Shown piece by piece: positions 1 to 40,936 of a stretch of DNA of 40,936 nt. This DNA comes from Actinomycetota bacterium (GTDB lineage Bacteria; Actinomycetota; UBA4738; HRBIN12). A model generated the notes under the pieces. It was not told the origin of the DNA, did not search any database, and saw nothing but the letters and a program-made list of their open reading frames with translations. The stretch is from positions 1 through 40,936 of the forward strand of contig JAJPHY010000145.1 of NCBI GenBank assembly GCA_021325015.1. The letters run 5' to 3'. Both the position numbers and the translations under genes were made by a program. The first letter of the stretch is position 1. Every line of letters starts with the position of its first letter.

Positions 1-15
1 AGGAAGGGGGACCCT

Positions 16-492
16 GTGACGCACGTCGCGGTCACCGTGAACGGGATCGTGCGGGAGGCGGACGTCGAGCCCCGCACGCTCCTCGTGTACTTCCTCCGGG
101 AGACCCTGGGACTCACCGGCACCAACGTGGGATGCGACACCTCGTCCTGCGGCGCCTGCACCGTCCACGTCGACGGCGAATCGGTCAAGTCCTGCACGAT
201 GCTCGCCGTCCAGGCCGACGGGCGCGAGGTCACGACGATCGAGGGCCTCGCCTCCGACGGGCAGCTGCACCCGCTGCAGGAGGCGTTCCACCGCAACCAC
301 GGCCTGCAGTGCGGGTACTGCACGCCGGGCATGATCATGGCCGCCGCGAGCTACCTGAAGGAGAACCCGAACCCCACGGAGCAGGAGGTGCGGGAGGCCC
401 TCGAGGGCAACCTCTGTCGCTGTACCGCCTACCAGAACATCGTCACGTCGATCCTCGACGCCGCCCGGCAGATGAGCGGCGCGAGGGCCTGA
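16..492 (+). CDS. coxS: CO dehydrogenase/xanthine dehydrogenase family small subunit (2Fe-2S)
   Basis: This is the iron-sulfur subunit of a molybdenum hydroxylase. It passes electrons from the Mo site to FAD and works in the cytoplasm or at the inner face of the membrane. The 158 aa are full length for the family. The plant-type [2Fe-2S] cluster cysteines are C40, C45, C48 and C60. The second, alpha-helical cluster has C99 and C102 (CGYC) and C134 and C136 (CRC). The GTG start is preceded by AGGAAGGGG at the left edge of the window. The large subunit follows after 10 nt, so the two are cotranscribed. Small, large, medium is the order I associate with form II (BMS-type) clusters. Upstream genes are cut off by the window edge. 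The family assignment is firm; the substrate is not known. Confidence 0.95.
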
Positions 493-502
493 GGAGGTCC
501 CG

Positions 503-2869
503 GTGGCACAGGTGATGGATCGCTTCGTCGGCCAGCGCGTCCTTCGCAAGGAGGACCCGGAGCTGATCACCGGCCGGGCGCGCTACGTGGAGAGCATCTC
601 GCTCCCCGGCATGGTCTGGATGGCGGTCGTGCGGAGCCCGTTCGCGCACGCTCGCATCAGGCGCATCGACACCGCCCGCGCGGCGGCGATGCCCGGCGTG
701 ATCGGGGTGTTCACCGCCGCCGACCTGGAGGGCGAGTGGGGCGGGCCGCTGCCGTTCGTCTGGCCGATCACGGAGGACATCAAGGTCCCCGTCCACTGGC
801 CGCTCACCACGGACAAGGCGCGGTACCAGGGCGACGGGGTGGCGGTCGTGGTCGCGGAGAGCCGAGGGCAGGCGGAGGACGCCGCCGAGGCCGTGGCGGT
901 CGACTACGAGCCCCTGCCGGCCGTGACGGATCTCGAGCAGGCGGCGACGGACGCCGTCCTGATCCACGACGACCTCGGAACGAACGTGGTCGTCCACTGG
1001 AGCCACGGCGGCGCCGGCGACCAGAGCGTGTTCGAGAGCGCGCCCGTCGTGGTGAAGGAACGCTACGTCGCCCCGCGACTGATCCCGAACGCCATGGAGC
1101 CTCGAGGCTGCGTGGCCGACGTGAACCCCGCGATGGGCGAGTTCACCCTGTACAGCGCGACGCAGATCCCCCACGTCGCGCGGGTGACGCTCGGCGGGAC
1201 CTGCAACATCCCCGAGTCCAAGCTCCGTGTGGTCGCCCCCGACGTCGGGGGCGGGTTCGGCTCGAAGCTCAACATCTACGCGGAGGAGGCGCTCGCGCTC
1301 GTGCTGGCCCGGCGCCTCAAGCGGCCGGTCAAGTGGGTCGAGGCTCGTTCGGAGAACTACCTCGCGACGATCCACGGGCGCGGCGTGATCCACGACGTCG
1401 AGATCGCCGCCACCGAGGAGGGCAAGATCCTCGGCCTCCGGGTGAAGGAGCTGGCCGACATGGGCGCGTACTACCAGCTCCTCACGCCCGGCATCCCCGA
1501 GCTCGGCGGCTGGGTGTATATGGGCCCGTACGACATGCAGGCCTACTGGTACGAGTTCACCGGCGTGCTCACGAACGCGACGCCGACCGACGCCTACCGC
1601 GGCGCGGGTCGGCCGGAGGCCACGTACGTGCTCGAGCGGGCGGTCGACGCGCTCGCCCGGCGGCTGGGCAAGGACCCGGCGGAGGTGCGCCGGATCAGCC
1701 TGGTGCCGCCGTTCACCGAGGCCAGAGCGGCGATCTCGGGCCTGAACGTCGACTCGGGCAACTACGAGGCCGCCTTCGACCGGGCCCTGGAGCTCGTCGG
1801 GTACGACGAGCTCCGCAGGGAGCAGGCCGAGCGCCGGCAGCGCGGGGACGTCAAGCAGCTCGGCATCGGCCTGTCGAGCTACATCGAGATGTGCGGCCTC
1901 GCGCCCTCGAACATCCTGGGCGCGCTCCGGTACGCGGCCGGAGGCTGGGACGCCTGCACGGTGCAGTGCCTGCCCGACGGCAAGGTGGTGCTCAAGATCG
2001 GCACGTCTCCCCACGGGCAGGGGCACGTGACGACGTGGGCCCAGATCGCGGCCGACACGCTCGGAGTCACCCCCGACGACGTCGAGGTGTTCCACGGCGA
2101 CACGTCGGTCGCCCCGCTCGGCATGGACACCTACGGGAGCCGCAGCGTCTCGGTGGGGGCGACGGCCCTGTACTACGCCCTCGAGAAGATCAAGGAGAAG
2201 GCCCGGACCCTCGCCGCCCACGAGCTCGAGGTCGCCGAGGAGGACCTGGAGTTCGAGGCCGGCTCGTTCCGGGTGAAGGGTGCTCCGGACAAGGTGCGCT
2301 CGATCACCGAGCTCGCCACCTCCGCGTGGCACGCGCACAACCTCCCGGCCGGGTTCGAGCCGAACCTGGAGGCCACCGCGGTCTGGGATCCGCCGAACTT
2401 CACCTGGCCCGCGGGCACCCACGTGTGCGTCGTCGAGGTCGACACCGAGACCGGCGGCGTCGAGATCTCGCGGTACGTGGCGGTCGACGACTGCGGTCGG
2501 GTGATCAACCCGATGATCGTCGAGGGGCAGGTGCACGGCGGGGTGGCGCAGGGGATCGCCGAGGCGCTGTTCGAGGAAGCGAGGTACGACGCGAACGGCA
2601 ACCTGATGACGAGCACGATGACTACCTACCTCGTGCCCTCCGCCGCCGAGCTGCCGACGTTCACGCTCGACCGTACCGAGACGCCGTCCACGACCAACCC
2701 GCTCGGCGTGAAGGGCATCGGCGAGGCCGGCACGATCGCGGCGCCACCGGCGGTGGTGAACGCGGTCATCGACGCGGTCTCGCATCTCGGCGTCACCCAC
2801 ATCGACAAGCCGGTGTCTCCCGAGCGGGTGTGGAGAGCCATCCGGGCGGCGAAGGGAGGTGCGGCATGA
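503..2869 (+). CDS. coxL: Molybdenum hydroxylase large subunit, form II CoxL-like
   Basis: This is the catalytic subunit that binds the molybdopterin cytosine dinucleotide cofactor. Its 788 aa match the family. The active-site loop reads AYRGAGR at residues 364-370, the form II signature, and not the AYxCSFR of true form I CO dehydrogenase, whose Cys carries the Cu-S-Mo bridge. The Mo-site motifs GGGFGSK (about residue 248) and KGIGEAG (near the C-terminus, with the catalytic Glu) are present. The GTG start has GAGGAGG upstream, and the stop overlaps the medium subunit start (ATGA). The likely reaction is hydroxylation of an aldehyde, a heterocycle or an unknown substrate. CO oxidation by form II enzymes is disputed, so the enzyme should not be called a CO dehydrogenase on sequence alone. 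Confidence 0.93.
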   Translation: MAQVMDRFVGQRVLRKEDPELITGRARYVESISLPGMVWMAVVRSPFAHARIRRIDTARAAAMPGVIGVFTAADLEGEWGGPLPFVWPITEDIKVPVHWPLTTDKARYQGDGVAVVVAESRGQAEDAAEAVAVDYEPLPAVTDLEQAATDAVLIHDDLGTNVVVHWSHGGAGDQSVFESAPVVVKERYVAPRLIPNAMEPRGCVADVNPAMGEFTLYSATQIPHVARVTLGGTCNIPESKLRVVAPDVGGGFGSKLNIYAEEALALVLARRLKRPVKWVEARSENYLATIHGRGVIHDVEIAATEEGKILGLRVKELADMGAYYQLLTPGIPELGGWVYMGPYDMQAYWYEFTGVLTNATPTDAYRGAGRPEATYVLERAVDALARRLGKDPAEVRRISLVPPFTEARAAISGLNVDSGNYEAAFDRALELVGYDELRREQAERRQRGDVKQLGIGLSSYIEMCGLAPSNILGALRYAAGGWDACTVQCLPDGKVVLKIGTSPHGQGHVTTWAQIAADTLGVTPDDVEVFHGDTSVAPLGMDTYGSRSVSVGATALYYALEKIKEKARTLAAHELEVAEEDLEFEAGSFRVKGAPDKVRSITELATSAWHAHNLPAGFEPNLEATAVWDPPNFTWPAGTHVCVVEVDTETGGVEISRYVAVDDCGRVINPMIVEGQVHGGVAQGIAEALFEEARYDANGNLMTSTMTTYLVPSAAELPTFTLDRTETPSTTNPLGVKGIGEAGTIAAPPAVVNAVIDAVSHLGVTHIDKPVSPERVWRAIRAAKGGAA

Positions 2870-3696
2870 TCCCGGCCCCGTTCGAGTACGCGCGCGCGGA
2901 GTCGGTCGACCACGCGATCGAGCTCCTCACGGCCAACCCCGACTCGAAGGTCATCGCCGGCGGGCACTCGCTCCTGCCGCTGATGCGGTTGCGGCTGGCG
3001 CGTCCGGCGATGCTGGTCGACATCTCGCGGATCGGCGACCTCGCCTACGTCCGCGAGGACTCGGGCGAGGTCGCGATCGGCGCGCTGACGCGCCATCACG
3101 ACGTCGCGAACAGCGAGGTCCTGCACGAGCTGTGTCCGATCGTCTCCTACACGGCGGGGCAGATCGGCGACCCGCAGGTCCGCCACGTCGGCACGATCGG
3201 CGGTTCGTGCGCGCACTCCGACCCGGCCTCGGACATGCCGACCGTGCTGGTGGCGCTCGGGGCCACGCTCACGGTCCGGGGTCCGGGCGGCGCGTCGCGC
3301 GTCGTCCCGGCCGCCGACTTCTTCAAGGGCCTGTTCGAGCCGGACCTCGCCTCGAACGAGATCGTCGCGGAGATCAGGGTGCCGGTCACCCGCGGCCGGG
3401 GGTGGAGCTACCTCAAGTTCCACCGCCGGGCGCAGGACTGGGCGCTCGTCGGCGTCGCCGCGCTCGCCGGCGACGGCGGCGCGCCGGCCGTCGCCCTGAC
3501 CAACATGGGCGAGCGGCCGGTCCGGGCGATCGGCGTCGAGGAGGCCCTGGCGGGGGGAGCGGACCCGGCGACGGCGGCGATGCGCGCGGACGAGGGCACG
3601 AACCCGCCGTCGGACACCTTCGGATCGGCGGAGTACCGGCGGGAGCTCGCCAAGGTGCTGGTCCGGCGGGCTCTCGAGGAAGCCGCCGCCCGGTGA
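2866..3696 (+). CDS. coxM: Molybdenum hydroxylase medium subunit (FAD-binding)
   Basis: This FAD subunit of the molybdenum hydroxylase takes electrons from the iron-sulfur subunit. It has 276 aa, as expected. The two FAD motifs of the CoxM/vanillyl-alcohol-oxidase fold are AGGHSLLP at residues 31-38 and TIGGS at 110-114. Residues 117-123 (HSDPASD) are also typical. The ATG overlaps the large subunit stop by 4 nt, so translation is coupled. Its own stop overlaps a GTG that opens a 44-codon reading frame. There is no coxF or coxG gene directly behind; the MoxR/VWA maturation pair lies 3.4 kb downstream. Confidence 0.94.
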   Translation: MIPAPFEYARAESVDHAIELLTANPDSKVIAGGHSLLPLMRLRLARPAMLVDISRIGDLAYVREDSGEVAIGALTRHHDVANSEVLHELCPIVSYTAGQIGDPQVRHVGTIGGSCAHSDPASDMPTVLVALGATLTVRGPGGASRVVPAADFFKGLFEPDLASNEIVAEIRVPVTRGRGWSYLKFHRRAQDWALVGVAALAGDGGAPAVALTNMGERPVRAIGVEEALAGGADPATAAMRADEGTNPPSDTFGSAEYRRELAKVLVRRALEEAAAR

Positions 3697-3827
3697 GGCG
3701 CGCGTCGCCCGGGCTGAACCTCGTGCTCGCGGCCGTCGACAGCACCCGGTCCATGGACTTCGTGGAGCTCGTGGTCCGCGCGACGACCGTCGAGCCCTTC
3801 ATGGTGCAGGTGGCCTACTCGACCTGA
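3693..3827 (+). CDS. Possible 44-aa small protein or gene remnant
   Basis: This short frame opens with a GTG that overlaps the medium subunit stop (GTGA) and ends in TGA 12 nt inside the 3' end of the convergent membrane protease gene. All third codon positions after the start are G or C, which fits real coding sequence in this genome and would be unlikely by chance over 44 codons. The peptide begins VRRASPGLNLVLAAVDS and has no cysteines, no recognisable domain and no clear membrane segment. It may be a small protein coupled to the operon, or the surviving end of a longer gene lost at this junction. I do not recognise it. Confidence 0.4.
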   Translation: MRRASPGLNLVLAAVDSTRSMDFVELVVRATTVEPFMVQVAYST

Positions 3828-4903
3828 TCCGGGGCGTCCGGCTCCACCGGCCCGGGCCGATGCTGCACGGCCGTGTGGGTTCCGGCCAGGGCCGCCGTGA
3901 GCTCCACGAGGAGGGGACGGATGGCGCCCCGCGCCTCGTGCGACGTTCGGTCGTAGCGGTGGGCGGCGAACGCGAGCCCGCGCCGGCTCCGCGCGAACGC
4001 GAACCGCGCCGCCGGGCCCGTCGGATCGGCTGCGGAGGCGGGTGCCTTCAGCTCCGGCTCCTTCGGCAGGGTCGTCGTCGTCACCATCAGGTCGACGGCG
4101 ATGCAGGCGACCGTGGCGGCAAGGAACAGGTAGAGGGGGAGCCGGCCACGGAGCATCAGGTCGTTCAGGAGCCGCGCGTGTCCCCCGTTCGACAGGTTGT
4201 TCGCCATGTGGTCGAGCGCGGACACGGCATAGCCGGACAGGCCGATCACGAACCCTCGCAGCGTGAGACCGACGAGCAACAAGGCGAGGCCCATCGTGGC
4301 CCCGGCGAGCGCCGTCCACATCGCGTGTCCGACGATCAAGCGCTCGCCGAACCCGTTGGCCGCGTACTCGGTCGCCGGCAGCAGCGGGAGGGTTCGCGCC
4401 CACCCGACCGCTTCACGGATGAACGCGTCCTCCACCAGCGCGAACCCCGCGCCGACGGCGGCCGCCATGACGAGCACGTCGCTCGCACCGAGCGCCTGCG
4501 CCCGGCGCCGCCGCCACCGCCACAGGAGGTAGAGAAGCGGGGCGAGCTTCAGCGTCTCCTCCATGAGCGGCACGACGACGTCGCGGCTCGTGGCCCCCGG
4601 ATCCGAGACCACGCGTTCGAACCCCCACGCGCCGACGAGCGCGATCGAGAGCATCAGGCCGCCGAGCAGGAACAGGCGGACCGTGAGCCGGGTGCGGATC
4701 GACCGGACGAGGCCGGTCGCGACGAGGAGCAGGGCGGGGAACGACGCGTTGGTCCAGGTCGCGGCGACGCCGCTCCCACCGGTGTTCGCGACCACGATCC
4801 CGAGCCACACGATCGCTCCCGCCGCGAGCACCGTCGTCTGCACGGAGACCTCGAGGTCTCCGAACCGGACCGTCCCGGGCCGCCGTCTAGGCGTCGGCGC
4901 CAC
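3815..4903 (-). CDS. PrsW-family (M82) intramembrane glutamic protease
   Basis: This is a polytopic membrane protein of 362 aa with about eight hydrophobic segments. It has the three conserved motifs of PrsW proteases: EETLK at 115-119, FALVED at 154-159 and LDHMANN at 230-236. GHAMW at 192-196 is also typical. PrsW in Bacillus makes the site-1 cut in anti-sigma factor RsiW; family members elsewhere are mostly untested. The start is GTG at 4903, 2 nt behind the stop of the upstream gene, with GAGGG about 9 nt before it. The long soluble tail after about residue 275 is poorly conserved in the family. No sigma/anti-sigma pair is visible in the window, so the substrate is unknown. The gene is convergent with the molybdenum hydroxylase operon. 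Confidence 0.85.
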   Translation of the reverse strand: MAPTPRRRPGTVRFGDLEVSVQTTVLAAGAIVWLGIVVANTGGSGVAATWTNASFPALLLVATGLVRSIRTRLTVRLFLLGGLMLSIALVGAWGFERVVSDPGATSRDVVVPLMEETLKLAPLLYLLWRWRRRRAQALGASDVLVMAAAVGAGFALVEDAFIREAVGWARTLPLLPATEYAANGFGERLIVGHAMWTALAGATMGLALLLVGLTLRGFVIGLSGYAVSALDHMANNLSNGGHARLLNDLMLRGRLPLYLFLAATVACIAVDLMVTTTTLPKEPELKAPASAADPTGPAARFAFARSRRGLAFAAHRYDRTSHEARGAIRPLLVELTAALAGTHTAVQHRPGPVEPDAPDQVE

Positions 4904-4905
4904 GG

Positions 4906-5448
4906 TCAGAACCCTCGCATGCCGCGGATGACCCCCATCACCACGTCGCCGGAGGAGGGGATGCCGCTGGGATTCGGATCGTCGGGGTAGCTCGGGTGCT
5001 CCTGTTCGAACCGCTGCTGGGCGTCGACGAACGCCGGGTCGTTCAGGGCGACCTGCGGATCGGGATGGTCGTCCCTCACGGGTGCGCCCGGCGTCGGGCC
5101 GTAGGGGCGGTTCGGGTCGGGCGCGGGTTTGCCGCTGCCCGTGGCCCCCGGGGGAACCGGCCAGCGGGGATCGTAGTCGGGATCGCCGTACCCGCCGGCG
5201 GCGCCTCCGACGCCCGAGCCCACCCCCCCGATTCCGGGGTTGAGCAGGCACGAGAGCGTGACCGTCCCGGTCGCGCTGCTGACGGCGCCGTTGCAGACGT
5301 TCTGACCGACGTCGCGCAGACCGGGCAGGCCGAGGGAGGCTCCGGCCGCCCAGAGCGCGGCGCCGAGCGCCCCGAGGGCGAGCAGGCCTGGGAGCAGCGC
5401 GAGCACCAGCCTGGCCTCGTGGGCGCCGGGGGCGGGTGCGCGTGGCAT
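4906..5448 (-). CDS. Hypothetical membrane-anchored protein with Gly/Pro/Asp-rich tail
   Basis: I do not recognise this 180-aa protein. A short basic N-terminus is followed by one hydrophobic segment (about residues 11-37), then two cysteines about 17 residues apart, a glycine-rich stretch (GIGGVGSGVGGAAGG) and an outer part rich in Pro, Asp and Gly. The likely topology is one N-terminal helix with an extracytoplasmic tail. It is directly upstream of the PrsW-type protease, with 2 nt between stop and start, so the two are translated together. It is a reasonable candidate for a partner or substrate of that protease, but this rests only on position. The ATG at 5448 was preferred over one 13 codons upstream because the hydrophobic segment follows it closely; the ribosome binding site is weak. 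Confidence 0.65.
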   Translation of the reverse strand: MPRAPAPGAHEARLVLALLPGLLALGALGAALWAAGASLGLPGLRDVGQNVCNGAVSSATGTVTLSCLLNPGIGGVGSGVGGAAGGYGDPDYDPRWPVPPGATGSGKPAPDPNRPYGPTPGAPVRDDHPDPQVALNDPAFVDAQQRFEQEHPSYPDDPNPSGIPSSGDVVMGVIRGMRGF

Positions 5449-5509
5449 CTGGGGCCGGACTGTACGTGGACCGCCCGGGTGGCGCAAGCCCGCCGGCCCC
5501 CCGGCGTCT

Positions 5510-5539
5510 TTGACGCTTTGGGCGCGTTCTGCCTAGATG
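5510..5539 (+). promoter_or_regulatory. Weak candidate promoter of the MscS gene
   Basis: TTGACG at 5510-5515 and TAGATG at 5534-5539 are 18 nt apart, and the ATG begins 6 nt after the second box. The -35 match is good and the -10 match is poor. The region also separates two divergent genes. Confidence 0.3.
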
Positions 5540-5544
5540 GACCC

Positions 5545-6435
5545 ATGAACCCGCGGTCGCTCGTGCTCGCCGCCCGGCGCGCGGACTTCGGCACCTGGTT
5601 CTCGCAACACGGGATCAAGGTGCTGGCCTACCTGCTCGTGGCGATCCTCGGCACGATCGTCGCTCGCCTGCTCGTGCGGAGGTTCGCCCGCAAGCTCGAG
5701 GGCAAGCCGAGCCTCACCCAGGAGCTGAACCTCCAGCGCGCGGCCACGCTGGCGCACGCGCTGTCGGCCACCTTCGTGGTGCTCATCTGGGCGATCGGAA
5801 TCCTCCTCGTCCTCGGCGAGCTCGACGTGCCGCTCGCGCCGCTCCTCACCTCCGCCGGCGTGGCCGGCGTCGCGCTCGGCTTCGGGGCGCAGAGCCTCGT
5901 GCGGGACACCCTTTCGGGGTTCTTCATCTTGCTCGAGAACCAGTTCGGCGTCGGCGACGTCGTCGGGATCCAGACCGTCGGCGGCCCCGTCTCGGGCAAG
6001 ATCGAGTCGCTCACGCTGCGGGTGACGACGCTCCGGGACTTCGACGGCACGCTCCACGTCGTCCCGAACGGGAACATCCAGTTCGTGAGCAACAAGTCCC
6101 GGAACTGGGCGCGGGCGATCGTCGACGTTCGCGTGGCCTACGGGGAGGACGTCGACCGGCTCCGGCGGATCCTCGAGGAGCTGTTCGACGAGGTCCGCAT
6201 GGACGAGCAGATGCGGGAGTGGATCATGGAGGGCCCGAGCATCCTCGGGGTGGAGACGCTCGCCGACTACGCGATCACGGTGCGGATCGTCGCCCAGACC
6301 CGCCCGTCCAAGCGGTGGGACACCGAGCGCCGTCTCCGCGAGCGGATCACGGTCCGGCTGTCCGAGCGAGGGATCCGCGTCCCCGTGCCGCCCGCGATCT
6401 CGCACCCGGGCCCGCCCTCCGGTCAGGCCGGCTGA
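5545..6435 (+). CDS. MscS-family mechanosensitive ion channel
   Basis: This small-conductance mechanosensitive channel releases solutes from the inner membrane on osmotic downshift. It has 296 aa, close to the size of E. coli MscS. There are three N-terminal hydrophobic segments; the pore-lining third helix with the typical Gly/Ala pattern reads VAGVALGFGAQSLVRD. The beta domain follows, with the hallmark stretch FGVGDVVGI and then VVPNGNI. A C-terminal alpha/beta domain completes it. The ATG at 5545 starts just before the first membrane segment; the reading frame extends upstream without coding character. The 3' end is followed at 74 nt by the DoxX gene. Confidence 0.93.
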   Translation: MNPRSLVLAARRADFGTWFSQHGIKVLAYLLVAILGTIVARLLVRRFARKLEGKPSLTQELNLQRAATLAHALSATFVVLIWAIGILLVLGELDVPLAPLLTSAGVAGVALGFGAQSLVRDTLSGFFILLENQFGVGDVVGIQTVGGPVSGKIESLTLRVTTLRDFDGTLHVVPNGNIQFVSNKSRNWARAIVDVRVAYGEDVDRLRRILEELFDEVRMDEQMREWIMEGPSILGVETLADYAITVRIVAQTRPSKRWDTERRLRERITVRLSERGIRVPVPPAISHPGPPSGQAG

Positions 6436-6509
6436 TCGGGTTGACGTTTCCGCGGCGGTCGTGGCATTCGGTGGTGAGAGGCCACCTTGCCCTCGAAGGA
6501 GGTGTCGGC

Positions 6510-7037
6510 ATGTCCGTCGGGCTGCTCGTCCTGCGCCTGGTCGTCGGCCTGCTGTTCGTGGGTCACGGCACGCAGAAGCTCTTCGGCTGGTTCGGAGGAA
6601 GCGGCATCTCCGGGTTCTCGCGAGTTCTGGAGGCCCGCGGATACCGTCCGGCCACGGCGATGGCAGTGCTCACCGGGCTGTCCGAGTCGGGGGGCGGGCT
6701 GCTGTTCGCGGCCGGGTTCCTCACCCCGCTCGCCGCGGCGGCGTTGATCGGCGTCATGGTCAACGCGATCCTCGCGGTCCACGCGCGTCGCGGGGTCTGG
6801 AACTCCAACGGGGGGATCGAGTTCCCGCTCACGAACGCCGCCGCCGCCACGGCCGTCGCCTTCGCCGGTCCGGGTCGGCTCTCGATCGACCGCGCCGTCG
6901 GCCTCGCCCCCGACCACCTCTGGGGCGGGGTGTTCGCGCTGGCTCTCGGGCTCGGCTCCGGGCTCGCCGTCTTCGCGGTTCGCGCGACGCGAGCGACCGC
7001 CCCCTCGGAGGTTCCGGGCGGGGCCAGGTCGGCCTGA
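6510..7037 (+). CDS. DoxX-family membrane protein
   Basis: This 175-aa protein has four membrane helices and matches the DoxX family. The family start pattern is clear: LRLVVGLLFVGHGTQKLFGW at residues 8-27, then the conserved ESGGGLLFAAGFLTPLAA segment. DoxX proteins are linked to thiosulfate:quinone oxidoreductase in archaea and to redox stress complexes in mycobacteria, but most have no known role. A strong AAGGAGGTG ribosome binding site precedes the ATG. It sits alone between the MscS gene and the MoxR gene, and a stem-loop follows it. The family call is secure, the function is not. Confidence 0.9.
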   Translation: MSVGLLVLRLVVGLLFVGHGTQKLFGWFGGSGISGFSRVLEARGYRPATAMAVLTGLSESGGGLLFAAGFLTPLAAAALIGVMVNAILAVHARRGVWNSNGGIEFPLTNAAAATAVAFAGPGRLSIDRAVGLAPDHLWGGVFALALGLGSGLAVFAVRATRATAPSEVPGGARSA

Positions 7038-7080
7038 TCGGGCGTCGTCGGGCGGCGCGGGCCTCGCCGGCTTCCGGGCG

Positions 7081-7114
7081 CGGCCTCGCCTCGCAAAGCG
7101 AGATGCGCCGGCCG
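7081..7114 (+). terminator. Possible stem-loop terminator after DoxX gene
   Basis: Two nested stems can form. The outer pair is CGGCC (7081-7085) with GGCCG (7110-7114), and the inner pair is CTCGC (7090-7094) with GCGAG (7098-7102) around an AAA loop. There is no T-tract. The leaderless promoter of the MoxR gene begins 24 nt later. Confidence 0.35.
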
Positions 7115-7137
7115 AGGCAACCCACGGTGTCCGCCGG

Positions 7138-7143
7138 TACCCT
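7138..7143 (+). promoter_or_regulatory. -10 box, leaderless promoter of MoxR gene
   Basis: TACCCT lies 7 nt before the ATG at 7151, which puts the expected transcription start at or next to the start codon. No Shine-Dalgarno sequence is visible between them. No clear -35 box. Confidence 0.45.
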
Positions 7144-7150
7144 TGGACCC

Positions 7151-8029
7151 ATGCGCACGGCGTTCGCATCGGTGGGGGCGCTGCAGGAGGCGCTGCGCGA
7201 GGAGCGCTACCTCGCGGATCGGGGCCTCGCGACCGCGATCTACCTCGCCGTGTCGCTCGACAAGCCGCTCTTGCTCGAGGGCGAGGCCGGCGTCGGCAAG
7301 ACCGAGGTGGCCAAGGTCCTCGCCTCGCTGCTCGGCCGCGAGCTGATCCGCCTGCAGTGCTACGAGGGAATCGACGCCGCTCAGGCCCTCTACGAGTGGA
7401 ACTATTCCCGGCAGCTCATCGCGGTCCGCGCGATGCAGGACGCCTCGTCGGAGACGCACGTGGCCGACCTGTTCGGCCCCGAGTTCCTGGTCGAGCGGCC
7501 GCTCCTCGCGGCGATCCGGGCCGGGTCTCGCGCCGTCCTGCTCGTCGACGAGCTCGACCGCGCGGACGACGAGTTCGAGGCGTTCCTGCTCGAGATCCTG
7601 TCCGAGTTCGCGGTCACGATCCCGGAGGTCGGGAGGATCGCGGCGGAGGAGCCTCCGGTCGTGGTCGTCACCTCGAACCGCACCCGAGAGCTCCACGACG
7701 CGCTCAAGCGCCGCTGCCTGTACCACTGGATCGACCACCCGTCGCTCGAGCGCGAGGTGGAGATCGTCCGGGCCCGGGCGCCGGAGGTCTCCGAGCACCT
7801 CGCGCGCGACGTGGCGGCGGCCGTCATGCGGCTGCGCGCGATGGACATCGCCAAGCGCCCCGGGGTCGCCGAGACCATCGACTGGGCGAACGCGGTGGCG
7901 TTCCTCGGCGTGGAGCGCCTGGACGCCGAGACGGCCGCGGCCACGCTCGGCACCGTGCTGAAGGATCACGAGGATCAGGAGCTCGCGGTGTCGCGGATCG
8001 CCGAGGTGGTGGAGGGTGGAGACGGCTGA
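7151..8029 (+). CDS. coxD: MoxR-type AAA+ ATPase (CoxD-like)
   Basis: This MoxR-family AAA+ ATPase has 292 aa. Walker A is GEAGVGKT at residues 44-51 and Walker B is AVLLVDELD at about 128-136; a sensor segment VVVTSNRTREL follows. In cox clusters CoxD acts with the VWA protein CoxE as a chaperone pair that inserts or modifies the metal centre of the molybdenum hydroxylase. The same pairing is seen here: the CoxE-like gene starts 14 nt before this one ends. The cognate enzyme is most likely the molybdenum hydroxylase at 16-3696, although four unrelated genes lie between. The gene seems leaderless. Confidence 0.92.
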   Translation: MRTAFASVGALQEALREERYLADRGLATAIYLAVSLDKPLLLEGEAGVGKTEVAKVLASLLGRELIRLQCYEGIDAAQALYEWNYSRQLIAVRAMQDASSETHVADLFGPEFLVERPLLAAIRAGSRAVLLVDELDRADDEFEAFLLEILSEFAVTIPEVGRIAAEEPPVVVVTSNRTRELHDALKRRCLYHWIDHPSLEREVEIVRARAPEVSEHLARDVAAAVMRLRAMDIAKRPGVAETIDWANAVAFLGVERLDAETAAATLGTVLKDHEDQELAVSRIAEVVEGGDG

Positions 8030-9176
8030 GCCCGGCCTCCAGCTCGTCGGGTTCGGCCGCGAGCTCCGGCGCCGAGGGCTGGCGGTCGGGACCGGGCGGA
8101 TCGTCACGTTCTGCCGGGCGGCGGCCGCGCTCTCGCCGCTCGACCACGACGACCTCTACTGGGCGGCCCGATCCTCGCTGATCTCCCGTCCGGAGGACGT
8201 GCCGGCCTTCGACCGGGCGTTCCACGAGTACTTCGCGCTCGGGGTCCGGTTCGAGCTCGGCCCGCTGCCGCCCGAGGCGGAGTCGCTCGCCCGTCGCGAG
8301 CTCGGGGAGGAACCGGAGGTCCCGGGTCTGCAGGTCGAGGAGCGCCCCGTCGCCGCGAGCTGGCGCTCGGCCGCCGAGGAGGACGAGACCGAGGGGGAGA
8401 CCGCGGTCCGCATCGTCGCGAGCGCCGCCGAGGTCCTGCGCGAGAAGTCCTTCGCCGATCTCACGGAGGAGGAGCGCGCCCGCGTCTCCCGGCTCATCCG
8501 GCAGCTCGCGGTGAGGGCGCCGGTCCGGCGAACGCGCCGGCTCCATCCCGACGACACGGGCTCGCGCTTCGACATGCGCCGGACCCTGCGCCGGTCGCTG
8601 CGGACCGAGGGCGAGCCGTTCCACCGGGCCTGGCGGGCCCGAGGGCACCGGGCGCGGCCACTCGGCCTGATCCTCGACGTGTCGGGGTCGATGGCCCCGT
8701 ACTCGCGCGCGCTCGTGCAGTTCGCGTTCGCCGCGATGGCGGCCGGCCGCCGGGTGGAGGTCTTCTGCTTCGGGACGCGGCTCACCCGCGTCACGCGGAC
8801 GCTGCGGACCAAGGACCCCGACCGCGCCCTGCACGAGATCGGGCGGCAGGTGGCCGACTGGGAGGGCGGCACCAGGATCGGCCAGTCGCTCAAGGCGCTT
8901 CTCGACGAGTGGAGCCAGCGGGCGGCGCTCCGCGGCTCGGTCGCCGTGATCTGCTCGGACGGGCTCGAGCGGGGCGAGCCCGATCTGCTCCGGCACGAGA
9001 TGGCGAGGCTCCGGCGCCTCGCCCACAAGGTCGTGTGGGTGAACCCGCTGAAGGGGAGCCCTCGCTACGAGCCGCTCGCGCGCGGCATGGCCGCGGCGCT
9101 TCCCTCGATCGACGTGTTCCTCCCCGGCCACAACCTCGAGAGCCTCGAGGAGCTGGGCCGGGTGCTGGGCAACTAG
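8016..9176 (+). CDS. coxE: CoxE-like VWA domain protein
   Basis: This is a 386-aa protein of the CoxE family, partner of the MoxR ATPase. The C-terminal von Willebrand A domain starts around residue 214 and has an intact MIDAS motif, DVSGSM at 221-226, then a conserved Thr in the GGTRIG loop and an ICSDG stretch for the third metal-binding loop. The N-terminal half (residues 1-210) is mostly charged and helical. The GTG start overlaps the ATPase gene by 14 nt. In Oligotropha, CoxD and CoxE are needed to mature the CO dehydrogenase active site; for a form II enzyme the exact job is unknown. The stop codon lies in the left arm of a perfect palindrome. Confidence 0.92.
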   Translation: METAEPGLQLVGFGRELRRRGLAVGTGRIVTFCRAAAALSPLDHDDLYWAARSSLISRPEDVPAFDRAFHEYFALGVRFELGPLPPEAESLARRELGEEPEVPGLQVEERPVAASWRSAAEEDETEGETAVRIVASAAEVLREKSFADLTEEERARVSRLIRQLAVRAPVRRTRRLHPDDTGSRFDMRRTLRRSLRTEGEPFHRAWRARGHRARPLGLILDVSGSMAPYSRALVQFAFAAMAAGRRVEVFCFGTRLTRVTRTLRTKDPDRALHEIGRQVADWEGGTRIGQSLKALLDEWSQRAALRGSVAVICSDGLERGEPDLLRHEMARLRRLAHKVVWVNPLKGSPRYEPLARGMAAALPSIDVFLPGHNLESLEELGRVLGN

Positions 9177-9194
9177 TCCGTCACGGACTAGTTG
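9170..9194. terminator. Perfect 12-bp palindrome, bidirectional terminator candidate
   Basis: Left arm CAACTAGTCCGT (9170-9181) and right arm ACGGACTAGTTG (9183-9194) are exact reverse complements around one central base. Pairing can extend outward through a G-U and two G-C pairs to 9167-9197. Both convergent genes end inside it: the CoxE-like gene with TAG at 9174-9176 and the hydrolase gene with TAG at 9188-9190. There is no T-tract. Confidence 0.65.
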
Positions 9195-9970
9195 TCCGGG
9201 GCCCGGCGCTCGAGGTACTCGTCGACGAGCTGGAGCAACCTGCGTCGACCGAAGCTCGGGTCGTGGCCGCCGTGCACGACCTTCACCGGCAGGTCGCGGA
9301 GCCGGCGCATGCTGTCGACGTAGTCGTGGACGTTCGACTCGGGGAGCTCGTCGAGCAGGTCGCCGGACTCGTACACGCAGTCGCCGGAGAACAGCGTGGC
9401 GGTCTCGGCCTCCCAGAGTCCGATCGAGCCCGGCGTGTGCCCGGGGAGGTGGAGTACCTCGAACGCGCGGTCGCCGAGATCCACGACGTCTCCCTCCTCG
9501 ACGATCCGCGTCGGCGTGGCCGGAACGACCCGGTAGGCGCGCGGGTCGTAGGCCTCGTATGGGAGGGCATCGATCAGGACGCCGGAGGGCGGCGCCGGGT
9601 AGCCCGCGGCGGTCAGGGCGTGCAGCTCCTCGGGCGTGAAGTCCTCGGTGACGAGCGATGCGAACCCGTCGGCCGCCGCGATCGAGGGCGCGTCGGCGCC
9701 GTGGGCGACGATCTCGTCGAACTCGTGAAGGCCGCCCACGTGGTCGTAATGCCGGTGGGTGGCCACCGCGATCACCGGCCGCTCGAGCAGGCGCGCGAGC
9801 CCGTCCCGAAGGCTGGCGATCCCGAGCCCGGTGTCGACGAGCAGGTCGCGGTCCCGGCCACGGACCAGCCAGAGGTTGGCCCGGAGCAGGGGGTCCACGT
9901 GCGCCTCCCAGATCCGGACGACGCCGTCGCCGGCCTCCTCCGCATCGAACCAGCGCTCCGCGACGCGCAC
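9188..9970 (-). CDS. Metallo-beta-lactamase-fold hydrolase
   Basis: This is a 260-aa metallo-beta-lactamase-superfamily protein with the metal motif THRHYDH (H72, H74, D76, H77). A further ligand region LPGHTPGS and a FSGDCVY Asp give the complete two-metal set. The overall layout is like glyoxalase II and lactonase members. It has no signal peptide, so it is cytoplasmic. The GTG start has GGGAGC 4 nt upstream. It lies 19 nt behind the lipoprotein gene and is probably the last gene of the minus-strand unit that starts at glcD. The substrate cannot be told from sequence. Confidence 0.85.
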   Translation of the reverse strand: MRVAERWFDAEEAGDGVVRIWEAHVDPLLRANLWLVRGRDRDLLVDTGLGIASLRDGLARLLERPVIAVATHRHYDHVGGLHEFDEIVAHGADAPSIAAADGFASLVTEDFTPEELHALTAAGYPAPPSGVLIDALPYEAYDPRAYRVVPATPTRIVEEGDVVDLGDRAFEVLHLPGHTPGSIGLWEAETATLFSGDCVYESGDLLDELPESNVHDYVDSMRRLRDLPVKVVHGGHDPSFGRRRLLQLVDEYLERRAPDN

Positions 9971-9989
9971 GCGAGCTCCCGCGATCCGC

Positions 9990-10601
9990 TCAGCCGACGG
10001 AGAAGCTGCCCACGATCTGGTCGCACCCGGCGAGCAGCTCGGTCTGCCCCGAGTCGTCGTACTGGCAGTTCACGAAGTACTCGGTCGTCCCGTCGAAGGC
10101 GAGCACGAGCCGGCTGCGGACCGGCTGTCCGTCCGGGTTGTTCGCCGTGCCGGTGAACCCCAGGGCGGGGAGCCCCGCCATCGTCTCGTCGGTCGGCCCG
10201 CTGTCGATACCGCCCCCGGCCTGCGTGAACAGGGCCGAGATCTGCTGGCCGATCCCGGCCTTCTGGTCGTCGATGTTGGCGCTCGTGATCGGGACGTTGA
10301 TCGTGTATCCGGAGACCGAGACGAAGTTGATCGCGTCGATTCCCACCGTCTCGTTCCAGAGCTGGTTCCCGGAGGAGGCGGTCGTCCCCGACAGCGTGAA
10401 CTCCTGCCAGCTCTCCGGGTACTGGAACGCGATCCCGTTGCCGCTGAAGGTCTTGCCCGCCGTCGTCGGCGAGGACGTCTCGCTCGACGCGACGGTCGGG
10501 CTCGAGGAGGCGGACCCGCCGCCCCCGCCGTTGCTGCAGGCGACGAGCGCGAGTGCAGAGACGAGCGCAAGGACGAGCGAGATGCGGATGCGCGTGCGCA
10601 C
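9990..10601 (-). CDS. Putative lipoprotein, PsbP/Mog1-like
   Basis: This 203-aa protein has a classic lipoprotein signal: Arg-rich n-region, hydrophobic core and the lipobox LVAC, with the Cys followed by a Gly/Ser/Thr linker of about 30 residues. The mature domain opens with IAFQYPESWQEF, which resembles the start of PsbP/Mog1-fold proteins, and has a Cys pair near the end that may form a disulfide. Start GTG at 10601 was chosen because AGGGGGG lies upstream and the signal peptide starts there; the frame opens 10 codons earlier. Function unknown. A -10-like TACGAT lies about 30 nt upstream. Confidence 0.75.
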   Translation of the reverse strand: MRTRIRISLVLALVSALALVACSNGGGGGSASSSPTVASSETSSPTTAGKTFSGNGIAFQYPESWQEFTLSGTTASSGNQLWNETVGIDAINFVSVSGYTINVPITSANIDDQKAGIGQQISALFTQAGGGIDSGPTDETMAGLPALGFTGTANNPDGQPVRSRLVLAFDGTTEYFVNCQYDDSGQTELLAGCDQIVGSFSVG

Positions 10602-10629
10602 GAGGCCCCCCTGACTCGGTGGTCGGCCC

Positions 10630-10635
10630 ATCGTA
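10630..10635 (-). promoter_or_regulatory. Candidate -10 box for the lipoprotein gene
   Basis: TACGAT on the minus strand, 28 nt before the GTG at 10601, in the 73-nt gap behind the beta-propeller gene. A short leader with an AGGGGGG ribosome binding site would result. Confidence 0.3.
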
Positions 10636-10674
10636 GCCGCAAGGTCGGGAGGGCGCCAGCGGTCGGGCGGTCGC

Positions 10675-11730
10675 TCAGTACGCGAGCTCCAGCGCTCCGT
10701 CCAGGAACAGGTGGATCCCGCGGGGCCTCGTCCCGCCGGGCACCGGGGCGACGGTGTCGATGTTCAGGTCGAGCAGGCGGATGCGCCCGCTCTCCAGGCG
10801 GAACGCGATCCGGTGGAGCGGTCGGGACACGCTGAAGTCCGCCACGGGGGCCTGCACGAGCGTGGTCACGGTGCCGTCGGCGACGGCGACCTCGACGAGC
10901 CCCTGCGGGGCGAAGCTCAGGTCGGGGAGCCGCTTCCACCACCACGCGACGATGGTGTCGGCGTCGAGCCACACCGGGCGGAGCAGCGACCGAGCGCACG
11001 TCCCGGTCGTGAGCGTCCGAGGGTTCGAGCCGTCGACGCCGATCAGCCGGACGCCGCCGCTGCAGCCGTCGGTTCCGGCCCGGTGCGTGTACGCGATGGT
11101 CGTGGAGTCGGGGCTGAACGACGGATACCAGGAGTCGCCGTCGTGCGTGAGCCGGCGAACCTCGTGCACGCCCGTTCGCGCCACGTAGATGTCGGAGCGG
11201 AACACGTCGACGTCGTTGCCGTGATCGACGGCGACCCACCTGCCGTCCGGCGAGGCCGCGAGGTGCAACGGCGCGCGGTCGGCGTTCGAGAACGCCACCA
11301 GCTTGCGGTCGTGTCCCGTGGTGAGGTTCTCGTACCAGACCGAGTTCACGCTCGGGTCGCGATCGGGGCTGTCGCCGGAGCCGTTGGCGTCGGGGAGGAA
11401 GACCACGGCCCGGCCGCCGCGGGTGAGCAGCGGGAAGCTCGCGTCGTCGATCGTGAACCGCTCCGCGCCCGTCGCGGCGTCGAACCCCAAAACGTCGGAG
11501 GTTCCGCCCGCGCCGGGTCGCGCGGCCGCGAGCACCCCGCCCGAGAGCGAGACGAACGGGCCGACCTTCGAGAAGCGCTGCAGGACCGTGCCGGACAGCG
11601 TGGCGGTCGCCGCGCGGTCGTTTCCGCCCGTGTACGCAAGCGCCGGTGTCTTCGCGGCCCGGGCGGCGGGCGCCTGCGCGATCAGCAGGCCGGCGACCGC
11701 GGCGCAGATCAGGATCCGTCGATCACGCAT
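10675..11730 (-). CDS. Secreted TolB-like beta-propeller protein
   Basis: This 351-aa protein carries an N-terminal signal peptide (hydrophobic core at residues 5-22, likely cleavage after AARA). The rest is made of short beta-strand repeats of the PD40/TolB type; the clearest is WYPSFSPDSTTIAYT, and others contain SPDGRWVAV and GFDAATGAERF. It is thus likely a cell-surface or secreted beta-propeller for binding. It has no catalytic motif that I recognise. The ATG overlaps the glcF 3' end by 8 nt and has GGGAGAGG upstream, so it is translated with the glycolate oxidase genes, which is unusual for a secreted protein. Two cysteines in the middle may form a disulfide. Confidence 0.75.
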   Translation of the reverse strand: MRDRRILICAAVAGLLIAQAPAARAAKTPALAYTGGNDRAATATLSGTVLQRFSKVGPFVSLSGGVLAAARPGAGGTSDVLGFDAATGAERFTIDDASFPLLTRGGRAVVFLPDANGSGDSPDRDPSVNSVWYENLTTGHDRKLVAFSNADRAPLHLAASPDGRWVAVDHGNDVDVFRSDIYVARTGVHEVRRLTHDGDSWYPSFSPDSTTIAYTHRAGTDGCSGGVRLIGVDGSNPRTLTTGTCARSLLRPVWLDADTIVAWWWKRLPDLSFAPQGLVEVAVADGTVTTLVQAPVADFSVSRPLHRIAFRLESGRIRLLDLNIDTVAPVPGGTRPRGIHLFLDGALELAY

Positions 11731-13045
11731 GGACCTCTCCCTCCCGTGCGGGCTCCTCCGCCGCGTACGCCCGATCGAGGATCTCGACCGGATGCAGGAC
11801 GCGGAGGTCGGTCCCGAGCGCCCGGAGCCCCGCCGAGATCTGCATGGTGCACCCGGGGTTCGCCGACGCGACGACCTCGGCGCCGGTCGCCGCGATCGCC
11901 TCGGCCTTTCGGCGCATCAGCTCGTCGGCGGTCTGCGGCTGGAGCACGTTGTACAGGCCGGCCGCGCCGCAGCAGCGGTCGCCGTCGGCGACGTCGACGA
12001 GCTCGATCCCGGGGATTCGGCGCAGGAGCGCGCGCGGCTCCTCGCGCAGGTGTTGGACGCGAAGAGCGTGGCACGCGTCGTGGACGGCGACGCGCGTGAA
12101 GCCCGGGTTGGCGTTCGGGCCCCGGAGGCCGTCGCCGGCGAGGAGCTCGGTCACGTCGCGGACCTTGGAGGCGAACGCCGCCGCGTCGTCGGTCCCAAGC
12201 AGCTCGCCGATCTCCTTCAAGTGCGCGCCGCACCCCGAGGCGTTCACGACCACGAGGTCGGCCTCGGCGAACGCGCGCAGGTTCCGGCGGGCGAGCGCCC
12301 TCGCGGTCTCGAGCCGGCCGTGGTGCGCGGGCAGGGCCCCGCAGCAGGTCTGCGCCCGCGGCGCGAGCACGCGCCATCCGTTTCGGGCGAGCGCGCGAGC
12401 GGTCGCGCGGTTCACCTCCCGGTACCACTGATCCTGCACGCACCCGGTGAGCATCGCGAGCGTCCCCTTCGGCTCGCCGACGGGATCGGTCACTGCCGGC
12501 ACGCGCGGCCCGGGTCGTGCGCGCGGGACCAGCCCGCGCACGCGCTTGGGCAGGAACGGCCGCGCGAGCGGGGTGAACGTCCGCGCGAGCGAGAGCAGCC
12601 ACCGCCTCGGCAGCGCGACCTCGAGCCCGAGGCGGCGCAGGAGGCGCTCGCGGCCCGCGCGAAGCGGCTCGACCTGCACCCGCGCGCGCTCCATCATCCG
12701 GCCGAACGGCACGTGCGACGGGCAGACGTCCTCGCACGCGCGACACACGAGGCAGAGGTCCATGAAGCGGGCGAACGTGGCGTCGACCTCCGCCCGCCCC
12801 TCCGCGACGAGCCGCATGGCCGCGATCCGGCCCCGGGGAGAGGCCGACTCGTCTCCGGTCAGCCGGTAGGTCGGGCAGTGGGGGAGGCACAGACCGCAGG
12901 CCACGCACGTCGCGAGGTCGGCGTCCGCCGGCGCGTCCCCGCCGCGCCAGCCCGGCTCGAGACCCGGGACCGGGCCGACGAACCTGGCCCCCTGCGGCAG
13001 CCCGGCGCCGACCACGGCGCCGCCGGTTGCGTCCGGCTCGAGCAT
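11723..13045 (-). CDS. glcF: Glycolate oxidase iron-sulfur subunit GlcF
   Basis: This is the electron-transfer subunit of the membrane-linked glycolate (or D-lactate) dehydrogenase. It has 440 aa. Two [4Fe-4S] ferredoxin motifs sit at C47, C50, C53, C57 and C98, C101, C104, C108. Two CCG domains follow, with CCGALPAHHG and CCGAAGLYN. Its ATG overlaps the glcE stop (ATGA). It takes electrons from the FAD subunits GlcD and GlcE and hands them to the quinone pool. The D-E-F order is the usual one, and overlaps imply a fixed ratio of subunits. Confidence 0.95.
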   Translation of the reverse strand: MLEPDATGGAVVGAGLPQGARFVGPVPGLEPGWRGGDAPADADLATCVACGLCLPHCPTYRLTGDESASPRGRIAAMRLVAEGRAEVDATFARFMDLCLVCRACEDVCPSHVPFGRMMERARVQVEPLRAGRERLLRRLGLEVALPRRWLLSLARTFTPLARPFLPKRVRGLVPRARPGPRVPAVTDPVGEPKGTLAMLTGCVQDQWYREVNRATARALARNGWRVLAPRAQTCCGALPAHHGRLETARALARRNLRAFAEADLVVVNASGCGAHLKEIGELLGTDDAAAFASKVRDVTELLAGDGLRGPNANPGFTRVAVHDACHALRVQHLREEPRALLRRIPGIELVDVADGDRCCGAAGLYNVLQPQTADELMRRKAEAIAATGAEVVASANPGCTMQISAGLRALGTDLRVLHPVEILDRAYAAEEPAREGEVHA

Positions 13046-14097
13046 CAGATCCCTCCCCAGAACCGCCCCGGGGCGAGCACGCCCGCCGGGTCGAACGACG
13101 CCTTCAGCCGCCGGTGGACCTCCATCGCCGGCACGGGTGCGTCCCCGAGCCCACCCGGCCCCTTCACCACGGGGGCGATGCCCCCGAGGCGCGCGGCCCG
13201 CTCACGGACAACCGCGAGCTCGCCGTCGGCGGCGTCCAGCCCAACCCAGGCGATCCCGACGCCGGCGAGCGCCCCCCAGGCGTCCGGCGCCTCGGCGAGG
13301 AGCTCGGGGAGTCGGGACGGCGGAACCGCGGCCTCGAGCACGAGCGCGCGCTCCTCCCAGGGCCGGCGAAGGGGGAAGGGGGCCTCGTCCAGGAGCTCGA
13401 TCACCGACGCGGACCCCGCCACGGCGAGGGTCTGCTCCTCGACCTGCTCGCCCCAGCCCTCCAGGCGAACCTCGGTCGTCTCCGGCGTGGCGAGGACCGC
13501 CGCCGGAAGCGGCACCCGCTCGAGCAGGCGCGCCGCGGTCTCCAGGCCACCCCCGGCCAGGACCGTCCTCCGGGCCTGCGGCCGGGGCCGCACCTTGAGC
13601 GCGACCTGCACGATCACCCCCAGGGTCCCGAGCGAGCCGGTCACGAGCTTGTGCAGGTCGTAGCCGGTCACGTTCTTGACGGTTCGCGCGCCGCTCCGCA
13701 CGAGCCGTCCGTCGCCGGTCACGAGCTCGACCTCCAGGACGGAATCCCGGACCGCCCCCACCGACAGCCGTCGGGGCGACACGGCCGCGGCGGCGATCAC
13801 GCCGCCCACCGTGGCCTCGGGCGGCGCGTCGACCGGCCACTCCTGATCGGCCTCGGCGAGCGCCCGCTGCAGGTCACCCACCCGCATGCCGGCGCCCACG
13901 ACGGCGATCATCTCCGCCGGCTCGTACGCGATCAGGTCGTCGAGCATGGTCGTCCAGAGCTCCACGTCGGTCTCGCACGGGTTGCCCTTGTCCATGTGGG
14001 TGCGGCCGCCGACGATCAGGACCCGCGTCCGGTGCCGGCTGGCCTCGCGCAGGACCTCGAGTACGTCGGCCTTCGAGTGCGGGTGGATCAGATCCAC
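13045..14097 (-). CDS. glcE: Glycolate oxidase FAD-binding subunit GlcE
   Basis: This is the second FAD-binding subunit of glycolate oxidase, 350 aa, a shortened relative of GlcD. The PP-loop region is TRVLIVGGRTHMDKG, where GlcD has the longer GSGTGL loop, and the FAD site continues in ATVGGVIAAAAVSPRR. Near the end DPAGVLAPGRF is typical of the family. The start is a GTG at 14097 that overlaps the glcD stop by 10 nt and has GGAGGGG directly upstream. The frame stays open further upstream but that part is antiparallel shadow of glcD. It works in complex with GlcD and GlcF. Confidence 0.93.
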   Translation of the reverse strand: MDLIHPHSKADVLEVLREASRHRTRVLIVGGRTHMDKGNPCETDVELWTTMLDDLIAYEPAEMIAVVGAGMRVGDLQRALAEADQEWPVDAPPEATVGGVIAAAAVSPRRLSVGAVRDSVLEVELVTGDGRLVRSGARTVKNVTGYDLHKLVTGSLGTLGVIVQVALKVRPRPQARRTVLAGGGLETAARLLERVPLPAAVLATPETTEVRLEGWGEQVEEQTLAVAGSASVIELLDEAPFPLRRPWEERALVLEAAVPPSRLPELLAEAPDAWGALAGVGIAWVGLDAADGELAVVRERAARLGGIAPVVKGPGGLGDAPVPAMEVHRRLKASFDPAGVLAPGRFWGGI

Positions 14098-15551
14098 GAC
14101 CCCTCCGGGAGCGAGGCCGCGGCCCCCGCCGCGTCCGCGCCGCGCGCCATCGCGAAGTCGCCGCACCTGGCGCCCTCCGGCAGCACCTTGTGCGGGTTCA
14201 TGCGGCCGTCGGGGTCGAACGCCGTTCGAACGCACGCCTGCGCCGCGAGATCGTCGTCGGTGAACACGAGCGGCATGAACTCGCGCTTCTCCAGCCCGAT
14301 CCCGTGCTCGCCGGAGAGCGCGCCGCCGACCGAGATGCACAGCCGCACGATCTCATCGGAGGCGCGGAGCACCCGCTCTAGCGTCCCGGGGACGCGCCGG
14401 TCGAACGACAGGAGCGGGTGGAGGTTCCCGTCGCCGGCGTGGAACACGTTGGTGACGACGAGCCCGTGGCGAGCGGCGATCTCGTACACGCCGGCCAGGA
14501 CGCGGGCGAGCGAGCTCCGCGGCACGACGCAGTCGTGCAGGTGGTAGTGGGGGGCGATCTGCGCGACGGCGCCGAACGCGCTCTTGCGCCCCTTCCAGAT
14601 CAGGCCGCGCTCGGCCTCGTCGCGGGCGACGCGGACGCTCCGGACCCGGTGCTCGCGCGCCGCCCGTTCGACCGCCTCCGACTGCGCGCGCACCGAGGCG
14701 GGGGTTCCGTCGACCTCGACGATCAGGATGGCCGCGGCATCGGTCGGGTAGCCCGCGTGGGCGAAGCTCTCCGCGGCCACGACGATGCCGTGGTCCATCA
14801 TCTCGATGGCGGCCGGCACGACGCCGGAGGCGATGATCGCCGAGACCGTCGCCGCGCAGTCCTCGACCGTCTCGAAATCGAAGAGCATCGTGCGCACGTC
14901 CGGCGGCAGCGGCGTGAGGCGCACGCAGACGGCCGCCACGATCCCCACCGTGCCCTCGGAGCCGATCACGACGCCTCGCAGGTCGTAGCCGGCGGCCTCG
15001 GGCGCCTCCGAGCCGAGGCGCACCACCGACGCGTCGGGGAGCACGAGGTCGAGCGCGAGGACGTGGTTCGAGGTCACGCCGTACGCGAGGCAGTGCAGAC
15101 CGCCGGCGTTGGTGTTCACGTTGCCGCCGATCGAGCTGGTCTGCTGCGAGGAGGGGTCCGGTGCGTACGTGAACCCGGAGGGCGCGAGCGCCGTCGCGAG
15201 GTCGAGGTTCGGCAGTCCGGGCTCGACCCACGCGAGGCGGTCCTCCGGGCGGACCTCGAGGATGCGCGTCATCTTCGAGGTCACCACCACCAGCGCGTCG
15301 GCGATCGGCGTCGACGCGCCGGCCAGCCCGGTGCCCGAGCCCCGAGGGACGATCGGCAGCCCGTGCTCGCCGGCGATCCGCACGCACGCGACCACGTCCT
15401 CGAGCGAGCGCGGGAAGGCGACCAGCGCGCAGGCCCCTTCGACCATCGAGGCGTCGCGCGCGTACAGCGCCCGGGACAGAGGGTCCGACAGCACCTCGGA
15501 CGGACCGAGCGCGTCCTCGAGCGCGCGCTGCGCGGCGTCGACGTCGGCCAT
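14088..15551 (-). CDS. glcD: Glycolate oxidase catalytic subunit GlcD
   Basis: This is the catalytic FAD subunit that oxidises glycolate to glyoxylate (or D-lactate to pyruvate). It has 487 aa. The FAD-binding PP-loop is VPRGSGTGLAG, and the second FAD motif is SSIGGNVNTNAGG. The C-terminal FAD-oxidase domain has the conserved NVFHAGDGNLHPL and GALSGEHGIG segments that carry catalytic histidines. The close with AFDPDGRMNPHKVLP is diagnostic. ATG start at 15551; a TAGCCT box ends 12 nt before it, giving a leader of only a few nt. Glycolate is a product of photorespiration and of phosphoglycolate salvage, so this is a general carbon-scavenging enzyme. Confidence 0.95.
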   Translation of the reverse strand: MADVDAAQRALEDALGPSEVLSDPLSRALYARDASMVEGACALVAFPRSLEDVVACVRIAGEHGLPIVPRGSGTGLAGASTPIADALVVVTSKMTRILEVRPEDRLAWVEPGLPNLDLATALAPSGFTYAPDPSSQQTSSIGGNVNTNAGGLHCLAYGVTSNHVLALDLVLPDASVVRLGSEAPEAAGYDLRGVVIGSEGTVGIVAAVCVRLTPLPPDVRTMLFDFETVEDCAATVSAIIASGVVPAAIEMMDHGIVVAAESFAHAGYPTDAAAILIVEVDGTPASVRAQSEAVERAAREHRVRSVRVARDEAERGLIWKGRKSAFGAVAQIAPHYHLHDCVVPRSSLARVLAGVYEIAARHGLVVTNVFHAGDGNLHPLLSFDRRVPGTLERVLRASDEIVRLCISVGGALSGEHGIGLEKREFMPLVFTDDDLAAQACVRTAFDPDGRMNPHKVLPEGARCGDFAMARGADAAGAAASLPEGSWI

Positions 15552-15563
15552 GGCGTGCCCACA

Positions 15564-15569
15564 AGGCTA
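15564..15569 (-). promoter_or_regulatory. Candidate -10 box of the glc operon
   Basis: TAGCCT on the minus strand ends 12 nt before the glcD ATG. The expected transcription start leaves a leader of about 5 nt and no room for a ribosome binding site. Confidence 0.4.
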
Positions 15570-15627
15570 CCCCCATGCGCGCCGCGCAGGTGCGCGATCG
15601 GCGCGGGGAGGTCGGGGAGCCGGGCGC

Positions 15628-15975
15628 TCAGGCCACGCGGCCGGGGGCGCCGTCGGGGGTCGAGAAGGGGAGGCCCTGGCGCTCCCACTCCTCCATGCCG
15701 CCCTCGACGTTGTAGGCCTCGAACCCGCGAGCCCGGAGCATCAGCGTGGCGAGCTCGCTGCGGTTGCCGCTGCGGCAGATGACCGCCACCGGGCGCTCGG
15801 GGTCGAGGTCGCCCGTCGCTCCGGCCATGATGGTGTTCAGCGGGATGTGGAGGGCGCCCTCGACGCGTCCCGCCGCCCACTCGTACGGCTCGCGGCAGTC
15901 GACCAGCTGAATCTCGTTCAGCCGCTCGTAGACGCCGCGAGGCGTCGTGAGCTCGGTCTTGAGGTCCTCGGCCAT
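15628..15975 (-). CDS. Single-domain rhodanese-like sulfurtransferase
   Basis: This is a 115-aa single rhodanese domain. The catalytic cysteine is in the loop CRSGNRS, which is the form of active-site loop found in GlpE/PspE-like enzymes. The N-terminal part has IQLVDCREPYEW and HIPLNTI, both typical; the domain closes with YNVEGGMEEWERQGLP. It moves sulfane sulfur between carriers in the cytoplasm. A TAGGAT box on the minus strand lies 10 nt before the ATG, and GGAG lies 4 nt before it, so it may be expressed both from its own promoter and with the upstream macro-domain gene, which ends 16 nt away. Confidence 0.92.
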   Translation of the reverse strand: MAEDLKTELTTPRGVYERLNEIQLVDCREPYEWAAGRVEGALHIPLNTIMAGATGDLDPERPVAVICRSGNRSELATLMLRARGFEAYNVEGGMEEWERQGLPFSTPDGAPGRVA

Positions 15976-15991
15976 CGAACTCCAAATCCTA

Positions 15992-16552
15992 TCAGGGCGG
16001 TGGGATATCCCCCGCCCCCGACCCGGCGTCCGCGAGCGCGCGCTGGAACGCGTCGAACACGTCCCGCCCGTGAACGTCCCGGCCGAGCAGGACGAATCGC
16101 ACCTCCTCCACCTGCGTGCGCGCGCGGCGGACGGCGCCGATCGCAACGGGGGCGGCGAGGTCCACCGGGTACCCGTACACGCCAGTCGAGATCCCGGGGA
16201 ACGCCACGGTTCGGGCGCCGAGCTCGTCGGCCACACGCAGGGACTCGACGTGGCAGCTCGCGAGCAGCTCGGAGGGGTCCTCCCACTCGGAGAACACGGG
16301 GCCCACCGTGTGGATCACCCACCTCGCCGGCAGGTCGCCGGCGGTGGTGGCGACGGCCTTGCCGGTCGGCAGACCCTCCGGGTAGCGGGTGCGGCGGATC
16401 TCCCGGCACGCCGCCAGGATCGCGGGGCCGCCCCGCCGGTGGATCGCCCCGTCGACCCCGCCGCCGCCGAGCAGCGAGGGGTTGGCGGCGTTCACGATCG
16501 CGTCGACCTCCTGCTCGGTGATGTCGCCACGAACGACGACGATGCGGGGCAT
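15992..16552 (-). CDS. Macro-domain ADP-ribose-binding protein
   Basis: This 186-aa protein is a stand-alone macro domain of the YmdB/MacroD type. The ligand-binding features are intact: RGDITEQEVDAIVNAAN, then GGGGVDGAIHRRGG, and the phosphate loop GISTGVYGYP. Members remove acetyl from O-acetyl-ADP-ribose and hydrolyse mono-ADP-ribose on proteins or nucleic acids. The second of two close ATGs (16552) was chosen because MPRIVVVRGDIT is the normal start of the family and a TAGGAT box sits exactly 7 nt before it. It diverges from a PfkB kinase gene with only 47 nt between the start codons. Confidence 0.92.
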   Translation of the reverse strand: MPRIVVVRGDITEQEVDAIVNAANPSLLGGGGVDGAIHRRGGPAILAACREIRRTRYPEGLPTGKAVATTAGDLPARWVIHTVGPVFSEWEDPSELLASCHVESLRVADELGARTVAFPGISTGVYGYPVDLAAPVAIGAVRRARTQVEEVRFVLLGRDVHGRDVFDAFQRALADAGSGAGDIPPP

Positions 16553-16559
16553 GGACCAC

Positions 16560-16565
16560 ATCCTA
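16560..16565 (-). promoter_or_regulatory. -10 box, leaderless promoter of macro-domain gene
   Basis: TAGGAT on the minus strand lies 7 nt before the ATG at 16552. Back to back with the kinase promoter at 16588. Confidence 0.5.
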
Positions 16566-16587
16566 GAGGCGGCCGCCCCGGGGCCGG

Positions 16588-16593
16588 TAGGCT
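16588..16593 (+). promoter_or_regulatory. -10 box, leaderless promoter of PfkB gene
   Basis: TAGGCT lies 6 nt before the GTG at 16600. There is no ribosome binding site in the gap. Confidence 0.5.
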
Positions 16594-16599
16594 ACGCGC

Positions 16600-17532
16600 G
16601 TGCCTGCGGAGTTCGACCTGCTCGTGCTCGGGGATGCCAACCCGGACCTCGTCCTGCGGGGCGACGTCGATCCGGCCTTCGGCCAGGCCGAGAAGCTCGT
16701 GGACGAGGCCAGCCTCGTGGTCGGCGGGTCGGGGGCCATCGCGGCCTGCGGCGCGGCCCGGCTGGGGCTTCGCGTTGCGTTCGCCGCGGTGGTGGGCGAC
16801 GACGGCTTCGGCCGGTTCATGCTCGACGAGCTCGCTGCGCGGGGGGTCGACACCTGCGGGTGCGTCGTCGATCGCCACCGTCCGACGGGCGTCTCGGTCA
16901 TCCTCTCGCGTGGAGACGACCGCGCGATCCTCACCGCCCCCGGGACGATCGGCGACCTCCGGGGCGAGCTCGTCGACCGGGACCTGCTCCGCTCGAGCCG
17001 CCACGTGCACGTGAGCTCGTACTTCCTCCAGCGATCCCTCCGGCCGGACCTCCCCGAGCTGTTCCGGGAGGCCCATGCCGCCGGGGCGAGCACCTCCGTC
17101 GACCCGAACTGGGATCCGGCCGGCCGGTGGGACGGCGGGCTGCTCGAGCTGCTGGGCCAGACCGACTGCTTCTTCCCGAACTCGGTCGAGGCGCGCGAGA
17201 TCGCCGGGATCGACGACGTCGACGTCGCCGCGGGCGTGCTGGCCGAGCGCGGCGCGATCGTCGCGGTGAAGTTCGGACAGGGCGGCGGGCTCGTGATGGC
17301 GGGTCAAGAGGTCGCCCGCTCCGAATCGATCGCGACGGACGTGGTCGACACGACGGGTGCGGGGGACAGCTTCGACGCCGGGTTCCTCGCGGGACGCCTC
17401 AACGGTTGGCCACTGGCGCGCTGCCTGCGGCTCGCGGTCGCGTGTGGGTCGCTCTCGACTCGCGCCGTCGGGGGGACGGCCGGCCAGCCGACGATGGAGG
17501 AGGCGCTGGCGGCGCTGGAGGGCGCTCCGTGA
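16600..17532 (+). CDS. PfkB-family carbohydrate kinase
   Basis: This is a ribokinase-like sugar kinase of 310 aa. The N-terminal signature GGSGAIAACGAARLG and the C-terminal signature DTTGAGDSF (residues 250-258) are complete; D256 is the catalytic base. PfkB members phosphorylate fructose, ribose, 2-keto-3-deoxygluconate, adenosine or similar compounds; the fine specificity is not readable. The second kinase gene follows after 52 nt on the same strand. The GTG start is likely leaderless. The gene diverges from the macro-domain gene, and the nearest sugar genes on the same strand are its own neighbour. Confidence 0.9.
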   Translation: MPAEFDLLVLGDANPDLVLRGDVDPAFGQAEKLVDEASLVVGGSGAIAACGAARLGLRVAFAAVVGDDGFGRFMLDELAARGVDTCGCVVDRHRPTGVSVILSRGDDRAILTAPGTIGDLRGELVDRDLLRSSRHVHVSSYFLQRSLRPDLPELFREAHAAGASTSVDPNWDPAGRWDGGLLELLGQTDCFFPNSVEAREIAGIDDVDVAAGVLAERGAIVAVKFGQGGGLVMAGQEVARSESIATDVVDTTGAGDSFDAGFLAGRLNGWPLARCLRLAVACGSLSTRAVGGTAGQPTMEEALAALEGAP

Positions 17533-17584
17533 CCACCCGCGTCTCGGGGCGGCCGGCCCCGGCGCGCTCGCTCGGGGAGGGTGC

Positions 17585-18523
17585 GTGATCCTCTGCGTCG
17601 CCCCGAGCCCGTCGATCGACAAGCTCTTCGAGGTCGACCGGGTCGAGATCGGGCGCATTCACCGGCCGAGCGCCTTCGTCGCGGTGCCGGGCGGGAAGGG
17701 CCTGAACGTCGCCCGCTCGGCGCACGTCCTCGGGGCCGACGTCGTGGCGACCGGCCTCCTCGGCGGCCATGCCGGTCGGTGGGTCGAGGAGGCACTGGCG
17801 GCGGAGGGGGTGCGCGCGCGGTTCGCCTGGGTCGAGGGCGAGACGCGTTCGTCCCTCTCGGTGGCCGACGCGACCGGGCGCGGCCTGACCGAGTTCTACG
17901 AGACGGGCCCGGACGTGGGCGGCGGCTGGGCTCGGCTCGAGGCGATCGTGGGCGACCTCCTTCCGGGCACCGGGTGGATGACGATCTCGGGCTCGCTCCC
18001 GCCGGGGGCGCCGGGGGACGGGTACGCGCGGCTCGTGCGGGCCGCGCGCGCCGCGGGCGTGCCGACCGCGCTCGACAGCCGCGACGAGCCGCTGGCGCTC
18101 GGCGTCGCGGCGGGGCCGGACGTGGTCAAGGTCAACGCGGAGGAGGCCGGCGCGCTCCTCGGCTTCCAGGTCCGGACGCTCGAGGACGCGGTGCGTGCCG
18201 CGGGCGAGATCCGAGGGCGACTGAGGGGCGACGGTCGCGCGGCGATCGTCACGCGAGGGGCGGAGGGCGCCGTGGTGGTGACCGCCGAGGGCGAGACGCT
18301 GCAGGCGCGTCTGTACGAGCGGGGGCGGTACCCGGTCGGCAGCGGCGACGCGTTTCTCGGCGGGCTCGTGACCGGCCTGGAGCGTGGGCAGGGGTGGCGG
18401 TCCGCGCTGGCCCTCGCGCTCGGGGCCGCCGCGGCCAACGCGATGGTGCCGGGGGCCGGGCGCCTCGACCCGGACCGCGCGGCCGAGCTCGCCCGGCGCG
18501 CGGAGGTCACTACGATCGGCTGA
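17585..18523 (+). CDS. PfkB-family kinase, 1-phosphofructokinase/tagatose-6-phosphate kinase type
   Basis: This 312-aa PfkB kinase resembles the FruK/LacC branch. The opening ILCVAPSPSIDKLFEV, then GGKGLNVARSAHVLG at about residue 38, and GSGDAFLGG at 252-260 (D255 catalytic) are the expected motifs. That branch adds a phosphate to C1 or C6 of ketohexose phosphates (fructose 1-phosphate or tagatose 6-phosphate). The GTG has GGGAGGG 5 nt upstream, so unlike its upstream partner it depends on a ribosome binding site. The protein could take the tagatose 6-phosphate that galactosamine breakdown would yield, a link made here only by inference. Confidence 0.88.
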   Translation: MILCVAPSPSIDKLFEVDRVEIGRIHRPSAFVAVPGGKGLNVARSAHVLGADVVATGLLGGHAGRWVEEALAAEGVRARFAWVEGETRSSLSVADATGRGLTEFYETGPDVGGGWARLEAIVGDLLPGTGWMTISGSLPPGAPGDGYARLVRAARAAGVPTALDSRDEPLALGVAAGPDVVKVNAEEAGALLGFQVRTLEDAVRAAGEIRGRLRGDGRAAIVTRGAEGAVVVTAEGETLQARLYERGRYPVGSGDAFLGGLVTGLERGQGWRSALALALGAAAANAMVPGAGRLDPDRAAELARRAEVTTIG

Positions 18524-18546
18524 CGAACGGGCCCCGCGGAGGCGGC

Positions 18547-18588
18547 TGGCCCCCCGGCGCGGAACCGGGCTCGGGCGCCAGGGGGTCA
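18547..18588. terminator. Stem-loop between convergent kinase and exporter genes
   Basis: Bases 18547-18560 can pair with 18575-18588 in a 14-position stem with one C-A mismatch and one G-U pair, leaving a 14-nt loop. The right arm includes the stop codon of the exporter permease. No T-tract. It may serve both strands. Confidence 0.45.
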
Positions 18589-19725
18589 GGCGCGCTGCGT
18601 TCGCAGGGCGAGCACGCCGACCGCCACCATCGCCACGGAGAACGCGAGGAGCGCGAGCAACCGTCCGGCCACGTCCCCGAACCCCTGGCCCCCCACCATC
18701 ACCTCTCGGAGCGCCACCGTCGAGTGGGTGAGGGGGAACAGCTGCGACAGCCACCGCAGCGGCGGCCACAGGCTCTGCACGGGCCAGATCAGGCCGCCGA
18801 GGAACACCTGAGGGATCAGCACGAGCGGGATGAACTGCACGACCTGGAGCTCGTTGCGCGCGTAGAACGACAGCGAGATGCCGAGGTTCACGACGCCGAT
18901 CAGCAGGATCACCAGGACCAGCAGCACGAGCCAGACCGAGCCGGCGATCCGCACGTCGAGCACCCACGCCGCGTACCCGAGGATGAGGAGGGCCTGCGCG
19001 ACGGCGAACCCGATGAACCCCAGCAGGTACCCGAGCAGCACGTCCAGCCGGGACGCGGGGGAGGCCATCAGCCGCTCGAGCGTGCCGGACGATCGCTCGC
19101 GCAGGAACGAGACGCTCGTGAGCAGGAACGTGAGGAAGAACGCGAAGAACGTGAGCAGGATCGGCGCGTCGTAGTCGAGGGGCGAGAGGTCGACTCCGCC
19201 CCGGAGCGGCACAGGCCGGATCGTGAGCGCAGGCGCGCGGAACCCCACCGTCGACGCCCCGCGCTCGGTCAGGCCCTGGACCGCGCGGCCGGTCGCGGCG
19301 AGCACCGGGCCCTGCAGGTTCGGGTCGGTGCCGCCGACGACGACGCGGACGGATGCGGGCTCGTCGGCGAGCACACGCCGGGTCAGGTCGGGGGGGAGGA
19401 TCACGGCCCCGGCGACCTCGGCCGCCCGGACCCGCTCGGCGGCCGCCTCCGGGGAGGGAACCGTCTGCACCGCGATCGCGTCGTCGGCCGCGAGGGCGCG
19501 GGCGATCTCGACTCCGAGGGACACGTGCCCGACCGGCGCCTCCGCCCCCGCGTCGAGGTTCACGACGGCCACCGGCAGCGGCTCCTTGCCCGAGTCGCCG
19601 AGCAGGTATCCGATGAGCGCCATGACGAGCAGCGGCACGATCACGATCAGCGCGATCGTCCGCGGGTCGTGGCGGAACTGTTTGAGGATCCGAAGGGCGA
19701 TGGCGGCGATTCGAGAGAGGCTCAC
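18586..19725 (-). CDS. ABC-2 type transporter permease
   Basis: This is the membrane part of an ABC exporter, 379 aa. One N-terminal helix (about residues 22-42) is followed by a large extracytoplasmic domain (about 45-180) and then five helices, the layout of the ABC2_membrane_3/YhgE-like group. FLRERSSGTLERLMASP is the conserved cytoplasmic segment that contacts the ATPase. The GTG start overlaps the ATPase gene stop (GTGA), with GGAG 4 nt before it. Such pairs export drugs, lipids or polymers. The pair lies 127 nt downstream of the catabolic operon and has its own -10-like box, so it need not belong to the sugar pathway. Confidence 0.9.
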   Translation of the reverse strand: MSLSRIAAIALRILKQFRHDPRTIALIVIVPLLVMALIGYLLGDSGKEPLPVAVVNLDAGAEAPVGHVSLGVEIARALAADDAIAVQTVPSPEAAAERVRAAEVAGAVILPPDLTRRVLADEPASVRVVVGGTDPNLQGPVLAATGRAVQGLTERGASTVGFRAPALTIRPVPLRGGVDLSPLDYDAPILLTFFAFFLTFLLTSVSFLRERSSGTLERLMASPASRLDVLLGYLLGFIGFAVAQALLILGYAAWVLDVRIAGSVWLVLLVLVILLIGVVNLGISLSFYARNELQVVQFIPLVLIPQVFLGGLIWPVQSLWPPLRWLSQLFPLTHSTVALREVMVGGQGFGDVAGRLLALLAFSVAMVAVGVLALRTQRA

Positions 19726-20465
19726 GACGCTCCGTCCCGGGTTCGCCGGCCCCAGAAGACGAGGTAGGCCTCCTCGATCGAGCGGGTGTCCGCCGCCGCC
19801 TTGAGCTCCGCGGGCGTGCCGACGGCGATCGCGCGGCCTGCGCCGATGAGCGCGACCCGGTGGCAGCGCTCGGCCTCCTCCATGACGTGGGTCGTCACCA
19901 GGATCGTCGTGCCGGCCGCGTTCAGCTCGGCGAAGTGCTCCCACAGGCGACGACGCAGGACCGGGTCGATCCCGACGGTCGGCTCGTCGAGGAGCAAGAG
20001 CCGCGGCCGGTGCACCATGGCGCACGCCAGGTTCGTGAGCTGGCGCATCCCGCCGGAGAGCGCCCGGACCGGGACCCGCTCCTTCCCCTTCAGGTCCACG
20101 AGGGCCAGGAGATCCCCCGCGCGGGCGCGAGCCTCGCCGCGACCCATGCCGAACAACCGCCCGAAGAAGACGAGGTTGTCGAGGACGGGGAGGTCCTCGT
20201 AGAGGGCGGCCGACTGGGTCATGTACCCGACGTCGACGGCCGCCCGCGGCCCCGGCGCGCGGCCGAGCACGCTCACGCGGCCGGCGGTCGGGCGGAGGAG
20301 TCCGGCGAGGGTTCGGACGAACGTGGTCTTGCCCGCGCCGTTCGGTCCGACCAGACCGAGGATCTCGCCGCGGCGGACGGTGAGGCTCAGTCCGTCGAGC
20401 GCCCGCAGATGCCCGAACGTCCGCACGACGCCCTCGGCCTCGATCGCGAGCTCGCGCTCCCCGCC
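19722..20465 (-). CDS. ABC exporter ATP-binding protein
   Basis: This is the nucleotide-binding partner of the ABC-2 permease. With the GTG start at 20465 it has 247 aa. Walker A is GPNGAGKTT at 41-49, the signature is LSGGMRQ at 137-143, Walker B is LLLLDEPT at 157-164 and the H-loop is VTTHVMEE. The frame is open for 26 more codons upstream, with two ATGs, but GGAAGGAG stands 7 nt before the internal GTG and a TATGGT box lies about 37 nt before it, so the shorter protein is favoured. It ends 4 nt inside the permease gene. Confidence 0.92.
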   Translation of the reverse strand, partial: GGERELAIEAEGVVRTFGHLRALDGLSLTVRRGEILGLVGPNGAGKTTFVRTLAGLLRPTAGRVSVLGRAPGPRAAVDVGYMTQSAALYEDLPVLDNLVFFGRLFGMGRGEARARAGDLLALVDLKGKERVPVRALSGGMRQLTNLACAMVHRPRLLLLDEPTVGIDPVLRRRLWEHFAELNAAGTTILVTTHVMEEAERCHRVALIGAGRAIAVGTPAELKAAADTRSIEEAYLVFWGRRTRDGAS

Positions 20466-20501
20466 CACCCGGAGGCTCCTTCCGATCCGCCGTCCGGCCG
20501 G

Positions 20502-20507
20502 ACCATA
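20502..20507 (-). promoter_or_regulatory. Candidate -10 box of the ABC exporter operon
   Basis: TATGGT on the minus strand. The transcription start would fall near 20495, leaving a leader of about 30 nt that holds the GGAAGGAG site and excludes the two upstream ATGs. No clear -35 box. Confidence 0.35.
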
Positions 20508-20592
20508 TCGTGCGAACGCCACCACCCGCCGCATCGGGCCCATCGTCCCGCTCCGGTGCGGCGGGGAGGCCCTGGGGCCCCCGGCGGCCTCC

Positions 20593-21483
20593 TCACGGCT
20601 CCGGGAACAGGCGCCACTCCGGGTGCTCGCCGATCGGGTGCGTCGCGGTCTCGCGCGTGGCGGTCACGATCGCGTCGGGGTGGGTCTGCAGGAGCGTGAT
20701 CGGGTACTCGGGGGTCGGCTCCGCGAACAGCGCGACCCGGAATGCCGTCTGCTTCCAGGCGCCGGTGTCGCTGTAGAGGCGCACCCGCCTGGCCGACAGG
20801 CATTCCCGAAGGCCGAGCGTGATCGACATCGGCGGCACGAACTGGTATGCGCCCCCGAACGTGCGGTGGGCGAGCGCCATGATCGTGTCGGCGCTGTTCT
20901 CCTGGATCCGGATCGTGGATTCGGCGAGCGAGGAGAGGTCGATCGGGCTGTACGGGTTCCGTCTGGCCTGGTTGTAGGCGACGTGTCCGTCCTGCCCCCA
21001 TCCGCCGATCGTCACGTCGATCGGGGCCTCCGCGATGGCTGCCGCGACCTCCGAGGCGGTCTCCGGGAGCAGCCAGTGGCGCTGCTCCTCGGGAACGGCG
21101 AGCTCGGGCCGGATGCCCCCGTAGAAGTGGCGCTCCATGAACGAGCGGAAGTGGTAGGGGTGACCCTCGGGCAGCGGCCGTCCCTGCCAGTCCAGGCACT
21201 CGTCCATGTGGAACACCGACAGGCGCGCGAGCGACACCTCGCGACGGTTCACCTCCTCGGTCCAGGGGCCGTACCAGGCCGTCGGCCCACAGGGGACGAT
21301 CGCCCGGGTGGGCTCCCCGCGGCGGTTGTTCTCCTCGATCAGGTCGACGAGCTCGCGGGCCATCAGCCGCGCCATCTCCCGGGGGTCGGCCACGATGCGG
21401 AAGGGCACGCGCGGCCCGTGCGACGCGAGCTCGTCGACCGGGATGCGGCACCAGCGCTCGAGGTCTCTGGGGTCGATGCTCAT
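20593..21483 (-). CDS. NagB/AgaI-like glucosamine(galactosamine)-6-phosphate deaminase/isomerase
   Basis: This 296-aa protein belongs to the NagB family, which turns amino-sugar 6-phosphates into ketose 6-phosphates and ammonia. Conserved parts are MDE (D94, the E. coli Asp72 position), GGWGQDGHVAYNQ at 160-172 with D165 and H167, and TGAWK with K244. The residue equal to catalytic Glu148 of E. coli NagB is Gln (Q172), and the following Pro is Ala. So it is a divergent paralogue: it may have another substrate or act only as isomerase. It is also about 30 aa longer than NagB at the N-terminus. ATG overlaps the upstream aldolase stop by 4 nt; AGGTGA is the ribosome binding site. Last gene of the eight-gene operon. 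Confidence 0.85.
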   Translation of the reverse strand: MSIDPRDLERWCRIPVDELASHGPRVPFRIVADPREMARLMARELVDLIEENNRRGEPTRAIVPCGPTAWYGPWTEEVNRREVSLARLSVFHMDECLDWQGRPLPEGHPYHFRSFMERHFYGGIRPELAVPEEQRHWLLPETASEVAAAIAEAPIDVTIGGWGQDGHVAYNQARRNPYSPIDLSSLAESTIRIQENSADTIMALAHRTFGGAYQFVPPMSITLGLRECLSARRVRLYSDTGAWKQTAFRVALFAEPTPEYPITLLQTHPDAIVTATRETATHPIGEHPEWRLFPEP

Positions 21484-22157
21484 GGTCGCGTCACCTGTCC
21501 ATAGGACTCGTGGTACCTGGTCCACCATCGTTCGATCTCGTCGGAGGGAAGCGGGGCCGGCTGGCCGAGGTGCGTGGCCAGCCAGACGGTCTTGGCCGCG
21601 TCCTCCGTCATCGCGGCGGCCTTGACCGCGGCGCGAGGAGATCGGTCGAAGGCGAACACCCCGTGCCCGGTGAGCAGGACGGCGGGGGCCCGCGTCCGGT
21701 GCGACAGGATGGCGTTCGCGATCTCGTCCCCCGACGCGTAGGGCGCGCACGGGATCTCGCCGCCGAACTCGTCGGCCATCGCCGTCAGCACGCACGGGAT
21801 CGAGCGGCCCACGGTGGCCCACGCCGTCGCGAAGTTCGAGTGCGTGTGCACAACGCCCCCGATGGCCGGATCCGCGCGGTACAGCGCCAGGTGGTGGGGG
21901 GCGTCGACGCTGGGCCGCAGGTCGGTGGACACGCCGTCCGGCACCTGCGCGGGGTCGGCGCGGCCTCCGTCGAGCGTGAGGACCGCGAGATCCTCCGGAC
22001 GCAGCGCGCCGTAGTCGACCCCGCTGGGCTTGATCAGCACGAGCCCGCGCTCGCGGTCGATGCCGCTCGCGTTGCCGCTGTGCATCACGACCAGCCCGAG
22101 CGCGGGGAGGTCGCGATTGGCTCTCCACACCTCGAGCCGGAGCGCCTCGAACTCCAT
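21480..22157 (-). CDS. Class II aldolase/epimerase, AraD-like
   Basis: This 225-aa protein is in the class II aldolase/adducin family. Zinc ligands are the two His of HTHSNFAT and the His of GHGVFAF; substrate motifs GNASG and KPSGVDY are intact. The segment PSVDAPHHLALY and the Asp in MADEFGGEIPCAPYA fit L-ribulose-5-phosphate 4-epimerase (AraD) better than fuculose aldolase. It could epimerise or cleave a phosphorylated ketose made by the neighbours. The ATG overlaps the kinase stop (TGATG) and has GGAAGGGG in front. Exact reaction not settled. Confidence 0.88.
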   Translation of the reverse strand: MEFEALRLEVWRANRDLPALGLVVMHSGNASGIDRERGLVLIKPSGVDYGALRPEDLAVLTLDGGRADPAQVPDGVSTDLRPSVDAPHHLALYRADPAIGGVVHTHSNFATAWATVGRSIPCVLTAMADEFGGEIPCAPYASGDEIANAILSHRTRAPAVLLTGHGVFAFDRSPRAAVKAAAMTEDAAKTVWLATHLGQPAPLPSDEIERWWTRYHESYGQVTRP

Positions 22158-23239
22158 CAGGTCTCACCCCTTCCGATGGCGTCGGCCAGCGGGGGAACCA
22201 CCGGGCGCCCCGTCGTGCGGGCGAGCTCGAGCAGGCGCTCGAGCCCTGCGTCCGGATGAATGGTGTGCGGTGAGGTGACCGAGTGCGCGGCGAGCAGCAC
22301 GCCGAGGTCGAGGGCGGAGGAAAGGGGGGCGTCGTCGTCCTCGGCGGGCAGGAACGGAACCCCGGCGGCCGTCGCGGCGAGCACGCCCGCGAGGAGGGCG
22401 TCGCCGGCGCCCGCCGCGCTCACGGCCCGGACGGCCGGAGGGCGGCGCCGCGCCCACCTTCCCTCCTCGAAGCCGATCGCGCCGGCCGCGCCGGCGGTGA
22501 TCACCAGCCGGGCGCCCGGCGCCGCGCGCGCGCAGGCGTCGAGGACCGGCTCCGGACGGTCCGGGTCGAGCTCGAGCCCGGACAGGGCCCGAGCCTCCTC
22601 CTCGTTCAGGGCGAGCACGTCGACGAGCGCGAGGGTACCGTCCTCGCGCGCCGGCCCGACCTCGGCGGACGTGAACGAGGCCGCGCGCAGCGCGCCGTGC
22701 GCGGTCGCGAGCTCGAGCATCCGCCGACGGCAGTCGAGCCCGACCTCGGGCGCCGCGAGCGCGATCGTTCGCGGCCCGTCCGCCGCGAGGAGCGGCTCGG
22801 CGGCGTCGACGGCGGCGACCGTGAGCGACGCCGCCGCGGAGTCGACCGTGGTGAGGTTCCCGCCGCTGCCGTCCGGATACCGGAGGCAGACGCTGAACAG
22901 CGTCGGGCGATCGACCACCGCGACGTGGCTCGTGTCGATCCCGACCGCCGCCATCTCGGCAAGGAGCCGGCGGCCGGTCTCGTCGTCGCCGACGGCGCCG
23001 ACCGGCGCCACGTGGAACCGCCTCCCCGAGGGGTCGGCCCCCAGCAGGACGGCGACGTGGTGCGCGATGATGTGCAGCTTGCAGTAGTCGCGGGCGTCGA
23101 TCAGGCGCGCCGCGCGGCTCTCGTTCCGCCCGAGCGTCCGGTCGCCCTCGAGCGCCAGGAACATGCCGGCCCCGATTCCGCCGATGCCCACCAAGCGGCG
23201 GAACGGGGCGTTCGGGCCGAGTCGGAGGGCCCCCCTCAT
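22157..23239 (-). CDS. PfkB-family sugar kinase, divergent subgroup
   Basis: This 360-aa protein has a PfkB fold with the C-terminal signature SAAGAGDALLAG (GAGD at 277-280, D280 the catalytic base) and the middle motif GAVGDDETGRRLL. It differs from common PfkB kinases near the start: after GIGGIGAGMF comes an insert with TLGRNESRAARLID and YCKLHIIAHHVAVLLG before the usual core, where others have a short GG-N loop. I do not know the substrate. It overlaps the FAH gene (TGATG) and the aldolase gene in the same way. As no phosphotransferase system is in the window, a kinase is needed to phosphorylate imported sugar, and this is the one inside the operon. Confidence 0.85.
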   Translation of the reverse strand: MRGALRLGPNAPFRRLVGIGGIGAGMFLALEGDRTLGRNESRAARLIDARDYCKLHIIAHHVAVLLGADPSGRRFHVAPVGAVGDDETGRRLLAEMAAVGIDTSHVAVVDRPTLFSVCLRYPDGSGGNLTTVDSAAASLTVAAVDAAEPLLAADGPRTIALAAPEVGLDCRRRMLELATAHGALRAASFTSAEVGPAREDGTLALVDVLALNEEEARALSGLELDPDRPEPVLDACARAAPGARLVITAGAAGAIGFEEGRWARRRPPAVRAVSAAGAGDALLAGVLAATAAGVPFLPAEDDDAPLSSALDLGVLLAAHSVTSPHTIHPDAGLERLLELARTTGRPVVPPLADAIGRGET

Positions 23240-24042
23240 CAGCCCGCCCGCACCGGGTTCGTGAGCGATCCGACCCGCTCGATCTCGCACCGGACCTCGT
23301 CGCCGTCCCGAAGCCACACCGGCGGCGTCCTCGCGAACCCGACGCCGGGAGGCGTCCCGGTCGCGATCAGGTCGCCGGGCTCCAGCGTCATCGTCCGGCT
23401 GACGAAGGCGACGAGCTCGGCCACGCCGAAGACCATCTGCGCCGTGCTCGAGGACTGCATCTCCCGGCCGTTCAGCAGGAGCCGGATCGAAAGCGCCTGC
23501 GGGTCGGGGATCTCGTCGGTCGTGACGAGCCAGGGCCCGCAGGGCAGGAACGTGTCGATCGCCTTCCCGCGCATCCACTGCGAGCCGCGGAACTGAAGGT
23601 CGCGCGCCGAGACGTCGTTCACGCACGTGTAGCCGGCGACGTGCGCGATGGCGTCGGCGACCGCCACGCCTCTCGCGGTGCGCCCGATCACGACCCCGAG
23701 CTCGACCTCGTAGTCGGGCTCGTGAACCTCGGGCGGGATGACGATCGGCTCGCCGGGCCCGATCACGCTGTTCGCGAACTTCGGGAACAGGATGGGCTCC
23801 TCGGGGACCGGCTGCCCGGACTCCGCCGCGTGGTCCCGGTAGTTCAGGCCCACGCCGATCACCTTTCCCGGCCGCGGAACCGGCGCGAGCAGTCGCGCCT
23901 CGGCGAGCGGGATCGCAGGGCCCTCCGCGCCCGCTCCGGTCGCCAGGTACTCGACGAGGTCGTGTCCCATGGGGACCAGCCGGTCCCCCTCCACGCGGCC
24001 GAACCCCCGCATCGACCCTCGCTCGAACGTCGCGAGCCTCAC
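23239..24042 (-). CDS. Fumarylacetoacetate hydrolase (FAH) family protein
   Basis: This 267-aa enzyme is in the FAH family of C-C bond hydrolases, decarboxylases and hydratases for 2-keto acids. The core starts at KVIGVGLNYRDHAAE; the metal site is HEPDYEVELGVVIG (the E..E pair), and GTPPGVGF closes the substrate pocket. Members near sugar dehydrogenases often cleave 2,4-diketo-3-deoxy sugar acids, as in non-phosphorylating L-fucose or L-rhamnose pathways. The zinc alcohol dehydrogenase and SDR next to it fit that idea. GTG start, overlapping the dehydrogenase stop (GTGA), with AAGGTGG upstream. Confidence 0.9.
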   Translation of the reverse strand: MRLATFERGSMRGFGRVEGDRLVPMGHDLVEYLATGAGAEGPAIPLAEARLLAPVPRPGKVIGVGLNYRDHAAESGQPVPEEPILFPKFANSVIGPGEPIVIPPEVHEPDYEVELGVVIGRTARGVAVADAIAHVAGYTCVNDVSARDLQFRGSQWMRGKAIDTFLPCGPWLVTTDEIPDPQALSIRLLLNGREMQSSSTAQMVFGVAELVAFVSRTMTLEPGDLIATGTPPGVGFARTPPVWLRDGDEVRCEIERVGSLTNPVRAG

Positions 24043-25040
24043 GGCACCAGCACCACCTTGAAGCGCCCGGTCGTGTCGACCAGCTCCTCGAACGCGCGCT
24101 GTCCGTCGGCGAGCGGGAGCCGTGTGAACCACCCGGCTGTGTCGATCGCCCCTTGCTCGACGAGCTCGAGAGCTCGCGCGAAGTCGGGCTCGGTCCACGC
24201 GAACGAGCCCGTGACCGTGACCTCCTTGCCGACCACGGTGAAGAAATCGATGCGGCCGGCCGGGGCGCCGAGCCCCACCGCCTCGATCCGGCCGCCCGGG
24301 CGCACCGCCCGGAGCCCGAGCGCCCAGGTCGGCTCGAGCCCCGCGGCGTCGATCACGACGTCCGCGCCTCGACCGCCGGTGCGCTCGAGGAGCTCCGTCG
24401 CCGGGTCCTCGCTCTCGAGGGGGATCGCGCCCTGAGCTCGAGCGAGCTCTCGTCGACCGGCGACCGGGTCGGCGACGAACGCGCGTCCGGCCCCGTGCTC
24501 GAGCGCCATCCGGACCATCAGCGTCCCGATCGGCCCGGCGCCGATGACGAGCACGTCGTCGCCGGCACCGACCGACCGCGCGGTTACGTGAACGGCGTTC
24601 GCGAGGGGCTCGGTCAGCGTGGCGAGCTCGTCCGGCACCACCGCCGAGATCGGCACGGCCGCGGACGCGGGCACGGCGAGCCGCTCGGCGAACGCCCCGG
24701 CGAGGTCGCGGCCGACAAGCCGGCCGCGCGCGCACAGGTTGGTTCGCCCGAGCCGACACGGCTCGCACGCGCCGCAGGCGAGGATCGGGCGCAGGACCGC
24801 TCGCTCGCCGAGGCGGGCCGGGTCCACGCCGGCCCCGACGGCGACGATCCGACCCACGGCCTCGTGCCCCATGACGAGCGGCGGGACCCGGCGCGGGCTC
24901 GCCTCCCGGAAGCCGTGCAGGTCCGAGCCGCAGATCGCGGCCGCGGCCGTCTCGAGCACGACCTCGCCGGCCTCCGGGTCCGGGTCCCTGGCCTCCTGGA
25001 GCTCCATCCGCCGGGGGCCGAGGTACACGAGCGCCTTCAT
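24039..25040 (-). CDS. Zinc-dependent alcohol/polyol dehydrogenase
   Basis: This is a 333-aa medium-chain dehydrogenase of the sorbitol/threonine dehydrogenase group. The catalytic zinc ligands are C37 (ICGSD) and H59-E60 (GHE). The structural zinc has C89, C92, C95 and C103. The Rossmann motif is VLVIGAGPIG. It should oxidise a sugar, polyol or inositol-type hydroxyl with NAD(P)+. It overlaps both neighbours by 4 nt (ATGA with the MBL hydrolase behind the start, GTGA with FAH), so the dehydrogenase and MBL hydrolase form a tightly coupled pair, as in some cyclitol and sugar-lactone pathways. Confidence 0.92.
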   Translation of the reverse strand: MKALVYLGPRRMELQEARDPDPEAGEVVLETAAAAICGSDLHGFREASPRRVPPLVMGHEAVGRIVAVGAGVDPARLGERAVLRPILACGACEPCRLGRTNLCARGRLVGRDLAGAFAERLAVPASAAVPISAVVPDELATLTEPLANAVHVTARSVGAGDDVLVIGAGPIGTLMVRMALEHGAGRAFVADPVAGRRELARAQGAIPLESEDPATELLERTGGRGADVVIDAAGLEPTWALGLRAVRPGGRIEAVGLGAPAGRIDFFTVVGKEVTVTGSFAWTEPDFARALELVEQGAIDTAGWFTRLPLADGQRAFEELVDTTGRFKVVLVP

Positions 25041-25870
25041 CGGCCCGAACTCCACACGAAGGGCTCCTCCCGCGCGGGCACGAGCACCGAGACGCCGGGG
25101 TGGTCGCGCTCCACGCTCTCCACGAGGTGGCCGGGGTAGCCGCGGTTGCGGGCGAACAGGTCGTAGTGCATCGGGATCACCACGTCGGCCCCGATCGCCG
25201 TCGCGAGCCACGCGGCCTCCCGGGCCGTGAGGTTGCCGACGATGCCCCGCCCCTCGCGTTCGGGGTCGCGCCCGTTGATCGGCAGCATCGCGACGTCGAC
25301 CGCGAGCTCGCGGAGCGCGGACTCCATGCCCGGGTAGTGGATGGTGTCGCCGGCGTGGTACAGGCGCACGTTCCCGGCGTCCACGACGTAGCCGAGGAAC
25401 CGCACGAGTCCTCCGGAGAGCGACTCACCGAACCCGTACGCGTCCTCCATCGTGACGCCGTGCATCGCCGGCACCGCGCGGATGGCCAGTCCCGCGAGCT
25501 CGATGCGCTCGCCCGGCTGCATTCCCACGACGCGGTCGGAGGCGATACCGGCCTCCGTGACCATGTCGACGATCGGTCTGGGCACGACGAACATCGCGCC
25601 CGGGGAGGCGTCCGCGATCGCCGGCGCGCTCTCGGCGTCGAGGTGGTCGACGTGCTCGTGGGTGCAGAGGACCACGTCGATCCCCTCGGCCCTCGCGGGG
25701 GCGAGCCCGCTCTCGTACAGCCGGCCCTCGCGCGGCGAGAGGAACGGATCCAGGAGCGCCGTCGCGGTCCCCGCGCGCAGGATGAACCCGGCCTGCCCGA
25801 GCCACGAGAGCCCGATCGCGCCCCCGGGCACCCGGAGCTCGCGCAGGCGGTCGAGCGGTGAGTTGCCCAT
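25037..25870 (-). CDS. UlaG-like metallo-beta-lactamase-fold hydrolase/lactonase
   Basis: This 277-aa protein has the motif THEHVDH (H71, H73, D75, H76) and the two traits of UlaG (L-ascorbate-6-phosphate lactonase) relatives, LPINGRDPER and PMHYDLF, with GIVGNLT between them. A ring-opening hydrolysis of a lactone or cyclic diketone is therefore likely. The ATG at 25870 has AAGGAGG in front; the frame runs 7 codons further upstream with no support. It is translationally coupled with the zinc dehydrogenase, which would make a natural substrate for it. Confidence 0.86.
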   Translation of the reverse strand: MGNSPLDRLRELRVPGGAIGLSWLGQAGFILRAGTATALLDPFLSPREGRLYESGLAPARAEGIDVVLCTHEHVDHLDAESAPAIADASPGAMFVVPRPIVDMVTEAGIASDRVVGMQPGERIELAGLAIRAVPAMHGVTMEDAYGFGESLSGGLVRFLGYVVDAGNVRLYHAGDTIHYPGMESALRELAVDVAMLPINGRDPEREGRGIVGNLTAREAAWLATAIGADVVIPMHYDLFARNRGYPGHLVESVERDHPGVSVLVPAREEPFVWSSGR

Positions 25871-25880
25871 CGTGCCTCCT

Positions 25881-26633
25881 TCACATCGCAAGCTGCCCGC
25901 CGTCGATCACGAGCAGCTCGCCGCTGATGAACGCCGCTTCGTCCGAGGCGAGGAACGCGTACGCGGCCGCGACCTCCTCCGGCGTTCCCGCGCGGCCGAG
26001 CGGGATGCGTTCGCGAACGTATCTGGCCGTGTACTCGGGATCCTCGGCCTCCGCCTGCAGCGGCGTGACGATCTTGCCCGGGCAGAGGGCGTTCACGCGG
26101 ATCCCGTAGGGTCCGAGCTCGACCGCCATCGTTCGCGTGAGCATGTTGATGGCGCCCTTCGAGGCGTTGTACGCGGCGTAGCCGGGCTCGCCCTCGAACG
26201 CGTTGGTCGAGGACATGTTCACGATCGCCCCACCGCGTCCGCGCGCGACCATCCGCCGGGCCACGGCCCGGGCCACGAGGAACATCCCACGCAGGTTGAC
26301 CTCGAGCGTCCGGTCCCACTCGTCGAGGCCGAGCTCGAGGAACGGCTGCTGCCGCGCGATCCCGGCGTTGTTGGCCAGCACGTCGATGCCGCCGAGGAAC
26401 CGATCGGCGCCGTCCACGAGGCGGTCCACCTCCTCCTCACGGCTCACGTCGCACACCGTCCCGCCCGCCGGACCGAGCTCGCGGAGCTCGCGAAGGGCCT
26501 CCCCGAGGCCGTCGGCGCCGCGCGCGCAGATGAACACTCGGCATCCTTCCTCGAGGAAGCGTCGGGCGGCCGCGAGCCCGATTCCGCGGCTCGCCCCGGC
26601 GACGAGGACGCCCTTGCCTCGCAGGCCCCGCAT
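25881..26633 (-). CDS. Short-chain dehydrogenase/reductase
   Basis: This classical SDR has 250 aa. The cofactor motif is GASRGIG at 13-19, NNAG sits at 88-91, and the catalytic set is Ser141/142, Y155 and K159 (YNASK). The C-terminus VIDGGQLAM is typical. It acts on a secondary alcohol of a sugar, sugar acid or polyol using NAD(P)(H). The ATG at 26633 has GAGG 5 nt away. The stop codon lies at the ribosome binding site of the following MBL gene, so the two are coupled. Confidence 0.92.
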   Translation of the reverse strand: MRGLRGKGVLVAGASRGIGLAAARRFLEEGCRVFICARGADGLGEALRELRELGPAGGTVCDVSREEEVDRLVDGADRFLGGIDVLANNAGIARQQPFLELGLDEWDRTLEVNLRGMFLVARAVARRMVARGRGGAIVNMSSTNAFEGEPGYAAYNASKGAINMLTRTMAVELGPYGIRVNALCPGKIVTPLQAEAEDPEYTARYVRERIPLGRAGTPEEVAAAYAFLASDEAAFISGELLVIDGGQLAM

Positions 26634-26667
26634 CAGCGCCTCACCGCCCCACCGCGCTCGCGACCCC

Positions 26668-27825
26668 TCACCGCATCCTCCCGCGTCCGGCGATCGCGAA
26701 CGTCCGGACCAGGGCACCGCCTCGGACGCCCACCGCCTCGTCGAACATGTTGACGGTCGAGCACACGTGGAGGGGGATCACCTCGAGCCGCTCGCCGATA
26801 CTGACGTCGTCGGGGCCCGTCCGGTGTCCGACGGTGTGCTCCTCGTTCATGAAGTCCAGCCGGAGCTCGGGCCGCCCGGCGACGACGCCGCGGCCCGCGA
26901 ACGGCGGGCCGTCGGACCCGTCGGAGGTGAAGGCCTTCGTCCCCGCGTCGAGCACGAAGCGCTCGTCCGTCGGGTGGGCGACCACCGTGACGAGCACGCG
27001 AGCCGCGCACGAGCCCTCGTCGGCCACGCCCAGGCGCATCTGCTGCACGTCGTTGAACACGTAGGTGCCGGGCCGGATCTCCGTCACGCCGGCGACGCCG
27101 GCGACGACCCTCGCGGTTGGGGTGGACCCGACGCTGATCTCGCGGATTGGCACGCCGGCCGCCGCGCATCGCTCCGCCGTCTCGACCAGATCCCGTCCCT
27201 CCCGCTCGGCGATCGAGCGGAGCTCCTCCACCCCCGACGCGCGGTAGGCGTGGCCGGCGTGGGTTAGCAGCCCGACCACGTCGATCCCGGAGATGCGGGC
27301 GATCTCCGTCACGAGCTCGACGGTCGGACGACCGGGCGCGCGGCCGACCCGATGCAGGCCCGTGTCCACCTCGACCAGGACGGGAACCGGCCGTCCGAGG
27401 TCGCGACCCACCCGCGCCAGGCCCTCGGACACCTCGACGGAGTCCGTCGTAGTCCGAACGGTGGCGCGCTCGAGCAGCGCCCGCAGGCGCGCGAGCTTGG
27501 CCTGCCCAACGATCGGGTACGCGACCAGGATGTCGTCGATTCCGGCCTCGACCATCACCTCGGCCTCCCCGAGCTTCGCGACGGTGATCCCGGACGCGCC
27601 AGCGTCCAGCTGCATCCGCGCGATGTCGGGGCACTTGTGGGTCTTCGTGTGGGGCCGAAGGCGCACGCCGGCCTCGTCGGCGACCCGCTGCAGGTCGGCG
27701 ACGTTTCGCTCGAGCACCTCGAGGTCGATCACCAGCGAGGGGGTGTCGAGGTCGGGCGGGATGGGCCTCACCGCTCGGACGGGGCGCCGGCGGCTCGCGG
27801 TCGGACCGCCGTGGGTCGCCTCCAC
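26668..27825 (-). CDS. D-threonine aldolase/D-serine dehydratase-like PLP enzyme (DSD1 family)
   Basis: This 385-aa enzyme has an alanine-racemase-type barrel with PLP lysine K61 in RPHTKTHK, and a C-terminal zinc pair H353 and C355 in PLHVCSTVN, the pattern of DSD1/D-threonine aldolase. EEHT upstream is also typical. Known members cleave D-3-hydroxy amino acids or dehydrate D-serine or hydroxyaspartate. It is the first gene of the catabolic operon, 34 nt before the SDR. GTG at 27825 was chosen for its GAGG; the first 20 residues are basic and poorly conserved, and the family core starts near PPDLDTPSLVID. An amino-acid lyase at the head of a sugar operon is unexpected. Confidence 0.88.
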   Translation of the reverse strand: MEATHGGPTASRRRPVRAVRPIPPDLDTPSLVIDLEVLERNVADLQRVADEAGVRLRPHTKTHKCPDIARMQLDAGASGITVAKLGEAEVMVEAGIDDILVAYPIVGQAKLARLRALLERATVRTTTDSVEVSEGLARVGRDLGRPVPVLVEVDTGLHRVGRAPGRPTVELVTEIARISGIDVVGLLTHAGHAYRASGVEELRSIAEREGRDLVETAERCAAAGVPIREISVGSTPTARVVAGVAGVTEIRPGTYVFNDVQQMRLGVADEGSCAARVLVTVVAHPTDERFVLDAGTKAFTSDGSDGPPFAGRGVVAGRPELRLDFMNEEHTVGHRTGPDDVSIGERLEVIPLHVCSTVNMFDEAVGVRGGALVRTFAIAGRGRMR

Positions 27826-27911
27826 GGCCCCACCTCGTCGGCCACCGTTCGAGCCCTCCTCACCCCGCGTTCGACCACGGCTGCCCGACGACCGCGGGCC
27901 GCGCCGGCCCG

Positions 27912-27917
27912 ATTCTA
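27912..27917 (-). promoter_or_regulatory. -10 box of the eight-gene catabolic operon
   Basis: TAGAAT on the minus strand matches the consensus at 5 of 6 positions and lies about 87 nt before the GTG at 27825. It is in the AT-richer divergent region 27905-28010. Confidence 0.5.
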
Positions 27918-27971
27918 GTACCGAGACGGCGGCATGCGCACAAATGGCGTTTCAACCGCTCAATCCATCAC

Positions 27972-28005
27972 GAACGTTCACAAGAGGGCCTCCTCGCGCT
28001 ACGAT
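27972..28005 (+). promoter_or_regulatory. Promoter and possible operator of GH4-GH114 pair
   Basis: TTCACA (27977-27982) and TACGAT (28000-28005) are 17 nt apart, the best sigma70-like promoter in the window. The 8-bp palindrome GAACGTTC (27972-27979) overlaps the -35 box and is placed as an operator would be. The leader to the GH4 start is about 65 nt. Confidence 0.55.
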
Positions 28006-28078
28006 ATCGCGGCAACGGGGCCGGTCGGCGGCCACGCCCGCGCGGGCTCGGAGGCGCAAGGAGGGGGTGTCCGATCGG

Positions 28079-29452
28079 ATGGTGGCAGCGGGGAGCCCGG
28101 CCACGGACGGCCCCAGGATCGTGATCGTCGGCGCCGGAGGGTGGGTCTTCCCCCTGGAGCTCTGCCGGGACCTCCTGGCGTTCCCAGCGCTTGCGGCGAG
28201 CGCGCTCGTCCTGCACGATCTGGACCTCGCCGCGGCGGACCGTACCGCCGCCCACCTGCGTCGCATGATCGCGGACGCCGGCCTCCCCGCCCGCGTGGGG
28301 GTCACCGACGACCTCGCGACGGCGCTGACCGGGGCCGACGTCGTCATCACGGTGTTCCAGGTGGGCGGCGTCGAGGCGTACGCCCTCGACGTGGAGATCC
28401 CGCGCGAGTACGGGATCGACCAGACGGTGGGCGACACGCTCGGGCCCGGCGGGGTCTTCCGCGGGCTCCGCTCGGTGGAGGCGCTCCGGGTGGTGGCCGA
28501 GGCGATGCTGGAGCGGTGCCTGGAGGCCTGGCTGCTCAACTACGTCAACCCGATGGCCATCAACTGCTGGGCGACCGACCTGCTGGGGGTGCGGGTGGTC
28601 GGGCTGTGCCACAGCGTGCAGGGCACCTCCGAGCTCCTCGCGCGCGAGCTCGGGGTTCCCCACGAGGAGGTCACCTTCGACTGCGCCGGCGTCAATCACA
28701 CGGCGTGGTTCACGACCTTTCGCCGAGGAGACGAGGACCTCCTTCCCCGCATCCGCGAGGTCATGGTGGCTCGCCACGTGGACCGCACGTTGCCGCTCCT
28801 CCCGCGCTCCGAGGATCCGTACGAGAGCGTCGAGCGGGTGCGGACCGAGCTGATGATGCTGACCGGCTACTTCCACACCGAGTCGAGCCACCACGCGAGC
28901 GAGTACTGGGCCTGGTTCCGCAGGTCTCCCGAGCTCACGGCCGCCTACCTGGACCGGCGGTGGGACTACCTGGAGATCTGCCGGTCGGCCGACGCCGGGA
29001 CCTCGAACGAGCAGATCGTCGAGACCGCGCGCCGCGAGGGGCTCCGCCACGGCGGGGAGTACGCGGCGCCGATCGTCGACAGCCTCGTGACCGGAACCCG
29101 GAGGGTGATCTACGGCAACGTCCGCAACGGCGGCTCGATCGAGAACCTGCCCGCCGACGCCTGCGTCGAGGTCGCGTGCGCGGTCGATGCGAACGGCGTG
29201 CGCCCGGTGCGCTACGGCTCCCTCCCATCCGCGTGCGCGGCGTTGAACACGGTGCAGATCACGGTCCAGCGGCTCGCCGTCGAGGCCGCGATGACCGGCG
29301 ACCGGGACCTCGTGCACGCGGCCGTGGCGCTCGACCCGCTGACCTCGGCCCTGCTCACGTTGCCGCAGATCCACGAGATGACGGACCGGATGCTCGAGGC
29401 GGAGTCGCGCTGGCTCCCGCAGTTCGCGGACGGCGCCGGGGTTCGGTGGTGA
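28079..29452 (+). CDS. Glycoside hydrolase family 4 enzyme (first copy)
   Basis: GH4 enzymes are cytoplasmic and cleave glycosides by an NAD- and Mn-dependent redox-elimination mechanism that accepts alpha or beta links. This one has 457 aa. The dinucleotide motif is IVIVGAGGWVFP near residue 14, the sugar-site motif is NYVNPM at 154-159, and the metal ligands are C177 in GLCHS and H207 in GVNHTAW. The GLCHSVQGT pattern fits the alpha-glucosidase/alpha-galacturonidase side of the family more than the 6-phospho-beta-glucosidases, so a non-phosphorylated glycoside is likely. ATG at 28079 has AAGGAGGGGG upstream. The stop overlaps the GH114 gene (GTGA). Confidence 0.9.
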   Translation: MVAAGSPATDGPRIVIVGAGGWVFPLELCRDLLAFPALAASALVLHDLDLAAADRTAAHLRRMIADAGLPARVGVTDDLATALTGADVVITVFQVGGVEAYALDVEIPREYGIDQTVGDTLGPGGVFRGLRSVEALRVVAEAMLERCLEAWLLNYVNPMAINCWATDLLGVRVVGLCHSVQGTSELLARELGVPHEEVTFDCAGVNHTAWFTTFRRGDEDLLPRIREVMVARHVDRTLPLLPRSEDPYESVERVRTELMMLTGYFHTESSHHASEYWAWFRRSPELTAAYLDRRWDYLEICRSADAGTSNEQIVETARREGLRHGGEYAAPIVDSLVTGTRRVIYGNVRNGGSIENLPADACVEVACAVDANGVRPVRYGSLPSACAALNTVQITVQRLAVEAAMTGDRDLVHAAVALDPLTSALLTLPQIHEMTDRMLEAESRWLPQFADGAGVRW

Positions 29453-30963
29453 ACGTGCGCCGGGCGGTGCGCGCCCTGCTCGTCCTGCTGCTCGCGCTCC
29501 CCACGCCGGCCGCCGCGACCGCGAGCGCCTCCGCGGCGTCGACGGGCCGGGTCACGCTGACCGTGCTCTCGCCCGTCGCCATCGCCGACGTGAGCGGCGC
29601 GCACGAGGGATCGGTCGAGGCGCTTGCCGTTCGGGACCAGGAGGGGATCGCCGACGACCCGGCGCGATACGTCTCGCTCCTCGGCCAGGGTGCCGGCTAC
29701 TCCGGGTACCGGACGTACGAGCTGCCCGCGTCGGTCGCCCCCTCGAGGGTCACGACGATCGCGCTTACGGCCAACGTCCGGGGTCCGATCGCCGCCGCCA
29801 ACCCGTGGACGTGGAGCCTGTTCGACTGGTCGCACGACGCATGGGTTCGGCTCGGGAACCAGAACCATTGTGGCGGAGACGCGGGAACCCGGAAATGGCC
29901 GTGCGACGACCTCGACCCGCGGCCGTGGAAGTACGTCCGCGACAACCTCATCGTCGGCGCGGACTCGACGCCGGCGGACTTCGTCGGCCCGGGCGGGGAG
30001 CTCCGCGTCCGCCTCTCGGCGCGTTCGCCGGGCTCCGCCGAGCTGGACTGGGAGGCGCTCGAGGTCTACTCCACCGCCGGCGGGACCGGCCCGCGGTGGA
30101 CGCCGCCGCTTCGAACCCGATGGCAGTGGCAGCTCCAGGGCGCCCCCGGCCGGCACGAGGCGACCGGCGGCATCAACGTGCACGTCTGTCGGCCGACGTT
30201 CCGCGGCGGCCCGTGCGTTCGGCCCGAGGTGTTCGACGTCGACCTGTTCGTCGACCCCAGCATCGCCGGTCGGTTCGGGTACGTGGTGGACACCGCGGCG
30301 GTGGCGGCGATCCACGCCTCCGGGCGGCACGTGATCGGGTACGTGACGGCCGGGGATGCCGAGCGCTGGCGGCCCGATTACGAGCAGTTCGTCGACTTCG
30401 ACCGGCGGTGTCACGGCTGCTTGCTGGGCAAGCCGTTCAGCCACCGGTTCCCCGACGAGTACTGGGCGAACATCAACCGTGGGCGCGGCCGGTTCGACTT
30501 CATGCTGCAGATGCTCCGAGCGCGGACGGACCGGGTCGCGGCCGCGGGCTTCGACGGCATCGAGTACGACATCGTGGACGCGTACGCGCAGGGGCGGCGG
30601 GTCACCGGCTGGCGGATCACCTACGACACGCAGCTCGCCTACAACCTGGCCCTGGCACAGATGGCCCACGAGGACGGGCTGGCCGTCGCGCTGAAGAACG
30701 ACGGCGGACAGATCCCCGATCTGGTCTCGTCGTTCGACTTCGCGATCAACGAGCAGTGCTTTCAGTATCACGAGTGCGACGGCGGCGGGTACCCGGCTCC
30801 CGGCTGGCGCGCGTTCGTGGAGGCCGGGAAGCCAGTCTTCGAGGCCGAGTACCGGCTGGAACCGAGCGCGTTCTGCCCGACCGCGAACGAATGGGGCTTC
30901 GACTCGATCAAGAAGGCTCGGGACTTCAACCTGTACGGCGCGCCCTGGACCCCGTGCCGCTGA
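29449..30963 (+). CDS. Secreted GH114-family glycosidase (endo-alpha-1,4-polygalactosaminidase type)
   Basis: This 504-aa secreted enzyme has a signal peptide (residues 1-31, Ala-rich end), an N-terminal beta-rich domain (about 32-215) and a C-terminal TIM-barrel domain of GH114 (about 223-504). Family marks are the opening RWQWQLQG, VIGYVTAGDAERWRPD, GFDGIEYDIVDAY (368-380 with D369, E372 and D374), LKNDGGQ and INEQCFQYHECD. The founding activity is endo cleavage of alpha-1,4-linked polygalactosamine. Cysteines in NEQCFQYHEC and elsewhere suggest disulfides. It is translationally coupled to the GH4 gene, an unusual pairing of an outside and an inside glycosidase. Ends 3 nt from the stop of the convergent ABC gene. 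Confidence 0.85.
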   Translation: MNVRRAVRALLVLLLALPTPAAATASASAASTGRVTLTVLSPVAIADVSGAHEGSVEALAVRDQEGIADDPARYVSLLGQGAGYSGYRTYELPASVAPSRVTTIALTANVRGPIAAANPWTWSLFDWSHDAWVRLGNQNHCGGDAGTRKWPCDDLDPRPWKYVRDNLIVGADSTPADFVGPGGELRVRLSARSPGSAELDWEALEVYSTAGGTGPRWTPPLRTRWQWQLQGAPGRHEATGGINVHVCRPTFRGGPCVRPEVFDVDLFVDPSIAGRFGYVVDTAAVAAIHASGRHVIGYVTAGDAERWRPDYEQFVDFDRRCHGCLLGKPFSHRFPDEYWANINRGRGRFDFMLQMLRARTDRVAAAGFDGIEYDIVDAYAQGRRVTGWRITYDTQLAYNLALAQMAHEDGLAVALKNDGGQIPDLVSSFDFAINEQCFQYHECDGGGYPAPGWRAFVEAGKPVFEAEYRLEPSAFCPTANEWGFDSIKKARDFNLYGAPWTPCR

Positions 30964-30966
30964 GGG

Positions 30967-32079
30967 CTACGGGATCGCCGCGCCGGTCCGCAGGTCGAAC
31001 ACGTGGATCCGATCCGGCCGCACCCCGAGGCGGAGGCGCTCGCCCGGCGCCAGTCGGACGCCGGGGTCGAACCGCGCCGTGATCGGCGCCCGGGCGCCCT
31101 CGACCTGCGTGGGGACCTCCTCCTCCTCGGCCCCCGTCTCGACCGTGCTGCCCGTCGTCGTTCCGTGCACGACCACCTCGTCACCAAGCGGCTCGACGAC
31201 GTCGACGAGGAACTCGAAGGATGGGGTCCCGTCGGCCGAGGGCGACAGGGCCTCGGGCCGGATGCCGACCGCCACCTCCCCGTCGGGGATCCGCGACCGC
31301 TCGAACGTCAGGTCGCCGGCGACGACGCGACCCCCTTCGGCGCGGCCGCGGACGAGGTTCATCGGTGGGCTGCCGATGAAGCCGGCGACGAACAGGTTGG
31401 CCGGGTGGTCGTAGACCTCCTGAGGCGCGCCGAGCTGCTGGAGCCGGCCGTTCGACATCACGGCGATCCGGTCGCCGAGCGTCATCGCCTCCGTCTGATC
31501 GTGCGTGACGTAGATGGTCGTGATCCCGAGGCGGGCGTGCAGGCGCTTCAACTCCGCGCGCATCTGAACGCGGAGCTTCGCGTCGAGGTTCGATAGCGGC
31601 TCGTCGAGCAGGAAGGCCCTCGGCTCGCGGACGAGGGCGCGCCCCATCGCCACGCGCTGTCGCTGCCCCCCCGACAGCTGCGCGGGACGGCGCCGCAGCA
31701 GGTCGTCGAGGCCGAGCATCGCGCTGATCTCGCGAACCCTCCGGTCGATCTCGGCCTTCGGCACGCGCCGCTGACGAAGGCCGAAGGCGAGGTTGCGGTA
31801 CACGCTCATGTGCGGGTACAGGGCGTAGTTCTGGAACACCATCGCGACGTCGCGGTCGCGGGGCGTGACGTCGTTCACGACGCGGTCGCCCACGCGGATC
31901 GTTCCCCGCGTCGGCCGCTCGAGCCCGGCCACGCACCGGAGCGCCGTGGTCTTGCCGCAGCCCGACGGCCCGACGAGGATCATGAACTCGCCGTCGGCGA
32001 TCTCGAGGGTCAGGTCGTCGAGCGCGACGGTTTCGCCGGGGAAGACCTTCGTCACGCCGTCGAACACGACCTCCGCCAT
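30967..32079 (-). CDS. ABC sugar importer ATPase (MsmK/UgpC type)
   Basis: This 370-aa ATPase energises the sugar importer. Walker A is GPSGCGKTT at 37-45, the signature LSGGQRQR is at 135-142, Walker B is AFLLDEP and the H-loop is VTHDQ. A C-terminal TOBE/OB-fold region from about residue 240 is typical of MalK/UgpC/MsmK-type proteins and carries an insert rich in Glu (TGAEEEEVPTQ). The ATG is 4 nt behind the permease stop on the same strand. It is the last gene of the importer operon; its stop lies 3 nt from that of GH114. Confidence 0.95.
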   Translation of the reverse strand: MAEVVFDGVTKVFPGETVALDDLTLEIADGEFMILVGPSGCGKTTALRCVAGLERPTRGTIRVGDRVVNDVTPRDRDVAMVFQNYALYPHMSVYRNLAFGLRQRRVPKAEIDRRVREISAMLGLDDLLRRRPAQLSGGQRQRVAMGRALVREPRAFLLDEPLSNLDAKLRVQMRAELKRLHARLGITTIYVTHDQTEAMTLGDRIAVMSNGRLQQLGAPQEVYDHPANLFVAGFIGSPPMNLVRGRAEGGRVVAGDLTFERSRIPDGEVAVGIRPEALSPSADGTPSFEFLVDVVEPLGDEVVVHGTTTGSTVETGAEEEEVPTQVEGARAPITARFDPGVRLAPGERLRLGVRPDRIHVFDLRTGAAIP

Positions 32080-32083
32080 CGGC

Positions 32084-32977
32084 CTAGCCCTTCAGCCCGG
32101 TCGTCGCGATCCCCCGGATGAAGTACCGCTGAGCGAGGAAGAACAGCAGCAAGACCGGGACCATGCTCATCACGTTCGCGGCCATCAGCAGGTGCGTGTT
32201 GGTCTGGTGCGCGCCCTGGAAGGTCGTGAGCCCCACCTGGAGCGTGTAGTGGGTCGGCGTGTACAGGGTGATGAGCGGCCACAGGAAGTCGTTCCAGGTC
32301 CACAGGAACGTGACCACCGCGAGCGTGGCGAGCGCCGGTCCCGAGAGCGGCAGCACGATCTTGAACAGCACGCCGAGCCGCGACGCGCCGTCGATCCTGG
32401 CGGCCTCCTCGAGCTCGATCGGCAGCGTCCGGAAGAACTGCCGGAGCAGGAAGATCCCGAACGCCCCGGCGAGGTTCGGGACCACGAGCGCCCAGAGCGT
32501 GTCGATCAGCCCCAGTTTCCGGACGATGAGGAACGTCGGGATCATGATGACCTGGAAGGGCACCATCAGCGTGGCGAGGACGAGCAGGAACACCACGTCC
32601 CGGCCGAAGAACCGGAACCGCGCGAACGCGTACCCCGCGAGGCTGCAGAAGAAGAGGTTCCCGATCACGACGAGCGTCGTGACGATGAGCGTGTTCAGCA
32701 TCCAGCGGGCGAACGGCGCCTGCCGGAGCACCTGGGTGTAGTTCTGCCAGCGGATCTGGTGCGGAACGAGGATCGGCGGGAAATGACGGGTCTCGTTCAG
32801 CGTCTCGACCGAGGTGATGAGCATCCAGAGCAGCGGCACGATCATCACGACCGCGAGCGGGAGCAGCACGAGGTGCCACCCGCTGAACAGGAACCGGCGC
32901 CGCGTCGGCTCCCCCTCGTCGGGGAGCGGCTTCAGGATCGCCTCGACCGGTGCCTCAAAGAGGGTTCGCTCGCTCAT
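32084..32977 (-). CDS. ABC sugar importer permease (MalG type)
   Basis: This is the second inner-membrane subunit of the importer, 297 aa with six helices after a charged N-terminus of about 30 residues. The EAA loop that binds the ATPase is ELEEAARIDGASRLGVLF at 188-205. The ATG overlaps the first permease stop (ATGA). Type: CUT1 family, for oligosaccharides or glycosides. Confidence 0.95.
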   Translation of the reverse strand: MSERTLFEAPVEAILKPLPDEGEPTRRRFLFSGWHLVLLPLAVVMIVPLLWMLITSVETLNETRHFPPILVPHQIRWQNYTQVLRQAPFARWMLNTLIVTTLVVIGNLFFCSLAGYAFARFRFFGRDVVFLLVLATLMVPFQVIMIPTFLIVRKLGLIDTLWALVVPNLAGAFGIFLLRQFFRTLPIELEEAARIDGASRLGVLFKIVLPLSGPALATLAVVTFLWTWNDFLWPLITLYTPTHYTLQVGLTTFQGAHQTNTHLLMAANVMSMVPVLLLFFLAQRYFIRGIATTGLKG

Positions 32978-33861
32978 GACGCGTAGTAGACGAGGCGCTT
33001 GCCGACCCAGAGCTGGATCGCGGTGAGGATCAAGATCACGACGAGCAGCACGTACGCGATCGCGGCCGCGTAGCCGGCGATGCCCTGCGCGAACGCGAGC
33101 TGGTAGAGGTAGAACACCGGCACGTAGGTCGAGGTCCCGGGCCCGCCGTTCGTGAGCAGGTAGACCTCGTCGAAGAGCTGGATCGCGTTGATCGAGGAGA
33201 ACACGACGAGGAACAGCGTCGCGGGGCCGAGGAGCGGCAGCGTGATCGTGCGGAAGATCCCCCACGGCCGAGCCCCGTCGATGGCCGCGGCCTCGACGAG
33301 CTCTTGCGGGATGCCCTGCAGCGCCGCGAGGTAGATGATGGCGTCGAACCCGATCCATCCCCACACGGTCATCGCGATGATCGAGTAGAGGGCGCCGTCC
33401 GAGCTCGTGAAGAACCCGAAGGGGCCGAGCCCGAGCTTGCCGAGGATCCAGTTCGCCAGGCCGAACGTGGGGTCGAACAGCCAGAGGAACATGATGGCGG
33501 TCGCGATCGAGGAGATCACGACCGGCACGAAGACCGCCATTCGGTAGACGCGGATCCCCACCACCTTCCGGTTGAGCGCGATCGCGGCGAACAGGCCGCC
33601 GCCGACCGAGAGCGGGACGAACAGGCTCGTGTACACGACCGCGTGCACCATCGACGCCTTGAACAGCGGGTCGCGGCCGAGCGCGCGGTAGTTCTCGAGG
33701 CCGATCCACTGCGGCGGCGCGAGCAGGTTGTTCCGCTGGAAGGACATCAGCGCCGACCACACGATCGGCACGATCCCGAACGTGACCACGAGCAGGACCG
33801 CGGGGAGCGCGAAGGCCCAGCCCACCACGTGCTCGGACTGCGCGATGCGCCGGACGTTCAC
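32974..33861 (-). CDS. ABC sugar importer permease (MalF/UgpA type)
   Basis: This is the first permease of the importer, 295 aa with six predicted helices. The EAA motif is ELVEAAAIDGARPWGIFR. NGGPGTSTYVPVFYLYQLAF is the conserved periplasmic loop seen in CUT1 permeases. The GTG start has GAGAGGG directly upstream, 28 nt behind the binding protein stop. It pairs with the MalG-type permease. Confidence 0.95.
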   Translation of the reverse strand: MNVRRIAQSEHVVGWAFALPAVLLVVTFGIVPIVWSALMSFQRNNLLAPPQWIGLENYRALGRDPLFKASMVHAVVYTSLFVPLSVGGGLFAAIALNRKVVGIRVYRMAVFVPVVISSIATAIMFLWLFDPTFGLANWILGKLGLGPFGFFTSSDGALYSIIAMTVWGWIGFDAIIYLAALQGIPQELVEAAAIDGARPWGIFRTITLPLLGPATLFLVVFSSINAIQLFDEVYLLTNGGPGTSTYVPVFYLYQLAFAQGIAGYAAAIAYVLLVVILILTAIQLWVGKRLVYYAS

Positions 33862-33889
33862 GCCCTCTCGTTCCCCTCCGGCGGTCGGC

Positions 33890-35200
33890 CTAGCCCGGCA
33901 CCGCCAGAAATCCGTTCGCCTGGTCGGCCGCCTGGTTCAGCGCATCCTGCGGGCTCGCCTTCCCCTGGATCGCCGTGATGAGCGCCTGACCGAGCGCCGC
34001 CGAGATCCGAGGGTACTGCGTGATCTGCGGGCGCGCCTTCAGCACGTTCTCCAGGTTCTGGACGAACACCTCCGTCCCGGGGTACTTCGTGTAGAACTGC
34101 TGGAACTCCGGCATCTGGGCGACCGAGGCCCGGGTCGGCAGGTGGCTCGTGTCGAGGCAGTCCTGCAGGACCTGCTCGGGCGAGGTCATGAAGCTGAGGA
34201 ACTTCCACGCCGCGTCCACGCGCTCCGGCCCGTTGTCGAAGATGACCCAGTTGTCCGGGCCCGCGATCGTCTGGTGGCTGCCGCCGGGGTCGAACGAGGG
34301 CATGACCTGCACCCCGTAGTTCACGTCCGGGAAGCCCGACAGGTCCCACGGTCCAGTGATCACCATCCCGATCTTGCCCGAGTTGAAGAGCTGGGCGTAC
34401 TTGCCCGAGTCCGGCTTGAAGTCCAGGTACATCGAGCCGTCCTCGTAGATGGACCGGAGCATCTCGAGCGCCCGGACGCCGGGCGCCTGGTTGAAGGCGA
34501 CCGTCTTCCCGTCGGGGGAGAGGATGTCGCCCCCGGCCTCCCAGAGCATCGCCTCGTACTGCCACACCATGGTCTCGCTGCCATCGGCGGGAAACACCAG
34601 CCCGAAGACCTTGTTGGCCGGGTCGGTGAGCGCCTTCGCGTCGGCGCGCAGCTCGTCCCAGGTCCAGTCCGGCCCCGGCTCCTGGAGGCCGGCCTTGGCG
34701 AACAGGTCCTTGTTGTAGACCACGGCGAGGTTGTCCACGAGGGCCGGCACCCCGTAGACGCGCCCGTTCACGGTCGCCACCGCGCGCTCGCCGGGGTAGA
34801 AATCGTCCCAGTTGAAGCCGTTCGACTGCACGCGGCTGGTGAGGTCGACGAGCTTGGGGCTCTGCGCGAGCTGCGGCATGTTCGTCCCGTACTGGTACGA
34901 GATGTCGGGCTGCTTGTTGCCCTGGATCGCGACGGTGGCCTTCTGCAGCGCGTAGTCGCTGTTCACGTACTGGAGCTCGATCGTGATGTTCGGGTTCTGC
35001 TTCTCGAACTCCTTGACCATCCGCTCGATCGACAGGTACTCGTAGGACTGGTTCGCGGGCGGCGGGGGCGTGTACCCCATCCACATCACGAGGTGGATCT
35101 GCCCGCCGGAGCCGGTGGCGGTCCCCCCGCCGCCCCCTCCGGTGCATGCCGTGGCGACGAGCGCGAGCACCAGCGGCAGGGCCAGCCAGAAGCGCTTCAT
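33890..35200 (-). CDS. ABC sugar-binding lipoprotein
   Basis: This 436-aa extracellular solute-binding protein (family 1) is anchored by a lipobox (TAC with Cys at residue 19), followed by a glycine-rich linker. Typical parts are EFEKQNPNITIELQYV, YGVPALVDNLAVVYNKDLF and GKIGMVITGPWDLSGF. The ligand is not readable; the aromatic-rich pocket fits an oligosaccharide. The ATG overlaps the SIS gene stop (ATGA) and has GGAGGG ahead. The protein catches glycans, perhaps those set free by the GH114 enzyme. Confidence 0.94.
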   Translation of the reverse strand: MKRFWLALPLVLALVATACTGGGGGGTATGSGGQIHLVMWMGYTPPPPANQSYEYLSIERMVKEFEKQNPNITIELQYVNSDYALQKATVAIQGNKQPDISYQYGTNMPQLAQSPKLVDLTSRVQSNGFNWDDFYPGERAVATVNGRVYGVPALVDNLAVVYNKDLFAKAGLQEPGPDWTWDELRADAKALTDPANKVFGLVFPADGSETMVWQYEAMLWEAGGDILSPDGKTVAFNQAPGVRALEMLRSIYEDGSMYLDFKPDSGKYAQLFNSGKIGMVITGPWDLSGFPDVNYGVQVMPSFDPGGSHQTIAGPDNWVIFDNGPERVDAAWKFLSFMTSPEQVLQDCLDTSHLPTRASVAQMPEFQQFYTKYPGTEVFVQNLENVLKARPQITQYPRISAALGQALITAIQGKASPQDALNQAADQANGFLAVPG

Positions 35201-36099
35201 CGGATCCCTCCAGTCTCGCTCGATGGCGTGAGCACGACGGAACGCGTCAGGTGATCGGGGTGGTCCGGGTCGAGGCCGCGGGCCTCGGCGAGCGCGAGCG
35301 CCACCCGGTGGACGTGCACGAGCTCGGCCATGGGGTCCAGCGTCCCCCGGATCACGGTCGCGCCGGTGGCCGCGACGTCGCGAAGGAGGTCCTCGTCGAG
35401 CTCGCCGAGCGTCCACACGACGGACCCCGGGCCGGCCAGGCTGATCGGCCCGTGCCGGTACTCCATCGCCGGGTACGACTCCGCGAAGGCGCGGGCGGCC
35501 TCCCGAAGCTTCAGGGCTGCCTCGTTCGCGAGGCCGACGGTCCAGCCCGTCCCCAGGAACACGAAGTGAGGGTCCCCCGCGGGCGCCACGCGGAGCGGCT
35601 CCTCGAGCGCCCTCGCCCCCTGCGCGATCGCGACCTCGAGGTCCTGGCCCAGACCGGCGCGGAGGAACGCGAGCGTGCTCGTCGCGAACCGCGTCTGTAC
35701 CACCGAGCGCTCGTCGGCGAACTCGAGCGCGACCGCCTCGTCCGCGGCGTCGGCGATCGGCGTCGCGGGGTCCCCGACGATCGCCAGGCGCCGGCCGGCC
35801 CGAACGGCCTCGAGGAACCGAAGGGTCTCGGTGGTGGTGCCGCTCCTCGAGAGCGCCAGGACGGCGTCGTACCGGCGACCGAGCGGGGCCTCGGATGCCG
35901 GGAAGGCGTCGGTCTCGCCCGCACCCGTCGACTCGCGCAGGCTCGCGTACGCCTGCGCGACGTACAGCGACGTCCCGCAGCCGACGACCGCCACCCGGGC
36001 CCCCGCCCGGGGAAACCAGGGCCGTCGCTCCGCCCCCCGCCGAGCCGCCTCCCGCCAGCACAGCGGCTGGCTGGCGATTTCACGCGCGATTTCGCTCAC
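35197..36099 (-). CDS. SIS-domain sugar isomerase/deaminase, GlmS-C/AgaS-like
   Basis: This 300-aa protein has two SIS domains and no glutaminase domain. It matches the isomerase half of GlmS and the AgaS group. EIASQP at 7-12, GCGTSLYVAQ at 40-49 and SRSGTTTET at 84-92 are the first-domain marks; NEAALKLREAARAFAESYP at 192-210 and EYRHGP at 213-218 carry the catalytic Glu and His region. It should bind an amino-sugar 6-phosphate or ketose 6-phosphate. It is the first gene of the importer operon, with a leaderless GTG start, which ties the importer to amino-sugar use. AgaS acts in galactosamine/N-acetylgalactosamine pathways. Confidence 0.9.
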   Translation of the reverse strand: MSEIAREIASQPLCWREAARRGAERRPWFPRAGARVAVVGCGTSLYVAQAYASLRESTGAGETDAFPASEAPLGRRYDAVLALSRSGTTTETLRFLEAVRAGRRLAIVGDPATPIADAADEAVALEFADERSVVQTRFATSTLAFLRAGLGQDLEVAIAQGARALEEPLRVAPAGDPHFVFLGTGWTVGLANEAALKLREAARAFAESYPAMEYRHGPISLAGPGSVVWTLGELDEDLLRDVAATGATVIRGTLDPMAELVHVHRVALALAEARGLDPDHPDHLTRSVVLTPSSETGGIR

Positions 36100-36107
36100 T
36101 TGGGCCG

Positions 36108-36113
36108 ACTATA
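36108..36113 (-). promoter_or_regulatory. -10 box, leaderless promoter of SIS-importer operon
   Basis: TATAGT on the minus strand ends 8 nt before the GTG at 36099. A weak -35-like TTGCGC (36137-36132) lies 18 nt upstream, inside the left half of the DeoR operator. Confidence 0.55.
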
Positions 36114-36133
36114 GGTCAGAAACACGCAGACGC

Positions 36134-36158
36134 GCAACGGACCTCTATACTCCGTTGC
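36134..36158. promoter_or_regulatory. Inverted-repeat operator for DeoR regulator
   Basis: GCAACGGA (36134-36141) and TCCGTTGC (36151-36158) are an exact 8-bp inverted repeat with 9 nt between. It spans the -10 box of the regulator gene and touches its ATG, and its left half lies at the -35 position of the divergent importer operon. One bound repressor could shut both promoters. Confidence 0.6.
36146..36151 (+). promoter_or_regulatory. -10 box, leaderless promoter of DeoR gene
   Basis: TATACT matches the consensus at 5 of 6 positions and lies 7 nt before the ATG at 36159. No ribosome binding site in the gap. Confidence 0.6.
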
Positions 36159-36914
36159 ATGCGCCAGGCCGAGCGCTTCGGGGTGATCCTCGAGGAGCTG
36201 GCGACCGGCGGCTCGGTGGCGGTCGCCGAGCTCTGCGGGATCCTGGGCGTGTCGGCGGCCACGGTGCGGCGAGACCTCGAGGCCCTCGAGGAGCAGCGCC
36301 TGCTCACCAGGACCCACGGTGGAGCCGTCGCGCAGATGGTCTCCTACGAGCTCCCCCTGCGATACAAGTCGGCGCGCCGCCAGGAGCAGAAGCGGCGCAT
36401 CGGTCAGGAGGCCGCGGCCCGCATCCACGACGGCGCGGTGATCGGCCTGACCGGCGGGACGACGACCACCGAGGTCGCGCGCGCGGTCGCCCACCGGCCG
36501 CTCACCGTGGTGACCAACGCGCTGAACATCGCGAGCGAGCTCGCGATCCGTCCGAACGTCAAGCTCGTCGTGACCGGCGGGGTCGTGCGCTCGGAGTCCT
36601 ACGAGCTGGTTGGGCCGCTCGCCGACGAGACCCTCGCCGACCTGCACCTCGACGTCGCGTTCGTCGGCGCGGACGGGATCACGGCGCGGGACGGGCTCAC
36701 GACCCACCACGAGATCGAGGCCCACACGGACCGGGCGCTCATGGATCGCGCGGCCCGCGTGGTGGTCGTGGCCGACGGCTCCAAGCTCGGACGGGTCGCC
36801 TTCGCCACGATCGCGCCGCTGTCGGCGGTGCACGAGCTGATCACGGACCTCGACGCGGATCCGGAGGAGCTGTCCCGGGTCCGCGAGACGGGGCTGTCCG
36901 TGACGACGGTCTGA
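36159..36914 (+). CDS. DeoR-family transcriptional repressor
   Basis: This 251-aa regulator has a DeoR helix-turn-helix at residues 18-41 (VAELCGILGVSAATVRRDL) and the RTHGGAV link after it. The C-terminal sensor (DeoRC) domain is an isomerase-like fold that binds phosphorylated sugars; GLTGGTTTTEVARAV and FVGADGI are its phosphate-site motifs. It diverges from the SIS-importer operon and likely represses both that operon and itself through the inverted repeat at 36134-36158, with release by a sugar phosphate. It may also control the GH4-GH114 and eight-gene operons, but I see no copy of the repeat there. The MFS gene follows at 13 nt. Confidence 0.94.
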   Translation: MRQAERFGVILEELATGGSVAVAELCGILGVSAATVRRDLEALEEQRLLTRTHGGAVAQMVSYELPLRYKSARRQEQKRRIGQEAAARIHDGAVIGLTGGTTTTEVARAVAHRPLTVVTNALNIASELAIRPNVKLVVTGGVVRSESYELVGPLADETLADLHLDVAFVGADGITARDGLTTHHEIEAHTDRALMDRAARVVVVADGSKLGRVAFATIAPLSAVHELITDLDADPEELSRVRETGLSVTTV

Positions 36915-36927
36915 GAAGCTGATCGGC

Positions 36928-38157
36928 GTGGGCCGGGGAGGCGTCCGCGACGCGGTCGCGGTGCAGGGGCTGTTCGTCGCGTTCGGCGTCGCGATCGCGG
37001 CGTTCTTCCCGTTCCTGACGCTCTACCTCAGCGGGCGCGGCCTGTCGCCCGACGAGATCGGCCTCGTGGTCGCGGTCATCGCGACGGCCCGGTTCGTGGC
37101 CAACCCCGTGTGGGGTCACGTGGCGGATACGCGGCTCGGCCGCCTGACCGCCCTTCGCCTCGGCGCGCTCGGGGTGGCCCTCACCGCGCTCGCGATGAAC
37201 GCCGTTCACGGGGTCGTGCCGCTCGCCGCCATGGGCTTCGTCCTCGCCACGTGGCAGGTGGCGACCGGCCCGAACCTCGACGCGATCGCCCTCGCCTATC
37301 TCGGGGACGAGGGGATGACCGGCTACGGTCGGATCCGGGCCTGGGAGAGCCTGTCGTACGCGATCGCGTGCTTGGGGTTCGGGGCCGCGCTCGAGCGGAT
37401 CGGCGTGGGCTGGTCGATGCCGATCTACGGTGCCGCCTGCGTCGGCGTGCTCGCGTGGACGGCGACGCTCCATCGTGACACGCCCAAGCGCCTGACCGGG
37501 CACGGACGACTCGGCGCCGTCGGCGCGGTGTTCCGCGAGGCGCCGAGGTTCTGGGGCTTCCTCGCGGCGACCCTGCTCGTGTGGATCGGGTTCAACGCCG
37601 CGTGGAACTTCATCGCGCTCAAGATCTCCGACGAGGGCGGCGGACCGCTGCTGGTCGGCTTCGGGCTCGCGCTGGGCGGGCTCGTGGAGGTGGCGACGAT
37701 GCGGGTCTCGTCGCGGCTGCAGGAGCGGTGGGGGCTCCGGCGCGTGTTCGTCGCCGGATGCCTCGCCTACGCACTCGGGTTCGTGCTGTGGGGGCTGGTG
37801 TCCGACCCGACGGCGGTGTCCGTCCTCAGCGTGTTCGAGGGGCTCGCGTTCAGCCTGCTGTTCACCACGATCGTGGTGGTCGTCGGCCGCCTGCTACCCC
37901 CGACGCTGTACTCCACCGGGAACGCGATGGCCCAGATGGTGGGGTTCGGCGTGGCGCCGATCCTCGGGGCCGGGATCGGCGGGCTCGTCTACCAGGGCGT
38001 CGGCCCGATCGCTCTGTACCTCGGGGCGGCCGCGCTCGCGCTCGGAGGAGCGGTCGCGGCCTGGTTCGCGCTCTCGACCAAGGAGCTGTCCGAGCCGACC
38101 GCCGTGGTGGCCGGGGTCCAGCCCGGAGCCCAGCCCGAGCCGGGGCTCGTGCCGTGA
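36928..38157 (+). CDS. Major facilitator superfamily transporter
   Basis: This 409-aa protein has 12 predicted helices and an MFS pattern related to the LacY/nucleoside-type group: GLFVAFGVAIAAFFPFLTLY in helix 1 and the loop NPVWGHVADTRLGR after helix 2. The two halves are joined by a loop near residue 195. GTG start, 13 nt behind the regulator stop, without a clear ribosome binding site, so it depends on coupling to the regulator gene. It may be a second importer or an exporter of sugars. The C-terminal tail is Pro-rich. Convergent with the second GH4 gene, 9 nt between stops. Confidence 0.9.
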   Translation: MGRGGVRDAVAVQGLFVAFGVAIAAFFPFLTLYLSGRGLSPDEIGLVVAVIATARFVANPVWGHVADTRLGRLTALRLGALGVALTALAMNAVHGVVPLAAMGFVLATWQVATGPNLDAIALAYLGDEGMTGYGRIRAWESLSYAIACLGFGAALERIGVGWSMPIYGAACVGVLAWTATLHRDTPKRLTGHGRLGAVGAVFREAPRFWGFLAATLLVWIGFNAAWNFIALKISDEGGGPLLVGFGLALGGLVEVATMRVSSRLQERWGLRRVFVAGCLAYALGFVLWGLVSDPTAVSVLSVFEGLAFSLLFTTIVVVVGRLLPPTLYSTGNAMAQMVGFGVAPILGAGIGGLVYQGVGPIALYLGAAALALGGAVAAWFALSTKELSEPTAVVAGVQPGAQPEPGLVP

Positions 38158-38166
38158 ACGCCGGTC

Positions 38167-39474
38167 TCAGCCGCGGCGGATGCCCTCGGGCATCAGGTCC
38201 CCGTGGGCCTCGATCAGCTCGTCGCACATCTCGACGATTCGACGGGTTGTGAGCGTCGCCGCCGTGTTCGGATCGAGGAGCGCCGCCTGGTAGACCAGGT
38301 CCCGGCGCTCCTCGAGCGCCGCACGAACGGTGAGCTCGACCACGTTCACGAACGTCCGGTGCAGAGCGAGGAGCTGCGGGGGGATCGTCCCGATCCGCGT
38401 CGGCTGAAGGCCGTTCTTGTCCACGAGGCACGGAACCTCGACGCACGCGTCGTCGGGCAGACCGGCGATCAGGCCGGCGTTGCGGACGTTTGCGTAGACC
38501 TCGCGCGGGGTCCCGGTCGCGATCGAGTGGATGATCTCCGACGCGAGCTCGGAGGTCGGCTGGATGTCGAGCTCCTCGCCGGCGTCCAGGCGCGCCTTGG
38601 TCCGCTCCCAGTCCGCGAGGTTCTCGTCGCTGCGGTACACGTAATCGTCGAGGAGGATGCGGTACCGGTCGATCTCCTCGTCGTGCCGGAGGAACCACGG
38701 CACGTACTCGCTCGAGTGCTCGCTGGACTCGGTGGGGAAGTAGCCGAAGCGCGTGAAGATCTCGACGCGCACGCGGCGCCCGAGCCCTTCGGGGTCGGCC
38801 TCGACGATGGCCCGGAGCCGAGGATAGAGGTCCTCGCCGGTGCGGCGGCTCCGGAACTCCAGGACGAACGCCTGGTGGTTGAACCCCGCCGTTCGGAACG
38901 CGACGTCCTCCTCCCGCTCGCCGACGGTTCGCGCGAGGAACGCGTGCGTGTCGCGGACGGAGTGGCACACGCCGACCACGCGCGCGAACGGCGTCCCCGC
39001 GTACACGCCCCAGGGGACCATGGCCATCGGATTTGCGTAGTTGAGCAGGAGTGCGTCGGGGCTCAGCTCGTGCAGGTCGTTGCCGATCCCGACCATGACC
39101 GGGATCGTGCGCAGCCCCCGGAAGATTCCCCCGATGCCGAGCGTGTCGGCGATGGTCTGCCGCACGCCGTACTTCTTCGGGATCTCGAAGTCGCGCAGGG
39201 TCGCCGCGTACCCCCCCACCTGGATCTCGTTGATCACGAAGTCGGCGCCGGCGAGCGCGGCCCGCCGCTCCGCGTGGGCCTCGACGGTGTGGCCGGCCCC
39301 GGACCGGCGCACGATCGACTCGGCGGCCCGCGCCGCGTAGGTGAGCCGCTCCTCGTCGATGTCGTGCAGCGTGATCCGCACATCGCCCCGCAGCTCCTCG
39401 TACGAGCAGAGGTCGGCGACGACGTTGCGGGTGAACTCGACGCTCCCGGCCCCGATCAGCGCGACGGTGATCAC
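38167..39474 (-). CDS. Glycoside hydrolase family 4 enzyme (second copy)
   Basis: This 435-aa GH4 enzyme has the dinucleotide motif VALIGAGSVEFTR near the start, NYANPM at 145-150, C170 in GVCHS and H200 in GFNHQAF as metal ligands. It resembles the alpha-galactosidase/alpha-glucosidase (MelA/AglA) branch. It is only distantly like the first GH4 enzyme in the window, so the two are not a recent duplication. The start is a GTG at 39474 with a TAGACT box exactly 7 nt before it, which fits a leaderless message. It likely cleaves another glycoside that the importer or MFS protein brings in. Confidence 0.93.
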   Translation of the reverse strand: MITVALIGAGSVEFTRNVVADLCSYEELRGDVRITLHDIDEERLTYAARAAESIVRRSGAGHTVEAHAERRAALAGADFVINEIQVGGYAATLRDFEIPKKYGVRQTIADTLGIGGIFRGLRTIPVMVGIGNDLHELSPDALLLNYANPMAMVPWGVYAGTPFARVVGVCHSVRDTHAFLARTVGEREEDVAFRTAGFNHQAFVLEFRSRRTGEDLYPRLRAIVEADPEGLGRRVRVEIFTRFGYFPTESSEHSSEYVPWFLRHDEEIDRYRILLDDYVYRSDENLADWERTKARLDAGEELDIQPTSELASEIIHSIATGTPREVYANVRNAGLIAGLPDDACVEVPCLVDKNGLQPTRIGTIPPQLLALHRTFVNVVELTVRAALEERRDLVYQAALLDPNTAATLTTRRIVEMCDELIEAHGDLMPEGIRRG

Positions 39475-39481
39475 GCCGCCG

Positions 39482-39487
39482 AGTCTA
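39482..39487 (-). promoter_or_regulatory. -10 box, leaderless promoter of second GH4 gene
   Basis: TAGACT on the minus strand lies 7 nt before the GTG at 39474. No ribosome binding site between them. Confidence 0.5.
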
Positions 39488-39506
39488 CCCGCCGCGCTCA
39501 CGGGTC

Positions 39507-39539
39507 GGTTCGCGAAGCCGAAGCGGGTTCGCGTACGAT
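39507..39539 (+). promoter_or_regulatory. Direct repeats and -10 box before AsnC-domain gene
   Basis: GGTTCGCG occurs at 39507-39514 and 39526-39533, 19 bp apart (about two helical turns), directly before a TACGAT box at 39534-39539. Two protein-binding half-sites on one face of the helix are possible. Confidence 0.35.
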
Positions 39540-39570
39540 AGGCACGAGCCGTCCGAGCGAGGGGGTTCCC

Positions 39571-39804
39571 GTGGTCAGCGCGTACATCCTCATCCAGACC
39601 GAGGTCGGCAAGGCGAGCCACGTCACCCGGGAGATCGGCAAGATCAGCGGCGTCGTGACGGTGGACGGAGTCACCGGTCCCTACGACGTCATCGCGCGGG
39701 GAGAGGCGAGCGACCTGGACGAGCTCGCGAAGTCGATCGTGATGCCGATCCAGACCGTCGAGGGCGTCACGAGGACGCTGACCTGCCCGGTCCTGCAGCT
39801 CTGA
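39571..39804 (+). CDS. Stand-alone AsnC/Lrp ligand-binding (RAM) domain protein
   Basis: This 77-aa protein is only the ligand-binding half of an Lrp/AsnC regulator, without the helix-turn-helix. AYILIQTEVGKASHVTREI opens the alpha/beta sandwich, and GVTGPYDVIARGEASDLDEL is the typical middle part. Such stand-alone domains bind amino acids and form oligomers, sometimes with full Lrp proteins. GTG start with GAGGGGG 6 nt upstream. It is next to the divergent GH4 gene and convergent with an amino-acid-type FAD oxidase. Confidence 0.9.
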   Translation: MVSAYILIQTEVGKASHVTREIGKISGVVTVDGVTGPYDVIARGEASDLDELAKSIVMPIQTVEGVTRTLTCPVLQL

Positions 39805-39846
39805 CGTCTCGAGGCCCCGCCCCGCGGCCCCGACGTCTCGAGGCCC
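39803..39846. repeat. 15-bp direct repeat between convergent genes
   Basis: GACGTCTCGAGGCCC occurs at 39803-39817 and again at 39832-39846, with a further C-rich similarity after each copy. It fills the 48-nt gap between two convergent genes and probably came from a short tandem duplication. Confidence 0.7.
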
Positions 39847-39852
39847 GGCCCC

Positions 39853-40936
39853 TCAGTCCCGTTCGACGTCGCCCGGGAACGGGAGCGCGATCGGGTCGTA
39901 CAGGGGCGAGCGACCGTGCTCGTCGAACCGATCGAGTCCGAGGTCCGAGACGTCGGCGACCCGCGTCGTCCCGGTGAGCGCGAGGTCGACCGCGACGCGC
40001 GCCACCGCCGGTCCCCACATCATCCCGTGCCCGCCGGCCGAGGCCACGGTCGTTCCCGAGATCGGCGTGCCCTCGGGCCGGATCGCCGGACCGAGGATCG
40101 GCAGGTGGTCGGGCGTGTAGTCGATCGTCGCGGCCCACACCTTGCGGATGCCGAGCCCGCGGGTCGCCGGGACGAACGCGTTCAGTCGCCGGCGCATCGC
40201 GCGCAGGTAGGGCCAGTCGATCTCGCGCGCCGGTCCCGGTGCCTCGCGCGGGTTGCTCATGCCCCAGAGCAGCCCGCCCTCCTCGAGCCGCCAGTACAGC
40301 CCGGCGCGCAGGTCGAACACCATCGGGAGCCGCTCGACCTCGAACGCCGGGTGCGGCTCGGTCACCACGACCTGGTGGCGCGTGCCGCCGGCCGGGATGC
40401 GAACGCCGATCAGGCGGCCGACCGCTCGCAGGCTCGGGCCGCCCGTCAGGATCACGCGCTCGGTGGCGATCACGCCGTGGGGCGTGAGGACTCCGGTCAC
40501 CCGCCGCCCGCGGGAGAGCCGGAGCCCGAGGAACGGCGTGCGCTCCCGAAGGTCGACCTTCGCCCGCTGCATCGCGAGGGAGTAGGCGCGCACGTTCCTC
40601 GGTGGGTCGATGCACCCGTCCGTGTCGACGTAGGAGCCACCGCGATGACCGGTCGGCGCGAGCGTGGGGTTCAGCTCGCACGCCTCCTCCGCCGAGACCC
40701 ACCGGACGTCGAGCCCCGCCTCGCGCTGCATGGCGACTCGCGCCAGCCCCTCGCGCTCGTCGGCCCGCGTGACGGCAAGGATGAGGTACCCGAGCCGGCG
40801 AAAGCCCGAGTCGAACCCGAGCTCCTCCGCCTGTCGCTCGTAGAACTCGATCGACCATCGGCCGAACGCGACGGTCGCCGGCGTGCCGCCCTGCGCGCGC
40901 ACGATGCCGGCCGCGCGGCTCGACGCCCCCTGTCCG
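39853..40936 (-). CDS. DAO-family FAD-dependent oxidoreductase, 5' end off window
   Basis: This is a partial gene whose start lies beyond the right edge; 361 codons are visible. The frame runs to the edge with family-like sequence (GASSRAAGIVRAQGGTP), so the GTG at 40902 is not the true start. It matches the sarcosine oxidase/glycine oxidase-like DAO family. The N-terminal GxGxxG dinucleotide motif is missing only because of the cut. Visible marks are TGGPSLRAVG, KVWAATIDYTPDHLPILGP and ASAGGHGMMWGPAVA near the C-terminus, the usual FAD-binding end. It oxidises a secondary or primary amine. Confidence 0.9.
   Translation of the reverse strand, partial: GQGASSRAAGIVRAQGGTPATVAFGRWSIEFYERQAEELGFDSGFRRLGYLILAVTRADEREGLARVAMQREAGLDVRWVSAEEACELNPTLAPTGHRGGSYVDTDGCIDPPRNVRAYSLAMQRAKVDLRERTPFLGLRLSRGRRVTGVLTPHGVIATERVILTGGPSLRAVGRLIGVRIPAGGTRHQVVVTEPHPAFEVERLPMVFDLRAGLYWRLEEGGLLWGMSNPREAPGPAREIDWPYLRAMRRRLNAFVPATRGLGIRKVWAATIDYTPDHLPILGPAIRPEGTPISGTTVASAGGHGMMWGPAVARVAVDLALTGTTRVADVSDLGLDRFDEHGRSPLYDPIALPFPGDVERD

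Follow-up and report, generated by a model that had tools for sequence, protein, structure and literature searches.

A candidate direct-repeat operator between divergent SIS and deoR genes in an actinobacterial sugar locus

How two promoters and the site of a repressor might be fitted into 59 nt is the question raised by the gap (positions 36100 to 36158) between the genes for a SIS-domain protein and a DeoR-family regulator. An earlier note on this DNA had placed two back-to-back leaderless promoters in the gap, with TATAGT 8 nt before one start codon and TATACT 7 nt before the other, and had suggested that a single repressor at a perfect 8-bp inverted repeat could block both. The gap length, the boxes and their spacings are all correct to the letter and the coordinate. 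We read the gap as controlling an ordinary divergent sugar operon, in which DeoR would bind direct half-sites on the SIS strand and the inverted repeat would be incidental. This reading, made from sequence comparisons, has in our estimate a probability of roughly 0.68. The features are collected in Table 1; positions are those of the window, by which we mean the whole 40,936-nt stretch of DNA that was analyzed.

Table 1. Features of the SIS/deoR control region
Feature	Positions	Strand	Remarks
SIS-domain sugar-phosphate protein	35197-36099	minus	300 aa; GTG start; Pfam SIS, 8.3e-13
DeoR-family regulator	36159-36914	plus	251 aa; ATG start; Pfam DeoRC, 4.3e-50, and HTH_DeoR, 1.5e-16
SIS -10 box, TATAGT	36113-36108	minus	ends 8 nt before GTG
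SIS -35-like element, TTGCGC	36132-36137	minus	18 nt before -10
deoR -10 box, TATACT	36146-36151	plus	ends 7 nt before ATG
Inverted repeat, GCAACGGA-N9-TCCGTTGC	36134-36158		perfect arms at 36134-36141 and 36151-36158
Distal half-site, CTGCGTGTTT	36120-36129	minus	candidate; weakened form of ATGAGCGTTT
Middle decamer, CTGACCTATA	36110-36119	minus	at most a weak half-site; runs into SIS -10
Proximal half-site, GTGAGCGAAA	36090-36099	minus	candidate; lies on SIS start codon, where transcription presumably starts

The locus and the genomes compared

The regulator carries an N-terminal HTH_DeoR domain and a C-terminal DeoRC sensor domain, both over the Pfam cut-offs. Its best NCBIfam matches were GlpR_Halo (196.5 versus a curated cut-off of 300) and AgaR (195.5 versus a curated cut-off of 260 bits). 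Thus, unlike GlpR and AgaR, it scores under both equivalog cut-offs, and by NCBIfam it is neither a GlpR nor an AgaR equivalog. The SIS protein matched the GlmS, GlmD, and NagB-II models of NCBIfam, in each case far under the cut-off. Its GTG is the first ATG, GTG, or TTG to follow the in-frame stop that lies upstream.

Downstream of the SIS gene lie genes for a solute-binding protein, a permease, and an ATPase of the sugar ABC type, and the SIS gene is presumably the first gene of an operon with this transporter. Downstream of deoR are a major facilitator superfamily (MFS) transporter and then a family-4 glycosidase. In the relatives these neighbor genes are present in part; the solute-binding protein in G008 and G017 is only 25% identical. 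The locus likely serves a sugar-phosphate pathway; the DeoR-family protein is likely the repressor of the locus. Its domain pair and its place in a divergent sugar operon are features that it shares with DeoR-family sugar repressors such as RhaR, AgaR, and GlpR; an operator of short direct repeats, for which a candidate is described below, would be another. In Streptomyces, NagS (SCO4393), a SIS-domain GlcNAc-6P dehydratase, is likewise encoded divergently from a regulator gene, dmdR1 (PMC12680351). The likeness is one of gene arrangement, but the neighbor there is the iron regulator DmdR1, and the main text of that paper has no mention of DeoR. Among the matches listed in our literature search, no title or opening part of an abstract described this SIS/deoR control region.

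The class sample consisted of 27 genomes and is identical to the order-level sample. With a threshold of 1e-15 for the SIS protein and 1e-40 for DeoR, the two were found in 8 and 10 of the 27 genomes, respectively. The divergent pair occurs in eight, which is every genome in which the SIS gene was found; the window's genome (G000) is counted among them. In one of the eight, G019, deoR is truncated by the end of the contig. A scan for related loci with the DeoR protein gave a single locus, L011, whose contig matches that of G006 in length and which is not counted apart from it. In the phylum sample the SIS protein was present at 1e-40 in 28 of 396 genomes, the eight of the class included. Outside the class there were 22 SIS loci, 10 of which have a DeoR relative within the 1.5-kb flank, in 9 cases divergent; 7 of these 9 are from one genus (g41), and the others are in G104 and G212. 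Genomes of one group are related to one another, so the conserved columns reported below are not independent.

Promoters and start codons

Both start codons keep their places among the eight class genomes: all eight have ATG or GTG there for SIS, and all eight likewise for deoR. Upstream of SIS, every genome has TANNNT at the same distance of 8 nt from the start, and its first T, its A, and its final T are invariant; the -35 place reads TTGCGC in four genomes, TTGACC in three, and CTGGCC in one. Upstream of deoR, six genomes have TATACT or TATAGT 6 to 7 nt before the start, and the other two have TATGCT at 10 nt (G019) or 9 nt (G020). On the two strands of the window, a TANNNT ends 6 to 8 nt ahead of 6 of the 1,927 ATG or GTG triplets; each of the 6 begins an open reading frame of 186 to 435 aa, and SIS and deoR are among them. 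The SIS and deoR -10 boxes exceed chance. Because the boxes keep their places (SIS, 8/8; deoR, 6/8), we regard both promoters as conserved and of the leaderless type, and their back-to-back arrangement is well supported by the sequence comparison. Since the boxes sit 7 to 8 nt before the start codons, the SIS and deoR messages are predicted to be leaderless or nearly so.

TANNNT boxes just before the start codon are described as marks of leaderless genes, and genes of this kind are common among Actinobacteria (PMC3160421, PMC3898074). Leaderless genes are reported to average 19.2% of genes over 86 actinobacterial genomes (PMC3160421) and to make up 26% of the genes with a primary start site in Mycobacterium tuberculosis (PMC3898074). 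The SIS and deoR boxes resemble those described in these papers in lying right before the start codon; unlike them, the two promoters here stand back to back.

Other starts in the window look similar. A second back-to-back, leaderless-looking pair lies at 16552 (minus strand) and 16600 (plus strand), 47 nt apart: a Macro-domain protein with TAGGAT 7 nt before its ATG, and a PfkB-family kinase with TAGGCT 6 nt before its GTG. For the family-4 glycosidase gene, at 39474 on the minus strand, the start is again of the leaderless type, with TAGACT 7 nt before GTG, and in G006 and G008 its counterpart has TACACT 6 nt before ATG. Compared by eye, the regions upstream of the glycosidase genes have leaderless-type boxes and no common array of half-sites.

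Inverted and direct repeats in the gap

The inverted repeat is present as described. It encloses most of the deoR -10 box, and 4 of the 8 letters of its left arm (36134 to 36137) overlap the SIS -35 element. An operator for DeoR or for another dimer at this place could block both promoters. Such an operator might be new, having taken over as the distal of the direct half-sites described below decayed, and that half-site is indeed weakened in the window's genome. Arms of at least 8 bp (spacer up to 20) arose in only 0.86% of mononucleotide and 0.70% of dinucleotide shuffles of the gap (5,000 each), and the exact repeat has one copy in the 2.6-Mb genome, as would be the case for a local operator. 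However, an equally good inverted repeat was found in 158 of 3,000 random 59-nt stretches (5%) of the GC-rich window, which as a whole holds 58 such repeats with spacers of 3 to 20. The repeat is therefore beyond chance weakly at best. In addition, the SIS -35 element accounts for half of the left arm, and its place reads TTGCGC in four of the eight genomes. The right arm is not conserved, and for the single-strand DNA fold of the gap as a hairpin, z was -1.68.

What stands of the earlier interpretation is the pair of leaderless-type promoters, upheld by their conservation; what finds no support is the inverted repeat as the operator, which is missing from all seven orthologous gaps, where the longest perfect arms are 4 to 6 bp. 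It is missing even though the letters SAATVRRDLE of DeoR, which from their position in the helix-turn-helix fold we take to be the DNA-recognition helix, are identical in G000, G008, and G013. Because this helix is unchanged, a lineage-specific operator would need to have arisen without change there. Nor did a search of the genome for the repeat, suggested earlier as a way to define a regulon, reveal one: at 3 mismatches there were 10 places, the exact copy and 9 more, versus 12 for the reversed control, and since near matches are no commoner than matches to the reversed pattern, the repeat marks no regulon. Sites of the DeoR-family regulator RhaR, moreover, are described as direct repeats (PMC3870299). 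From its sequence context, the inverted repeat is probably incidental, a product of chance rather than an operator, and we consider its use by DeoR or another dimer unlikely.

A better candidate lies in direct repeats on the SIS strand. The word at the SIS start codon and the word exactly 30 bp upstream agree in 50 of 56 letters over the eight genomes. Other offsets from 7 to 59 gave a mean of 14 matching letters (sd, 6.4), and the runners-up had 36 letters (offset 38, which lands on the -35 box), 26 letters (offset 20), and 23 letters (offset 10). The proximal place reads TGAGCG in all eight genomes. The distal place has exactly TGAGCG in six, TGCGTG in the window's genome, and TGCACG in G017; the loose form TGNNYG-N24-TGNNYG reaches all eight because it admits these last two. 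This loose consensus was picked after the sequences had been viewed, and over the two strands of the window (81,872 positions) it matches 18 times, the match at the SIS start included. Five of the 18 columns of the spacer between -35 and -10 are invariant (T-29, G-28, G-24, G-18, and C-15), as against none of 20 columns outside it, 12 from -50 to -39 and 8 from -8 to -1, the stretch separating the -10 box from the start. In genome searches, CGCTCAY-N23-CGCTCAY had 18 matches in the 27 genomes, 6 of them at the SIS/deoR locus (which leaves out the window's own locus), versus 1 for the reversed control. A pattern of promoter plus half-site had 10 matches in the 27 genomes, 8 at the locus (by construction) and only 2 elsewhere, versus 17 for its reversed control. 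Written in decamers down to the start codon, the SIS strand of G013 reads ATGAGCGTTT CTGGCCTATA GTGACGCCAA ATGAGCGAAA. The middle decamer has T as its second letter in seven genomes and G as its third in all eight, and the full TGNNYG in none; a strict 10-bp pair of TGNNYG at the promoter was also found in none of the eight class genomes.

The direct repeat spans the SIS promoter. In the window's genome it also spans the -35 position of deoR (36123 to 36128, given a 17-nt spacer), with which the distal half-site coincides. Because this half-site is degenerate there (4 of 7 letters agree with the start-codon copy), the candidate site is weakest in the window's own genome. Three of the eight class genomes have longer gaps, of 87 to 88 nt, in which the half-sites fall short of the deoR promoter; that this site also controls deoR is doubtful in those three. 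The proximal copy is also coding, for Met-Ser followed by Glu, Ala, or Asp. Overall, the comparison points to 36090 to 36129 as the likely candidate for the DeoR operator.

The conserved letters might instead belong to the promoter itself, as an extended -10 and a -35, with DeoR acting elsewhere or on another gene. The second TG, which lies near the -10, might belong to an extended promoter. Also in keeping with the lack of an operator, the search with promoter plus half-site gave no second genomic site that would support a regulon. The layout also differs in distant relatives, with 30 bp in the class and 10 bp in g41, and the divergent locus of G212 has neither. Against a purely promoter-based explanation, the distal word repeats the start-codon word at 30 bp, exactly in six of eight genomes and loosely in all eight, and a same-strand direct repeat recurs in g41: TGCTTGA-N3-TGC(TC/GT)GA, on the SIS strand with a 10-bp period, at all seven divergent loci (the second half-site is TGCTCGA, or TGCGTGA in G351). 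We judge the absence of an operator here to be improbable, more so than an operator at the inverted repeat. In G104, whose gap is 281 nt long, 10-bp pairs stand on either strand and say little.

Two further observations concern these relatives. In G017 an extra ATGCTCGATT, which resembles the g41 half-site, lies 21 bp upstream of the distal half-site (SIS-strand -51, locus L025). In the g41 members G368 and G192, SIS is followed not by the ABC transporter but by a gene for a class II ketose-bisphosphate aldolase (L075, 5863 to 6735; L076, 5867 to 6715).

That the distal ATGAGCG is a longer SIS start, 10 codons upstream, rather than part of an operator is very improbable and was rejected: the extension is in frame and open in five of eight genomes and was chosen by an ORF finder in G008, but it meets a stop within 10 codons in the other three (G000, G013, and G020), its translations are unlike one another, and it would read the invariant CTA, which fits the -10 box, as a Leu codon that the SIS genes use 0 of 229 times.

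A proposed switch

With DeoR on direct half-sites as the preferred reading, the locus would work as follows. Two sigma-70-type promoters would fire outward from -10 boxes 7 to 8 nt before the starts, and the position and conservation of the boxes suggest that the messages are leaderless or near-leaderless. DeoR would bind half-sites in direct orientation on the SIS strand, spaced by 30 bp or about three helical turns, whose consensus is (A/G)TGAGCG or, in a looser form, TGNNYG. One would lie at 36120 to 36129 and one at 36090 to 36099, covering the start codon of SIS; a weak third may lie between them. With DeoR in this position, the promoter that serves the SIS gene and the ABC transporter would be blocked. 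Since the distal half-site and the deoR -35 position coincide in the window's genome, DeoR could also damp its own gene. By analogy with the DeoR family, release would come from a sugar phosphate made in the pathway.

A single repressor, DeoR, covering both promoters in the 59-nt gap is plausible, as the earlier note had proposed: because the distal half-site covers the deoR -35, one bound repressor could act on both promoters, through letters other than those of the inverted repeat. Relative to the earlier reading, only the assignment of the operator changes.

The RhaR motifs consist of two imperfect direct repeats with a periodicity of 10 to 11 bp, as described in PMC3870299. The candidate site differs from them in that its strong half-sites are 30 bp apart, and one of them lies on the start codon. 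More tentatively, and at less than even odds in our view, the word (A/G)TGAGCG may serve as transcription start, start codon, and half-site at once, with a twin 30 bp away across genera, so that DeoR would sit on the start codon itself.

In so GC-rich a genome, a perfect 8-bp inverted repeat next to a promoter counts for little as evidence of an operator, and the comparison of a few orthologous gaps gave a better candidate. The SIS/deoR pair is probably an ordinary divergent sugar switch under autoregulation. For this small switch, from a lineage represented here by draft genomes, the candidate operator is a testable site of 40 bp.
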